Shown: one piece after another, positions 1 to 64,000 of the stretch
Layout: each line of letters opens with the position of its first letter
How positions within the stretch are numbered: position 1 is the first letter of the stretch
Notes under the pieces: generated by a model
Seen by the model: only the letters and a program-made list of their open reading frames with translations
The model's database searches: none
Told to the model about the DNA's origin: nothing
Made by a program: the position numbers and the translations under genes
Source of the DNA: Lampris incognitus
Taxonomy: Eukaryota > Chordata > Actinopteri > Lampriformes > Lampridae
Assembly: GCF_029633865.1 (NCBI RefSeq)
Contig: NC_079212.1
Span: 105,146,961-105,210,960, forward strand
DNA length: 64,000 bases
Direction: 5' to 3'

Positions 1-719
1 CTGGCTGGCTCCATTCGCTCTCGGAGATGACATTGCGGAGCCCTGTGAAGGAGTACACCTCGATGCCCTGCCAGTCCGGTTGAACGGGCAGGCATTTGGA
101 CTGGCACTGGCATGTAGACCCTGCCCCCTGCCCGTCCTTTTCCCGATTTTCCTCTCGATTGGGTTTCTCTCTCTGGGAACAGGAGCACAGTGCGCAGGAG
201 CCTACTGTGGTGCTGCCACCATGGAGCTTTGACAGTGCCTGGAAGTCAGAGGCTTCGCCAGGTTTGGATCCCCTCGGGCCTGCTGCACCCAAGCCTTCCC
301 CATTGCAGGCATCCTTTTCTTGGCCGCTACCTTTAATGGCCCGAGCCGTTCCCGCACTCCCGCAATTCTGCCTCGATGTGACTATAGTAGTGCTGGGCAT
401 CTCTTGGGATAAAGAGGGGGCAACCACAGCTCCTGCTCCAAACACAGGGGGAGGGATATGGCTGGAGGCACCCAAGGAAGAGAGCTCTTTCTGGGCTGAG
501 ACAGCCAAGGTAGCGGGGGCTCTCCTATCAGCAGCGTGACAGGGCTCCACAGACTCAGGCACGGCCAAGCACTGATGCTTCAGGCAGCCACTAGAGGGCG
601 ACAGTGAAGAGGTTGCAGTGCTGCTGCAGTAGGTAAACTTGGGCGGGTGGAGGATGGGAGACTTTGACCTGCGACGCCTTTGGCTCCTGGATGTTCCTCT
701 AGACGTTTTCCTCATAGAG
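1..719 (-). CDS. oser1: oser1 last coding exon seen (exon 4, partial at left edge)
   Basis: This is part of oxidative stress responsive serine-rich protein 1, a small vertebrate protein induced by peroxide stress; its biochemistry is poorly known. On the minus strand the exon opens after the acceptor ctccctctcag at 720 and completes a Gly codon split from exon 3. The reading frame is then open to the window edge. It carries three stretches I recognise from the family: an RSQRRRRSKSPILHPPKF basic block near its start, a Ser-rich CSSTATSSLSPSSG stretch, and CQCQSKC followed by WQGIEVYSFTGL near the left edge. The C-terminal end lies outside the window. The middle, between the basic block and the CQC motif, is less conserved. 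The frame is intact, with no stop or shift. Identification rests on remembered family motifs. Confidence 0.93.
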
Positions 720-1244
720 CTGAGAGGGAGGATGGAAAGTGTCGATAGTAGAGAAAGAGAGGGAGGTGGGAAATTAATGTAGGGCAAAAGAGTGAGACAG
801 AAAATGACAAAAAAAAGACAAAAACTAAATTTCTGCAGTGAAAGTACTTTTTCCAACAAACATGCTGACAAATAACTGTTACTGAAGAAATTCAGAGGAC
901 CAAGGAACAGATGAGACTTGGAGGTGTACCAAAGAAAATTACCTTTCCAATTGCAGACAATACTTCACTGTGGCAGATACCATCACTAGCGCCACCTGAT
1001 GGGTTAATATAGAAATACATGGTACCCACTGGTACTGTTGAAACTGCAGTTGGACATTTGTAGCTCCCTATTTGATTTTTTCCCCTCAAATTCTGTTCCA
1101 TTTTTTCCCCAATTTTCGGTCTTCAGTTTTTTTTTATTTCAAATTTTTGTCTTTTTACCCGTATTTTTACTGTAAAAAAAGCTTGTGTAGTCAAGTAAAA
1201 TAATGAAAAGAAAAGCAAACTGGCAGCGTTTCTCAAAACAAAAA

Positions 1245-1690
1245 TATATATTTTTTTGGATTTCCCTCCCCCCCAACTGTATCCGGCCAATTACCCTACT
1301 TGTTCGAGCCGTCTCGGTCACTGCTCCACCCCCCTGCCGATCCCAGGAGGGCTAGAGACTACCATGTCTCCTCCGATACATATGGAGTCGCCAGCCGCTT
1401 CTTTTAACCTGACAGTGAGGAGTTTCGCCAGGAGGACATAGTGCGTGGGAGTATCATGCTATTCCCCCCAGTTCCCCCTCATCCACGAACAGGCACCACG
1501 ACCGACTAGAGAAGGTGATACTGCAGCAACCAGGACACACACCCACATCCAGCTTCCCACCCGCAGACACGGTCAATTGTGTCTGTAGGGATGCCTGACC
1601 AAGCCGGAGGTAACACGGGGATTTGATCCGGCAATCCCTGTGTGGTATGCAACGGAATAGATCGCCACGCCACACAGTCACCCCCTCAAA
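1245..1690 (-). mobile_element. tRNA-derived SINE, minus orientation (copy 1)
   Basis: Read on the minus strand the element starts with a tRNA-like head (A-box-like TGGCGTGGCGATCTA, B-box-like GGATCAAATCC), then a body shared with the copies at 6358, 59208 and 60172, containing CAGACACAATTG, CGAAACTCCTCACTGTCAGG and GGCGACTCCA, and it ends in a T-rich tail. The head has decayed from a tRNA, so no functional tRNA is called. Confidence 0.8.
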
Positions 1691-2531
1691 AAAAATTTTT
1701 TAGATTTTTTTTTGGAGCCGTCGTCTTCTAAAATGCTGGTTGGTCTGACATTTTTTTCTCTATCCCATACAGGCCCACATCCATTCAATTTGCACCGCTG
1801 AGCTCTGTATCATCATCTGCCTGACTGTAACAGCTCATACTGTTTATCAAATCTTAAAAATCTGTGCATTTCTGTGTCAACATCTGATATCTGTTTATAA
1901 CTTTATCTCCATTTCGTGATTAAGTCCATGTTTTCTGCATCGTCGAAATCAGTGGGGTGCAAAAATGTGGGCAACCTGGTTTAAATGTCTGTTACAACTG
2001 ATGTCTAAGTGATCAAAATCAAACCTGAACTCTAAATGGTACAAAGTTAAACATAAGACCTTTCCGCAAATTTAAAACAAAAAGAGTGCTTTTTTGTTTT
2101 TGTTTTACGCTGTTTTTAAATGATAAAAAAAGGACAGGGCAAAAGTTTGGGAACCCTTTTGGATTATTCGTTACTAGAGATACACCGATTGATCAGCTGG
2201 TGACCGGACTCGGACGATTTTCAGCTTGATCTGCCATGACCGGTATCCGGCTGGTCAGTCTCAGATATATCCGATTCTGTGCCGGTCAAATTTATAAGGA
2301 TGCGCTGCACGATGGTTCACATTGTGCACACAGTGGCACAGACATTAATATCACAGCCATACACACGCTAAAACGTGTCACTGAAAACCGTTGTTTACTT
2401 TTGGAGAGTAAAACATGTTAGACAAAGTGGGATATATTGCAATTCATTTTCAGATGGATTTTATTTGTACAAAAAAAAAAAGCTCTTTCCAGTCAACTGG
2501 AGAACTTTTTTATTTTGAGATGATTTAAAAG

Positions 2532-2937
2532 ATGGTTGTGAATCGAGCTACGTTATATGGCTTGGAGACAGTGGCACTGATGAAAAGACAGGAGGCGGCA
2601 GAGTCGAAGATGCTAAGATTTTCATTGGGAGTGACGAAGAAGAACAGGATTAGGAACGATTATATGAGAGGGACCGCTCAGGTTGGACGGTTTGAAGACA
2701 AAGCAAGAGAGGCAAGATTGAGATGGCTTGGGCATGTGTGGAGGAGAGATTCTGGGTATATTGGGAGAAGGGTGCTGAATATGGAGCTGCCAGTGAAGAG
2801 GAAAAGAGGAAGGCCAAAGAGGAGGTTTATGGATGTGGAGAGGGAGGACATGCAGGTGGCTGGTGTGACAGAGGAAGATGCAGAGGACAGGGAGAAATGG
2901 AAACGGATGATCCGCTGGGGCAACCCCTAACGGGAGC
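2532..2937 (+). pseudogene. RTE-clade LINE reverse transcriptase, C-terminal fragment
   Basis: An open stretch encodes the C-terminal end of an RTE-type non-LTR retrotransposon protein. Recognisable parts in order are YGLETVALMKRQE, KMLRFSLGVTKKNRIRNDYM, ARLRWLGHVWRRDSGYIGRR, KRKRGRPKRRFMDV and EEDAEDREKWKRMIRWGNP. The stop is followed by a short agt/tag repeat (2945-2960), typical of RTE 3' ends. The catalytic RT core is missing, so this is a 5'-truncated dead copy. Confidence 0.85.
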
Positions 2938-3007
2938 AGCGGAAAGTAGTAGTAGTAGTATGAGTGAGAGAAGGTCTTGTAACCTGGTGCAGTTTTGGAG
3001 AAAATGT

Positions 3008-4612
3008 CTTTATGCATGCTCAATAATCCAGGTAAGAAAATCACACAGTTGAATCACTTCATCTGGACACGTTTATTGAGAGAGAAATGTTTCATCACTC
3101 ATCTATGTGACCTCTTCAATCTCAACTGACTGCAAGTATCCCCACCCTTATAAACAACACAGTGGCATAATGACCGAAAACAACGATTTATTCATATGCA
3201 AATTGCCGTGAGCATTGCCTAGTGTTTCAATGGCCATGTGTACTATTCACAGAAGATTTGGGAATGGTTGCAATCAGAGCATTGTAAGATGGCGATAGAT
3301 GTACTTACTCTTAGGTCCCCCCTTCGGTTCAGGGATGATCGTTCCCTCTTGACATACTAGATGGCCTCTTTGACTCCCCATTCAAACCAGCATTCTTCCC
3401 TATCAAGGGGAGCAGCAGGGAGCAATACCAATATGTACCCTGCCTCTGCCAAATGACTGAGCTAAGCAGGTATGGGCTTGGCTAGTACTTGGGTGGAGAC
3501 CTCCCAGGAAAACTGAGTTGCTGCTGGAAGTGGTGTTGCTGGGCCAGTAGGGGGCAGTCTTCCTTCTGATCGGAATAAAAACAACAAATAACAAATCCCA
3601 ATGCCCCAGTGCAGTGACGGGGACATTGTGCTGTAGGAGATGCCGTCCTTCAGATGAGACGCTAAACCGAGGTCCTGACTCACTGGTCGTTAAAGATCCC
3701 ATGGCACTTATAGCAAAGTAGGGGGTTCCCTGGTGTCCTGACAAAATTCCCAATCCGGCTCTCTCCATCTGGCCACCCAATTATCCCCCCATGTAATTGG
3801 CTCAATGATTCCTCCCTCTCTACCTCAAGCTGATGTGTGGTGTCCGTTCTGGCACAAAATGGCTGCTGTGCATCACCCAGGTCGGTGCTACAAATTGGTG
3901 GTGGTTGACGTGAGTTACCCCCATCAATATGAAGCGCTTTGGGTGTCTAGAATAAAGCGCTATATAAATGTAACGATTATTATTATTATTATTAAGGATG
4001 TGCACATCCTCTTCCTTGAAAGAGTTGCCAATGGCCTGTAGATGGGTGAAGACTGCAGAGTCCTGGCCTGACGTGTTAGCGCTTCTGTGTTGTGCCATCC
4101 TCTTGGCCAGCGTCCGAAACCAAACAGACCCTAGCCAAGAGGATGGCACAACACAGAAGCGCTAACACGTCAGGCCAGGACTCCGCAGTCTACACCCACC
4201 TACAGGCCAGTGGCCACTCTTTCAAGGGTGAGGATCTCCACATCCTTCATAAGGAGGAACACTGATTTGAATGGGGAGTGCAAGAAGCCATCTATGTGAA
4301 ACGTGAACAACGACCTCTGAACCGAAGGGGGGAGGGCAAAGAGTACATCTGTCAACATTTTACAATGCTGTGATTGTAAACATTCCCGAATCCTCTGTGA
4401 ATAGTACATATGGCCATTGAAACTCAAGTTAATGTTCACGGCAATTTGCATATAACACTGATCGTTGGTTTCGGTCATTATGCCACTGTATTGTTTATAA
4501 GGGTGGGGATACCTGCAGAAAGTTCAGACTGAAGAGGTCATGTAGCTGAGTGACGAAACGTTTCTCTCTCAATGAACATTGAGTCCAGATGAACTGATTC
4601 AACTTTTGTCGA
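3008..4612. mobile_element. Foldback Penelope-like element with 15-bp target duplication
   Basis: Two partial copies of the same element lie head to head. The left arm is in minus orientation (3008-3404 and 3998-4112, split by a SINE) and the right arm in plus orientation (about 4127-4612). Both arms include the end of a GIY-YIG-like reading frame (right arm: LAKRMAQHRSANTSGQDSAV, later EAIYVKRE) followed by a 3' region with the hallmark ATGAACTGATTCAAC. The whole unit is flanked by ttttggagaaaatgt at 2993-3007 and 4613-4627. The right-arm frame has an internal stop. Assignment to PLEs rests on the GIY-YIG-like segment and inverted partial copies; another retroelement class is possible. Confidence 0.68.
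3409..3993 (+). mobile_element. 5S-rRNA-derived SINE (SINE3 type)
   Basis: The 5' part contains gctaagcagg, tagtacttgggtgg and gagacctccc (3461-3510), which follow the 3' half of vertebrate 5S rRNA in order. The body has the typical cagatgagacgctaaaccga and aaaatggctgctgtgcatca segments of fish 5S SINEs. The 3' end (gaagcgctttgggtgtctag, ataaagcgctatataaatg, then an att repeat) is a LINE-like tail. It interrupts the left arm of the PLE foldback, with aagg on both sides. Confidence 0.82.
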
Positions 4613-6357
4613 TTTTGGAGAAAATGTAAGTTATTTAATAGTAAGTGTTTTATGATGAACATACAATTGAAATTTTCATTAAATAAAAGTTACAAAAATG
4701 TGTATGCTGTCAATTGTAGCTCTTAGAAAAAAATTGGAATGTCCAAAATTGGAATTAACAGGATAGACTTAAAAAAAACAATACAAAAACGAATTGGCCA
4801 ATAAAATTGCAATCGGTGCATCTCTAATTGTTACTTTTTAAAAAAGATGATTATGAAGGCCCAGACCCAGGTGATTTACTCATTAGGGCTTCACTGTAGA
4901 AGGTTTCTCTGTCTGTCCCGTGTATGTATGTAATAATAATTATGTTTGTCAGAGCCACTTTTACCTGCCCAATCAAAGAAAAAGTAGCCCAATCTGGCAA
5001 CACTGCGAAGGAAAAAGAAAACAGGCGAACTTAAGGCTGAAGAGACCACTGCTGCTATGGCCAATCCAAGCGCTTCCTCCTTGTCTCATCCACCGACATT
5101 GTCATCAAGGGAGTGAGACAAGAAGGAGAAAAATCACTTTGAGAGCAAACTGTCTGAAAAAGACTAACATGACTACAGAATAAAAAGCACATTATAACGA
5201 ACTATGATTCTGAACTCATTACTGTTACTTATTTTTACTTGTTAATGTTAATTCTTCTTTAATTGTTATATTCTCAAACTCTTTAATAAATCCTTCTTGC
5301 ACCAAGCTGAATACTACTGAATGCATTAATTCAAATGTGGTACACTTTAGCGTTGAAACAGTTGAATTAATTTTTTGCATACAGTTAGTGTTACTGCTAT
5401 TATTACTGCATACTACTACAATATTGATTGAGAGTTGCATATGAGACCAAAATGACATACTAAATAGTAATAGCAAACTGCAATAGTAAAAAGCAAATTT
5501 TTTTTTTTGGCTGGTAATATCTGTCCAGTAATTTTTTTTTCATCTACCAGCAACCTTGGGAAGTAAGCCAACAAGTGTACCTGGTGGTGTGATTTGTTTA
5601 CATGTGTCCAATTGTGCTTTAGTTAGTGGTTTGATTTCCTTGTATATACCATAACAGCAGGCTAGGTTAGCCAGTGAGAGAAATAGACAATACTTACTTT
5701 TAATTTCCCTAACCAACATCAAGTCTTATTTCATGTTACTTAGTCAGACCTGAACCGTCTGTAACTTGAGATATAATTATTTGAAGTTTAATAGAGCTTT
5801 CACTTGTATTATAAACATTTAAGAGTGATACTGACAGGTTCTGCTCAGTTCTTTCTGGCAAAACTGCTTAACTGGGTTTCATCCATTAGCCTTGCAAAGG
5901 ACCTAAGCAAACAAGAATTTATGTTTAGAATTGTACTGTGATCCATCCCATCTTGTTTACAGTAAAAAATATGTAAACTGCAATAATCGAAAGAAAATCT
6001 ACAACAAAATGCATTTATGTGAATGCATAACACACTCTGTGTGTTGTGAAAGCTTAAAACCTGAGTATGCTTCTCTGGAAAGGCATTCAAACAATTCAAA
6101 TCCAAACAAGTGTAGAAATCATTAAATAAAACCTCTTCACAGCATCTACTATACCTCAACACTGTGAGTCAGGGAACTGTTGGTATTAAAATCAGGACAG
6201 CTCAGTATCAAAGTTACAATGAATCCAATTTCCCCCATCCCTTGCAAGAATGACACGTCTGTTTGATTGAAAACCGAGGTTCTTCTTCAAAGGGCAAACT
6301 ATATCCAACTAGGGTTCAGCTGTAAGCTCTCAAATAGCCTCCGATTTATTTTTTTCC

Positions 6358-6800
6358 TTTTTTTTGGATTTCCCCCCCTTTTTCTCCCCAGCTGTATCAG
6401 GCCAATTACCCCACTCTTCTGAGCCATCCCAGTCACCGCTCTTCCCCCTCTGCGGATCCGGGGAGGGCTGCAGACTAACACATGCCTCCTCCGATACATG
6501 TGGAGTCGCCAGCTGCTTTTTTTCACCTGACAGTGAGGAGTTTCGCCAGTGAGACATAGCGCGTGGGAGGATCACACTATTCCCACCAGTTCCCCCTCCC
6601 CCTGAACAGGTGCCCCGACCAACCAGAGGAGGCACTAGTGCAGCGACCAGGACACACACCCACATCTGGCTTCCGACCCACAGACACAGCCAATTGTGTC
6701 TGTAGGAGCGCCCAACCAAGCCAGTGGTAACAAGGGGATTCTAACCACCTTCCCAGTGTTTGTAGGCAACGGAATAGACCACTACGCTACCCAGATGCCC
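6358..6800 (-). mobile_element. tRNA-derived SINE, minus orientation (copy 2)
   Basis: Same family as the copy at 1245. On the minus strand the head reads gggtagcgtagtggtctatt and the B-box-like part ggttagaatcc, followed by the shared body and a T/C-rich end at 6355-6380. Confidence 0.82.
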
Positions 6801-6956
6801 CTTCTGTTTTTTTTTACCCTTTACTCATCAAAGTAGCAAACCCGCTCATTTTGAGTAACATGGTCACACTCATTCCATTTCTCTTATTTTGAACTAAAAA
6901 CCTTATGGTCCCAACATGAAATATCCAACATTTTAGCGAACATCATCCCAACTCAC

Positions 6957-7073
6957 CCATGCCAGTTGTCCTTGGGGCAGTTGAGTTTGGGCTTAGTGCC
7001 ACTGGCCTCAGGGCAGGTCCGTGAAATCGCTCTGGGAGCCAAGGATTCAGAAACATTCACAGTGCCAGACAAA
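6957..7073 (-). CDS. oser1: oser1 coding exon 3
   Basis: A 117-bp internal exon on the minus strand, bounded by an acceptor tttacccttcag and a donor gtgagt. It begins with the last base of a Ser codon (AG|T) and ends with two bases of a Gly codon (GG|C), matching the phases of exons 2 and 4 exactly. It encodes SLSGTVNVSESLAP, then TKPKLNCPKDNWHG, the family's conserved K-D-x-W-H-G segment. The 6.2-kb intron that follows (720-6956) is filled with mobile elements. Confidence 0.92.
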
Positions 7074-7493
7074 CTGAAGGGTAAATATAAACAGAGACAT
7101 TATAGAAAAAAAAATGTTATCAAGAAACTTTATACCACTTACTAGCCAGTTACACAGTACAGAGCTACCTTTGATAACACTGACGCACACACACAATCAC
7201 ACATTACCAACATGCATACACATTTCTACACTGACGACCACTGACAGCCGATTTCACATAGGCTATTACAGGAATTCTCAACCAGTTTAGACTGTTCCAT
7301 ATATGTAAAATATATGGCATATGTTAAATATAAATATGTAAAAGCATCTTTACTCAAACACGTTAATTTCAGTATTCCTTGGGCCAACTTTTTTTAAATT
7401 TAAATATACAGAGAACGACTTAAGAAGCATTGCTTTGATGCCTTTACGTGTTATAACACTGAAAAGAGCTGCTTGATGCACACACAAACATAC

Positions 7494-7570
7494 CTCTCAG
7501 CATCGACCCTTAGCTTCTTGAAGGCTGTCTGTAGAGTCTCCTCTTCACAGTCCTTTCTTCCTGCCTCCAT
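7494..7570 (-). CDS. oser1: oser1 first coding exon (start codon exon 2)
   Basis: The minus-strand exon runs from the acceptor tttatttcag (exon start 7603) to the donor gtatgt after 7494; translation starts at the ATG complementary to 7568-7570, after 33 bases of 5' UTR in the same exon. It encodes MEAGRKDCEEETLQTAFKKL, then RVDAE, which corresponds to the N-terminus of OSER1 (EEESLQTAFKKLRVD in mammals). The upstream intron ends with 30 TG repeats (minus strand) placed only about ten bases before the acceptor, an unusual setting for the exon that holds the start codon. Confidence 0.93.
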
Positions 7571-7610
7571 GCTGGGAGGAGGCAGCTCTGACCAGCCACC
7601 CAGCTGAAAT

Positions 7611-7612
<2 letters not shown>

Positions 7613-7672
<60 letters not shown>
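7613..7672. repeat. (AC)30 microsatellite at oser1 splice acceptor
   Basis: An uninterrupted AC tract of 60 bases. On the oser1 transcript it is (UG)30 ending ten bases before the acceptor of the start-codon exon. Confidence 0.98.
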
Positions 7673-7677
<5 letters not shown>

Positions 7678-8397
7678 CAGTAGGTTTTATTTATGTACTT
7701 ATTAGAAAACGGGGTTATAACATAAAATGCAACTTGATTGATTGATTGATTATAATACAGCAGTGCTGATTGGCTAGTGGTGTAGCTACTTTGTGTACAA
7801 ATAAATTACAAACCTATCAAGGTGGTATGACGAAGCAGTCTGATCGTATAATGTTCTATGACACAGGCTGTTTTGTTTTTGTTTTTTTTTAATTCTGCTT
7901 TCAACATGAAAGCAACCTGGGCACTTAGTGTACAATAGGGATAATAATGTAAATTGCTACACAGGTGAAACGTTCGTGTAAAAGCCAGATTATTATAGGC
8001 AGTGACGAATCTGCAAATCTAAAGTGAAACTTTCCCTGAAGTCACGGTCAAATGAATAAACCAGTTTTGAAGAATAGCTGAATTGGTGCTGCAGCTAAAA
8101 GGACTCCTGATGAAGTAGCATAGCTAAACAAATTATGTAACCCAACGCTTCACAGAAAACAAATATAAAACATTTCACCCATCCATAGCAACCAGAAAGC
8201 GGTTGTATTCAAACACATGACGGGACCCAGCAATTGCTTCTAAGTCCAGTTACTTGCATTTTATTAAACACTCCCACTCAACTGGCCAACATCAGAGCGT
8301 TAGCTTAGCTCCTGAGGTATTCAGCTAACCAGTTAGCCAGTTGGCTATCCATGAAACGCTGCCTGGTCCTTATCGAACAGAGAAGGTGGATACTCAC

Positions 8398-8570
8398 GGT
8401 TCAGAAAATCCTGGCCACAGTATAAAGAGAAAAATGTCCAGGGCATGCAGGAGGTTTCAGCAGTAAAATGCCCTCGAATATTGAGGTTTCCAGTGCGACT
8501 AGCTTACGGCTAGCTGTAGATCTGTGCCCTCATCGACTGTCTCCGCGTAAACACCGCAACTGTCTTTTTT
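8398..8570 (-). other. oser1: oser1 untranslated first exon (approximate 5' end)
   Basis: A minus-strand donor gtgagt lies at 8392-8397, directly after an exon ending at 8398. The sequence upstream is CpG-containing, unlike the AT-rich DNA around it, and no in-frame coding joins to exon 2, so this is taken as the 5' UTR exon. The transcription start is placed only roughly near 8540-8570. Confidence 0.55.
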
Positions 8571-8800
8571 ATGCCCGTTTATAGTCGACACGACTCATAC
8601 AACGAAATCGCCTGACAAGTAAACCATAAATTTGAAGCCACGGCAGTGATAACCGGGGCGAATTAAGGCCTCTTTCGAGACCTTTCTTCTCTCGGTCGCC
8701 TTGTTTACACTCGGACCAGTCGCAGTGACTCTGCAACAACGCGCACTGGTGGTGACGTAACGCTCACGAAAACATGCGCTTTTTGTCTTGACGTCACCCG
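8540..8800 (-). promoter_or_regulatory. oser1: oser1 promoter with forkhead and CRE motifs
   Basis: Upstream of the oser1 first exon the sequence contains TTGTTTAC (8701-8708), the FOXO consensus (GTAAACAA on the other strand), a second forkhead core GTAAACA (8547-8553), a palindromic CRE TGACGTCA (8789-8796) and a CRE-like TGACGTAA (8753-8760). Local CpG density is raised. The motifs are seen directly; their use is inferred. OSER1 has been reported as a FOXO target, which makes the forkhead sites plausible. Confidence 0.55.
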
Positions 8801-10140
8801 CTGGTCCCTCGAGGCCCAAAATTGTTAAAATTTTTACTCCCAACACACTGAAAATGTAGACTAAAATGCTAAAATCAAATCTGTTGTGAAGAACTTTGCG
8901 TCGGCATCACAAGTCAAGGACATAGAAGAGACAGTCGGGAAACGCTGCGTGTTATGTGAGGGTTATATAACAGGCAGTTAGACTTGTGCAAGAGAAAATC
9001 AGGTTTGGCACTAAAATACATCCACCTCTCCTTTTACAGATTCACGCTATGCGCAATGTGTCAAAAGACGAGCAAGTTGCTGCCAACAAAGTTCAAAACT
9101 TTGCTGTGGCTTTCTAGGTAGTTCAAGGAATTGCACCAACTTTCTTGCAAACCCATACTAACACATACACGTTCACTTGCCCTATTTGGTCTACCTCTGG
9201 CTACTGTCTATGCCCACTTCAAAAGTCCTTCCCTCTAGGTCAGGACTTTGGCATGAACTCTCTTTTTTTGCACTAGGGTTGTAGACTTGCTTATTTGAGT
9301 CAAGGTCTAAACTCTTTCCCCTTCTTTCTTTGGAGATGGTCCTTAGATGGTCTCTAAACATAACTGGGATACTAATTTGTGGCACTGTCCACCTATTTTG
9401 GAATTCCCTATTATATGTCACTATTGGTGATCTACCTGTTGTGCACTTACATTAATTGCACTTGTCATGATATGCACTCTTACTATTCAGTGCTCTAAAA
9501 GGCCAATACGTTGACACACAAATATCTGCTAATTTCCAACTCTCATGTAAGTTGATTCGGGTAAAAACGTCTGCTGAATGAGAAAATATAAACAATGGCT
9601 ATTTTCTGCCTGTATTCAAATATTGTTTTAGAGGCAACTGTTGTGATTTGTATGAGACGGGGTGCTGGGAAGCATATTTACTGATTTATTTATTTTTTAC
9701 GCATTTGTTAAAGATATTTCTGTCCCTACTTATCCGTCCTTTTATTTAAAAAAAACTTGAAATGTATCAGTTATTATTTTGCATGCAGACAGGCAAAGAT
9801 GTTATCATGAAGTGGTGAAACCAAACAGCGAAGGCTACAAAAATATGAATCTACAAAGTGAGTCCCCAGTTCAATAGTAGAGCTGCAAGATTACCTTTTG
9901 GTGATTGATAACTAAGATTTGGTTTCAACGTCTCTTGCTTTGAAAGTGTGTTGTCCATGATTAAAAAAAACAAAACAAAAAAAACAACAACAAATCAACC
10001 TCTAGAAGATTTATAAAAAAATAACCCACAGCAACAGTGTTAGGCTCTGAGTAACAGGATGCTGACAATGTTCATCTGACCGATGATTTCGGTTTCGATG
10101 CTTGCGAACCTCTATAATTATATGCATATTTAAACAGCGT
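8801..10140. other. Intergenic DNA between oser1 and manf
   Basis: AT-rich sequence between the divergently transcribed oser1 and manf. I see no exon, tRNA or recognisable repeat, apart from an A-rich run near 9963-9990. Confidence 0.5.
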
Positions 10141-10424
10141 ACAATGGGCTCTAAACCAATCAGCATGCGCCAACTGGACGTTGCTCCCGGAATGTTACAT
10201 TTCTGTCCAATCAACGGGAACTGCGTGGACTACTACAGGAAGTGTCCAAGAACGGAGCCAATGAGATGCCGTTATAGCACGACGTGGAGCAGGAAGCTCA
10301 CGAACAGAAACTGTGCGTTTGCCTTACCGGCGTTCTGTTCTGGGTATAGTTTATGTGTATACATTCTATTTAAGTCATTTTCGGCCGTGGTTAAGAACTA
10401 TTAAGCTAATTTATTCGTGTAGAA
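10141..10424 (+). promoter_or_regulatory. manf: manf promoter and 5' UTR
   Basis: Three CCAAT boxes in the same orientation at 10156, 10207 and 10258 are spaced 51 bases apart. A GACGTGG core (10281-10287, in context CGACGTGGA) resembles the ATF6/XBP1 unfolded-protein element TGACGTGG. A strict ERSE (CCAAT-N9-CCACG) was not found. MANF is a known ER-stress-induced gene, so these are candidate sites. The transcription start is not resolved but probably lies near 10290-10330. Confidence 0.5.
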
Positions 10425-10515
10425 ATGCTGTGTCTAAGTGGGTTATCGATGATGGCTATTGCGCTTGCTCTTGTGCCTAACAGCGCTGAAGCGTTGAAGG
10501 AGGGTGAATGCGAAG
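10425..10515 (+). CDS. manf: manf coding exon 1 (signal peptide)
   Basis: Mesencephalic astrocyte-derived neurotrophic factor is an ER-resident, stress-induced, secreted protein that protects cells from protein-folding stress. This exon encodes the signal peptide MLCLSGLSMMAIALALVPNS and the first residues of the mature protein, ALKEGECE. The ATG at 10425 follows aaa and is the first codon of the only frame that joins exon 2. The exon ends after the first base of a Val codon, before the donor gtgggt. Confidence 0.95.
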
Positions 10516-11595
10516 GTGGGTAACTTGTTAGCTGTTAGTGGCTACATTTTAAACCTGATGGCAAGCTTTGCCCCATTAACTTTAACTTCTCAATGCTGTA
10601 CCAGAAGAAATGTTAGATGTAAGGCGTTTCGCAGGTTTTATGACACTTAATCGTTGATTGCTGGTTATTTGGGTGCTCTGAAACTGAAGGAAAGTAGGAA
10701 AGTAGAGTGCTTGAATAGTTGAGTCATAAGCCATCCAAAGAGCAGATAATTTCAATATTCTTTTTTTATTTTATTGCTTCTTTGACAGCTAATGGACAGT
10801 TTAAGTGCAGACAGCCACAGTAGTGATTCCAGTAGGGGTTATTTATCTAGTGAATTAACTTTGGCCATACTCATGGCCACCAATACATTAGAACGCTGTC
10901 TTGAATATGGAGTGATTGGAATGATAGAATAAGGGTGTTTCACAGTGCATGTTAAACTGGGAGGGGGGGAATCAGGTAAATCCTCTGAGCCTCAAAGAAG
11001 AAAATACAATGGTTTAATAGCTGAATAGTTGTGGTAAAATTTTGCAGTTATTTGGTCTGCCCTGGCCATACCAAATAACTGCGAAGGGGTTAAGACCCCT
11101 TGATAAACACAGCCCTGTTTAGTTACATTGTCCATGAAATAACTTAGTAAGTAATGCATGTAATGGATTATGCATGCTTTACTGTTGATACGTAAATATC
11201 TCTTTTTTTGTAATGCCCAGCTGAGAATTGCTTTTGCCCGCTATGTTAATGGTATACTTGCAAAAACAGCTGGCAACCAAATTCTGTGCCCAGGACACCT
11301 AAAGATTGTCACATACCTGCCAAATAGTGATTGATATTGGCTTTTGTTTGTTTATCCAGTTTTAAACCGGAGTCAAATTCCATGTATTTGCACACATATA
11401 TGGCCAAATAAAGATGATTCTGATTTTAGCAGTCGGTATAAAGACCCACGTTTCTTTCATTTTAGCTGCTGGGGTGAAAACCAAGCTTTAAATGCGTTAA
11501 CCATAGTGTTGATGACGTCCTCAAATTCACCAAACACTTTTTTACTTGTTTGGCAGTCAACTAGATCTTTAGGAGGTTAGGACTTCCATACGATA

Positions 11596-11700
11596 ATAAT
11601 AATGATGATGATGACGATGATCTTTATTTATATAGCACTTTTTCTAAACGTTACAAAGTGCTTTAAAAATGAAATAAAACCAGACAAGGCAGAAATGGAA
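11596..11700 (-). repeat. LINE/SINE-type 3' tail fragment in manf intron 1
   Basis: An ataatgatgatg-type repeat followed by ctttatttatatagcactttt and acaaagtgcttt is the reverse of the common fish retroposon tail (AAAGTGCT...ATATAAATAAAG, then a trinucleotide repeat). It sits in reverse orientation. Confidence 0.5.
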
Positions 11701-11981
11701 TAAATTAATAAGACCTTTAAAGTCACGCTGAGCTACCGTAGCCATAATTTTCCAACATTTGGGAACCGTCCATGTTTTCCCGCTATGATTGACTGTTGAA
11801 GTAGTCAGTGTACCTTCAATCCTATATTTTTAAAATAATTTACTGCTTTTATAAATATAACTTTTTAATAATTATCTGAACTAAACTATTTCTAACCTAG
11901 GTGAAAGAGCTTAAAAAGGGGGAAGTGAGTTCAGCCTACCTTTTTGTTACCTGCAGGATTATTCGTTGTTTGAATGCCTAT

Positions 11982-12358
11982 TGGGCGGCACGGTGTTGCA
12001 GTGGTTAGCACGGTCGCCTCACAGCAAGAAGGTCCTGGGTTCAAGACCCGGGGTAGTCCAACTTTGGGGGTTGTCCTGGGTCATCCTCTGTGTGGAGTTT
12101 GCATGTTCTCCCCGTGTCTGCATGGGTTTTCTCCTGGTGCCTTGGTTTTCTCCCACAGTCCGAAGACATGCAGGTCAGGTGAATCAGCCACACTAAATTG
12201 TCCCATGTGTGTGTGTTTGTGTGTGGTGGCCCTGTGATGGCCTGACGGCCTGTCCAGGCTGTCTCCCTACTTGCCGCCCAATGACTGCTGGGAAAGGCTC
12301 CAGCATCTCTGCAACCCTGAGAGCAGGATAAGCGGTTTGGATAACAGATGGATGGATA
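11982..12358 (+). mobile_element. tRNA-derived SINE with short GT tract (family B)
   Basis: The element starts with gggcggcacggtgttgcagt and ggttagcacggtcgcctcac (A-box region) and has ggttcaagacc as B-box. The body includes gtggagtttgcatgttctcc and agacatgcaggtcaggtgaa, then a short gtgtgtgtgtttgtgtgtgg tract, ccctgtgatggcctgacggc and an end at gatggatgg. Further copies lie at 27553, 35150, 38040 and 44945. Confidence 0.88.
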
Positions 12359-12386
12359 TTTTGATAGTTTTTTTTCTTTCTTTCAG

Positions 12387-12514
12387 TGTGTGTTGTCTTC
12401 CTGGGGAAGTTTTACCAGTCATTGGTGGATGACAAAGTAAAGTTCAACAGTGCAGACATTGAGAAGGCCATCATGAAGACCTGCAAAGATGCCAAGGGCA
12501 AAGATAATCGCTTT
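12387..12514 (+). CDS. manf: manf coding exon 2
   Basis: The exon begins after the acceptor tttctttcag and ends at a codon boundary before gtaagt. It encodes VCVVFLGKFYQSLVDDKVKF, then NSADIEKAIMKTCKDAKGKD and NRF: the first helices of the saposin-like N-terminal domain with two of its cysteines. The phase (1 + 127 bases) fits exons 1 and 3. Confidence 0.96.
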
Positions 12515-13416
12515 GTAAGTTAACTGGCCAATGACAGCTCATGATAGACTTATCAACTAATGTGTCAGTGTGTTCCTTAAACGTTAATGTAATCTGTTAT
12601 AAAAAGATTAGAAAAGAGGACTGAAAGTGTCTCACAAGTTCATATCCTTAGTCTTTTTAAGTAAAAAAAGGTGGCCAGGGAAAGTGAATGATAAGGTTTT
12701 CCCTTCCAGTAAAATCTGCCGTCGGCGTGCCCCTGAGCAAAGATCCACCATTGCCTTTGTAAAGTGGATGTTTTCAATGCAATTTCAATATGAATAGCCC
12801 CAGATGGAATCGGACCCCTTACCGATGCAGTTTTGGGCCTCATGCATCATACATTTGGTATTAAGATTCAGTGTGTATTTAGATCTCTTGTCTAGATAAG
12901 AGTTAAACTTCTTAGAGCAATGTTCAAATGCACACAGAATTCCTTGCATTGGGAATGTGATGGATCTGTCAGAACATCTTCAGGGGTTGTCAGGTTCACA
13001 TTGTGATTCAGTCTCTGCCAGACAAATGCAATCTATACACTACCTATATTAGCGATAATTAACGATTGACCAGAAAGTAGAAATGCCATCACTGTAGTTG
13101 ATGTCCCATTCCAAATTTTGTTGTCCACTTGGACTCACTGGACTTGGGCATGATCCACGACCACCCTTTGTCATTCCTTTACCTCATCAGCAATGAACTA
13201 GTCACTGGTGAAGAAAACACATCAGCATTAAACAAGAGTGGGGAAATTTACAACAATTTCATTTCCACCAACAGTCAGTGTAATTGGCCCATCATGTTGG
13301 GTCCAGTTAACAAAGGCTAAACACCTGGGACTACAAATATTTCCTCCATTTTGCTTATTGTTTTGCTTTACATAATCGGTTATTAATGATTTGAGGGGGA
13401 TGCCCTTTTGTATGCC

Positions 13417-13459
13417 AAACAAATATAGATTTGTATAGTATACAAATCTATCTTTGTTT
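13417..13459. repeat. Near-perfect palindrome in manf intron 2
   Basis: Two 21-base arms around one central base (13438), with a single mismatch; the core is gatttgtata-g-tatacaaatc. A related half-copy, agatttgtatgctatacaaa, follows immediately at 13460. The rest of intron 2 (12515-13928) shows nothing else recognisable. Confidence 0.8.
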
Positions 13460-13928
13460 AGATTTGTATGCTATACAAATGTGTGAGGGGGACTCCAACA
13501 TGGCTAAAAATCTACAAAACTGAAATAAATGAACCTTGAATGCAAAAGGAACTTCCATTGAATCTTAATAAGTGCAAAGTAATAATTTGCATAGGAAAGC
13601 AAATAATGAACACGGTAGCTGCCAAGTTGTCGGAAGCTTCAAGTTTGTTTTGCATTCAAGGTGCTTCCAATCTTTTCCTTTTTGTAAATGAAAAGGCATG
13701 GATTGAATGTGTCGAGCTACAACATAATTTTTAAAGTCACATGAAATGTTTATGTTGCGGATATGTCAGTATCCTGCTGGTAAGCTCTACTGAGGTAGAT
13801 GTGTACATGAGTTATAAGCCAGGTGATTGAGGAAAAAGTGAAACAAGATGGGGTGAAAGAGCACAAAGGAGAGTGGTTTTAGACCAATTAAATAACTCTT
13901 GTTGCATTCCATCCTTCCTGTTCTCCAG

Positions 13929-14070
13929 TGTTACTACATTGGTGCGACAAGTGATGCCGCCACCAAGATAATTAATGAGGTATCAAGACCACTCAGCTAC
14001 CATGTCCCAGTGGAGAAGATCTGCGAGAAACTTAAGAAGAAGGACAGCCAGATCTGTGAACTGAAATACG
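13929..14070 (+). CDS. manf: manf coding exon 3
   Basis: Preceded by the acceptor ttctccag and followed by the donor gtatgc. It encodes [20 protein letters not shown], then [20 protein letters not shown] and QICELKY, nearly identical to mammalian MANF over this segment. It supplies three more cysteines of the saposin-like fold and ends one base into an Asp codon. Confidence 0.97.
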
Positions 14071-14220
14071 GTATGCCCAGAGGGAAAGGGGTTTGGAGTT
14101 GATGCTCTTTTTTTTTTCTTCTTTTTTTTTTGCACACTTGAATGCACATGAAATCTTTTCATACACTCTTGGGTCATTTGATATAATCTGTTGTTTTGTG
14201 GGTGTTTGGCCTTATCAGTT

Positions 14221-14300
14221 AATAATAATAATAATAATGCATTTTATTTGTGGGTGCCTTTCAGAGCACTCAAGGACACCTTACAGAATCCAGTAAAAAA
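14221..14300 (-). repeat. LINE/SINE 3' tail fragment in manf intron 3
   Basis: An aat repeat followed by gcattttatttgtgggtgcc, tttcagagcactcaaggaca and ccttaca is the reversed tail of an L2-like retroposon. Confidence 0.5.
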
Positions 14301-14613
14301 ACAAGCAGCACTGTATCAGACAGCATAAAATCAAAACAAAGCAGGGTAGACAATAAAAAGTTAATACAACCGATAAGTATAAAATGATCATCTGCACAAA
14401 ACTCAGTGATGCACAGTGAACGGCGGCATAATGATGAAGACAAATGATATGTAACGAAGATCCTGAGGCAAATTTAGCCCCTTTTTGTAACTGTCCACAA
14501 AACTGAGCACCCTTGGTTTCCATTGAAGCCTCAACACTTTTACGAATGAGATTGCCTGATTTTGACATATTAAGGAATCTTACTTTGTGTCTGTGTTTTT
14601 TTTGCCCACGCAG

Positions 14614-14798
14614 ACAAGCAGTTGGACCTGAGCACAGTGGACCTTAAGAAACTCAAGGTGAAAGACCTGAAGAAGATTCTGGAAGAGTGGGGGGAGTCCT
14701 GTAAAGGCTGTGCTGAAAAGTCTGACTTCATCCGCAAAATCACCGAGCTCATGCCCATGTATGCTCCAACAGCTGCCAAAGCACGGACAGATCTGTAA
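14614..14798 (+). CDS. manf: manf coding exon 4 (SAP-like C-domain, stop)
   Basis: The last coding exon starts after tttgcccacgcag and encodes the C-terminal SAP-like domain, residues 121-181. It includes [20 protein letters not shown], the redox-like CKGC motif at residues 150-153 and the C-terminal ER-retention-like tail RTDL (178-181). The full spliced frame is 546 bases, 181 residues, matching the usual MANF length of 179-182. All eight mature cysteines are present; no lesions. The alternative paralogue CDNF is less likely given the sequence and the neighbour rbm15b. Confidence 0.97.
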
Positions 14799-15775
14799 TG
14801 GAGAAAACCCAGGATGGAAAAAAAATAACACAATCTCACAACTTTGGACTTGGACCAGACTGCAATCTGGAAAGAAAGGGTGGATGTTTTTGTTTGTTAT
14901 CTTTGTAAGTTTTCTGTTGGTGTACACTCATCTTCTGTCCTGGATGGATTCTAAGACATAGGGATTGGCATATTTATGTCGTTAGTCGTATGCTAGGTTT
15001 TCAAATCAAGTATAAGGGGAATGAACTAAGTGTTCAAAATAGCATGGAAAGCCGGGGTGGAATCCACAGCGTGAATGCAAGCAAAAGATACAGGAAAATA
15101 CATCATATGTCATGGGAGTCCAACATTTGGTATAAAGTTTTGACTCAGCTGGTCAGTTTCTTTCAAGCCAAATGAGTCAGAAAATACTGTCTTGCCATGT
15201 TCCTGGTAAACTTTAAGATCATAATTTAGCTATTCCACCCACAACCACCATCCAACCCTAACCCCTTAAACTTTTCCCATCTGCCCACCAATTCTATAGT
15301 CCCTCATTTCCATACTCTGTTTAGCAGGGCATGAATGGTTCACTGGACTCCATGATAGTGAATGCATATGGATTCTGATCCATAACGGAGAGGGGGCATT
15401 CTATAAGCTCTCTGACTCATAATTTTAGATATGGATGCAATTGGTGCATCTTCAAGGTCATCTCTGGTTTTGCTGTGTTTTATGTGAGCCACTTAGCAGT
15501 GTGTTCAATGCCATCAGTAGGTCTGAGGTGGAATTGGAAGTGACTGCTTTCCAATGCAGGGGCTGAGTGAGTTATGTCACAAAATTGCCTACACTGCCTT
15601 GCAGAAACACAATCTGTTTTTTTTTTATTTCAACCTCTAAAATGTTCTTTCCAATCTGTAGCTAACTGTTTCCCATATTACAGTAGATGTTTCATGATCC
15701 AAAGATGAGCAAACTCAAATGCAAACATGTTTTGATTTGCATTTAGAAATAATAAAACAAAAATCAAGCAGGTTC
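14799..15775 (+). other. manf: Probable manf 3' UTR with poly(A) signal
   Basis: After the stop codon about 1 kb shows no other gene. The first good AATAAA on the plus strand is at 15751-15756, which would give a 3' UTR near 970 bases. The cleavage site itself is inferred. Confidence 0.45.
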
Positions 15776-17135
15776 TTCCTGTTACTTAGAATATTGTGGA
15801 TTTTGAGATAAAATATTTGCAGGACACAGATGATATATGATTTAACCAACTACTTTATATTTACTTGAATGAAGGCGGGCCTAAACACGATAAGTTCATG
15901 CTGACTGGTAAAGTATTAACCTTTTGTCTATGCATGTTCAAGGTGTGTTGTTGCAAAACTCATTTCAGATTTATATTACATGGCACATGCTCTGCAGATT
16001 ACCCCCCCCCTGCCCCAAAAATTAATGTCAGATTAGTCTGTGTTTTAATACACATGCTTGTACTGGCTGGTAATAAGGAGCAACATGGTAAATCCAATGT
16101 ATCCCTACATAAGACATAATGGCCAGGGCCTTGAATCAAACTTCGACCAACTTCTGATGGTCCGTGGTTAAATTTCAAACAAGAAGCGGGGGCTCTGAAG
16201 GGTACCATAGAGAGAGCAAAGAGTGAGTACACTTATATTAAGATTTTGTGTAATAGTTTATGGGTGAATAACAGTTTTGAAGGCCTACCAAATTTCAAAT
16301 CGGGTTAAGAAATGTGCCATTTTTGTTGCCCACCTCAATGTTATTTCTAATGGTAAATTACGGTTTTTGTGTTTTTTGGTTTGTTTGTTTTGTTTATTTC
16401 CATCCTATCACATCCTTGAGGGTTAATTTGCCCTATAACTTGTTTACTGTTGTGAACATTGTGCCTCTCTGAGAGCACATCACCTCTTGTTACCTTGCCT
16501 CCAAAGCCACCAAAAATTGGGGTCAATTCACTTGCGACATCATCCAAGTTGTACACTACATACTACTTGTGCCCTGGAAATTTAGGTTTCAAGTTGGGCT
16601 TTTCAAATGTTGAAAAACTTTTTGCATGAAAGCTTTTCATTTAAAGTCCCTAATGATTGGAGGTAATTTCTTGTCATCATTCAACAAGTCACCATTCAGT
16701 TTTACCTGTCAAGATTGAATTGAAACTGAATTGACCCCCCTTCTCCCAATACTGAATTCCACCCCCTTACTGTATGATTGTTCAGAAGGGATATTGTGTA
16801 TAATATATAGATTATATATAATGTTTTTTGTGAAAGAAAGTGTGTACTTGAGTAGATGGCAACAGAAGTGTGATGCTTGTCTTGATGCCACAAATATCAA
16901 GGCTAAAATTTTATTTCACCTTGATGTTTCTTGAAAGGCCTCATATTTTATTTGAAAGGCCTCATAGTTTATTACAACTGTGCTACTACTACTCAACTTT
17001 TTCATTAAAATAGGTATGAAAACCTTGCACTTGGAGTGTTGAGATGTTGTATCCTGCTGCAGTCTGACCAGCTGTGTAGTCAAGGGTAAGCTCAATTTAC
17101 CCACCTGTAAGATATATTTGTAAGAATATACCAAC

Positions 17136-17665
17136 CTCTTTATGCATGCTCAATAATCCAGGTAAGAAAGTTGAATCAGTTCATCTGGACACAACGTTTA
17201 TTGAGAGAGAAACTTTTCATCACTCATCTAAGTGACCTCTTCAGTCTAAACCAAAGAAAGTTGAATTGGTTCATCTGGATATAATGTTTGACAGATACGT
17301 CTTGATGCATGCTCAATAATCCAGGTAGTTCACATTCATATTGGCTTATGAAACTGATCGATGGTTTCGGTCGTTAATGCCACTATATAAGGGTGGGGAT
17401 ACCTGCAGTGAGTTGAGACTGAAAAGGTCACTTCGATGAGTGATGAAACGTTTCTCTCAATAAACGATGTGTTCGAATGAACTGATTCAACTTTCTTTGA
17501 TATTAACAGATACGTTTCATCACTCATCTAAGTGACCTCTTCAGTCTAAACTGACTACAGTTAAATAACGACTGAAACTAATGATCAGTTTCATACGCAA
17601 AATGACTCATGAAATTGATTGTTAGTTTTGGTCATTATGCAACTGTATTGTTACTGTAGGACATG
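17136..17665. mobile_element. Rearranged Penelope-like element ends
   Basis: Several pieces of the same PLE 3' region lie in mixed order and orientation. Minus pieces start with atgcatgctcaataatccag at 17144 and 17307; a plus piece covers 17340-17500 and ends with gaactgattcaactttc; another minus piece begins near 17510, and a short plus piece (17610-17655) closes the array. No clear flanking duplication was found. Confidence 0.6.
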
Positions 17666-17968
17666 AAGGAAAATAAGCAAGGAAACGTATCTGGCCCTGA
17701 TGAGGGAGCACAGAAAGATCACATTTTAAATGTCAAATTCCCCTCTCTCGCCTGCTGAGAAATGCAATCGATTAACAAAATCATGGACTTGAGGGATGTG
17801 TTGAACATTGGGTAGAATACATTTTGTTGGCCCACTTTTACAAGATGAGATAGGTCTTGGTGAAATTATTTCACGAAAGCTTTGCGATTGGCACTGATCT
17901 TGGGACAAGGTCATCAAATTTTTAAAAATGTTGATTGGGGTAAGTGAATGAGAAATCCTTCTCCATTT

Positions 17969-17977
17969 GGCGCGCGC

Positions 17978-18007
<30 letters not shown>
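17969..18007. repeat. (CG)n(CA)n alternating purine-pyrimidine tract
   Basis: About nine CG units followed by eleven CA units. Such a tract can adopt Z-DNA; it lies 0.6 kb upstream of the rbm15b start region. Confidence 0.95.
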
Positions 18008-18008
<1 letters not shown>

Positions 18009-18589
18009 TGACTATGCAAGTGAAGCTGTTCAGTTGACAGCAGCCAACAACTGTTTTGTTGTAACTGACAGGTGTGAATTTATGTAGGCTAAGTGGTGTG
18101 TAGGTTCTAAATGTGAAGGCTTCACTATGGAAGAACATGCATGCTCAGTCCATTCATCCCTGGATGAGTAAATGTTAAAAAAAGCTTTTGCTTCACATGA
18201 GTAATTAAACTAAAAATGGTGGTCTTTCATCAAATTAATGTTCATATGCGGATAATTACAAATGAATCATTACATTGAATACTCACGTGGACAAATTAAT
18301 TTTAACAATGAGTTTTTCCATTCATTAAATTGATCATACGCTTTCTCTAAGGATTCCATTATTTCGTTGACAGCGTCGTGTCTGATGCTTCCTTTTTTAG
18401 CTATCGTACATAATACTTAACATCGTATCCCTATAGAAGGCATTTAGCCTACTATATAAAAAACATCCGTTTTTATTACATGTCTCAAAATACAAGGGTG
18501 CAAGTCTGGGAAATGTGGGATGCGTAAGACATCATGACGCAAGCTCCAAACACGTACTGCCAAACCCCGCCCATGGGGGGGCGCGCACA

Positions 18590-18826
18590 TTCCTATTGTC
18601 CAAGATGGCGGCGTTGGTGCAGATTTTTTGATGCTGACATGATTTTAAACGACTTTGTCGTTTTATTTCTGAATATATGCAGCTGTCTACCATTTAAACT
18701 TTCATCCATCATTCACCGAAACCCTCGTTTGCCGTCTCAGTTTTGCTAACATCCCCGGAATCGCCAAACAGGGTAGGTTTCCCCTTTGCAGACGCCGAAA
18801 AGTTTGGTCTCCATCACCATTTGAAA
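18590..18826 (+). promoter_or_regulatory. rbm15b: rbm15b 5' region: YY1 motif and chained uORFs
   Basis: AAGATGGCGGC at 18602-18612 is a textbook YY1 site, usually placed just downstream of the transcription start in housekeeping genes. Its ATG opens a 9-codon uORF (18605-18631, stop included), whose stop overlaps a second uORF (18631-18642), which overlaps a third (18639-18749). The in-frame codon at 18743 is TTG, not ATG, and is not used as the start. Confidence 0.55.
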
Positions 18827-21370
18827 ATGAAAAGACAGGCCGGGAGAGAGACTAGTCCGTCCAGGGCTTTGGCTAAACGAATACGGGAAAGGGACCGAGA
18901 GAGTGCGCGGAGAGAGGAGTTGCCTCCGCCGCCGTTGGCTTTGCTGCTGGCGGATAGCCGGGCATACCACAAGCGGAGCCGCAGCAGGGAGCGGGAGAAG
19001 CCCCGGCTGAGAGAGGACCGTACTGCGGCCGCCTTGGAGCTCCACCACCGGCATGAACTCGGGCTCCTCGGCCGTCCTCCGCTACGGACTACCGCGGCGG
19101 ACATCGCCGGTTCGAGGCCGGGCACTTTGGAATATAAAACACTTCTTATTAGTAACCTCGGCTCGCAGGTTCCCGACGAAGACGTCGAGGACTCGCTGTT
19201 TCACGAGTTTAAAAAGTTCGGTGACGTTAGTGTGAAACTCTCGCATACACCAGAGCTGGGTCGGGTGGCATACGTGAATTTTCGGCATCCAGAGGACGCC
19301 AAGGAGGCGAAGCATGCTAAATCCAGCAGGTTAGTGTTGGGCGATCGTCAACTCAAAGTAGAGCCTATGTATGTTAGACGGAGGAGCGTCACGCCGCCGG
19401 ATGTTGGTTTTTTACCTCTGCACGTCCCGTACCCTTACCGGCAGCGCTCCCTCTCACCCCCGGGGCCGGGGGTAAGTAACCTCAGAGAGCTTAGAGCCAG
19501 ACAGTATGCCTTGGAGAGTCTGGGTCTGAGCAGAGAGAGGGAGAGGATCTTGGATTACTATGGTATGCTGGATGAGAGGGGCCGGCCCTATGGCCTCCCC
19601 CCCATGCCGGTGGTGGAGGATTTAAAACCTGAAGATGATCAGAGAGCAACGAGCAACCTTTTTATTGGAAATTTGGATCATAACGTTACAGAGGGGGAGC
19701 TCAGAAGGGGTTTTGATAAGTATGGGATTATTGAGGATGTCGTGATTAAGCGTCCTGCAAGAGGCCAAGGTGGAGCTTATGCTTTTGTGAAATTCCAGAA
19801 TTTGGACATGGCGCACAGAGCCAAAGTGGCCATGCAGGGGCGAATGATCGGTGGCAACCCGGTGAAGATTGGATATGGTAAAGCTAATCCCACCACGCGT
19901 CTCTGGGTCGGTGGTCTTGGGCCTGGGAATTCCCTTGCTGCCCTTGCACGTGAATTTGACCGCTTCGGTAGTATACGAAATATTGACTATGTTAAAGGGG
20001 ACAGTTTTGCTTACATTCAGTATGAAAGTTTGGATGCAGCCCAGGCTGCCTGCACACAGATGAGGGGTTTCCCTTTAGGAGGCCCTGAGCGCCGTCTGAG
20101 GGTGGACTTTGCCAAAGTGGAGGAAAGTCCCTCCCGTCCATTTCCCCCAGGTTATCAACCCCCGGTGCCGCTCCCCGCCCACTATGAACTTCTTGGTGAG
20201 GGGTATGGACGCCACTGGAGCCTTGAGCGGGAACTACGAGGAGCTCGAGATCGCTCCTCACCTTCCCCCCACAGCCTCCTCTCCCCGAGAGAAAGAGAGA
20301 GGGCCCTGCTGGAGAGAGACTATCCCAGCAGTCCCACACGCAGTTTGGAAAGGAGAGCAGGGGGAGTGGAGGCCTTTGGGAGAGGAGGGAGAAGTGCGAG
20401 GAGCCGCAGCAGGAGCAGGGAGCGCTGGCTGAAGGAGAGGGAGGAGAGACGGACCAGGAGGAGGAGCAGGAGTAGGAGTCTTTCCAATGACAGACTGACA
20501 GAGGAGAGGGAAAGAGAGAGGGAAAAGGAAAGGGGGCGGTCCAAGATTAGAGGCCAGGTAGGGCCCGTGTCTCCTGAGGCCAGCCCAGACCGGGCACGGG
20601 TTCGCGCACCAGACTCTACCACAGAGCCCAGAGACCACTCTCCGGACAATGGCGTTGGGGCAGCACCTTCTGCCATCAGTGAAGAAGACCCAGCTCCACC
20701 CCATAGCCGCCACCACGTCAAGAGATCTTCCATGGAGCATCTTAACAACCATCACCAAAGAAACAGTGATAGCACTGTGAATGCCAGCTCTTCTCCAGTG
20801 CTCACGAATGCACAGGACTCCCCTCCCAGTACGCTATCTGAATACGCCCAGGCCAGCCTTCCCAAGTCTTGGCACGGTTTCTTTGCGCTGAAAAATAGCA
20901 GCTTCCCCACAGACCTGTACTTGCTGGAAGGGGGCTCCTCCTTCTTTAATGCTGTGATGAAGGACAGCCTGAAGCTGCTGAGCCAAAACCAGCCCAGTCA
21001 GTTGAAGATTGCTCAGAGGCTCCGCATGGACCAAACCAGACTTGATGAGGTGACGCGGCGCATCAAGCAGGGACGACCGGATGGCTTTGCAATCCTGCTG
21101 GCACTCCAAGGCCCAATAGATCGTCATGCCCCTCCACCTGAGCCTGGGCTTCAGGTACGCTTGCTTCGTCACCTTGTGACTTACCTGCGGAACAAAGAAG
21201 CAGCTGGGGTAATAAGTCTCCATGCCACCAGAGAGGGGGGAACCGGGGCAATGCTGTATGCCTTTCCCCCTGGGGAGTTTTCACAGCAATACCTCCAGAC
21301 AGCCAAAAGGACTGTGGGAAATCTGGACGAGGAGCATATGGTTATTGTGATTGTCAGTGACACTAACTGA
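18827..21370 (+). CDS. rbm15b: RNA-binding protein 15B (spen family), single exon
   Basis: RBM15B is a nuclear SPEN-family adaptor that binds RNA and helps direct the WTAP/METTL3 m6A methylation complex; it also acts in splicing and nuclear export. The intact intronless frame encodes 847 residues from the first in-frame ATG (aaaATGA), which gives MKRQAGRETSPS, as in mammalian RBM15B (MKRQ start). Domains: low-complexity basic N-terminus; RRM1 about 102-180 (YKTLLISNLG, GRVAYVNFRH); RRM2 about 275-350 (NLFIGNLDHN, GGAYAFVKFQN); RRM3 about 357-432 (TRLWVGGLG, DSFAYIQYE); Arg/Ser-rich stretch about 515-575; SPOC domain about 668-847 (LSEYAQ, LKIAQRLRMDQTRLDEVTRR, ending EEHMVIVIVSDTN). Intronless structure matches mammalian RBM15B, whereas RBM15 differs in the linker. 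The neighbour manf is conserved in human. Confidence 0.97.
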   Translation: MKRQAGRETSPSRALAKRIRERDRESARREELPPPPLALLLADSRAYHKRSRSREREKPRLREDRTAAALELHHRHELGLLGRPPLRTTAADIAGSRPGTLEYKTLLISNLGSQVPDEDVEDSLFHEFKKFGDVSVKLSHTPELGRVAYVNFRHPEDAKEAKHAKSSRLVLGDRQLKVEPMYVRRRSVTPPDVGFLPLHVPYPYRQRSLSPPGPGVSNLRELRARQYALESLGLSRERERILDYYGMLDERGRPYGLPPMPVVEDLKPEDDQRATSNLFIGNLDHNVTEGELRRGFDKYGIIEDVVIKRPARGQGGAYAFVKFQNLDMAHRAKVAMQGRMIGGNPVKIGYGKANPTTRLWVGGLGPGNSLAALAREFDRFGSIRNIDYVKGDSFAYIQYESLDAAQAACTQMRGFPLGGPERRLRVDFAKVEESPSRPFPPGYQPPVPLPAHYELLGEGYGRHWSLERELRGARDRSSPSPHSLLSPRERERALLERDYPSSPTRSLERRAGGVEAFGRGGRSARSRSRSRERWLKEREERRTRRRSRSRSLSNDRLTEEREREREKERGRSKIRGQVGPVSPEASPDRARVRAPDSTTEPRDHSPDNGVGAAPSAISEEDPAPPHSRHHVKRSSMEHLNNHHQRNSDSTVNASSSPVLTNAQDSPPSTLSEYAQASLPKSWHGFFALKNSSFPTDLYLLEGGSSFFNAVMKDSLKLLSQNQPSQLKIAQRLRMDQTRLDEVTRRIKQGRPDGFAILLALQGPIDRHAPPPEPGLQVRLLRHLVTYLRNKEAAGVISLHATREGGTGAMLYAFPPGEFSQQYLQTAKRTVGNLDEEHMVIVIVSDTN

Positions 21371-24300
21371 TTTTTAAAGTGCACTGGCATACACTGATAA
21401 ACAATACATGTGCATACATTTACGAACAATTGAGCACACACACACGCACCACACACCCAAGGGCACAGGAAAATGACGTTTGCTAACTTCCATAATGACA
21501 CGGACATTTTGTTTTTAGATTAAAGCAAGGACTTGTAATGTTTTAGTGAATCAGTATCTTAAAAACAAAACACAACCAATAACACTACATCTTACTCTCT
21601 ATGTCTACTCTGGTTTGCAAGATAAAGAAGAGTTTAGCACTCCTTGGAATGATGGTAAATGCAGTTTTAAGGGATTGTTGTGAACACTAAGGAGTGAGGA
21701 TATAGATGAAAAGGCCTGCTGTATCTACAGGCACCTCTGTTTCTTTTATATCCTAAAGCTGTAACATAACACTAAATTTTAAGGGGTTGTTTATACACAG
21801 TGTGCTTTATCTAGGGATGGGTACCGAAACCCGGTATTAAACAGACACTGGTGCTAAATTATTAAGACGGTAGTATTGATAAGCTCTGATGTTAATGGTT
21901 CTGATATCTGTATTGTAGAAATTGAGAAAATAAATTTCCTGTTTATTTAGGCTACATAAAAATTATCTTGCACCTTTTAGCTCACCAACTCTGTTTCTAA
22001 TTTGCAGTAAGATTAAGACATTTGTCCATGTTGCATTTTCACTATTCCCAATCTCTTTCTCAGAGCCTGTCGTATGTGCGAGCCAAAGGGCAGGTCTAGC
22101 TCTCTGCCTGTCTTTCTGATGCGTGCACACACACACAGCCTGCTCTTAGTGACAGTGGCGGAGAGAGAACTAAAGGTCAAAAGTCTGGTTATACTTCACT
22201 GGAGTCGATGCTGACAATGCTCGTTGCCACAAGTACAAGTCTTTTGCATGTAAGGGCGGAAACAAAAGCAATCTTTGGAGACATCTAGCGAAAGTGCATC
22301 GAATACAGGCGTGAAAATGCACAGGTTTCGACTGCCTGGCTCGTAGTTCATCTCTCGTTGCCCTTCCACCTCAGGTGTGTTATGTGTGCTAGCAGCCTAG
22401 AGCCCACATGGAATTAACTACATTATACAAACAGGTTGATGATTAAAAGTAACACTCTTTCCAGACATGAGAAAATATGTCAATGTTAATTCTGTTCTTA
22501 ATTTGTTTTGTTTTGGGGTTTTTTCTCCTAAAAAATAACAAAGAACTGATAAAGAGTACCTTACCGGATCGATAAGCAGTATCGGTAAGAGTTGTAGTAC
22601 CATTATAGCGATACCCATTCCTAGCTTTATGTGTCTGGTGTTGTATGATACTGACCAAGTCTTCAGGCTATATTTAACACTAGTGGGAACAGGAGATACA
22701 TTCATCGCGATTGTACTGTATATGAGATGGGGAAGTTTGGTGCGGCTGCTTTTGCAGGTTTAACATTTAATCCTGTGTTTTTGAATGCATTGCCTACTAT
22801 AGCTTGTTGGGACAGGATATACTACCCCCATGTGATTGTATATTTCAAATAGTGTTTTTTTTTTAAAGCAAACCATTCCATTTTCTCTTTCAGTTTGAGA
22901 GGTGTGTATTTTTACAATCTGTTTTTGCATGCAGGAAAATGAAAGGTTTTTTTTTTTTTTTGGTCTCTAAATACCCTTGCCTTTGGTTTAGCTTTTTAAC
23001 CACAGATGTTTGTGTGACTAAACTGAGGCAGTTTTTAACAAAGATGTTTGTAATTTGCCAAGGCTAAATTTCAACACTTCTCATGTCAGATTGGGATCTG
23101 GTCACATTACTTGTTAAAATGTTATTGCTGTCACTATTTTAAACTATTTTAACTTTTTTAGAATGTATACCTATATCAGTCCCTCCATTCATCCCCCATT
23201 CTGTCTGTCAATGATTAAGTTGGTGGCTAAGCGTAAGATTTTCCCCAAGTAATTTGCATCCTGCACCCCTCCCCCAAGTGTCTCAGTACTGACATTACTG
23301 ATAGTCCTGTCCAGTTGTAAATTAATACAATGATTAATGCAATTCTTTTTTTTTTTTTGCTGAAATTTAGCCTGAATGTTGGTCTCACATCAAGTTTGAG
23401 GTATGCTTGAATTATATTCAAGGCTTTTGAATTGACTCAAAAGAGAGGGGAAAAAAATAAATTTAACATAAAATGCACCTCAATCAATTTCTCAGATAAC
23501 ACCAGTTGAGAAATGACACCCCTGTACATTTTGGACTGCCAGGTACCCAAATTCTTAATGGCTTTAATATCAAAGATTCATGGCAGTTTACTGTGAAATT
23601 ATAAAGGATGGAAATGCTGGGTAAAGCATGTCACAGTGTTGACATTTTTGGAAACGATCCTAAAACTACTGATTATCGTACATGATGTGGTCCTGGTCAT
23701 GACATTCGGAAACATAAGGAAACACTAATGGTGGTGAGTGCCATATATTTTTGCTATTGTCTCTGAAGTGAGCATTGTTTCATGTGTGCATGAAAGTTGG
23801 ATGGCTTTGTGAAGTATTGTCTCTGCCATAATGAGTTTTGCACTTTGTCACATCCAGTGTACTAGTACTTAATGTCCCTGACATAATCAAACATTTGCTG
23901 TCACACATCTTATCTTACCTACACCAGCCATTTAAGCATAGAAGGACAATTGATTGGAATGATAATGCAATTTATTAAATAGAGCATAAAATCCAAGAAG
24001 AAAATCTTGTCACAGAAAAAGATTTTAACTCGATGCAGGTAATGAATGATCTGCCTTGTCACAAAGTGACTATACAACCTTTTGTTCCTTGAGAGTTGAC
24101 GGCAAAGGCCATTACTTCTTTATATACAATCATCTGGACTCTTAACAAAAAATTCACTGGGATCCACTACCACCTCACACAAATTTTAGCTGTGGGTCAA
24201 CTGTGAATAAAATACTTCTTGAAATAGCATGTTGTTAGTTGCCTTTATAGCACTGGCAGTGACCAAAAAAAGCTTCATTGTGATCCAAATAGATTTGATG

Positions 24301-25060
24301 AAGATCCATTATGGATTCAGAAATGCTAAAATAGTGACTTAGCGGTCAGTCTGAATTATCAGAGACACACACTCCTTCAGATTATGTGGCAAATGAATCC
24401 TGTAATAGTTCATGAGTACTAATGAAGATAAGGGAAAGAAAAATTCAGCTTTATCATTTTTATCATCTTAAACATGCCCATAATGGAGAGTGTGTAAAAT
24501 GTCACCATTTTGTCAACCAAGAACTCATGTAACACTCCTTAAACTACCGTGCTGTCCTTTTAGTAAGAAAAAAGTCTGCTAAAACTTATTTTTTTCAAAT
24601 TGATATTTCAGTTTGGATGGAAGTAAATTCTCACACTTAGTTTCCCCTGAAACAGGTTGTATGTGAATGTGCTGCAGGTACAGGTTGTCTTTTCTGGCTT
24701 ATACTGAAGCAGGGGAAACGCTAGTACATAGAGGTTGTGTGTCTCATAACAAGTCATGTCAGCGAAGTACTAATATATACCAGTCTCCTCTGTAAAACAC
24801 TACTTTGTCTAAGCAAACTTCTTTGAATAACGACAAGATGCACATGCAAATTGTTTTTCTTATCTGAAATAAGTTCTCATTGTGCTGTGTTGGGGCCGAT
24901 CATGTATGTTAAAGTACAGGAAGTGAACTACTCCATGACAATCGGTTTTGTACACAGACACCCCCCCACACACACACACCTCTTGTTTTGTTTTATGTCT
25001 ACATTAGCACCTGTATTCTGTATTGGGGAAAAATGTAATAAAACATTTCCTGTTATTGTT
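21371..25060 (+). other. rbm15b: Probable rbm15b 3' UTR
   Basis: AU-rich DNA with no competing gene follows the stop codon. Plus-strand AATAAA signals occur at 24206-24211 and 25037-25042. The region is interrupted by a hAT element at 21812-22623, which would be transcribed as UTR if the distal signals are used. The extent is inferred. Confidence 0.4.
21812..22623 (+). mobile_element. hAT DNA transposon remnant with BED zinc-finger piece
   Basis: The ends tagggatgggtaccgaa and, reversed, taggaatgggtatcgc form imperfect TIRs. The flanks gctttatc (21804-21811) and gctttatg (22624-22631) are an 8-bp target duplication with one mismatch. Inside, 22225-22314 reads CHKYKSFACKGGNKSNLWRH then LAKVHRIQA and a stop, with the Cys/His spacing of a BED zinc finger, the DNA-binding domain of hAT transposases. 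No catalytic domain remains. Confidence 0.78.
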
Positions 25061-25439
25061 TCTATGACTGAATGGGAATATTTTCATTTTCAATGAGCTC
25101 CATGCACTCCTTTCCTTTTCGCTAAAAGTTGCAGTAATTTTTAACCTATGATGTGTTTAGCATTCAAAGTGTTTTTTTGTTTTATTTTTTTAAACATGTT
25201 ATACTCTTTTTGGGCTTAAATAGTGGCTTTCTCGGGCACGTGATTTCATTTTGCAATCACCAATTTATTATCCAAGTAAATTTGCAGGTTATTTATTTGA
25301 CATGCCTTTCGACATAATGAGCTGTTTGTGTAGGTTACACTAAGTATAACACAACAGAAAAGTAAAATAATTTAAAGCAGTATTTAATATAAAGGTATAA
25401 GCAGACAATGTTTTAAATTAAAAAAAAATCCTAGCAAAT
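25061..25439. other. AT-rich DNA, nothing recognised
   Basis: No gene or repeat family is visible. It lies between the last candidate rbm15b poly(A) signal and a foldback element. Confidence 0.4.
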
Positions 25440-25452
25440 AAGGGGTCTACCT

Positions 25453-25646
25453 GTCGATGCATGCTTAATTATCCAGGTAAGAAAATAAAAGAAGGTTGAA
25501 TCAGTTCATCAGGATACAACGTTTATTGACAGATACTTTTCATCACTCATCTTAAGTGACATCTTCAACCTGACTGAAGAGGTCACTTAGATGAGGGATG
25601 AAACGCATCTCAAACGTATCCAGATGAACTGATTCAACCTTTGATG
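25453..25646. mobile_element. Minimal foldback PLE end with 13-bp target duplication
   Basis: A 194-bp insertion: the left half is the reversed PLE 3' end (atgcatgcttaattatccag, then ttgaatcagttcatc and tcatcactcatc), and the right half is the same in forward orientation (gaagaggtcacttagatgag, ending gaactgattcaacctttgat). It is flanked by aaggggtctacct at 25440-25452 and 25647-25659. Confidence 0.75.
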
Positions 25647-25659
25647 AAGGGGTCTACCT

Positions 25660-26815
25660 CTTTTTACATTTTCTACATCTCTAAAATATTCCATATCTCA
25701 CTGTCATTTTCATAATTTTGCCATTTTTAGAAGTTAACCATTACCACAAATAGTATTATGATGTACACTTTATACGAATTAGCCATCTGAGTCCATGCTG
25801 AACCTCAGCTGACCCCTGTCTGTTCTCTCTATGGAGCCAAGTCTCCATCTGAACAGCATGTAGGCTGCACTGTTTCTGGGTAAACCCTTCAAACATTTGG
25901 AAATTAGGTGGTCAATGACAACTGTCTTTCCTCAGGTGAAATGTAAACATTCAGCATTGTCGACGTGCCACTCGCCTTCATGGGATCTGTACATGCACCA
26001 TCTATACATTGCTAAAAATAACAGGAAATGCTTGGTCTTTTTAAAGGAAATGTCACCTCCCACATCCGCCATTGCTCTTGGAGAGTGAGGGAATGCCACA
26101 GATGTTTCTCACCAACAGGGGTCAGAATAAGCAAGGGAATGGAAACAGTGGTGACTCAGAGCCACTGAGTAGTTCACTGCTGTTACCAAACCCCATGTTT
26201 CCATTACTCAGAGAGGGATCTGGAGGAAAGGGCCTGAAAGCCTGCAGCAATGATTTAGTTCCTACTGGGACAAAACAGTGGCGAAACAAAACCCTTGCAG
26301 AAAAGCCATGGATTTGTCTTTTTGCATCTTATTCCAATTTTATTCAGGTTTTAATTACTTGTGATTTACTGTGGGGTTTTGAAATTTCTCCACGAATAAA
26401 GGTTAATCTAATATTTGTTTGATTTGTTTCGCAAACAGTGCCTTTGCTGGGATGCCTTTTCTTAAATGTGTAGAAAATCGGAGCCCGCATGACAAGCAGT
26501 CCACATTGTTGCCCTCCGCTGAAGCATAAGTTAACGGACTGATTGAACTAAAGGAATATTATCTGCCATTCATAACTTTTATTCCTGCTCTTTAGGCTTG
26601 ATTTTATAATCCTCATCCGTTACACTCACTGTTGGTTTGGCATAGGCATCCAAAGATGAGGTGTTTTTAAAACTGGCCAGCGGTAGAAACAAAAGCCGCC
26701 ATGGAAATCATGTTCAAATGGGAAACCAGTAACACAGAGAAATTGGTTAAAGGCAATATTTTGATTTGCAGGTTGACATAGTGGGGAATAAACCTATTTC
26801 TGTAAAACCCAGGTA
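25660..26815. other. Intergenic DNA, nothing recognised
   Basis: About 1.15 kb without a recognised exon or repeat. An AATAAA occurs at about 26394. Short open frames here show no domain. Confidence 0.4.
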
Positions 26816-26817
26816 TG

Positions 26818-27501
26818 TTCACATGGCCATTGAAACTAGTTAATGGTCACGGCGATTTGCATATGAAACTGATCGCTGTTTTTGGTCATTATGCCACTGT
26901 ATTGTTTATAAATAGAGTGGGAATACCTGCAGTCAGCTGAGACTGAAGAGGTCACTTAGATGCAGTGTTGTAGTACTCGAGTCCAGGACTCAGACTCAAG
27001 TCCGACTCGAGTCCTGATTTTCAAGACTCGTGACTCGACTTGGACTTGAGCACTGATGACTCGCACTTGGACTTGGACTCGAGCATTGATTGCATTTGGA
27101 CTCTGGAGATGAGGAATCGAACTTGTTAATTGATAAAGACTGTTTTTGTTAGTTTTTTTGTAATAGGCCCTAATAATTTGGCATAAGATATTGATAGCTA
27201 TATTAATACCGTAACATTATTAAATTTTGTGCAATGGCAGCCATGTGTGTTCCACCTACATGTGGATTCACATGCCTACCCTCATGTTGGAGGTCATGAG
27301 CCCATCTTCTTCAACCTTGAGGACTCGGACTCAGGTAATAGGGACTTGACTCGGATTCGACTCGGACTCTTCTTTGGGGACTCGGACTCGACTCAGACTC
27401 GATGTTTAGTGACTCGACTACAACACTGCTTTGATGAGTGATGAAATGCTTCTCTGTCAATAAACATTGTGTCCAGATGAACTGATTCAACTTTCTGTGA
27501 T
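26818..27501 (+). mobile_element. Truncated Penelope-like element end interrupted by a MITE
   Basis: A plus-oriented PLE 3' region starts at tcacatggccattgaaac, runs through gaagaggtcacttagatg, is broken by a hAT-type MITE (26963-27428), and resumes as ctttgatgagtgatgaaatg, ending with gatgaactgattcaactttc. Confidence 0.62.
26963..27428. mobile_element. hAT-like MITE rich in GACTCG motifs
   Basis: Ends cagtgttgtagtactcgagt and gtgactcgactacaacactg share an 11-bp perfect inverted terminus (CAGTGTTGTAG). The flanks cttagatg (26955-26962) and ctttgatg (27429-27436) are 8-bp target duplications with one mismatch. The ends are packed with GACTCG/CGAGTC repeats (over a dozen). No coding capacity. 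Confidence 0.75.
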
Positions 27502-27552
27502 TCCCACCAGAGGACCAACTGAGAGGCCTGCTATGATCAGCCCCCTCTCACA

Positions 27553-27691
27553 TCATTTACCCATCCATCCATTATCCAAAATGCTTATCCTGCTCTCAGG
27601 GTCGTGGGGATGCTGGAGCCTATCCCAGCAGTCATTGGGCGGCAGGCGGGGAGACACTCTGGACAGGCCACCAGGCCATCACACAGGGCAG

Positions 27692-27789
<98 letters not shown>

Positions 27790-27840
27790 GGGCAATTTAA
27801 TATGACCGATTCACCTGACCTACATGTCTTTGAGTTCACA
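27553..27840 (-). mobile_element. tRNA-derived SINE (family B), truncated, with expanded CA tract
   Basis: Minus-oriented. It starts with ccatccatccattatccaaa, includes aggctccagcat (reverse strand) and the gcctgtcc segment, then an expanded (CA)n at 27692-27785, and ends near tacatgtcttt. The tRNA head is missing. Confidence 0.8.
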
Positions 27841-28404
27841 TCGTTTATATTTTCCCAAAACATTTCTGTAATTCCTTTTTATAATTTTGCCAATAGCCTG
27901 GAGATAATTCACCTGCCTTCCGAAGTGTTGCCAGCAATGGCAGTTTAACAGTACTTGTCATCGTGTGTTATGAATTCTTTAAGTGTGAGGTAATGATTTG
28001 TTTGGCCCTGATAAACTCATTGAAGTCCTGCAGTGGAAAGTGGGCTACCGAGCAGTTGACAGAGTAAATTCAGCTCATTAGATGCTCTACGGGTGATTCG
28101 GGGACTCTGTGTGTGGCTTTTGAAAACTCGATGCCTCCCTCATTACCCTCGCCACTCTCTCTCTCTCTGTCTCTCCTTTCTTTCTCTCTCCCCATTCCTC
28201 TCTCCTCTTCTGGTTGTTGTGCAACATTTGCCTGCACCCCCCCAATTGCATACTCTTTATCTCGCCTTTGTGTTAAACACACAGACACACTCATATGTTT
28301 GTCTCCTCTCTGTCTTTCACCAGCAACCTTTATCTCTTCCTTCTTTTTCTCTCCTCTCTGTCTTTTTCTACTGCCCCTACCCTCTCTTCGCTTTCTCCCC
28401 AATA
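27841..28404. other. Low-complexity pyrimidine-rich DNA
   Basis: Mostly ct-rich sequence (28140-28400) ahead of a CA tract. No gene or repeat family is recognised. Confidence 0.4.

Positions 28405-28405
<1 letters not shown>

Positions 28406-28480
<75 letters not shown>
28406..28480. repeat. (CA)n microsatellite
   Basis: About 37 uninterrupted CA units. Confidence 0.97.
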
Positions 28481-28481
<1 letters not shown>

Positions 28482-28499
28482 CCCCTCATTGACTACATT

Positions 28500-28759
28500 C
28501 CTTACTGAGCCCTTAACCCTAAACTTAACCATGCCTACATTACATGCCTATACATTATTACATATTACATGCCTATCCGTAACCTTTACCCTCTCCTTAA
28601 CCTAATCCCAATTCTAACCTTAACCCTAAACCCAAATCCTAACCCTAAAATAGACCATTTTTCTTGTGAGGACCCATAAAATGTCCCCACAAGGTAGGTG
28701 GTTTCAGGTTTTTGTATCCTAATGGAGACCAAATATCTCCATTAGGATACAAAAACCTG

Positions 28760-28802
<43 letters not shown>
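28500..28802. repeat. Interspersed repeat with CCCTAA-like runs, hairpin and CA tail
   Basis: Degenerate ccttaaccctaa/cctaaccc runs precede gaggacccataaaatgtccc (a segment common in fish introns), then a perfect hairpin (28705-28759: 24-bp arms, 7-base loop) and a (CA)22 tail. The family is not identified. Confidence 0.55.
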
Positions 28803-28808
<6 letters not shown>

Positions 28809-31800
28809 AATATGTGCATACCCTCCCCCATTTGTGGTAGGCTGACAGCAGCAGTGATGGTGGCTAGTGATGCTGGGGCTTTTACAGCAGCAGGGAGGAA
28901 ATGGAAGGCTGATAAAATATTAATGTGGAATCATGGGCGCTCCAATGAGATCCATTAGGCGGGTAAAATTGATGGGCAGAGTGTGTACTACCAGACACCC
29001 CCTCCCTGAATAGCCCAGATGGAAATAGCAGATTGTTAGAATTGGAGAGTACCGTGGCTGTGGGATTGTGTGGTACAGCTTCTAGATCTCCTTCTCCTCA
29101 CTGAGGGGCACTGACGCTCCTGTTCTTCCCTGCCTTTGTACTGTTATCTGATTGTCACGGCGTACACGAGAGCTTGAGACAAACCATGCTCTGCAAATCA
29201 CATGTTGTGTTTGTCAAGTTGTATTTATCACAAGGAAGTGAACGTTGTGTTGTTTTAATGGAAAATAAAACAAGGACACCGTGTCAAAGAAGAGTTCAAC
29301 TTTCGTGTGACTTCGTTGTGAACATTGTCCTGAGTCTGTAATTGGAAGTAGGCCTAGTATTTTCAACCGAGTAGCTAACGTTACACGTTTTTTACATATT
29401 GTCCTGAGGGGACATAGGAAAATAGACACTTTTGCCGCTGTTCAGCAGAGCTAAAGTTAGCATGTGTGAATCAAGTGTTTAGCTAACCAACAACCTGGAA
29501 AAGCTCCTTGATGTAGCTTGAGAAAATGTGTATGTTTTCTTTCTTCCCCTCTTGATTGGACTCTATAACTCCATTTCTTCCCTTCCATGCATACCCCTAC
29601 CCCTTTCTCCCATTGCTCCCTTTTGGCTCGAGTGATTCCTTTTTGCCCCTCCTCCGCCGACCCCCTCCCCCCTTCACCATTCATCTCAAACCCCTCTTTT
29701 GCGCCTGCTTATATTCTCCCTTATTATCCATTCTTCCTTTCCATTACCTGAGATATGGGATAGAGGAGCAGGCTTCTAATCGTGAAGTCGCCTGTTCGAA
29801 ACTCCTTTACAGGCTGGAAAAATGGGCTTAGGGAAAATGAATGACTCAATAAACATTTATGGAGATTTTCCGAACCAAGTCGCTTTTAACAGCCTACCGA
29901 GCGAAACCAAGCAGCTGCGTGAGTGTGTGAATGTGAAGCGGGGCATTGTTGGGAAAGAGCATGCATGCTTGGTTAGAATTTTCCCTTCATAAGGCGAGGT
30001 CTAAAACAAAATGACCTGCCTCTTTTCTCCAATCCCTGACTTTCCAACCTCTCTCTCATCACCTCCTTTTCCATCGCATCTCTTACACACAGCCTCCCAA
30101 TGACATCTTATCCCAGGGCAAGGTACCGTTCAGCTTCTGTACAGCTGCTGGTGGTGGTGGTTGGGGGTCACTAGACTCCAATGTTAAAGCTCCTGCATCA
30201 GCGTCGGACGCCTTGAGCTTCTGTTGCTGGTGCTGACAATTTTCACATTTTTTCTCCTACGATGGCTTGGCCTAATATGACTTATAGGTAGTGGTTAAGT
30301 TTAGAGTTAAGGTGTCTGTACAGATGCAAAAGGGTACCTTAGGCATCGTGTCCTGATGTTTTGGTCAAAGCGTCAATGTACGATGAAGTGGGATCATATT
30401 CCTCCTCTCCTCCCACCTCCTCCATGTTCTACACCACCCCTGAAGCTTCCTAGCTGCTCCTCTCTACCTTTCCTCATTCTGTTCCTCCTCGCCCTCACCT
30501 ATCACCCCCCCCACACACACACACATCTCCTTCACCTGGACCCTGACCCACCCATCCCTCCTCACCCTCCTGTCCTGTGCAGAGAGCCACCATTCATCAA
30601 TAGCTCCTCCTTCTCTTGCTGTGTCTTCTCTAACACCCGATCGTCCACCTCTTCTCCCTCTTTCCTCACCATTTCACCACCTCCCCCACAACCTCCTCCT
30701 TCTATTGTCCTCCGAGTCTCTGAGCTCTAGACAGCCATGACATTTAGCCACCATTAATCAACAGCTAAACACATCCCTCGTCTGCCTGGTTAGGAAAGCT
30801 GCAGTGTTGTTTTTGACGTCACTCCATGCGGAGAGCAAAGAGGTGTGCACCTCCTGCCGATTTCACTCGCTCCTCCTGTCTTCCTCTTCTCTTTCCTCCT
30901 CAACCTGTACGATTCCTCCTGTCTCCTGCTCTGACTCCTTTCTACTATTCCCCCTCCCCTTGCCCCCCCCCCCCCGCCCCAGGCCATGCTCTATTCTCCT
31001 CATTTCCACATCCTTTGCTAATTCACCCTCATGCTGGTAATGGGTTTCCATGATGCAAGCTGAGGTAAGGCGTGATTGTTAGACTTGATTCAGGCTTGGC
31101 TTCTGGTACAGATGCACAGACTCTAGTGTTTATCCATCCATGGTTGTTTGACAATGTCGACAGCTATCAGCAAGCAGCTTTAACATATGTTTGACAGAAG
31201 AAAGAGACTGTCAAGCAGTTTGACTGGATTGCCAATTTGGAACAGCAAAATTGTGCAAATGAGAAAGTGTAATGTTCGCCATCGAGAGGACAGAGTATAT
31301 TTCTGTTGAGTAACAATTGCCAGGTATGCCAAACAATAAAACACAAATTTACCTCATCTATCATCATTAGCCTTCAAATTTTTATTTGTCTAGGGGAAAT
31401 TGACTGGACACCTATGGTCTTTTCCAGCAACGCCATGCTTCACTTTCAAAAGGTTTGCATCCATTTGAGCCAAGGAGCATTTCAACTCCAGTCTTCTGTT
31501 AGCCACTGGGCCACTCCTCTGGAGCTGGTCAAGTGCATCTCTGTGGAAGACACAGAGGGAGGAAGGGGCACTGCTCACTCTTGCCCCATCCACATTTTAC
31601 CATCCGTCCCAGGGATTTAAACCTGTGCCCTTACAGTCACAAGCCTGCATGTTCCAGTATTCTGCCAATGCTAACATTACAGTTTGCCCTATCTGCCACT
31701 TCCCTACCGTACCTCTTTGACTTCCTCTTCATCTTCCACCTCCTTACCACCCCATTCTCTTCCTGAGGTATAAATCCTACCTTCATCATCATCTTTACCC

Positions 31801-32790
31801 TCACCGCTCTCTTCCTCACCTCTCCCTCATCCGTGGCGTGGACAACTGCGGCGATACTTTGTCAACACTCATCACCACCCAAACCCATTCCTTATGAAGC
31901 CTGTTCAGAAACCTCTCGTATGGTTCTGGGCTCAGAATGGGTGGGGCCTTCACCTCCCCACTCCATCCTCTACCTCCTCTCCCCTCAACTGCTCTTTTCT
32001 TCTTTAGTCACAAAACTTTCCTCTTTCTCCACCCCCTCTCTTGCAAATCCCTTCTCTTTCACCCCCCCCCCCACCCTCACCACCACCTCCTTTCATGCCT
32101 TGCTCTCTCCTTTCCCCGGCCTTTTTCTCCTCATCTAATCCCTTCTCTTCCATCAGCTCTTCATCCTCTAACTCCTCCTCTCCACCCCTCATCACGGTCC
32201 TCCCGTCATTCTCTAACTCCCCCCCCCCTTCCCCAGTTCGCCTCCTTGTCCACTCCCATCCCTCCTTCTGCGACATGCAACATGCACACACCTCCTTCAC
32301 TCTGTCCTCTGAACAGCAGGCAGCTGTGATATTTAACCACTATTCATCATCAGCTGAGCCCATCCCTCTCCCGGCTTGTGAGAAATCTGTGGCATTGTTT
32401 TGTCAGCATGCCGCGCTGTGAGCAAGCAGACTCTCTCCGTCACGGGTTTTATGAAAATGTTCCCCTCCAGACGCAACCTTCATTCCTCAAAGTGCTTCCC
32501 TCCCAATCACCCTCGTTTGACCTTTTCGCGGATTCGAGTCGACGGTATACAATGGCTGTATAGTCCTAATTCCCCCACCTTGTCGCTCACACCCGGCCTA
32601 ATCCCCCCTCAGATCCTCAAAGAAGGGAATGAGCGAGGCAGCATATGAGGGTGTGAGTTCATGTAATGGAGCACGTCGGCCGCTGTCTGCCCAGGCAGAG
32701 ACAGAGTCCTGTGTTGGACAATGGGGGGCTTTATTCTTTTGCAGGATTGTGTGGGTATTTTTAGGTTGTGAGGGGCTCACTGATATAGTT
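28803..32790. other. Gene-free pyrimidine-rich region with a duplicated module
   Basis: Four kilobases dominated by ctcctc/ctttcc-type low complexity, which makes many long but meaningless open frames. Between these lie short blocks of normal complexity, including two diverged copies of a roughly 85-bp module (30731-30816 and 32316-32400). Confidence 0.45.
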
Positions 32791-32792
32791 TA

Positions 32793-32869
<77 letters not shown>
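32793..32869. repeat. (GT)n microsatellite
   Basis: About 38 GT units, followed to 33130 by looser GT-rich DNA. Confidence 0.97.
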
Positions 32870-32870
<1 letters not shown>

Positions 32871-33651
32871 ACATATTAGTGTGTATGTTTCTCTATCACG
32901 GGGTTATAGTGTGTTTGTGTCTCTGTGTATCACTGTGTGTTTGTATCACTGCATTTTATGGTATAGGTGTATGTTTGTGGAATCTTGTGCGGGTGTGTAA
33001 CTGTTTTTGTGTGTCTGCATGCCTCAGCTCCAGTCTGCTAGTCTGCTATGAATTTCTCAACCTGTCTGCCTCTCTGTGTATTTGTCTGCCTGCTTGTCTG
33101 CCTGTCTGTGGAGTTGTCTGTCAGCAGTGATGAACATGAACAAACATTTAATAATACCCCCCCCCCCCCAAAAACCCCCCAAAACAAAACAGCTGTTTGA
33201 TGACTTCGATGACATCTGCTGCTGCTATCATTATAGTATTGTAAAAGTAAATGATAAATGGTTATATATGTGGTTGTACATGTTGATATGGATTCAGTAG
33301 CCTGGAGAAACCCCATGCCCCAGTTTCTCCCATATTTATCTCAGTGGACATCTGGCTTTGCCCTGTATGTGTATAACACGTTTAACGCTGAAAACGGCTG
33401 GAGAAAAATTCCGCGCGGTTAGCGATGAAGTCAGCCAATACTCTTTTTTTTTCTTCTTTACCAAAGGAAATTACATTGTGAAGATACCAGTATTTTGCAG
33501 CATACTAGTGATAGTAAACAATGCCCGGAGGGGGAAGGAAGGCGATGAAAACAAAGCACTTGAAGAGAAGGAGATACAGGCTGTATCATATATCTTTGAT
33601 TTGTCAGGCACTTAAGGGTTTGACCCAATGCTCAAACACAACTTCTCCCAC

Positions 33652-33654
<3 letters not shown>

Positions 33655-33702
<48 letters not shown>

Positions 33703-33720
33703 CGCGCGCGCGCGCGCACT
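33655..33720. repeat. (CA)n(CG)n tract
   Basis: An imperfect CATA start, about 20 CA units, then seven CG units: a second Z-DNA-prone tract like the one at 17969, with the order of the units reversed. Confidence 0.95.
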
Positions 33721-33965
33721 CTCCCACAAGTGAAGCCACACACAACACACAAAGCTCTGCTGCTGCGACCACTGAGACGTTTATAATGGGGTAACTAATA
33801 CCTCAGCTTGAGGCCATGGCACCATGCTGGCAGATGGAGGCTTTGAGGTAGGAACTCCTGGTTCACATCCATCAGCCCTCTTAACCACCCCAGTTAAACA
33901 CTTCATATATCGAAACCGTCAATGGTGTTGATAGAAGTGCTCAACTAATGAGGAGCGGAATATCA

Positions 33966-33967
<2 letters not shown>

Positions 33968-34004
<37 letters not shown>
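33968..34004. repeat. (AT)n microsatellite
   Basis: About 18 uninterrupted AT units. Confidence 0.95.
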
Positions 34005-34006
<2 letters not shown>

Positions 34007-34061
34007 CCAGAGTCATAGAGTCATATTTATCATATAACTGGTTTCTTGTGGATGAATAAAG

Positions 34062-34535
<474 letters not shown>

Positions 34536-35149
34536 CTAAGCCGAGCAGCTTGCTGTTTGCTGTCATGTATGCACACATGGCTGTTCATGTGGGATGTGAT
34601 AATTGACAGGCTCACAGGTTTGTGTGTGAGGTGCCACATGTGTGGATTGGCCATCATGTAAGTGTGAAACTAACGGGAAATGAAAGATCATCCCTGGTCA
34701 TGTCTGCAGGGTGAAGTGAATTATTCATGGTTTTTGTATATGGGGTGGCCACAGCACATCTGTATTTATTTTCACTTTTAAAGTTTTTTTCTTTTTTCTT
34801 TTAGATTTTCTCAAACAAGGAAATCTTGTCACTAGTTTATAATGGTTGTGTGTTTCATCTACCTCATTTTTTTATTTTATTTTTTGCTCATGAAAGCTAG
34901 ACTACAAAGTGTCCACTGTTGACTGCGAGCAATAGGCTACTTCTGTGCTTTATCATGAGGGTGCAGTGGCCTACAGTAAGGAAGACTTGACGAACTTGAC
35001 AAAGCCGTTCTTGAGTTTATGCAAAAGAAATTACACCCACTGGCAATTCAGTTCAGCACGCAGTTTTGCTGCTGGAACATCAGGTGGTCTGCTACGAACA
35101 GTTGCCCCGTAGATAACGTACGACATGTCTGGTCTCATGATATTGTCAC

Positions 35150-35337
35150 ACGGCACGATGGCGCAGTGGTTGCCTCATGGCAAGAAGGTCCTGGGTTCAA
35201 GCCCCGGGGTAGTCCAACCTTGGGGGTCATCCTGGGCCCTCCTCTGAGTGGAGTTTGCATGTTCTCCCCGTGTCTGTATGGGTTTCCTCCCACAGTCCAA
35301 AGACATGTAGGTCAGTTGAATTGTCCCGAGGTATGAA

Positions 35338-35417
<80 letters not shown>

Positions 35418-35545
35418 AGCCTTGTGATGGCCTGGCAGCCTGTCCAGGGTTTTTCCCCGCCTGCCACCCAATGACTGCTGGGATAGGCTCCAGCAACCCT
35501 GAGAGCAGGATAAGCGGTTTGGATAATGGATGGATGGATGGATGA
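35150..35545 (+). mobile_element. tRNA-derived SINE (family B) with expanded GT tract
   Basis: Head cacggcacgatggcgcagtg, B-box ggttcaagccc, body gtggagtttgcatgttctcc, then (GT)n at 35340-35417, cttgtgatggcctggcagcc and a gatggatgg end. Confidence 0.88.
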
Positions 35546-36288
35546 TATTGTCAGGAGCAAACAAAGAGGGCTAGAATAAGTTACTGGATGGGGGAAAATA
35601 AAAAATAAATAGACGTTTTGGCATCAAGCGTTTTTTACTGCATGCCATAGTATCCTCGCAATGTGTACAAACCTGCAGAGTATAACTTTAACCTCTCTGG
35701 TGAAACGACTGGGTAGTGTTTCTGCGAGGAAGTGGCTTTGACTGGTTATCCAAGGCTGCAGTCTCTTCCTGGCTTTGTGTTTCTCTCCGTCTCTCTTGTT
35801 CTGTTGCTTTGGATCTCAGTCTGCCATGTTCTCATCTGTTTCCTTGTTTCTGATTTTTTTTTCACTGCCTTTTTCTGCCTTCCTCGATATTACCAAATTA
35901 ACACAAACTATCTAACAGTAATGCCACTGATGACCATTGCGTGCCTTGTTACTCCGGAACCCCCTCTCCCCCCACCTCTCCCCTGCCCCTCCCTAAACAT
36001 GCCCCGCCACACCCTTTCCTCCCCCGTCTGCACTCCTTTCAACTCCCGGTGCTCGTCTATTTTATCGCACCGCTTCTACCTGACGCAATCCCTCCCGCTC
36101 TGATACATGCCTTGTTTCCTCCATCTCCCTTCTTCTTATTCTCTTCTCATCCTCTCCAGTCCCCCTCCCCTCCTGCCCAACCCCTCTCTCTCTCTCTTTT
36201 CCTCCTCCCCCCTCCTCTTCTGTCATTCATGATGGATAAGGCCTTGTGATTGTCTTGCCAGACCCCTGGTGCATCTGTTCCTTGGGGA

Positions 36289-36370
<82 letters not shown>
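36289..36370. repeat. (GT)n microsatellite
   Basis: About 40 GT units. It is not part of a SINE. Confidence 0.97.
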
Positions 36371-36372
<2 letters not shown>

Positions 36373-36654
36373 CCTTGCCTCCAGAGTTGATTGGATTGGA
36401 TTGCATTTACAGGCAAAAGGGCATGGACGAACAAAACCTTTGTCATCCCCCCGACTCCTCCAACCACGTTTAAAAACATACACAAGAGCTGGGATTCAAC
36501 CCTGTGTGTGTGAGTGTGAGTTTGTATATATCTATGTGTGTATGCATGCATGCGTGTGTGTGTGTGTGGGTGCCTGCATCAATGTATTTCCTTCGTCTTT
36601 TTCAAAGAAAATCTTATAGACACCTTGTTGTTTAATGCATCTTGGAAAAAGGCA

Positions 36655-37145
36655 ACATGATCAAACAAAGACGCTGGCCAGGAGGATGGCACAACACAGG
36701 ACAGCCAACACGTCAGGCCAGGCCTCCGCAGTCTACACTCATCTACAGGCCAGTGGCCACTCTTTCAAGGAGGAGGTTGTGCACATCCTTGATAAGGAGG
36801 AATGCTGGTTTGACTGGGGAGTCGAAGAGGCCATCTATGTGAAGAGGGAATGACCACCCCTGAATGGACGGGATAACTCTGTCACCATTTTACAATGCTG
36901 TGATTGCAACTATTCCCAAATCCTCTGTGAACAGTACACATGGCCATGGTAACTCTAGTTAATGCTCACGGCAATTTGCATATGAAACCGGTCGTTGGTT
37001 TCGGTCGTGATGCCGCTGTATTGTTTATAAGGGTGGGGATACCTGCAGTCAGTTGAGACTAAAGAGCACACTTAGATGAGGGATGAAATGTATCTGTTCA
37101 TAAACATGGTATCCAGATGAACTGATTCAACCTTCCTTGATAAAC
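36655..37145 (+). mobile_element. Penelope-like element 3' end with GIY-YIG-like fragment
   Basis: The first 200 bases encode TKTLARRMAQHRTANTSGQA, SAVYTHLQASGHSFKEE and WGVEEAIYVKRE, which fits the C-terminal GIY-YIG nuclease part of fish PLEs (R-x-x-x-H, and the later Glu); the N-terminal GIY and YIG motifs and all of the reverse transcriptase are missing. The 3' region ends gaactgattcaaccttcctt and abuts the CT tract at 37152. Confidence 0.65.
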
Positions 37146-37150
37146 AAAGC

Positions 37151-37258
<108 letters not shown>

Positions 37259-38039
37259 TATTGGCTTTTGTCGTCTCCAGTCTCTGTGATTTTCTGAGTT
37301 GCCCTTTTTGCTGAATGAAGTGCAGAAGCAAAAATCAAGGGGCTCTATCAGTTTGTGAAAGCGCTGTTGCTCACAGGCTGATCATCACCTGTTTGTTGCA
37401 GAGCTCGCGCCGTAGTGTTGCAAAGCAGAGTAGGCTGTTCCCTCAGCTGGTAGACAGGACGATAGCACAATCATCGACAGGCATTTTGTTTGTATGCACA
37501 TGGTTTCAGCCAAACTGTGACTAGTGAAAAAACCCTTTCTGACCATGCTGATAAATCCAATAAACACTTGCAAACATGTTTTGTCTTATGCTGTTTGTCC
37601 TGTTAATCGGTTTTGATCGACAACATGATTACTGCTTTGAAAAACAATGCTCCAGAAACTTCATGTTTTAGTAGCTTGTTTAGGAAGCAGCAAATTTAGA
37701 AGACACTCCGAGGATAGGTGTTTATTTGCTGCCAGTTATACTTGGCTGATACCGATTGTATCATTGTCATACAAATTATTAATTCTAAATGTCCTTTTGG
37801 CTCTTTATGGCTAAATTACTGACTAAAGGGGTGGGGGTGGGGCGGCAAAGGGTCATGCAATGTTGCAAAAAACACAACCAATCCACACCTATTTCCCACA
37901 TAGTTTTGAAATGAGTGGTGTCTCGGTTTTGGGACTGATGTTCACTTGATCTCTTTTCTTAAGTGATTTTTGCCTTTAACTGTTGCTGCCATATGGGAAG
38001 TGTCTTACAGAAAGGTCAAACCATTATCTCCCCACTTAA

Positions 38040-38124
38040 TCCAATTCAGGGTTCCAGAGGTCTAGAGTCGATCCCAGCAGGCACTGGACAGAGGGCAGGG
38101 AAACACGACGGACAGATGCCCACG

Positions 38125-38218
<94 letters not shown>

Positions 38219-38440
38219 GTCGCTCACGCACCATTTACCCCAACAGGAAATTTAGAGACTCCAATAAACATACCATGCATGTATTGGGACTGTGGGAGGA
38301 AACTGGAGCACCAGGCAGAAACCCCCACAAACAACACAACAAGACCATGCAAACGCCACACAGATGGACTGGAATCAAGCAGTCCAACAGGGTCATGGAA
38401 TCAAACCCCCTCACGGTGCTAACCACTAAGCCACCGAACT
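38040..38440 (-). mobile_element. Diverged tRNA-derived SINE (family B) with CA tract
   Basis: Minus-oriented, with the same order of parts as other family B copies: atcccagcaggcactgg, a (CA)n tract at 38128-38215, actgtgggaggaaactggag, and a decayed head (gctaaccactaagccacc). More diverged than the other copies. Confidence 0.7.
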
Positions 38441-39401
38441 GCTACTTACAGAAACATGGCTTCTCAAAACAAATACAATGAAATCAAATGAAATGGTTCA
38501 ATATGATGTAAAAAATAAAATAAAATGAAACTGGTTACTTTTTTATGGACTCCAACTTATGACTACTTATAATCCATTATCAATAGTGTATTGACATTAT
38601 TAATCTTAGTTGTATCATACAAATAATGGTCACTGAGATGCACCACATAGATTTTGTCAAATAACGGCATACACATTAGGATCCTTCTTTCTCAAATAAA
38701 AGGTCCTTTAGCCAGGTGGTTGGTGAAATAATTTGGTAGAAATTATCAAGTGTGCCGTAGCCATTAAAAAGTGCATATCTACAGATGGGACCATTTGTGC
38801 CAATAAAACAACCCTATTGTGCCCATTACTCCCACCCAGTGGGCGTAAGTGGTACTTACACGAGTCTAATTGAAATGTGTTTCCGTTTATCACTGAAGTA
38901 TTTAGGTAGAAAAGTTTTAGAATCAAATAGTTCCAATGGCATCTAAGAGTACAAATGGTGGCAAGCATATGCTTAATCCGTGTTACAATTATGAGGGGAT
39001 CCTTGGATATTTTTCTCCCCTGTAAGGGGTCCCTGTCCCCAAAATATTCGAGAACCCCTGATTTAGCTTACTCCAACACAGGGGAGACGGTTTTTGGTGC
39101 ATTATCAGTAATTTGGTGTCAGGATTACAAAACTATTTTCAACCAAGTGGGAGACATTTGTCAACTCTCAGTTCAAGAAAGATTGAAGTGGAAATACCAG
39201 TACCAGGATTCTCCAGGGAACAGAAAATATGAGCTTGGAAAGCAGGCCTCGAGCTAAAAATGGTCACAGTATATTAAACATAGACTTAAATGCCTTTTAA
39301 TTCAGTACAGTCAACAGAATAGCTTACCTTTACTCACCTCTGCAGTCTTTTACTGACTTAATTCACCTGCTGACTGGCCTGAAATTGCCTAAGCCTTTCG
39401 T

Positions 39402-39506
<105 letters not shown>

Positions 39507-40037
39507 CAGCAACACATAAACATAAGCTTTTTGGTGCTGTTTCTTACTCTCTTACTCTCAGTGTCTTTTCTAATTATTTTTGCATTTATCTGCTATTGAG
39601 AGTCTTTGCTTTCTGTAAAGCACTTTGTAATACACTATGTTTGGAAGCGCTCTACTGAAACGTGGCAATCTTGTCAGTGATAACCAGCCTAAATATCAGT
39701 CTGGAGAGCCATCACCCATTAGACTACAAATGTTTGCAGCAGCTGCTAGCTAATAGGCTGGCTCCCTCATATTCTGCTGTGTACTTCCTTTTGTTTGATC
39801 ATTTTAAAAATTTGATGCCCATGTCCTACTGTTGTGGGCAAAGGGTTCCCACGACACAGTCACTCTCCATTTGAGTTTTGAATGAATACATTAGCGTGAA
39901 TAAAACTGTGCTACATCAAGATCTACTGTCACAGAATGTTTGAGCAGAGCAACAATCTCACCTCCTCACCCTAGCCGAAATTCATGACAGGTGCACGGCG
40001 GTACACTTTTTTTTGCACAGTCTCTCGCTGTCATTTA

Positions 40038-41252
40038 CACCGATTAGCCAAAACATGAAGAACACCTGCCTAACATTGTGTAGCCCCCCCCCTTGCCACC
40101 AAAATCAGCTCAGACCTGTCGAGGCATGGACTTCACAGGTCCTCTGAAGGTTTTCCTCTGGTATGTGGCACCAAGACATTAGCAGCAGATCCTTTAAGTC
40201 CTGTAAGTTGTGAGGTGGGGCATCCATGTTTTGGACTTGTTTTCCAGCACACCCCACAGATGCTCGGTCAGGTTGAGAGCTGGAGAATTTGGGGGCCAAG
40301 GCAACACCTTTGAACTCTTCATCAGGGTCGTCAAACATTCCTGAACAATGTGTGCAGTGTGGCAGGGCACATTATCCTGCTGAAAGAGGCCACTGCCATC
40401 AGGGATCACCGTTGCCATGAAGGGGTGTACCTGGTCTGTAACAATGTTTAGGTAGGTGGTACGTGTCAAAGTAACATCCACATGAATGCCAGGACCCAAG
40501 TTTTCCCAGCAGAACATTGCCCAGAGCATCACACTGCCTCCATCGGCTTGCTTCTTCCCATAGTGCATCCTGGTGCCAGCTCTTCCCCAGGTAAACGACG
40601 TGCACGCACTTGGCCATCCACATGATGTAAAAGACAACATGATTCATCAGACCACCCCACCTTCTTCCATATCTCCATGGTCCAGTTCTGACGCTCACAT
40701 GCCCATTGTAGGTGCTATTGGCAGTGGACTGGGTTCATCATGGGCACTCTGACTGGTCTGCAGCTATGCAGCCCCATACGCAACACGCTGTGATGCACTA
40801 TGTTGTGACACCTGTCTGTCATCGCCAGCATTAACTTGTTCAGCAATTTAAACTAAAGTAGCTCTTCTGTGGGATCGGACCAGATGGGCTAACCTTCGCT
40901 CCCCACGGGCATCAATGAGCTTTGGGCATCCATGACCGTCACCAGTTCACCAGTTGTCCTTCCTTGGACCACTTTTGGTAGGTACTGACCACTACATACC
41001 AGGAAAACCCCACAAAACCTGTCATTTGGAGATGCTGTGACCCAGTCGTCTAGCCATCACAATTTGGCCCTCGTCACAGTTGCTCAGATCCTTATGCTTG
41101 CCAATTTTTCCTGCTCCCAACACATCAACATCAAGAACTGCCTGTTCACTTGCTGCCTAATATATCCCACCCCTTGACAGGTGCTATTGTAATGAGATAA
41201 TCAATATTGTTCATTTACCTGTCAGTGGTTTTAATGTTTTACTTGATCATTT
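40038..41252 (-). mobile_element. Tc1-like DNA transposon, dead copy (family A)
   Basis: A 1.2-kb element with ends caccgattagccaaaacatg and (reverse) a degenerate ccattaaaaccac-type end, flanked by TA at 40036-40037 and 41253-41254. The minus-strand transposase shows GSVMLWAMFCWENLGPGIHV, TTYLNIVTDQVHPFMATVIP, LFQQDNVPCHTAHIVQE and PNSPALNLTEHLWGVLENK, so the DDE core is recognisable. The start codon is changed to ATT (near 41113) and the N-terminal part is shifted; it cannot make a full transposase. Confidence 0.88.
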
Positions 41253-41599
41253 TATACGTATGCCTTTGCCTACTTTGCCAAAATCAAGTGAAATTCTTAA
41301 TACGATGAACTTTGCCAGTGAACATACCATATACGTATGTGGTTTTGATTCTGATTCCTCTGTCTATCTATCGCTGTCTTTAGGGCACTAACCCCAGGCC
41401 TGGCTCAAGGAGTGGGTCCCAGTTTCCCTTTAGAGGGCAAGGTTCTTTGCATTTCCTTAGGCATTTTTATCATTTGGGTCTCTATGAATTGCCATTTGTC
41501 CAACCCCTTGCTTGAGATTTTCCTTAGGTAATTTTACAGGTCCACACGGCTCCCGGCAACTTAGCTCTCAAGTTGTCAGAAGCACACAACCCCGTTTAC

Positions 41600-41942
41600 A
41601 GCAATAAGGTTCGTGACTTAAGGAGGGAAGTGTCCCACCGGAAGTGTCCAACCAGGGGGAGACCCCAGAGCTGACCCAGGACATGTTGGAGATACCATAT
41701 CACCCAGATGGCCTGGGAATGTCCTGGGATCCACCAGGAGGAGCTGGAGAAGGACTTCTGGGCTGCTCTGCTGGTCCTATTGTTACCACAATCCTGAACC
41801 AGCCAAGCCATTTCAAACATTGATGGAAAGATGGATGGACAGACAGACAGACAGACAGACGGATGGATGGATGGATGGATGGATGGATGGATGGATGGAA
41901 GGATGGATAGATAGATGGATGGATGAATGGAAGGATGGATGG
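41600..41942 (+). repeat. Non-LTR retrotransposon 3' fragment ending in (GGAT)n
   Basis: The segment with gggggagaccccagagctga, ccagatggcctgggaatgtc and gaggagctggagaaggactt is typical of the 3' part of fish LINEs, and runs into a gatggatgg repeat from 41822 to 41942. The clade was not resolved. Confidence 0.5.
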
Positions 41943-42844
41943 ATTTCTCAAGTGGAACTGTTTACTAGACAACAGTAGAAGACTGCGGTTGTTCTGGGTA
42001 GTGTCCGACTGTGAAAACATTTAAACTGTTGTTTAAAAAGAGCAGAACCTTATCGTGGATGAATGAAGGTTGATACAAATCTTCAAGTAATGAAACATTC
42101 AAATGGTTTGTCCTTTGAGACAAGCTGTCACTTAGTGGACCCTTATTAAATGCTGTTTCTTTCTGAATTCTGTAATAATTAGAGTTCCTATTTATGTATG
42201 GTTCAAGTCCCAGGTCACCAACATTACAAACAATCAAGCAGAGTCCCAGCAATGTTCATGTCACGAAAAGAAAACACAGTTTAGGAGAGAAGTGCTTAGA
42301 AAATAACTGAAAGAAAAGCAAATAAACTAGATGTAGTGAAGAGTGAAGAAACATAAGCAATAGAAAATTGAAATTTAGTGCAGTGAGGGTGATGTGAAAT
42401 ACTTCCTGAAGATATGTGTTCTTACTTTACAAGACTATGGACATTTACTTTGCTGTCCTGCGTCACAATATACACGGGCAGTATAATTAGATGCTGAACA
42501 CATTCAGTTTTAAGATTTGGGGTAACTTTCATCTTCTTAGATCAACATCACTGAATCGTACCCTCGGGTATGGAGAAATATCTACTTTTGGTTGTCTTGG
42601 AGCTTTTCTTACCTCTTAACCTTTTTAACTTTTACATTCTGCTTTATAAGGCTCATACTACCACATGACTTAACACCTCCGTCTCAAAGAGTAAACCCTA
42701 TATGACCCCGGCACATGAAACCCATAAGACATCCACTGGTCTTTAAAATTTCGAATCCAGCAACAGTAAGAGATATTTCACTCGTTTGTTGAAATTGAGG
42801 CATTTTAAGGATTTCCATCCAACAGCAACTAACAACTGTTTATC

Positions 42845-43345
42845 TCAGCAGTAATTCGGCGGTCAGAGAATACGCTAGTGATTCATCATCATCGGCGGTC
42901 ACTCGGGGTCGAGAGTATGACCGTCCTCCCTCTGGGTCCCTCTGGGTCCTCAGGTGGGTGTAGAGGCTGATCCTGGAGCCGCATAATGGGAGAACGCCTG
43001 CGAGTGACAGCTTTTTATGTGATGTGGAGTGGCTGATGTGCCTGCAGCCACCACACGGTCCTTGGCAGGGGGTGGCCAGAGTCCAACGGCATGGAGAACC
43101 AAGATGATTGGGGACCACCCTCTGTTGCAGCCTTCATTTGCCTTCACTGCCATTGTGACATGAAGACATCTTCCACCAGTTCTGCCGTTGAGGTCTTTGT
43201 TGGATCGCGATCCATCTGGAACCTCTCCCTTGACCAATCCGCCTTGGGTGGGTGACCCTACCAGGAGCCAAGCTCCGGACAGCCCAGCTCTTGGGATCAC
43301 TGGTACACACAAGCTTCTCCAACACGGCAAGGTGGCGATCCAGCA
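42845..43345 (-). repeat. Unclassified interspersed repeat
   Basis: The sequence with tcggcggtcactcggggtcg, ctgcagccaccacacggtcc and ccaccctctgttgcagcctt recalls a repeat seen in many fish genomes; I cannot assign a family. No open frame with a domain. Confidence 0.3.
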
Positions 43346-44226
43346 GAAGGCTAGTGATTAAAAGGAGAAGGATTCAAGTCCCCGGACCAGAGAAATAAAT
43401 ATGGACAGCTAAAGTAAAAACGCTCTTCCAAACAACTACTGTTTAAGTGCCCTTGAGCAAAGCACATGCACTGGAGCCATCTGAAACCACAGGCTGGAGT
43501 AAAAAACAAATAATCAAAAATTATACATGCATATCACTACATAAATAGATACAATAGGAGTCACAAGCAGAGCTCATTTCCCATTCTTCTCACTGCTGTG
43601 CTATTTATTGTTCAGTGCAGTTGCAAACTTGTGAAGGGAAGTGGCATCTATATAATTATCCTGGACCAGGCGCGTCGCTCCCTGTCTGTGCAAGGTCCTC
43701 TTAATAAATGAGCTACTTTAATTGTTGTTTGAAACACTGAGTAAAACTCCTGGCCATGTAATTACTGTCGTATCCCACTTGCTTGTATTCATCTGTGTGG
43801 TTGGTCAGGTTTGCACTGAGCAAAGAGGGAGAAAGAGAGAGCGGCTGAAGGAGAGATGAATAAAATGTGGTGATTTTATGTGTGTGAGTATGTGTGTGTT
43901 GTATTTGACCAGCTGTTGAGCTTTGAGCTCTTATTCCATGACTCGCTTTCATCTCCAGCAGGCCGCTTTGTGTTTATAGAGAGGGTGGATCAGAACCAGC
44001 ACCATGAAAGAGAGTATGTGTGTGTCTGAAATTATGTATGCTTGCCTATGTGTATGAATGTGTGTGCAATAGAGAGAGAGAGAGAGGGAGGGAGAGAGAG
44101 AGAGCATGTGAACACTAACATACTGTCCAGAGCTATGTGTTGATGATAGTGCGAGGGATGGTCCATGTGTCTATGTGTGCACACCTGACAAGGGATTACC
44201 TGCATGTGACTGTGTGTACACGGGCT

Positions 44227-44229
44227 TGT

Positions 44230-44292
<63 letters not shown>
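44227..44292. repeat. (GT)n microsatellite
   Basis: About 32 GT units within GT-rich DNA starting near 44020. Confidence 0.96.
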
Positions 44293-44296
<4 letters not shown>

Positions 44297-44378
44297 TCAG
44301 TGATCAGTCAACCTGTCAGTCTGTAAAGTACCATTAAACGTGACTCCAAAGGGCACAATCACAACTCTTTTTTCTGTT

Positions 44379-44758
44379 ACGCTGCAAAAAATATCCCTGT
44401 TAAAAAGTCATTTGGAGAGGTATTAGTTTTAAAATGACAAACTAAAACCATCAAAACAAAAGAAAGACAATCTGCATTTGGGTTGACATAATATCATGTA
44501 CATCCAAAGCAAATCTATGCTATCCAATTTTTTCCAGTCAAGATCCTTGTTTTCTTTTCTCTACACTTGATTTAATGTGGAGTAATCCACTTCATTATTA
44601 TAACTTAGTTCAACTTGAATTATAACACAATTCAACAAAAGTCCCAAAACAAGGGAAGTTATCTCACACCCTACTGGTAGATTGTTTCACTCCGTTTAAA
44701 AAAAAAAAATCTATGCAAAGATTCAAGGCTATATGGCTAAGACCACTTTTTGCAGTGT
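44379..44758. mobile_element. Candidate MITE with CRCTGCAAAAA termini
   Basis: The left end cgctgcaaaaaat and the right end tttttgcagtg are inverted with one mismatch over 11 bases, with ta adjoining both ends. The 380-bp interior is AT-rich and non-coding. Confidence 0.5.
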
Positions 44759-44944
44759 ACTATGGGAGAACACATACAACAAGCATCATCTAATGTGAAG
44801 GTCCTTACAACCTGTATCTATCTACATTTGGACTGCAGAATTATGCAAAATCCTTTGGACATCTTGGATATATTGTCCCCTGTGGGGCAGCAATGTAGTA
44901 AGCATCCTAACAAACAAAAGAAAGGGCATTTTGTGCCATTTATC

Positions 44945-45069
44945 CATCCCATTATCTGAACCACCTATCCTGCTTTCAGGGTCGGGGGGATGCTGGAGCC
45001 TATCCCAGCAGTTGGGTGGCAGGCGGGGAGACACCCTGGACAGACTGCCAGGCCATCACAGGGCTCGCT

Positions 45070-45149
<80 letters not shown>

Positions 45150-45347
45150 TTAGTATGGCCGATTCACCTGACCTACATGTCTTTTGGACTGTGGGATGAA
45201 ATTGGAGCACCTGGAGGAAACCTACGCAGACCAGGGGAAAACATGCAAACTCCACATACAGGACGGCCCTCAATGAGCTCGAACCCAGGACCTTCTTGCT
45301 GTGAGGTGATTGTGCTAACCACTGCACCACCATGCCGCCCCTGTGCT
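44945..45347 (-). mobile_element. tRNA-derived SINE (family B) with CA tract
   Basis: Minus-oriented and complete: head (reverse) gggcggcatggtggtgcagt, B-box ggttcgagct, (CA)n at 45071-45147, 3' end at the left near ccatcccattatctgaacc. Confidence 0.87.
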
Positions 45348-45349
45348 AT

Positions 45350-47416
45350 TTATATCTATTGTTTTGGGACGCAAAATTTATAAATTAAGGTATCTCTGCA
45401 ATGGTTATTTTAACATACCAAATCATAAAATCTTTGCCACATAGTTGTACAAAATCGTGTTTTCGTATGAAATTGTGACCTCTATAGATTATTCTATACC
45501 TTGTAACCCCATGTCGTGCCCTGCCCCATCATCCAAGTCCTTTTGGATTCGATGCATATGAATATAAGCACATGCTACCCTTCAGATCTTGACTCATTAA
45601 ATCACAGTAACAGTCCCAACATGCAACAGTGTGCAAAGGGGGGGGGCACTGATGGTGACTGTCACATGTCACTCTGACCTGCTCTCGTGCTGTTACTGCA
45701 TTCTGGTCTGAAGTAAACGAAGATGATAAAAGCACAACCGGTCCACCGTTTTTCAGTGCAGTTTTCATTTATTAGAACATGGCATGTATGGAAAGTAAAC
45801 AGAGAGAATCACAAACACATCAGGCTGATATACACATAGCAAACCTCCCTGTCCTAACGGGGAAGGAGAAATTAAAACAGGACAATGGTAGTACTCGATA
45901 CTCAGTAGAATATTTTGCCATTATGGATTTTTCATGTTCAAGTGCAATACAATATTTATAATCATACTCGCCTCGATTTCCGTGGTTTGTTCGTAGCATT
46001 TGTGTGGATTCGTCTGTGTGCTGATGTGTGTTTTTGTGTGTGCACGTTGGTTTGTGTCCATATGAATGCATTTCTGTAAAAGCTACGCCTGGTTTTGTAT
46101 TATGAGCTGGATTGAGAGTCTCATGTCGTATGGCAGGGTAGCGATCCTTTCTCTTTCTCTTTGACCTAGTCTTCTCAGGCACTGCTGAAACCTCTCTCCC
46201 ACGGTCCTGTTGGCATTTTACATCTACCCCGAAGAGCAATTAAGTATTTATTGTTTTTATCCATTTTTAATTCAAGATTTCTCTCACTGAGATCTTGGTT
46301 GTACGAACTGCAACTGGTGCAGCAGAATATCATCTCTTTTATTTTCCTCCAAAACAGTGTGCATGACTTGGTAAAACTTAATGAGGATGCAGTCTTCGTT
46401 CTCCTTTTAGTCCAGCAAATCCTGTTGTTGATGAGGGGGGCGTGTTAGAGACTATGTGTTAACCCCCCCCCCTACATGATACTCTACAATGTGTATGGTA
46501 AATATGGAGATATTTTAAATAACGAAATATGTTCGTTCAGTGTCAGTCCCTGGTACAGACTAGCATCTGATTTTATATTCTGTGGAGGCAATGCATGATT
46601 TATTTGGATGGAACACGTATGGTAATGACATTTTTTTAAACTTTTTTTGGCCCAAATATACTATTGACAACATGACTTTTTGATAACTCAGTATTAATAC
46701 CAGTTTCTATTATATCAGCCAACACCCCTCCCCACAAAAAAACCCAATCCATATGGTACATTTAATGGATTCCTGTCCCTGCTACAGATAAAGTTTTTTC
46801 TCAAAAGTCATAAATGAGATAGTATATAGTGTTGTTATGATTACTACTTTTTTAAACATCTTACAGTGTTTGTTGATCTCAGTACCTCAGTTTCAGTTAA
46901 CAACTACTGGTGAACTTACTACAAAATTGGTCCTCAAGCGAATGTATTCTCTGCCACACCCAAAGTGTTTTGTAGCCCTTTCGTCTTGGCCGGCCTCACC
47001 GGTGCCACGATGGCCGCCTGTGTGAAACCCACAGCAATGTTTTTGCATAGACATCAATTCAAGTCAAACTCATGCAAAAGGACAGGAAAATGAATGGAAA
47101 AACAATGTTGGAGAAACAAAAAGAAATGAAACCAAACTGGGAGGAGATGACGGTGGAGGTGGAGAGGATCCATGGGTGAAGTGACTGAACAGTATGTCCA
47201 CAAATGACTTAATTTCATGAACAAGATTATCTTACTTTATAAAAATAAGTGAGCCTGTGTAATATACCACCTTGTTGTTATTATTGATATTATTATTATT
47301 TGTTTAAAAGAAACAAACTTCAAGAACAAATAATTCAATGCATCAATAATCTATCGAATTCACTAGTAACCGTCATAGCGAAAAGTAACACACATCATAT
47401 ATATATATATATATAT
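45350..47416. other. Gene-free stretch, possibly pcbp4 distal 3' flank
   Basis: I see no conserved coding. A 139-codon minus frame (45820-46239) has no recognisable domain. The reverse-strand AATAAA at 45768-45773 could end a very long pcbp4 transcript, but this is speculative. Confidence 0.3.
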
Positions 47417-47418
47417 AT

Positions 47419-48610
47419 AATCAGCCAAAACATTAAAACCACCTACAGGTAAGTGAACAACACTGATTATCTCATTAGAGTGGCACCTGTCAAGGGGTGG
47501 GACATATTAGGCAAGTGAACAGTCAGTTCTTGAAGTTGATGTGTTGGAAGCAGGAAAAATGGGCAAGCATAAGGATCTGAGCGACTTTGACAAGGGTCAA
47601 ATTGTGATGGCTAGATGACTGGGTCAGACCATCTCCAAAACAGCAGGTTTGTGTGGTGTTCCCATTATATAATGGTCAGTAGCTACCAAAAGTGGTCCAA
47701 GGAAGGACAACTGGTGAACCGGCGACAGGATCATGGATGCCCAAGGCTCAGTGATGTGCATGGGAAGCAAAGGCTATCCCATCTGGTCCAATACCACAGA
47801 AGAGCTACTTTAGTTCAAATTGCTGAAAAAGTTAATGCTGGCTATGATAGACAGGTGTCAGAACACACAGTGCATCACAGCTTGCTTTGTATGGGCTGCA
47901 TAACCGCAGACCAGTCAGAGTGCCCATGATGACCCGTCCACTGCCAAAAGAGCCTGCAATGAGCGTCAGAACTGGACCATGAAGCAATGGAAGAAGGTGG
48001 CCTGGTCTAATTAATCATGTTTTCTTTTACATCATGTGGATGGCTGGGTGTGTGTGCGTCATTTACCTGGAGAAGAGATGACACCAGGATGCACTATGGG
48101 AAGAAGGAAAACCGGTGGAGGGAGTGTGATGCTCTGGGCAATGTTCTGATGGGAAACCTGGCATTCACGTAGCTGTTACCTTGACATGTACCACTTACTT
48201 AAACATCGTTGCTGAGCAGCTACACCCCTTCATGGCAACTGTATTCCCTGATGACAGTGGCCTCTGTCAGCAGGATAATGTGTCCTGCCACGCTGCACAC
48301 ATTGTTCAGGGATGTTTGAGGAGCATGACAAAGAAGTCAGGGTGTTGCTTTGGCCTCCAAATTCTCCAGATCTCAATCTGATTGAGCATCTGTGGAATGT
48401 GCTGGAAAAATAAGTCTCATCAATTGAGGCCCCACCTCGCAACTTATAGGACTTAAAGGATCTGTTGCAAACGTCTTGGTGCCAGATACCAGAGGATACC
48501 TTCAGAGGTCTTGTGGAGTCCATGCCTCGATGGGTCAAAGCTTTTTTGAAGGCACGAGGGGGACCTACACAGTATTAGGTGGGTGGTTTTAATGTTTTGG
48601 CCAATTGCTG
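47419..48610 (+). mobile_element. Tc1-like DNA transposon, dead copy (family A)
   Basis: Same family as the element at 40038 but in plus orientation, inserted at the end of an AT run (47397-47418). Termini: aatcagccaaaacattaaaa and gggtggttttaatgttttgg. Translation begins at ATG 47559 with [19 protein letters not shown] and hits TGA at 47616, where related copies have an Arg CGA codon; more lesions follow. The frame's natural end TQY-stop is near 48577. Confidence 0.9.
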
Positions 48611-51111
48611 TATACTATATATCTATATATATATATATGCTGTTGCTCTGCAACGTGTGAAAACTCAACTCTCCTGGCTTTGTTCAGTATTGCTTTCTTT
48701 ATTGTTACTGTGTTAGTAGAGAAGTCAGTGCAATGAGCATAGCCTGGGTTGTAAAAAATATCCATCTCAACAAATTATTTGGTCTCGCATTAAGTCTTAC
48801 AAATTCCGTTTTCTCAAAGGGAGTTCGACTGAAAAAAAAACTGCCATTGAGCTGAGATAACTTCAAGCGAGTTTTCACCCAAATCAATAAATAAAAAAAT
48901 CGCCTGTAAGAAAGTGTTGATAACATGAGCAGGCCAGCCACAAATTGTATTAGAACCATAAGAAACATGAATTAATCTACTCTTAGTTTTCCACTTGCTT
49001 CAAAGAAAACAAGATTTCAAGACGAAAGATCACAAGACCAAATTACTTGTTGAAATTACTTGTTTCTGTGTTTGAGTGAGACTGCATGTGAGTGTTTGTG
49101 TGCGTGTGCATTTTTTTTTATTGTGTTTAAACCTATGATCTGTGTTTGTTTGTATGTTAGTTATACTGAGCAAACATGCAGCATTAGTCTGACTCTGAAA
49201 AGGCCAGCGACCCCTCAGGGGACCAGCCAATTTGGAGAAACACTTCCGTCGTTTCTTTCACACAAGAGAGGAAGGACTCAGCCACAGAACTACAATAAGC
49301 AGAGCAACCATTCCTCATCAGCTGTGCAAGCCAGTGTCACCATGATAAACCGGGGAGCATCCAGTCGATCCACCGCATTGCCAGGAGTTTCAGTCTTGCA
49401 TGCACGACCATAATAGACGAGACAATGTCTGTTATAGTCCATCCTGAAGTGGACACAGATGACCCTAGTTTCCCCAGCAGTTTTCAGTTCTACATATCCC
49501 ACAATACAAGTAATGTTTAACACAAATGAGCATGGTACACCTAGAGGTGGCTATTCTATCTATATTCTAGATGTAAAAATGGCAGTCTACCTGAAAAACA
49601 AAATGGCACACCAGGAAATGTTGATTCTATCCATTATAATTCCATGAGAAGTGGACTGCATACATACTGCAAGTGCACCAAAAAACAAAACAAAAACAAA
49701 ATAAAAAAACAAAAAAAAACTAGTCTATAAATTTTAAATCTAAGTTGGGCATTAATATAATATCGAGGTACATGAGGATATATGCCAGTTCTATTCATTC
49801 TAAATATATAATAATAAATCATGGTGGTCTACTTGGAGGCCAAAAGGAAGTGGCGATTCTACTCTATTCTAGTTCTGTGGGTGCTTACATTGGAGAAGCA
49901 GGGCCAACGTTTATAAAGACGTCTCTGGTTAGACGACGTGTAGCATCACGTATCATGGAGTGAGAATAAGTGGAAACGCTATTATTCAAACAAACAAAAA
50001 ACATCTGGTCATTTTCATTAATAGTACAGTGTTCATATAGTCAGGAGAACAAAAACACCACCACATATGTGGGCAGAAAGAAATATCTATTTGTTACTGA
50101 GCCAAAGTAGACTCCAAACGTCGGGGGGAAAGGAAATCTAGTAGTTGTGTACAGTATTTAGCGGTCATAAAAGAGATAAAAAGAAAAAAAACTTTCATGG
50201 CTGTAAATGTAACACTTGTCTTAATAAGTTAGAAAATAATTTAAACAACACATTTCAAATCAACCGTGAACAAACGCGTGTAAAAACTATTAACGCAAAG
50301 GAAGAGGTTTTTAAACCTGCTGTTTTTTTCTTCTTTTTTTCTTAAAAAAAAAACAACAACTTTACAGCAAATACTAAAAATAAAGAAAATAAAGAAGAAA
50401 GGAAGTTGTATACAGGAAATGGTCATACACAGGAAGTAGACATCATTGTATATAAAAGCCAAGTCATTCAGCTCAGTGTTAGTGACTGGTGATATATAAA
50501 CTCTCTGAGGGGATATTCCTTATTAGTCAATAAATACGAGAGTATTAAATAGAGTTGGAAGAGGGGGGTCAGAAAGAGACAGGGAGACACACAGGGAGGA
50601 GAAAAGCTGAGTAGTCTCTATGGCTTGTTAGAGGCTGTATGGCCCAGTAACCTTAAGCGACAGTATTTTTGGTAGCTAACAACACCTTATAACCCTCCCA
50701 ATTTGTCTCTGGTTTGGGGCAGATCTAAAAAAAAAAAAAGGAAGTCAAAGAAGGATTTCTGCTAATACACAGGGATGATGTTCAGCTATACTGAAAGACG
50801 CCCGCTTAGATACTCGAATAACTGTCAGCATCAGCATCTGTCACTCCGCTAAAACACTGTACACCTTCAACCTCTCTCCTTCTGGCACAGACAGAGATTG
50901 AGAAAGAGAGAGAGAGAAAGTTAAAAGGAAAGCACATTAGTGAGAGAGCAAGAAAACCTGGGAAAGAACTGGAAAATAAAATGAATAATGACAAAACAAA
51001 AAAAAAAGAAAAAGGAACACCTGCCCTTCCCATCTGTCAAACTTGCTTCATTATTCCCCACTAGCTACCTTCAGTAACACCAACTCCCTTCCTCCACCTC
51101 CGCCACCTCCA
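48611..51111 (-). other. pcbp4: Probable pcbp4 3' UTR and flank
   Basis: AT-rich DNA downstream of the pcbp4 stop codon, without another gene. I could not settle on a poly(A) signal, as several TTTATT (AATAAA on the minus strand) occur. Confidence 0.35.
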
Positions 51112-51550
51112 TCAGTACGGGGCAAACTTCTGTCTCTCCGGTTTCTTCATCCCGTTGGCTGAGGATGAGATCTTGGCCGTGTAGGATGCCAGGGCAGCGG
51201 CCGCGGCGTGTGCCGGCATCGGAATGGCCGCAGCTGCTGTTGGCACTGACCCCGCCACCATTGGGGTGCCGATGGCCGCCGCTGCCGCCGCTGCTGCTGC
51301 TGCTGCTGATTGGGCGGGAGGGGTGGAGAGTGCCAGATAAGGGATGGATTTCACTCCCAGGAGGCTGGAGAATGGGAGGGTGTAGGGAGCGCCCAGGATG
51401 GGAGCGTGGGGCATCGTGGCGCCCATCGCTGCCAAGGGGGAGGAGGAGGAGGAGGACGAGGCGGGGGGAGCGGGCTGGGTGAAGCTCATGGTCAGGTCAA
51501 CGGGAGACGGCATGGAGGAGGACTGGGCGGTGGATTTGGCGGTCTCTAAA
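51112..51550 (-). CDS. pcbp4: pcbp4 last coding exon (C-terminal tail)
   Basis: PCBP4 is a poly(C)-binding KH-domain protein (hnRNP E family) that binds C/U-rich RNA and affects mRNA stability. The exon follows an acceptor ccctccag and completes a Cys codon split after KH3, giving CLETAKSTAQSSS. The tail holds PYTLPFSSLLGVKSIPYLAL, an 11-Ala run, and ends with SYTAKISSSANGMKKPERQK then FAPY and stop TGA at 51112-51114. Mammalian PCBP4 ends in almost the same way ([22 protein letters not shown]), whereas PCBP1-3 do not. The Ala-rich insertion and Ser-rich start are expansions relative to human. Confidence 0.93.
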
Positions 51551-52636
51551 CTGGAGGGGGGGAGGGGCAGGGAGAGGAGGTCGAGGGAGAGGAGCAGGAG
51601 GTGGAGGGAAGGGTGGGTGGAGGGAGGGACCGAGAGGGGGCAGGGAGAGGGAGGTTTGGATGGAGAAGGGTTAGAAGGTTAAATAAAAGACATGTTAAAG
51701 AAAGAAATTGAGAGGAGAAAAAAATGTAAAATAAAATTCAAACAACAAAAAAAGGATATATTGGACAGGAAAACAAAAAGGAAATTTGTAAATCAAAATC
51801 ATAAGACAGGTGTGTTTTGCTGGAGGTTGCAACAGATTATTGTAGGGGAGTTCGCTGTTCGGATGGGGGGTGTGCTGTTTAAGTTGGGGTGATGGCTTGG
51901 GAGGGGGCTTAGGGAGGAGGGGACAAAACCATTGCAGAAATATTAGGATGGGATCTCTGTGTCAGAAATATCTCCATTTCAAACACAACAGGAAACATCA
52001 CCATCAAACCGCATTCACATCAAGGCTACTCACGCCCTCCGATGCCAAATATATAGTTTTAGTACAGTTGGAGGGGGATTCATGGCGTCTCTAACAGAAT
52101 CAAAGGTTATCTTCTACAAATGGAAGAAAAAAAAAACCCCAGCCTGACAGATGGGCATGGGTGCGGAAGGAGATAACAAAACCATTAAACACATATTAGA
52201 AGTAAACTCAATTTTCAAAAGGTCCCATATTAAACTAAACACAGTGTTGGATTGAGGTTTATAAAAGCTCTCTTAACCCAAAACCAAAAGGGCCCATTTT
52301 TTGTTTTGTTTAAATGCTTACCTCACCAAGTTACCCTACTTTAAATATGCCAGCTATTCTTTTATATGCCAGCAATTTCCTGTTTCCTGATGGCAGGTTT
52401 CAAGTTTTGACAAGGAGCAAGGAATCAGGTTGTTTATTGACAGAAACAGCAGTTATTCTTAGAATCAAGCCCGTTTCAAGTCTGCTCACAAAATTCAGCA
52501 GAAAACAACACAGGAAATTGCAGCCGCGCCGATGACGAGCCGGCATCTCACTCACAGTGAATATGGCAGTTTTTATCTACAAAGTTAAAAAAGGGTTTTG
52601 GTTAAAAAAAAGAAAAAGAAGTGAAACTGAAGTTGT

Positions 52637-53137
52637 CTTTATGCATGTTCAATGATCCAGGTAAGAAAATCACAGAAAGTTGAATCAGTTCATCTGGACA
52701 CAACGTTTATTGAGGGAGAAACGTTTCATCACTCATCTAAGTGACCTCTTCAGTCTCAACTGACTGCAAGTATCCCCACTCTTATATAAACAATATGTGG
52801 CATAGTGACCGAAACTAACGCCCAGTTTCATATGCAACCCCCCCCCCCTCGGTTCCGGGATCAGACTCGCTATCAAGATGCGCACATCCTTGCTGCGATT
52901 GCAACCATTCCCAAACCTTCTGTGAATAGTACACATGGCCATTGAAACTCTAGTTAATGGTCATGGCAATCTGCATATGAAACTGGGCGTTGGTTTCGGT
53001 GGTTATGCCACTGTGTTGTTTATAAGGGTGGGGATACCTGCAGTCAGCTGAGACTGAAGAGTCACTTATAGCTGAGTGGTGAAACGTTCTCCCAATAAAC
53101 ATTGTGTCCAGATGAACTGATTCAACCTTCTGTGATA
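52637..53137. mobile_element. Foldback Penelope-like element with perfect 13-bp target duplication
   Basis: The left arm is a reversed PLE 3' region (atgcatgttcaatgatccag, ttgaatcagttcatctgg, tcatcactcatctaagtgac) and the right arm a forward one (tgaatagtacacatggccat, ending gatgaactgattcaacct). The arms meet at a C-rich junction near 52839-52870. The unit is flanked by aaactgaagttgt at 52624-52636 and 53138-53150, identical on both sides. Confidence 0.78.
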
Positions 53138-54950
53138 AAACTGAAGTTGTTTCTCCAAAACTCATAGTTGGCTCATGATTGCTACATGTGACCAATTATA
53201 AGAACAACTTCAATCTGAGTTTTAACCTTTTCTAACAGGAAAGTATCAATCCTGGATATTTCCATGCAAGCAAAAACCCTTTGTGACAAATTCTATTGCT
53301 GGTGTATTAAAGGCAACAGCAAGAGGAAGCTAAGCTGTATGGCTCACAAGCAGATATGGTAGAACAAGACTGTGAAAGGCCATTACTGACAGTGGGGAAG
53401 GTGCTGATGTGACAGTAATGGTGCCTATTTCGTTTTAAAATGCATTTTGAATGAAACTCTGGGATTTGGACTGCTCAGACACCACCACAATTACCATGTC
53501 TCACCCAAGGTATCAGTAAGTTGAACAAAAATACCAAGTTCAGGGCTGAAACTTCTGTAAAAGATCACATGACCTTTCAATTCAAATGACTCTTTTTTTT
53601 TGTGCAGTGTGTATCTAAAAGTTGCCGGATACAACACAAACATATTTCTAATGGCTGTATAACCGGTAGTGATTATCCCATGACAAAAACTAAGGATAAA
53701 TAGCGTAAAAATGTAAAGGTTTCAGATGACATTTGAAATACTTTAAGTTTTAACAAAGAGTCTATCAGGGGTTTTAATTTACGTCACTTTTTATAATATT
53801 TGGTCAAACCCTTTTTACATCCCGACAGCTGTCAAGTAAGCAGATGCACATCTGGTCTCTGTGGCCATGCTAGCTGCTGTAAACAGGTACTGTTTTGCTG
53901 TCATTTGCTGTAAGTAAATGCTATAAACATCGTCTCTGTACCCGCTCCTTATCAGCCAATCAGGGGAGTACTTTGCAAGCTGGCGTCTCCATTGGTCCAT
54001 ACTTGTTGTCAATCACTTTATGCTTTCAAAAGGATGCTGGGTAGAGGTGAGGGTGCTGATTCTTTTGCAGATTGTTTTCAAATTATAGCTAACTTATCCT
54101 CATTTTAACTATCGAATACTGTCTGTTCCACCAAAAGTCAACACACTGGCAATAATGAGCCTTTATGGACAGTTTTGTAAGGTAAAATGCAACACAACCT
54201 TTGCAATTTAAATCCATTAAAAGCCCAATCTTTGGACAGGATTACTTCACTAAGTTCACATGTTAAGACCAGAATGGTCAGTACTGATTGACAAAGCAGC
54301 TGTGTTTACCATGCTCACAGGTAACACACGAACACACACACATGCACGGGTACACACATACATATAACAAATGAATAAAGAAGCACAAAGACAGACACAG
54401 ACACAAATACACAATCACACAAAGAAACACAAACACACATTTGTGCACAGAAAAGCACATGCAACAATGACCACAAACATACACACACTGTACAACAGGG
54501 TCTAATAGAAATTCAACACAGCTTCCAGGTCGAAAAAAAATTTCTGTGCAGGTATTGTGAATGAATTTGCAGTATCTCAATACTATGGAATGCTTTAAAC
54601 TTTAAATATATTCTGTTTGATCAAGTAGAGCAAACAGAATATATTTATATCACGTTTGATGCATAATAACTGACAAGGACTGCCTCAATATTGAAGCCAC
54701 AACTTCAAAGAAAAAGGCAGAGATTTTATCTCACACTATGTGTTAATTAAACCCAAGTTTTCTCACTGGTCACAGACACATTTCAACTATGGAAAAAGTT
54801 TATTGGCTACGATACCACCTCTTGTGGAAACTAAGGAGCTTGTGATCTTTAATTTTCCCCCCTCATATTTTATACACATTTTTGACCTGCAAGTACACTT
54901 GCATGTACACTAACTCAAGCACTTAGATAAAAAAAAATCATCCTCATTTC

Positions 54951-54952
<2 letters not shown>

Positions 54953-55026
<74 letters not shown>
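54953..55026. repeat. (AT)n microsatellite
   Basis: About 36 AT units, ending about 40 bases before the Tc1 snapback element. Confidence 0.96.
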
Positions 55027-55033
<7 letters not shown>

Positions 55034-55064
55034 TATGATCAAGTAGAGCATATACACATATATA

Positions 55065-56261
55065 CACTACCGTTCAAAAGTTTGGGATCACCCAAACAAT
55101 TTCGTGTTTTCCATGAAAAGTCACACTTATTCACCACCATATGTTGTGAAATGAATAGAAAATAGAGTCAAGACATTGACAAGGTTAGAAATAATGATTT
55201 GTATTTGAAATAAGATTTTTTTTACATCAAACTTTGCTTTCGTCAAAGAATCCTCCATTTGCAGCAATTGCAGCATTGCAGACCTTTGGCATTCTAGCTG
55301 TTAATTTGTTGAGGTAATCTGGAGAAATTGCACCCCACGCTTCCAGAAGCAGCTCCCACAAGTTGGATTGGTTGGATGGGCACTTCTTTGAGCAGATTGA
55401 GTTTCTGGAGCATCACATTTGTGGGGTCAATTAAACGCTCAAAATGGCCAGAAAAAGAGAACTTTCATCTGAAACTCGACAGTCTATTCTTGTTCTTAGA
55501 AATGAAGGCTATTCCATGCGAGAAATTGCTAAGAAATTGAAGATTTCCTACACCGGTGTGTACTACTCCCTTCAGAGGACAGCACAAACAGGCTCTAACA
55601 GGTACTATTTAATGAAGATGCCAGTTGGGGACCTGTGAGGCGTCTGTTTCTCAAACTAGAGACTCTAATGTACTTATCTTCTTGCTCAGTTGTGCAACGC
55701 GGCCTCCCACTTCTTTTTCTACTCTGGTTAGAGCCTGTTTGTGCTGTCCTCTGAAGGGAGTAGTACACACCGGTGTAGGAAATCTTCAATTTCTTAGCAA
55801 TTTCTCGCATGGAATAGCCTTCATTTCTAAGAACAAGAATAGACTGTCGAGTTTCAGATGAAAGTTCTCTTTTTCTGGCCATTTTGAGCGTTTAATTGAC
55901 CCCACAAATGTGATGCTCCAGAAACTCAATCTGCTCAAAGAAGTGCCCATCCAACCAATCCAACTTGTGGGAGCTGCTTCTGGAAGCGTGGGGTGCAATT
56001 TCTCCAGATTACCTCAACAAATTAACAGCTAGAATGCCAAAGGTCTGCAATGCTGTAATTGCTGCAAATGGAGGATTCTTTGACGAAAGCAAAGTTTGAT
56101 GTAAAAAAAATCTTATTTCAAATACAAATCATTATTTCTAACCTTGTCAATGTCTTGACTCTATTTTCTATTCATTTCACAACATATGGTGGTGAATAAG
56201 TGTGACTTTTCATGGAAAACACAAAATTGTTTGGGTGATCCCAAACTTTTGAACGGTAGTG
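55065..56261. mobile_element. Tc1-type snapback element with 535-bp inverted arms
   Basis: Termini cactaccgttcaaaagtttg are inverted at both ends, with TA at 55063-55064 and 56262-56263. The arms 55065-55599 and 55727-56261 are inverted copies of each other with about two mismatches where I compared them. Each arm encodes the same transposase N-terminus (MARKRELSSETRQSILVLRN, then HTH EIAKKLKISYTGVYYSLQ). The 127-bp spacer continues the minus-strand copy (QSRKRSGRPRCTTEQEDKYI, then RVSSLRNRRLTGPQLA). It is thus a 5' fragment of a Tc1 element joined to an inverted duplicate; no catalytic domain. Confidence 0.93.
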
Positions 56262-56267
56262 TACATA

Positions 56268-57903
56268 CAGTGCATCCGGAAAGTATTCACACCCCTTCAC
56301 TTTCCCCACATTTTGTTATGTTACAGCCTTATTCCAAAATTGATTAAATTCCCTTTTTCTCTCATCAATCTACACACAATACCCCATAATAACAAAGCGA
56401 AAAAGATTTTGTAGAAATTTTTGCAAATTCATTAAAAATAAAAAACTGAAATATTGCATGTACATAAGTATTCACACCCTTTACTCAGTACTTGGTTGAG
56501 GCACCCTTGGCAGTGATTACAGCCTCAAGTCTTCTTGGGTATGAAGCTATAAGCTTGGCACACCTATATTTGGGGTATTCCTCCCATTCTTCTCTGCAGA
56601 TCCTCTCGAGCTCTGTAAGGTTAGATGGGGAGCGTCGCTACACAGCTACTTTCAGGTCTTTCCAGAGATGTTCAATGGGGTTCAGGTCTGGGCTCTGGCT
56701 GGGCCACTCAAGGACATTCACAGACTTGTCCCGAAGCCACTCCTTCATTGTCTTGGCTGTGTGCTTAGGGTCATTGCCGTGTTGAAAGGTAAACCTTCGC
56801 ACCAGTCTGAGGTCCTGAGTGCTCTGGAGCAGGTTTACATGAAGGATCTCTCTGTACTTTGCTCCATTCATCTTTCCCTCGATCCTGACTAGTCTCCCAG
56901 TTCCTGCCACTGAAAAACATCCCCACAGCATGATGCTGCCACCACCATGCCTCACTGTAGGGATGGAATTAGCAAGGTGATGAGAGGTGCTTGGTTTCCT
57001 CCAGACGTGACATTTGGCATTCAGGCCAAAGAGTTCAATCTTGGTTTCATCGGACCAGAGAATCTTGTTTCTCATGGTCTGAGAGTCCTTTAGGCGCTTT
57101 TTGGCAAACTCCAAGCGGGCTGTCATGTGCCTTTTACCGAGCAGAGGCTTCCGTCTGGCCACTCTACTGTAAAGGCCTGATTGGTGGAGTGCTGCAGAGA
57201 TGGTTGTCCTTCTGGAAGGTTCTCCCATCTCCACAGAAGAACGCTGGAGCTCTGTCAGAGTGACCATCGGGTTCTTGGTCACCTCCCTGACCAAGGCCCT
57301 TCTCCCCCGATTGCTCAGTTTGGCTGGGGGGCCAGCTCTAGGAAGAGTCCTGGTGGATCCATCTTCTTCCATTTACAAATGATGGAGACCACTGTGCTCT
57401 TCGGGACCTTCAAAGCTGTAGACATTTTTTTGTACCCTTCCCCAGATCTGTGCCTCGATACAATCCTGTCTCGGAGGTCCACAGACAATTCCTTTGACTT
57501 CATGGCTTGGTTTCTGCTCTGACATGCACTGTCAACAGTGGGACCTTATATAGACAGGTGTGTGCCTTTCGAAATCATGTCCAATCAATTGAATTTAGAG
57601 CAGGTGGACTCCAATCAAGATGTAGAAACATCTCAAGGATGATCAGTGGAAACAGGATGAACCTGAGCTCAATTTTGAGTGTCATAGCAAAGGGTGTGAA
57701 TACTTAAGTACATGCAATATTTCAGTTTTTTATTTTTAATAAATTTGCAAAAATTTCTACAAAACCTTTTTCGCTTTGTCATTATGGGGTATTGTGTGTA
57801 GATTGATGAGAAAAAAAAGGAATTTAATCCATTTTGGAATAAGGCTGTAACATAACAAAATGTGGGGAAAGTGAAGGGGTGTGAATACTTTCCGGATGAA
57901 CTG
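56268..57903 (-). mobile_element. Tc1-like DNA transposon, nearly intact (family B)
   Basis: Termini cagtgcatccggaaagtatt and (reverse) cagttcatccggaaagtatt are inverted; TA flanks at 56266-56267 and 57904-57905. The minus-strand transposase region runs from ATG at 57503 to a stop at 56485-56487, with the HTH part LRDRIVSRHRSGEGYKKMST and the DDE parts [34 protein letters not shown] and [18 protein letters not shown]. Only two lesions are evident: a one-base deletion near 57370 after ICKWKK and a TAG (about 56635) where a Gln codon stands in relatives. Confidence 0.92.
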
Positions 57904-58185
57904 TAATACATATATATAGGCTTGTACTGTCTCATAAAGGATTTACTTGAATCACTGGATTATTTTGCTCCTTATTTGTTGAGCACTTTTCCTACCGTTG
58001 AGTGTTTCTTTTAAAGACGTTTTATATATATATGTATGTCCACAGGATGTTGCAATAAAACCCTCGATGTAGAAAAAAGAGCTCAGCAATATAGGAGCAA
58101 AGATATATTTTTTATAGCTCAAAGTTGTTAAATGGCACAACAAGCTTGTTTTGTGCTCAATGCATCAGCTGCCTACATGGTTACA

Positions 58186-58186
<1 letters not shown>

Positions 58187-58247
<61 letters not shown>
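58187..58247. repeat. (TA)n microsatellite
   Basis: About 30 TA units. Confidence 0.96.
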
Positions 58248-58254
<7 letters not shown>

Positions 58255-59207
58255 GCTCACATAACAGCACTCACTTTTTAGCATGCATAGCACCATATCA
58301 GCTCTTTTTGAGTCATGAATAATTAATGTCAAGTACTGAAGCCAATAAATATCCTAACATTGCTCTTTATCTATTTATTCAGTTTTGTTTATTCAATTAT
58401 TTAATCAATGTTTTGTTTAAGTATTTATGCATCTCAACCACTAAATATGAGTTGGGCCAATATGTATCGGTGAGTCAGTCAGAGAGCTGGCTGGGGAAAA
58501 ACAAAAAATTAAATTAGCTTTAGTGCCGTCTTGTCTGTGTGACAGCTGATTAAAAAAGTAATGGGAAAGAGCACATTTGTCATGGATACTGCGTCTGTCT
58601 TTCGCCTTTGCTGACCTGACATTTTAGATTGAATGAGGCTGACCACCGGTGCGTCGTCTTCAAGTAGTGTGCGTGTGTCTGTGTGTGCGTCTGGGTCTAT
58701 GCCTTTTAATGTGAGCCTACCTGTCTATGTGTCGGAGTGGGTCTACATCATTCGTCAATCTGCCTGTTTGTGTGTGTGTGTGTGTGTACGTGTGTGTGTG
58801 TGTGTGTCCATGTATTTGTGTGGTGCAGTCAACTTGTATGTGTGCTTCTGTGTGCCTGTGGCCTCACACGTGTCTCTCTGTGCATGTGTTTGTATGTTTG
58901 TATGTGTGTGTTTGTGTCATTTCCCCAACCTATTCTCCCAACCCCACTTTGTCAGGAGCAGGAAGAGTGGCAAGTGAAATATCATTTTCACCCTGACTCC
59001 AATCATGAATTTGCATATTCATGGACATGGCAACTTGAATTAAAACAGCCTGCCAGGCTTCCATGTATCCCATGTCCATCATAGCAAGAGCATGATTAAA
59101 TGGATGGACTGTGAACTAACTTGTGCCCTATAAGGACTCACTTAATTCATCACCATTTAATGATCTCCTTGTTATAATTCCTACATGAGCTCCACTTTCT
59201 TTTTATT

Positions 59208-59653
59208 GTTTTGGATTCCCCCCACCTTTTTTTCTCCCTAATTGTACTTGGCTAATTACCCTATTTTCCAAGCTGTCCCGGTCGCTGCCCCACCCTCTCT
59301 GCCAATCTGGGGAAAGCTGCAGACTACCACAAGCCTCCTCCAGTACTTGTGGAGTTGCCAGCCTTCTTTTCACCCAACAGTGAGGAGTTTCACCAGGGGG
59401 ATGTAGCACATGGGAGGATCACGCTCGTCCCCCCAGTTCCCCCTGCCCCCTCAAAACAGGCACCCCAACCAACCAGAGGAGGCATTTGTGCAGTGACCAG
59501 GACACATACTCACATCTGGCGTCCCACCCACAGACACGGCCAATTGTGTCTGCAGGGATGCCCGACCAAGCCAGAGGTAACACAGGGATTCGCACCATTG
59601 ATCACCGTGTTGGTAGGCAATGGAATAGACTGCTACGCTACCCGGACGCCCTG
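59208..59653 (-). mobile_element. tRNA-derived SINE, minus orientation (copy 3)
   Basis: Same family as the copies at 1245 and 6358: head (reverse) gcgtccgggtagcgtagcag, B-box-like ggtgcgaatcc, shared body, and T-rich end at 59210-59240. Confidence 0.83.
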
Positions 59654-60171
59654 AGCTCCACTTTCTGATGCACCTGCAGCTCAAGTCAGTGCACTTACAT
59701 GTCATCATTGCTTCACAACAGAGAGGACTCATTGAGAAAATTGGTTTTCTCTTGAACCATCACAGAGTTAAAAAAAATGAGTTGGCAACCAGTTTTGTAC
59801 TTTAATCATAAATGCACTTGTGCTGCCCAACCAATGAGAGTGACTAGTTGGCAGTAATAGCTGCAATACAAATAGAAGATAGACGCAGGATAGTAGCATG
59901 TATTTAGCTAACGCTTCAAGTCTCTTGAACATGAAGACTTGAATTCACAGCTCCTTCTGAAATGTACCTTCTTTCACATAATCCACACCTCCTTGTCTCA
60001 AGGATGAAATATCTAGTTGTGCTGTTCTCCTTATCTTCATCTACATCTTCTTTTATGAATCCATTGAAGTAAAGAAATAAAATACAAGTTCATAGAATTC
60101 TCCTGAGGTAACCTAGTCCCTTCACCACAGACTAAATATAGGATGAGTTCCTGTCTTTCTTTTTTTTGCAT

Positions 60172-60622
60172 ATAGATTTTTTTCTCCCTTTTTCTCCCCA
60201 ATTGTACTTGGCCAATTACCCCACTCTTCTGAGCTGTCCCGGTTACTGCTCCACCCCCTCTGCCAATCTGGGGGGGGGGGGGGGGTTACAGACCACCACA
60301 TGCCTCCTCCGATACATGTGGAGTGGCCAGCTGCTTTTGTTCCCCTGACAGTGAGGAGTTTTGCCAGGGGGGCATAGCGTGTGGGAAGATCATGCTATTC
60401 CCCCCAGTTCCCCCTCCCCCCTAAACAAGTGCCCTAGCCGACCAGAGGCGGTGCTAGTGCAGCGACCAGGGGACACATACCCACATCCAGCTTCCCACCA
60501 GCAGACACGGCCAATTGTGTCCCTAGGGACGTCCAACCAAGCTGGAGGTAGCACAGGGATTCAAACCAGTGACCCCGTGTTGGTAGGCAACGGAATAGAC
60601 CACTATGCTACGTGGACACTTG
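60172..60622 (-). mobile_element. tRNA-derived SINE, minus orientation (copy 4)
   Basis: Same family, with B-box-like ggtttgaatcc and a G13 run at 60271-60284. It lies about 210 bases downstream (transcript sense) of the pcbp4 KH3 exon and in the same strand sense as the gene. Confidence 0.83.
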
Positions 60623-60829
60623 AGTTCATGTCTTTCTTACTGTTTTCATTTCTGTCCATGGGAATTAAAATGAATTACTTCTTCATCAGGTCAACACAGA
60701 TACTAACCGTTAAGGAATAAGGTGATGACAATGGCTGTGGCTGTGCTAGTGATGGTAAAATAATCTGTCTGTATACATAGAGCATACTTAGCTTTATATC
60801 TAGCAGCACCTGCGTGATTTCAAAGCTTA

Positions 60830-62035
<1,206 letters not shown>

Positions 62036-62039
62036 GTGG

Positions 62040-62201
62040 GTTTTTCTTCTTTGTACATCGTGGCATGTGTGTGTGTATGTGCATTTGTGTATGTTCATAC
62101 ATGTGAGAGAGTGCATGTGTGTGTTTGTGTACATCATGGTGTGAGTGCACATTTGTGTGCTTGCATGCCTATGAGTGTGTGCGTGTGCTTGTTTTCAAGA
62201 T

Positions 62202-62234
<33 letters not shown>

Positions 62235-63110
62235 ATTTGTGCATATTTATACATGTGAGCGGGTGCATATGTGTGTTTGGTGTGTTTGTATACATCACGG
62301 TGTGTGTGTGCATTTGTGTGTGCACATGCCTATGAGTGTGCGCATGTGTATGTGCTTGTGTTCAAAATGTGTGTGTGTGTGCGCGCGTGCACATTTGTCA
62401 TTTGTGCATGTTCATGTGAGAGAGTGCATGTGTGTTCGTGTACATCATGGTGTGTGCACATTTGTGTGCTTGCATGCCTACGAGTGTGCGCTTGTGTGTG
62501 GGCTTGTGTTCAAAATGGTGTGTGCATTTGTGCATGTTCATACATGTGAGAGAGTGCATGTATGTGTTTGTGTACATCACGGTGTGAGTGCACATTTGTG
62601 TGCTTGCATGCCTACGAGTGTGTGTGTGTGTGCTTGTTTTCAAAATGGTGTGTGTGTGTGTGTACATTTGTGCATGTTTATACATGTGAGTGGGTGCATG
62701 TGTGTGTTTGGTGTGTTAGTATACATCATGGTGTGTGTGCGCATTTGTGTGTACATGCCTATGAGTGTGCACATGTGTGTGTGCTTGTGTTCAAAATGTG
62801 TGTGTGTGTGTGTGCACGTGCGCATTTGTGCATGTTCATGTGAGAGAGTGCATGTGTGTGTTCATGTACATCATGGTGTGTGCACATTTGTGTGCTTGCA
62901 TGCTTATGAGTGTGCGCTTGTGTGCACGCGCTTGTGTTCAAAATGGTGTGTGCATTTGTGCATGCTAATACATGTGAGAGAGTGCATGTGCGTGTTTGGT
63001 GTGTTTGTGTACATTACGGTGTGTGTGCACATCTGTATGCTTGCATGCCTATGAGTGTGCACGTGTGTGTGCGCCTGTGTTCAACATGGTGTGTGTGTGT
63101 GTGTGTGCAC
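62040..63110. repeat. GT-rich minisatellite with three-monomer higher-order structure
   Basis: Seven units of about 130-165 bp each end in ttcaaaatg/ttcaagatg/ttcaacatg (near 62195, 62362, 62511, 62641, 62792, 62940, 63083). Unit types differ: A has tttatacatgtgag(c/t)gggtgc, B has a gcgc/gtgcac block and gttcatgtgagagagtgc, C has a short GT start and catacatgtgagagagtgc. The order is C-A-B-C-A-B-C, so the higher-order period is about 446 bp. Cys/Val/His-rich open frames across it are artefacts. Confidence 0.88.
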
Positions 63111-63680
63111 ATCACAGTGGTCGCATGTTGTGAAGTTGTGGCATTGCGGGGAGACAGAAGACAAAGTGCTAGATGACAACAGCCAGGTCAGGACTACTTG
63201 TGTGAAATCCATCTTTAGCCACTGCTGGACCTCACACACGGCCTCACTGCATCACCAGATGCCTCTGGTGTGCCATTACCGAAATGCAACGGCAGGCGAA
63301 ATTGATTTTTAAGCATTATCACTGTGTCACTGCTACCTCGACTGTCATCCTCTACACACAACATACCGTATACCTGACACATGCTGTTTATTCCATAACC
63401 CTCATCTCTCAGCTAATCACTGACAAACAATGTTGGAAAAAAAAACCAAATATGCACGAGGGTCCAAATATTTTATTTTGGGGATATACGTTTTATTTAT
63501 TTATTTTGTGGGACACCCGGAGATGTTGCCCCTCTCTAAACAGTTTTGTGTAAAAGCTATGGGGTAAAACCAGCTTTAAGCTAGAGTGAAAAGGAAAGGG
63601 TAGAGGAGGAGGAGGACTGACCGAGGGCTATTTCTGGGTGATTCCCTGCTGCCCTTGTAATTTGGAAAAGCTTACTGAAG

Positions 63681-63683
<3 letters not shown>
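63111..63683. other. pcbp4 intronic DNA, nothing recognised
   Basis: About 570 bases of normal complexity with no convincing exon in either strand. Confidence 0.4.
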
Positions 63684-63768
<85 letters not shown>

Positions 63769-63853
63769 GGGTGAGACCAAGGAGACCAAGTGAGAGAGAA
63801 AGGAAAGAAGAGAGTGTAACCGAAAAGGGGGTTGAGAGAGAGAGAGGGAGGGG

Positions 63854-63884
<31 letters not shown>

Positions 63885-63900
63885 GGTGCTGTAGGGGGGA
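63684..63900. repeat. (GA)n-rich tract
   Basis: A pure (GA)n of about 40 units (63684-63765) followed by imperfect GA-rich DNA to 63900. Confidence 0.93.
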
Positions 63901-64000
63901 GAGAAAATGAGGGAGGAAGGTAAACAGAAAAATGGAGTGAAGATTAATGTTGATGGTCTAACTAGAAACTGAGTTAGCGAGGGAGGCCAAAAATCAGAAA

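What the first reader, a model, noticed from the sequence alone, without database searches (positions are those of the whole stretch)
52637..53137. Foldback PLE insertion with identical 13-bp flanks
The unit consists of two PLE 3' ends in inverted orientation and is bounded by aaactgaagttgt on both sides. The flanks show that the head-to-head structure was inserted as one unit, or made during one insertion, and is not a later rearrangement. That points to a twin-priming or template-switch product as the normal form of this short element.
Basis: partly seen in the sequence, partly recalled or inferred. Interest (0 to 1): 0.72.

Follow-up and report, generated by a model that had tools for sequence, protein, structure and literature searches.

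The report
Two-armed retroelement insertion in animal DNA
This is an old, short insertion that looks like a Penelope-type jumping gene whose two arms point away from each other; such copies are already described, but the few here share regular features that hint at how these elements copy themselves into both DNA strands.

Summary
52637-53136 is an inverted-repeat insertion with exact 13-bp flanks (13 of 14 in register). It is best read as a Penelope-like element (PLE) copy; coding evidence for that is indirect.

I count six further copies in the window: A and C are simple inverted pairs like this one, Bi has a left piece of 27 nt of tail only, Bo is complex, E and F have one arm. (1) Each of the five two-ended copies carries the 32-nt terminal extension (PLE 'tail'; 27 nt in Bi) on its left piece; six of six readable right ends lack it and stop at the same ...GAT. 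(2) With ends set by homology, the target duplication is 14 bp in four of four copies with both ends readable. (3) No two centres coincide, yet in A, C and D both arms stop within 10 nt of each other.

So it is one insertion. L1-style twin priming does not fit, since both arms repeat the same 3' end; nor does an inherited foldback, since centres differ. Best explanation: reverse transcription primed from both nicked strands, from the two start sites known in vitro for an Anolis PLE, the cDNAs joined head to head. Inverted, tailed PLE copies are published. The host genome search did not complete (13 tries).

The parts
52624..52636 (.). Left copy of the target-site duplication, AAACTGAAGTTGT (14 bp in register from 52623, 13 of 14)
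52637..52668 (-). 32-nt 'tail' at the outer end of the left arm, absent from the right arm
   Evidence: tail as a PLE feature: passages of PMC3846280 and PMC11167929
52637..52890 (-). Left arm, inverted 3' end of the element; maps to consensus 497-313, then 210-193 and 131-111 with gaps (the consensus lacks part of the tail)
52875..52890 (.). Centre of the foldback: AAGATGCGCACATCCT, self-complementary at 12 of 16 positions, at the place of a perfect 16-bp palindrome (AGGATGTGCACATCCT) in the window consensus (111-126)
52891..53136 (+). Right arm, forward 3' end of the element, consensus 233-480, ends ...TGTGAT without tail
53138..53150 (.). Right copy of the target-site duplication
3008..4613 (.). 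Copy A: inverted pair, arms about 500 nt, left arm tailed and interrupted by a SINE-like insert (about 3409-3988); duplication TTTGGAGAAAATGT, 14 of 14
17138..17652 (.). Copy Bo, complex: tailed reverse piece (to 17251), then a second, untailed reverse piece (17245-17289 and 17508-17604), then a short forward piece (17609-17652); right end lost; no duplication found; split by Bi
17301..17501 (.). Copy Bi, nested in Bo: left piece is 27 nt of tail only, right arm about 160 nt; duplication 12 of 14 in register
25453..25645 (.). Copy C: inverted pair, arms about 115 and 74 nt, left arm tailed; duplication 13 of 14
26817..27501 (+). Copy E: single forward arm, no tail, no duplication seen by eye, interrupted about 26963-27428
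36670..37141 (+). Copy F: single forward arm, 5'-truncated, no tail; AAACAAAG at both ends (a short word found 5 times on the + strand of the window); carries an endonuclease-like reading-frame remnant

Best explanation
52637-53136 is a decayed, non-autonomous inverted-repeat copy of a Penelope-like element. The element's protein nicked both target strands about 14 bp apart. Each freed 3' end primed reverse transcription of an element RNA near its 3' end: one strand started at the site after ...GAT, the other 32 nt further out, at the end of the tail. The two cDNAs, of the same sense, ran towards each other and were joined at their leading ends, helped by short complementary or palindromic sequence. 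This left a head-to-head pair of 3' ends with a duplicated target. Shown here: ends, tails, duplications, centres. Shown by others in vitro for another PLE: nicking and extension on both strands, two start sites. Inferred: two RNA templates, joining by annealing, a paired enzyme complex.
For: The tail is on the left piece of five of five two-ended copies; six of six readable forward ends (A, Bi, C, D, E, F) lack it and stop at the same GAT. The duplication is 14 long in four of four two-ended copies with both ends readable: 14, 13, 13 and 12 of 14 identical, against at most 7 matches at any other length from 8 to 19. Inner ends of the two arms lie within 10 consensus nt in 4 of 5 copies (2 of 120 re-pairings do as well); without the complex copy Bo 3 of 4 (1 of 24), and for the three simple pairs A, C, D 3 of 3 (1 of 6). 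D's centre lies on a 16-bp palindrome of the consensus; C's can be read as a shared GACTG (my reading). Arms of one copy (84.0, 82.9, 84.3%) are no more alike than arms of different copies (73.7-94.9%). PMC11167929 (main text section seen): the Anolis PLE protein cleaves and extends both strands and starts at two adjacent internal sites whose interval is the tail.
Against: PMC11167929 found no difference in start site between top and bottom strands, so a one-tailed, one-untailed rule is not predicted by it. Few copies support the rule, all from one window and all facing the same way. Bi's left piece is tail only, so its inner ends are about 167 nt apart. Bo holds a second, untailed reverse 3' end in its middle, which the model does not explain without a second event. 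Centres of A and Bo show no clear complementarity. That arms differed before insertion rests on a weak contrast: duplications differ at 4 of 56 positions, arms of A, C, D at 94 of 585 (Fisher p 0.049), but p is 0.071 once the inner part of A's arms is added. D's arms share GGGC where A_R, Bi, E and a Bo piece have GATC, which suggests one source or conversion. No reverse transcriptase is in reach, and Pfam and PDB did not recognise the endonuclease-like remnant.
Confidence: 0.52

Rival explanations
1. Self-priming: one strand is copied, its end folds back at a palindrome and copies itself, giving the inverted arm. This is the published reading for rotifer PLE inverted repeats (on an antisense template).
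For: Inner ends of the arms coincide in A, C, D (and Bo), and D's centre lies on a consensus palindrome, as PMC3846280 reports palindromes at inverted junctions in Adineta vaga (Discussion read). D's arms share GGGC.
Against: A self-copied arm should end where its template arm ends, but in A, C and D the left arm is 32 nt longer. Arms of one copy are not specially alike.
Confidence: 0.22
2. The template was a transcript of an existing foldback master copy, copied right through; slippage across the RNA hairpin shortened both arms equally and gave different centres.
For: Left pieces all start at the same place. Four alignment columns separate left-arm from right-arm majorities (one of them at the ragged 3' end), and the right arms of A and D share AGCTGAG.
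Against: No two centres are shared. The left end would have to be an exact RNA 5' end, while published work places both tail ends at reverse-transcription starts. Four columns in ten short, decayed sequences is weak.
Confidence: 0.13
3. A foldback DNA transposon or MITE, not a PLE.
For: Long inverted repeats and a fixed duplication length are usual for DNA transposons (recalled). The window holds another foldback at 55059-56267. The reading-frame remnant is not recognised by Pfam or PDB.
Against: Ends are unequal. E and F are truncated and single-armed. A and F carry versions of one reading-frame remnant, 82-83% identical to F's, whose differences favour later codon positions (4, 14, 21 at positions 1-3, pooled over non-independent pairs).
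Confidence: 0.07
4. L1-style twin priming of a single RNA.
For: Gives inverted 5' ends with duplicated targets (recalled).
Against: It would invert an upstream segment, not repeat the same 3' terminus in both arms.
Confidence: 0.02
5. Two separate insertions or a later inversion.
For: Nested insertion does occur here (Bi in Bo), and Bo looks like more than one event.
Against: For D and three other copies one duplication encloses both ends.
Confidence: 0.02

Closest known systems
Penelope elements of Adineta vaga, e.g. Pen2a_Av (PMC3846280; passages seen, Discussion)
   Same: Inverted head-to-head pseudo-LTRs, palindromes at inverted junctions, a 31-bp tail 'optionally present' on one of the inverted pLTRs, target duplications.
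   Different: In the passages seen these flank an ORF, a derivative of one or a captured host gene, with duplications of 8-10 bp or none. Here copies are short, without reverse transcriptase, with 14 bp in four of four readable two-ended copies.
Poseidon PAc of Anolis carolinensis (PMC11167929; passages, main-text section)
   Same: Two end points some 30-40 nt apart that define the tail.
   Different: PAc has a hammerhead ribozyme; no hammerhead was among the Rfam matches here. PAc is described as tandemly repeated.
PLE structure in the TE curation guide (PMC8969392; passages seen)
   Same: Lists inverted pLTRs, short 3' extensions and 5' truncation as known traits.
   Different: No mechanism or rule is given in the passages seen.
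LINE-1 twin-priming inversions (recalled)
   Same: Inversion made during target-primed reverse transcription, duplicated target.
   Different: The inverted part is the upstream half of the same RNA, not a second 3' end.

Membership tests
Penelope-like elements | Telomerase-like reverse transcriptase domain | not testable with these tools
   No copy found in the window reaches upstream of the endonuclease-like remnant; own-genome search did not complete in 13 tries (first, last).
Penelope-like elements | GIY-YIG endonuclease at the C-terminus | tested here: inconclusive
   A and F hold a remnant TLAKRMAQHR...AIYVKRE that I recall as PLE endonuclease C-terminus; Pfam gave only efThoc1 at E 0.029, below its cut-off, or nothing; PDB nothing or nothing better than E 0.37; no relatives in viral or prokaryote contigs.
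Penelope-like elements | Terminal repeats found inverted, head to head | tested here: met
   A, C, D plainly; Bo in a complex form; Bi only as a tail-length left piece; E and F not.
Penelope-like elements | Optional 30-40 nt 'tail' on one end | tested here: met
   32 nt in A, C, D; cut short in Bo and 27 nt in Bi; five tails, all on left pieces.
Penelope-like elements | 5' truncation and target-site duplication on insertion | tested here: met
   Inner ends of arms beyond the tail range from consensus 1 to 397 (A and F nearly coincide). Duplications: 14 bp in register in A, Bi, C, D, an 8-bp common word in F, none found in E and Bo.
Penelope-like elements | Hammerhead ribozyme in the pLTR (common, not universal; recalled) | tested here: not met
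   No hammerhead among the three matches each at E up to 10 in 52400-53400 and 36640-37160, and no family at gathering score in the window. Not treated as defining.
Foldback DNA transposon | Equal terminal inverted repeats as both ends of every copy | tested here: not met
   Left arm longer by 32 nt in A, C, D; E and F lack one arm.

The most novel reading that the evidence does not exclude
PLE insertion is a concerted two-ended reaction: a paired enzyme complex cuts both strands at a fixed 14-bp stagger and primes each strand from a different one of the two RNA start sites, so that every complete event leaves one tailed and one untailed end. Single-armed copies are events where the second side failed. 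The tail would then be a strand-specific mark of one half-reaction.
Probability: 0.27. Interest if true: 0.65.

Novelty: new member of a known kind. Interest (0 to 1): 0.35.

Why it matters
[quoted passage not shown] If the one-tail and 14-bp regularities hold genome-wide, short foldback copies are ready-made records of both half-reactions, and the long-noted tail and inverted arrangement would get one common cause.

Tried and rejected
Own-genome search with the 501-bp unit: 13 tries, none answered. So copy counts, young copies and empty sites are untested. Exact patterns of the 3' end and of the tail: no match in viral contigs; the 3'-end pattern: no match in prokaryote contigs. Endonuclease-remnant alignment: 16 and 120 stretches matched a peptide pattern, none confirmed as relatives. 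Hammerhead: none by Rfam. RNA folding of the tailed arm: z-score 0.00. A small hairpin spanning the start sites appears in its centroid, and C shows one two-sided change in it by my reading; three sequences, not pursued. Print search for a 14-bp PLE duplication: four papers listed; for PMC3846280 and PMC8969392, of which I saw passages, the listing counts no '14 bp'; the other two were seen as listing only. A search for twin priming with Penelope listed nine papers, none opened.

Changes made on checking: Bo and Bi are no longer counted as plain inverted pairs, the inner-end test is given without them, and the arm-versus-duplication contrast is given with all of A's arms, where it loses significance. 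Odds for the best explanation went from 0.58 to 0.52 and for the novel case from 0.30 to 0.27 for these reasons.

Full report
Observation. The 13-bp repeat AAACTGAAGTTGT flanks the unit exactly and occurs nowhere else in the window. Between the repeats lie two inverted arms, 87.1% alike by BLAST over 171 columns, 84.3% over 166 ungapped pairs. The right end is 53136; base 53137 is the one mismatch of a 14-bp duplication in register.

The family in the window. BLAST of the unit against the window, motif scans and a profile scan lead me to seven copies: A 3008-4613, Bo 17138-17652, Bi 17301-17501 nested in Bo, C 25453-25645, D 52637-53136 (the finding), E 26817-27501 and F 36670-37141. A, C and D are simple inverted pairs. 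Bi has a left piece of 27 nt of tail only. Bo is complex: a tailed reverse piece, then a second, untailed reverse 3' end, then a short forward piece, with its right end lost. E and F have one forward arm. The tail motif occurs five times, always on a left piece (0.01 expected). The 3'-end motif occurs 11 times, 5 on the minus and 6 on the plus strand (0.05 expected); one of the minus ones is Bo's untailed second piece.

Ends. Six of six readable forward ends (A, Bi, C, D, E, F) stop at ...GAT; five of five left pieces begin at the same homologous place, 32 nt further out in A, C and D. With both ends so set, I scanned duplication lengths 8 to 19. In A, Bi, C and D length 14 gives 14, 12, 13 and 13 matches; no other length gives more than 7. 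Bo shows nothing at any of these lengths. F has AAACAAAG at both ends, a word that occurs five times on the + strand; E shows none by eye. A caution: I had seen the repeats before setting the ends, and the ends of A and C carry changes, so the figure could be 13 with an extra base.

Centres. On a 502-nt window consensus (it lacks part of the tail) the inner ends of left and right pieces are A 7/1, D 111/113, Bo 309/319, C 397/394, Bi 478/311. Four of five agree within 10 nt, and 2 of 120 re-pairings do as well. Bo's inner end belongs to its second reverse piece; without Bo it is 3 of 4 (1 of 24), and for A, C, D alone 3 of 3 (1 of 6, the smallest possible). No centre is shared between copies. 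D's centre, 52875-52890, is self-complementary at 12 of 16 positions and lies on the only 16-bp perfect palindrome of the consensus; D's right arm then skips to consensus 233 and its left arm has its own gaps. Palindromes at inverted junctions are reported for rotifer Penelopes (PMC3846280).

Age and templates. Arms of one copy are 84.0% (A), 82.9% (C) and 84.3% (D) alike, within the range between different copies (73.7-94.9%). Duplications of A, Bi, C and D differ at 4 of 56 positions; arms of A, C and D at 94 of 585 (p 0.049). With the inner part of A's arms added (90% alike over 128) p is 0.071. With D counted as 13 bp (3 of 55) the values are 0.020 and 0.031. Duplications are also recognised by likeness. 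So pre-existing differences between arms are a hint only. D's arms share GGGC where A_R, Bi, E and a Bo piece have GATC, which points to one source or to conversion between arms.

Is it a PLE? For: the inverted arrangement, the 32-nt tail, 5' truncation, target duplications, and a reading-frame remnant in A and F that I recall as the C-terminal PLE endonuclease. Its versions in A are 82-83% identical to F's, and nucleotide differences fall 4, 14, 21 on codon positions 1-3 (pooled over non-independent pairs). Against or missing: no accepted Pfam or PDB match, no reverse transcriptase in reach, no hammerhead. The host is probably a ray-finned fish: I recall the repeat from fish, and the window has an RBM15-like gene. 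The taxon was not tested.

Mechanism. In vitro, an Anolis PLE protein cuts and extends both strands and starts copying at two internal sites; the stretch between them is the tail, and the authors see no start-site difference between strands (PMC11167929). Copies here look like both half-reactions frozen in one place: one arm from each start site, joined head to head. The self-priming reading of PMC3846280 explains matched inner ends but not the longer, tailed arm. A foldback master explains fixed left ends but not five different centres. L1 twin priming does not give the same 3' end twice. Why the tailed piece is the left one in five of five cases is unexplained (1 in 16 by chance for all facing one way).

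Novelty. Inverted, tailed, duplication-flanked PLE copies are in print, and PMC3846280 already says that the tail is optionally on one of the inverted repeats. In the passages and sections I saw of three papers (PMC3846280, PMC11167929, PMC8969392) I met no claim that exactly one end of each pair is tailed, nor a constant 14-bp duplication. The listings cover PubMed Central papers under open licences only, and two further papers that I looked up were not held. So this is a new member of a known kind with a testable regularity.

Noticed in passing
55059-56267: A 1.2-kb near-perfect palindrome (94%), one end CACTACCGTTCAAAAGTTTGGG and the other its near complement, beside TA: a foldback DNA-type element that abuts the next item.
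   Followed up: partly
56266-57905: Tc1-like transposon with 220-bp inverted repeats (96%) and a transposase remnant (HTH_Tnp_Tc3_2, DDE_3).
   Followed up: partly
40036-41240 and 47427-48612: Two inverted copies of one sequence, 84% alike; the first holds a DDE_3 transposase remnant.
   Followed up: no
26963-27428: Insert in copy E with ends CAGTGTTGTAGT...ACTACAACACTG and an 8-bp near-duplication cttagatg/ctttgatg: hAT-like by recall.
   Followed up: no
3409-3988: SINE-like insert with a 5S-rRNA-like stretch (recalled) and an ATT-repeat tail, inside the left arm of copy A.
   Followed up: no
4110-4121 and 36670: Both arms of A and the single arm of F end within about 10 nt of the same point in the endonuclease-like remnant: a possible RNA 5' end or strong stop.
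   Followed up: no
3012, 17142, 17305, 25457, 52641: All five tails face the same way in the window, as do single arms E and F; unexplained.
   Followed up: no
17245-17300 and 17508-17604: A second, untailed reverse 3' end inside copy Bo, directly after its tailed piece: a tandem or second event.
   Followed up: no
18698-21367: Open frame of 890 aa with RRM and SPOC domains, RBM15/RBM15B-like by recall.
   Followed up: partly
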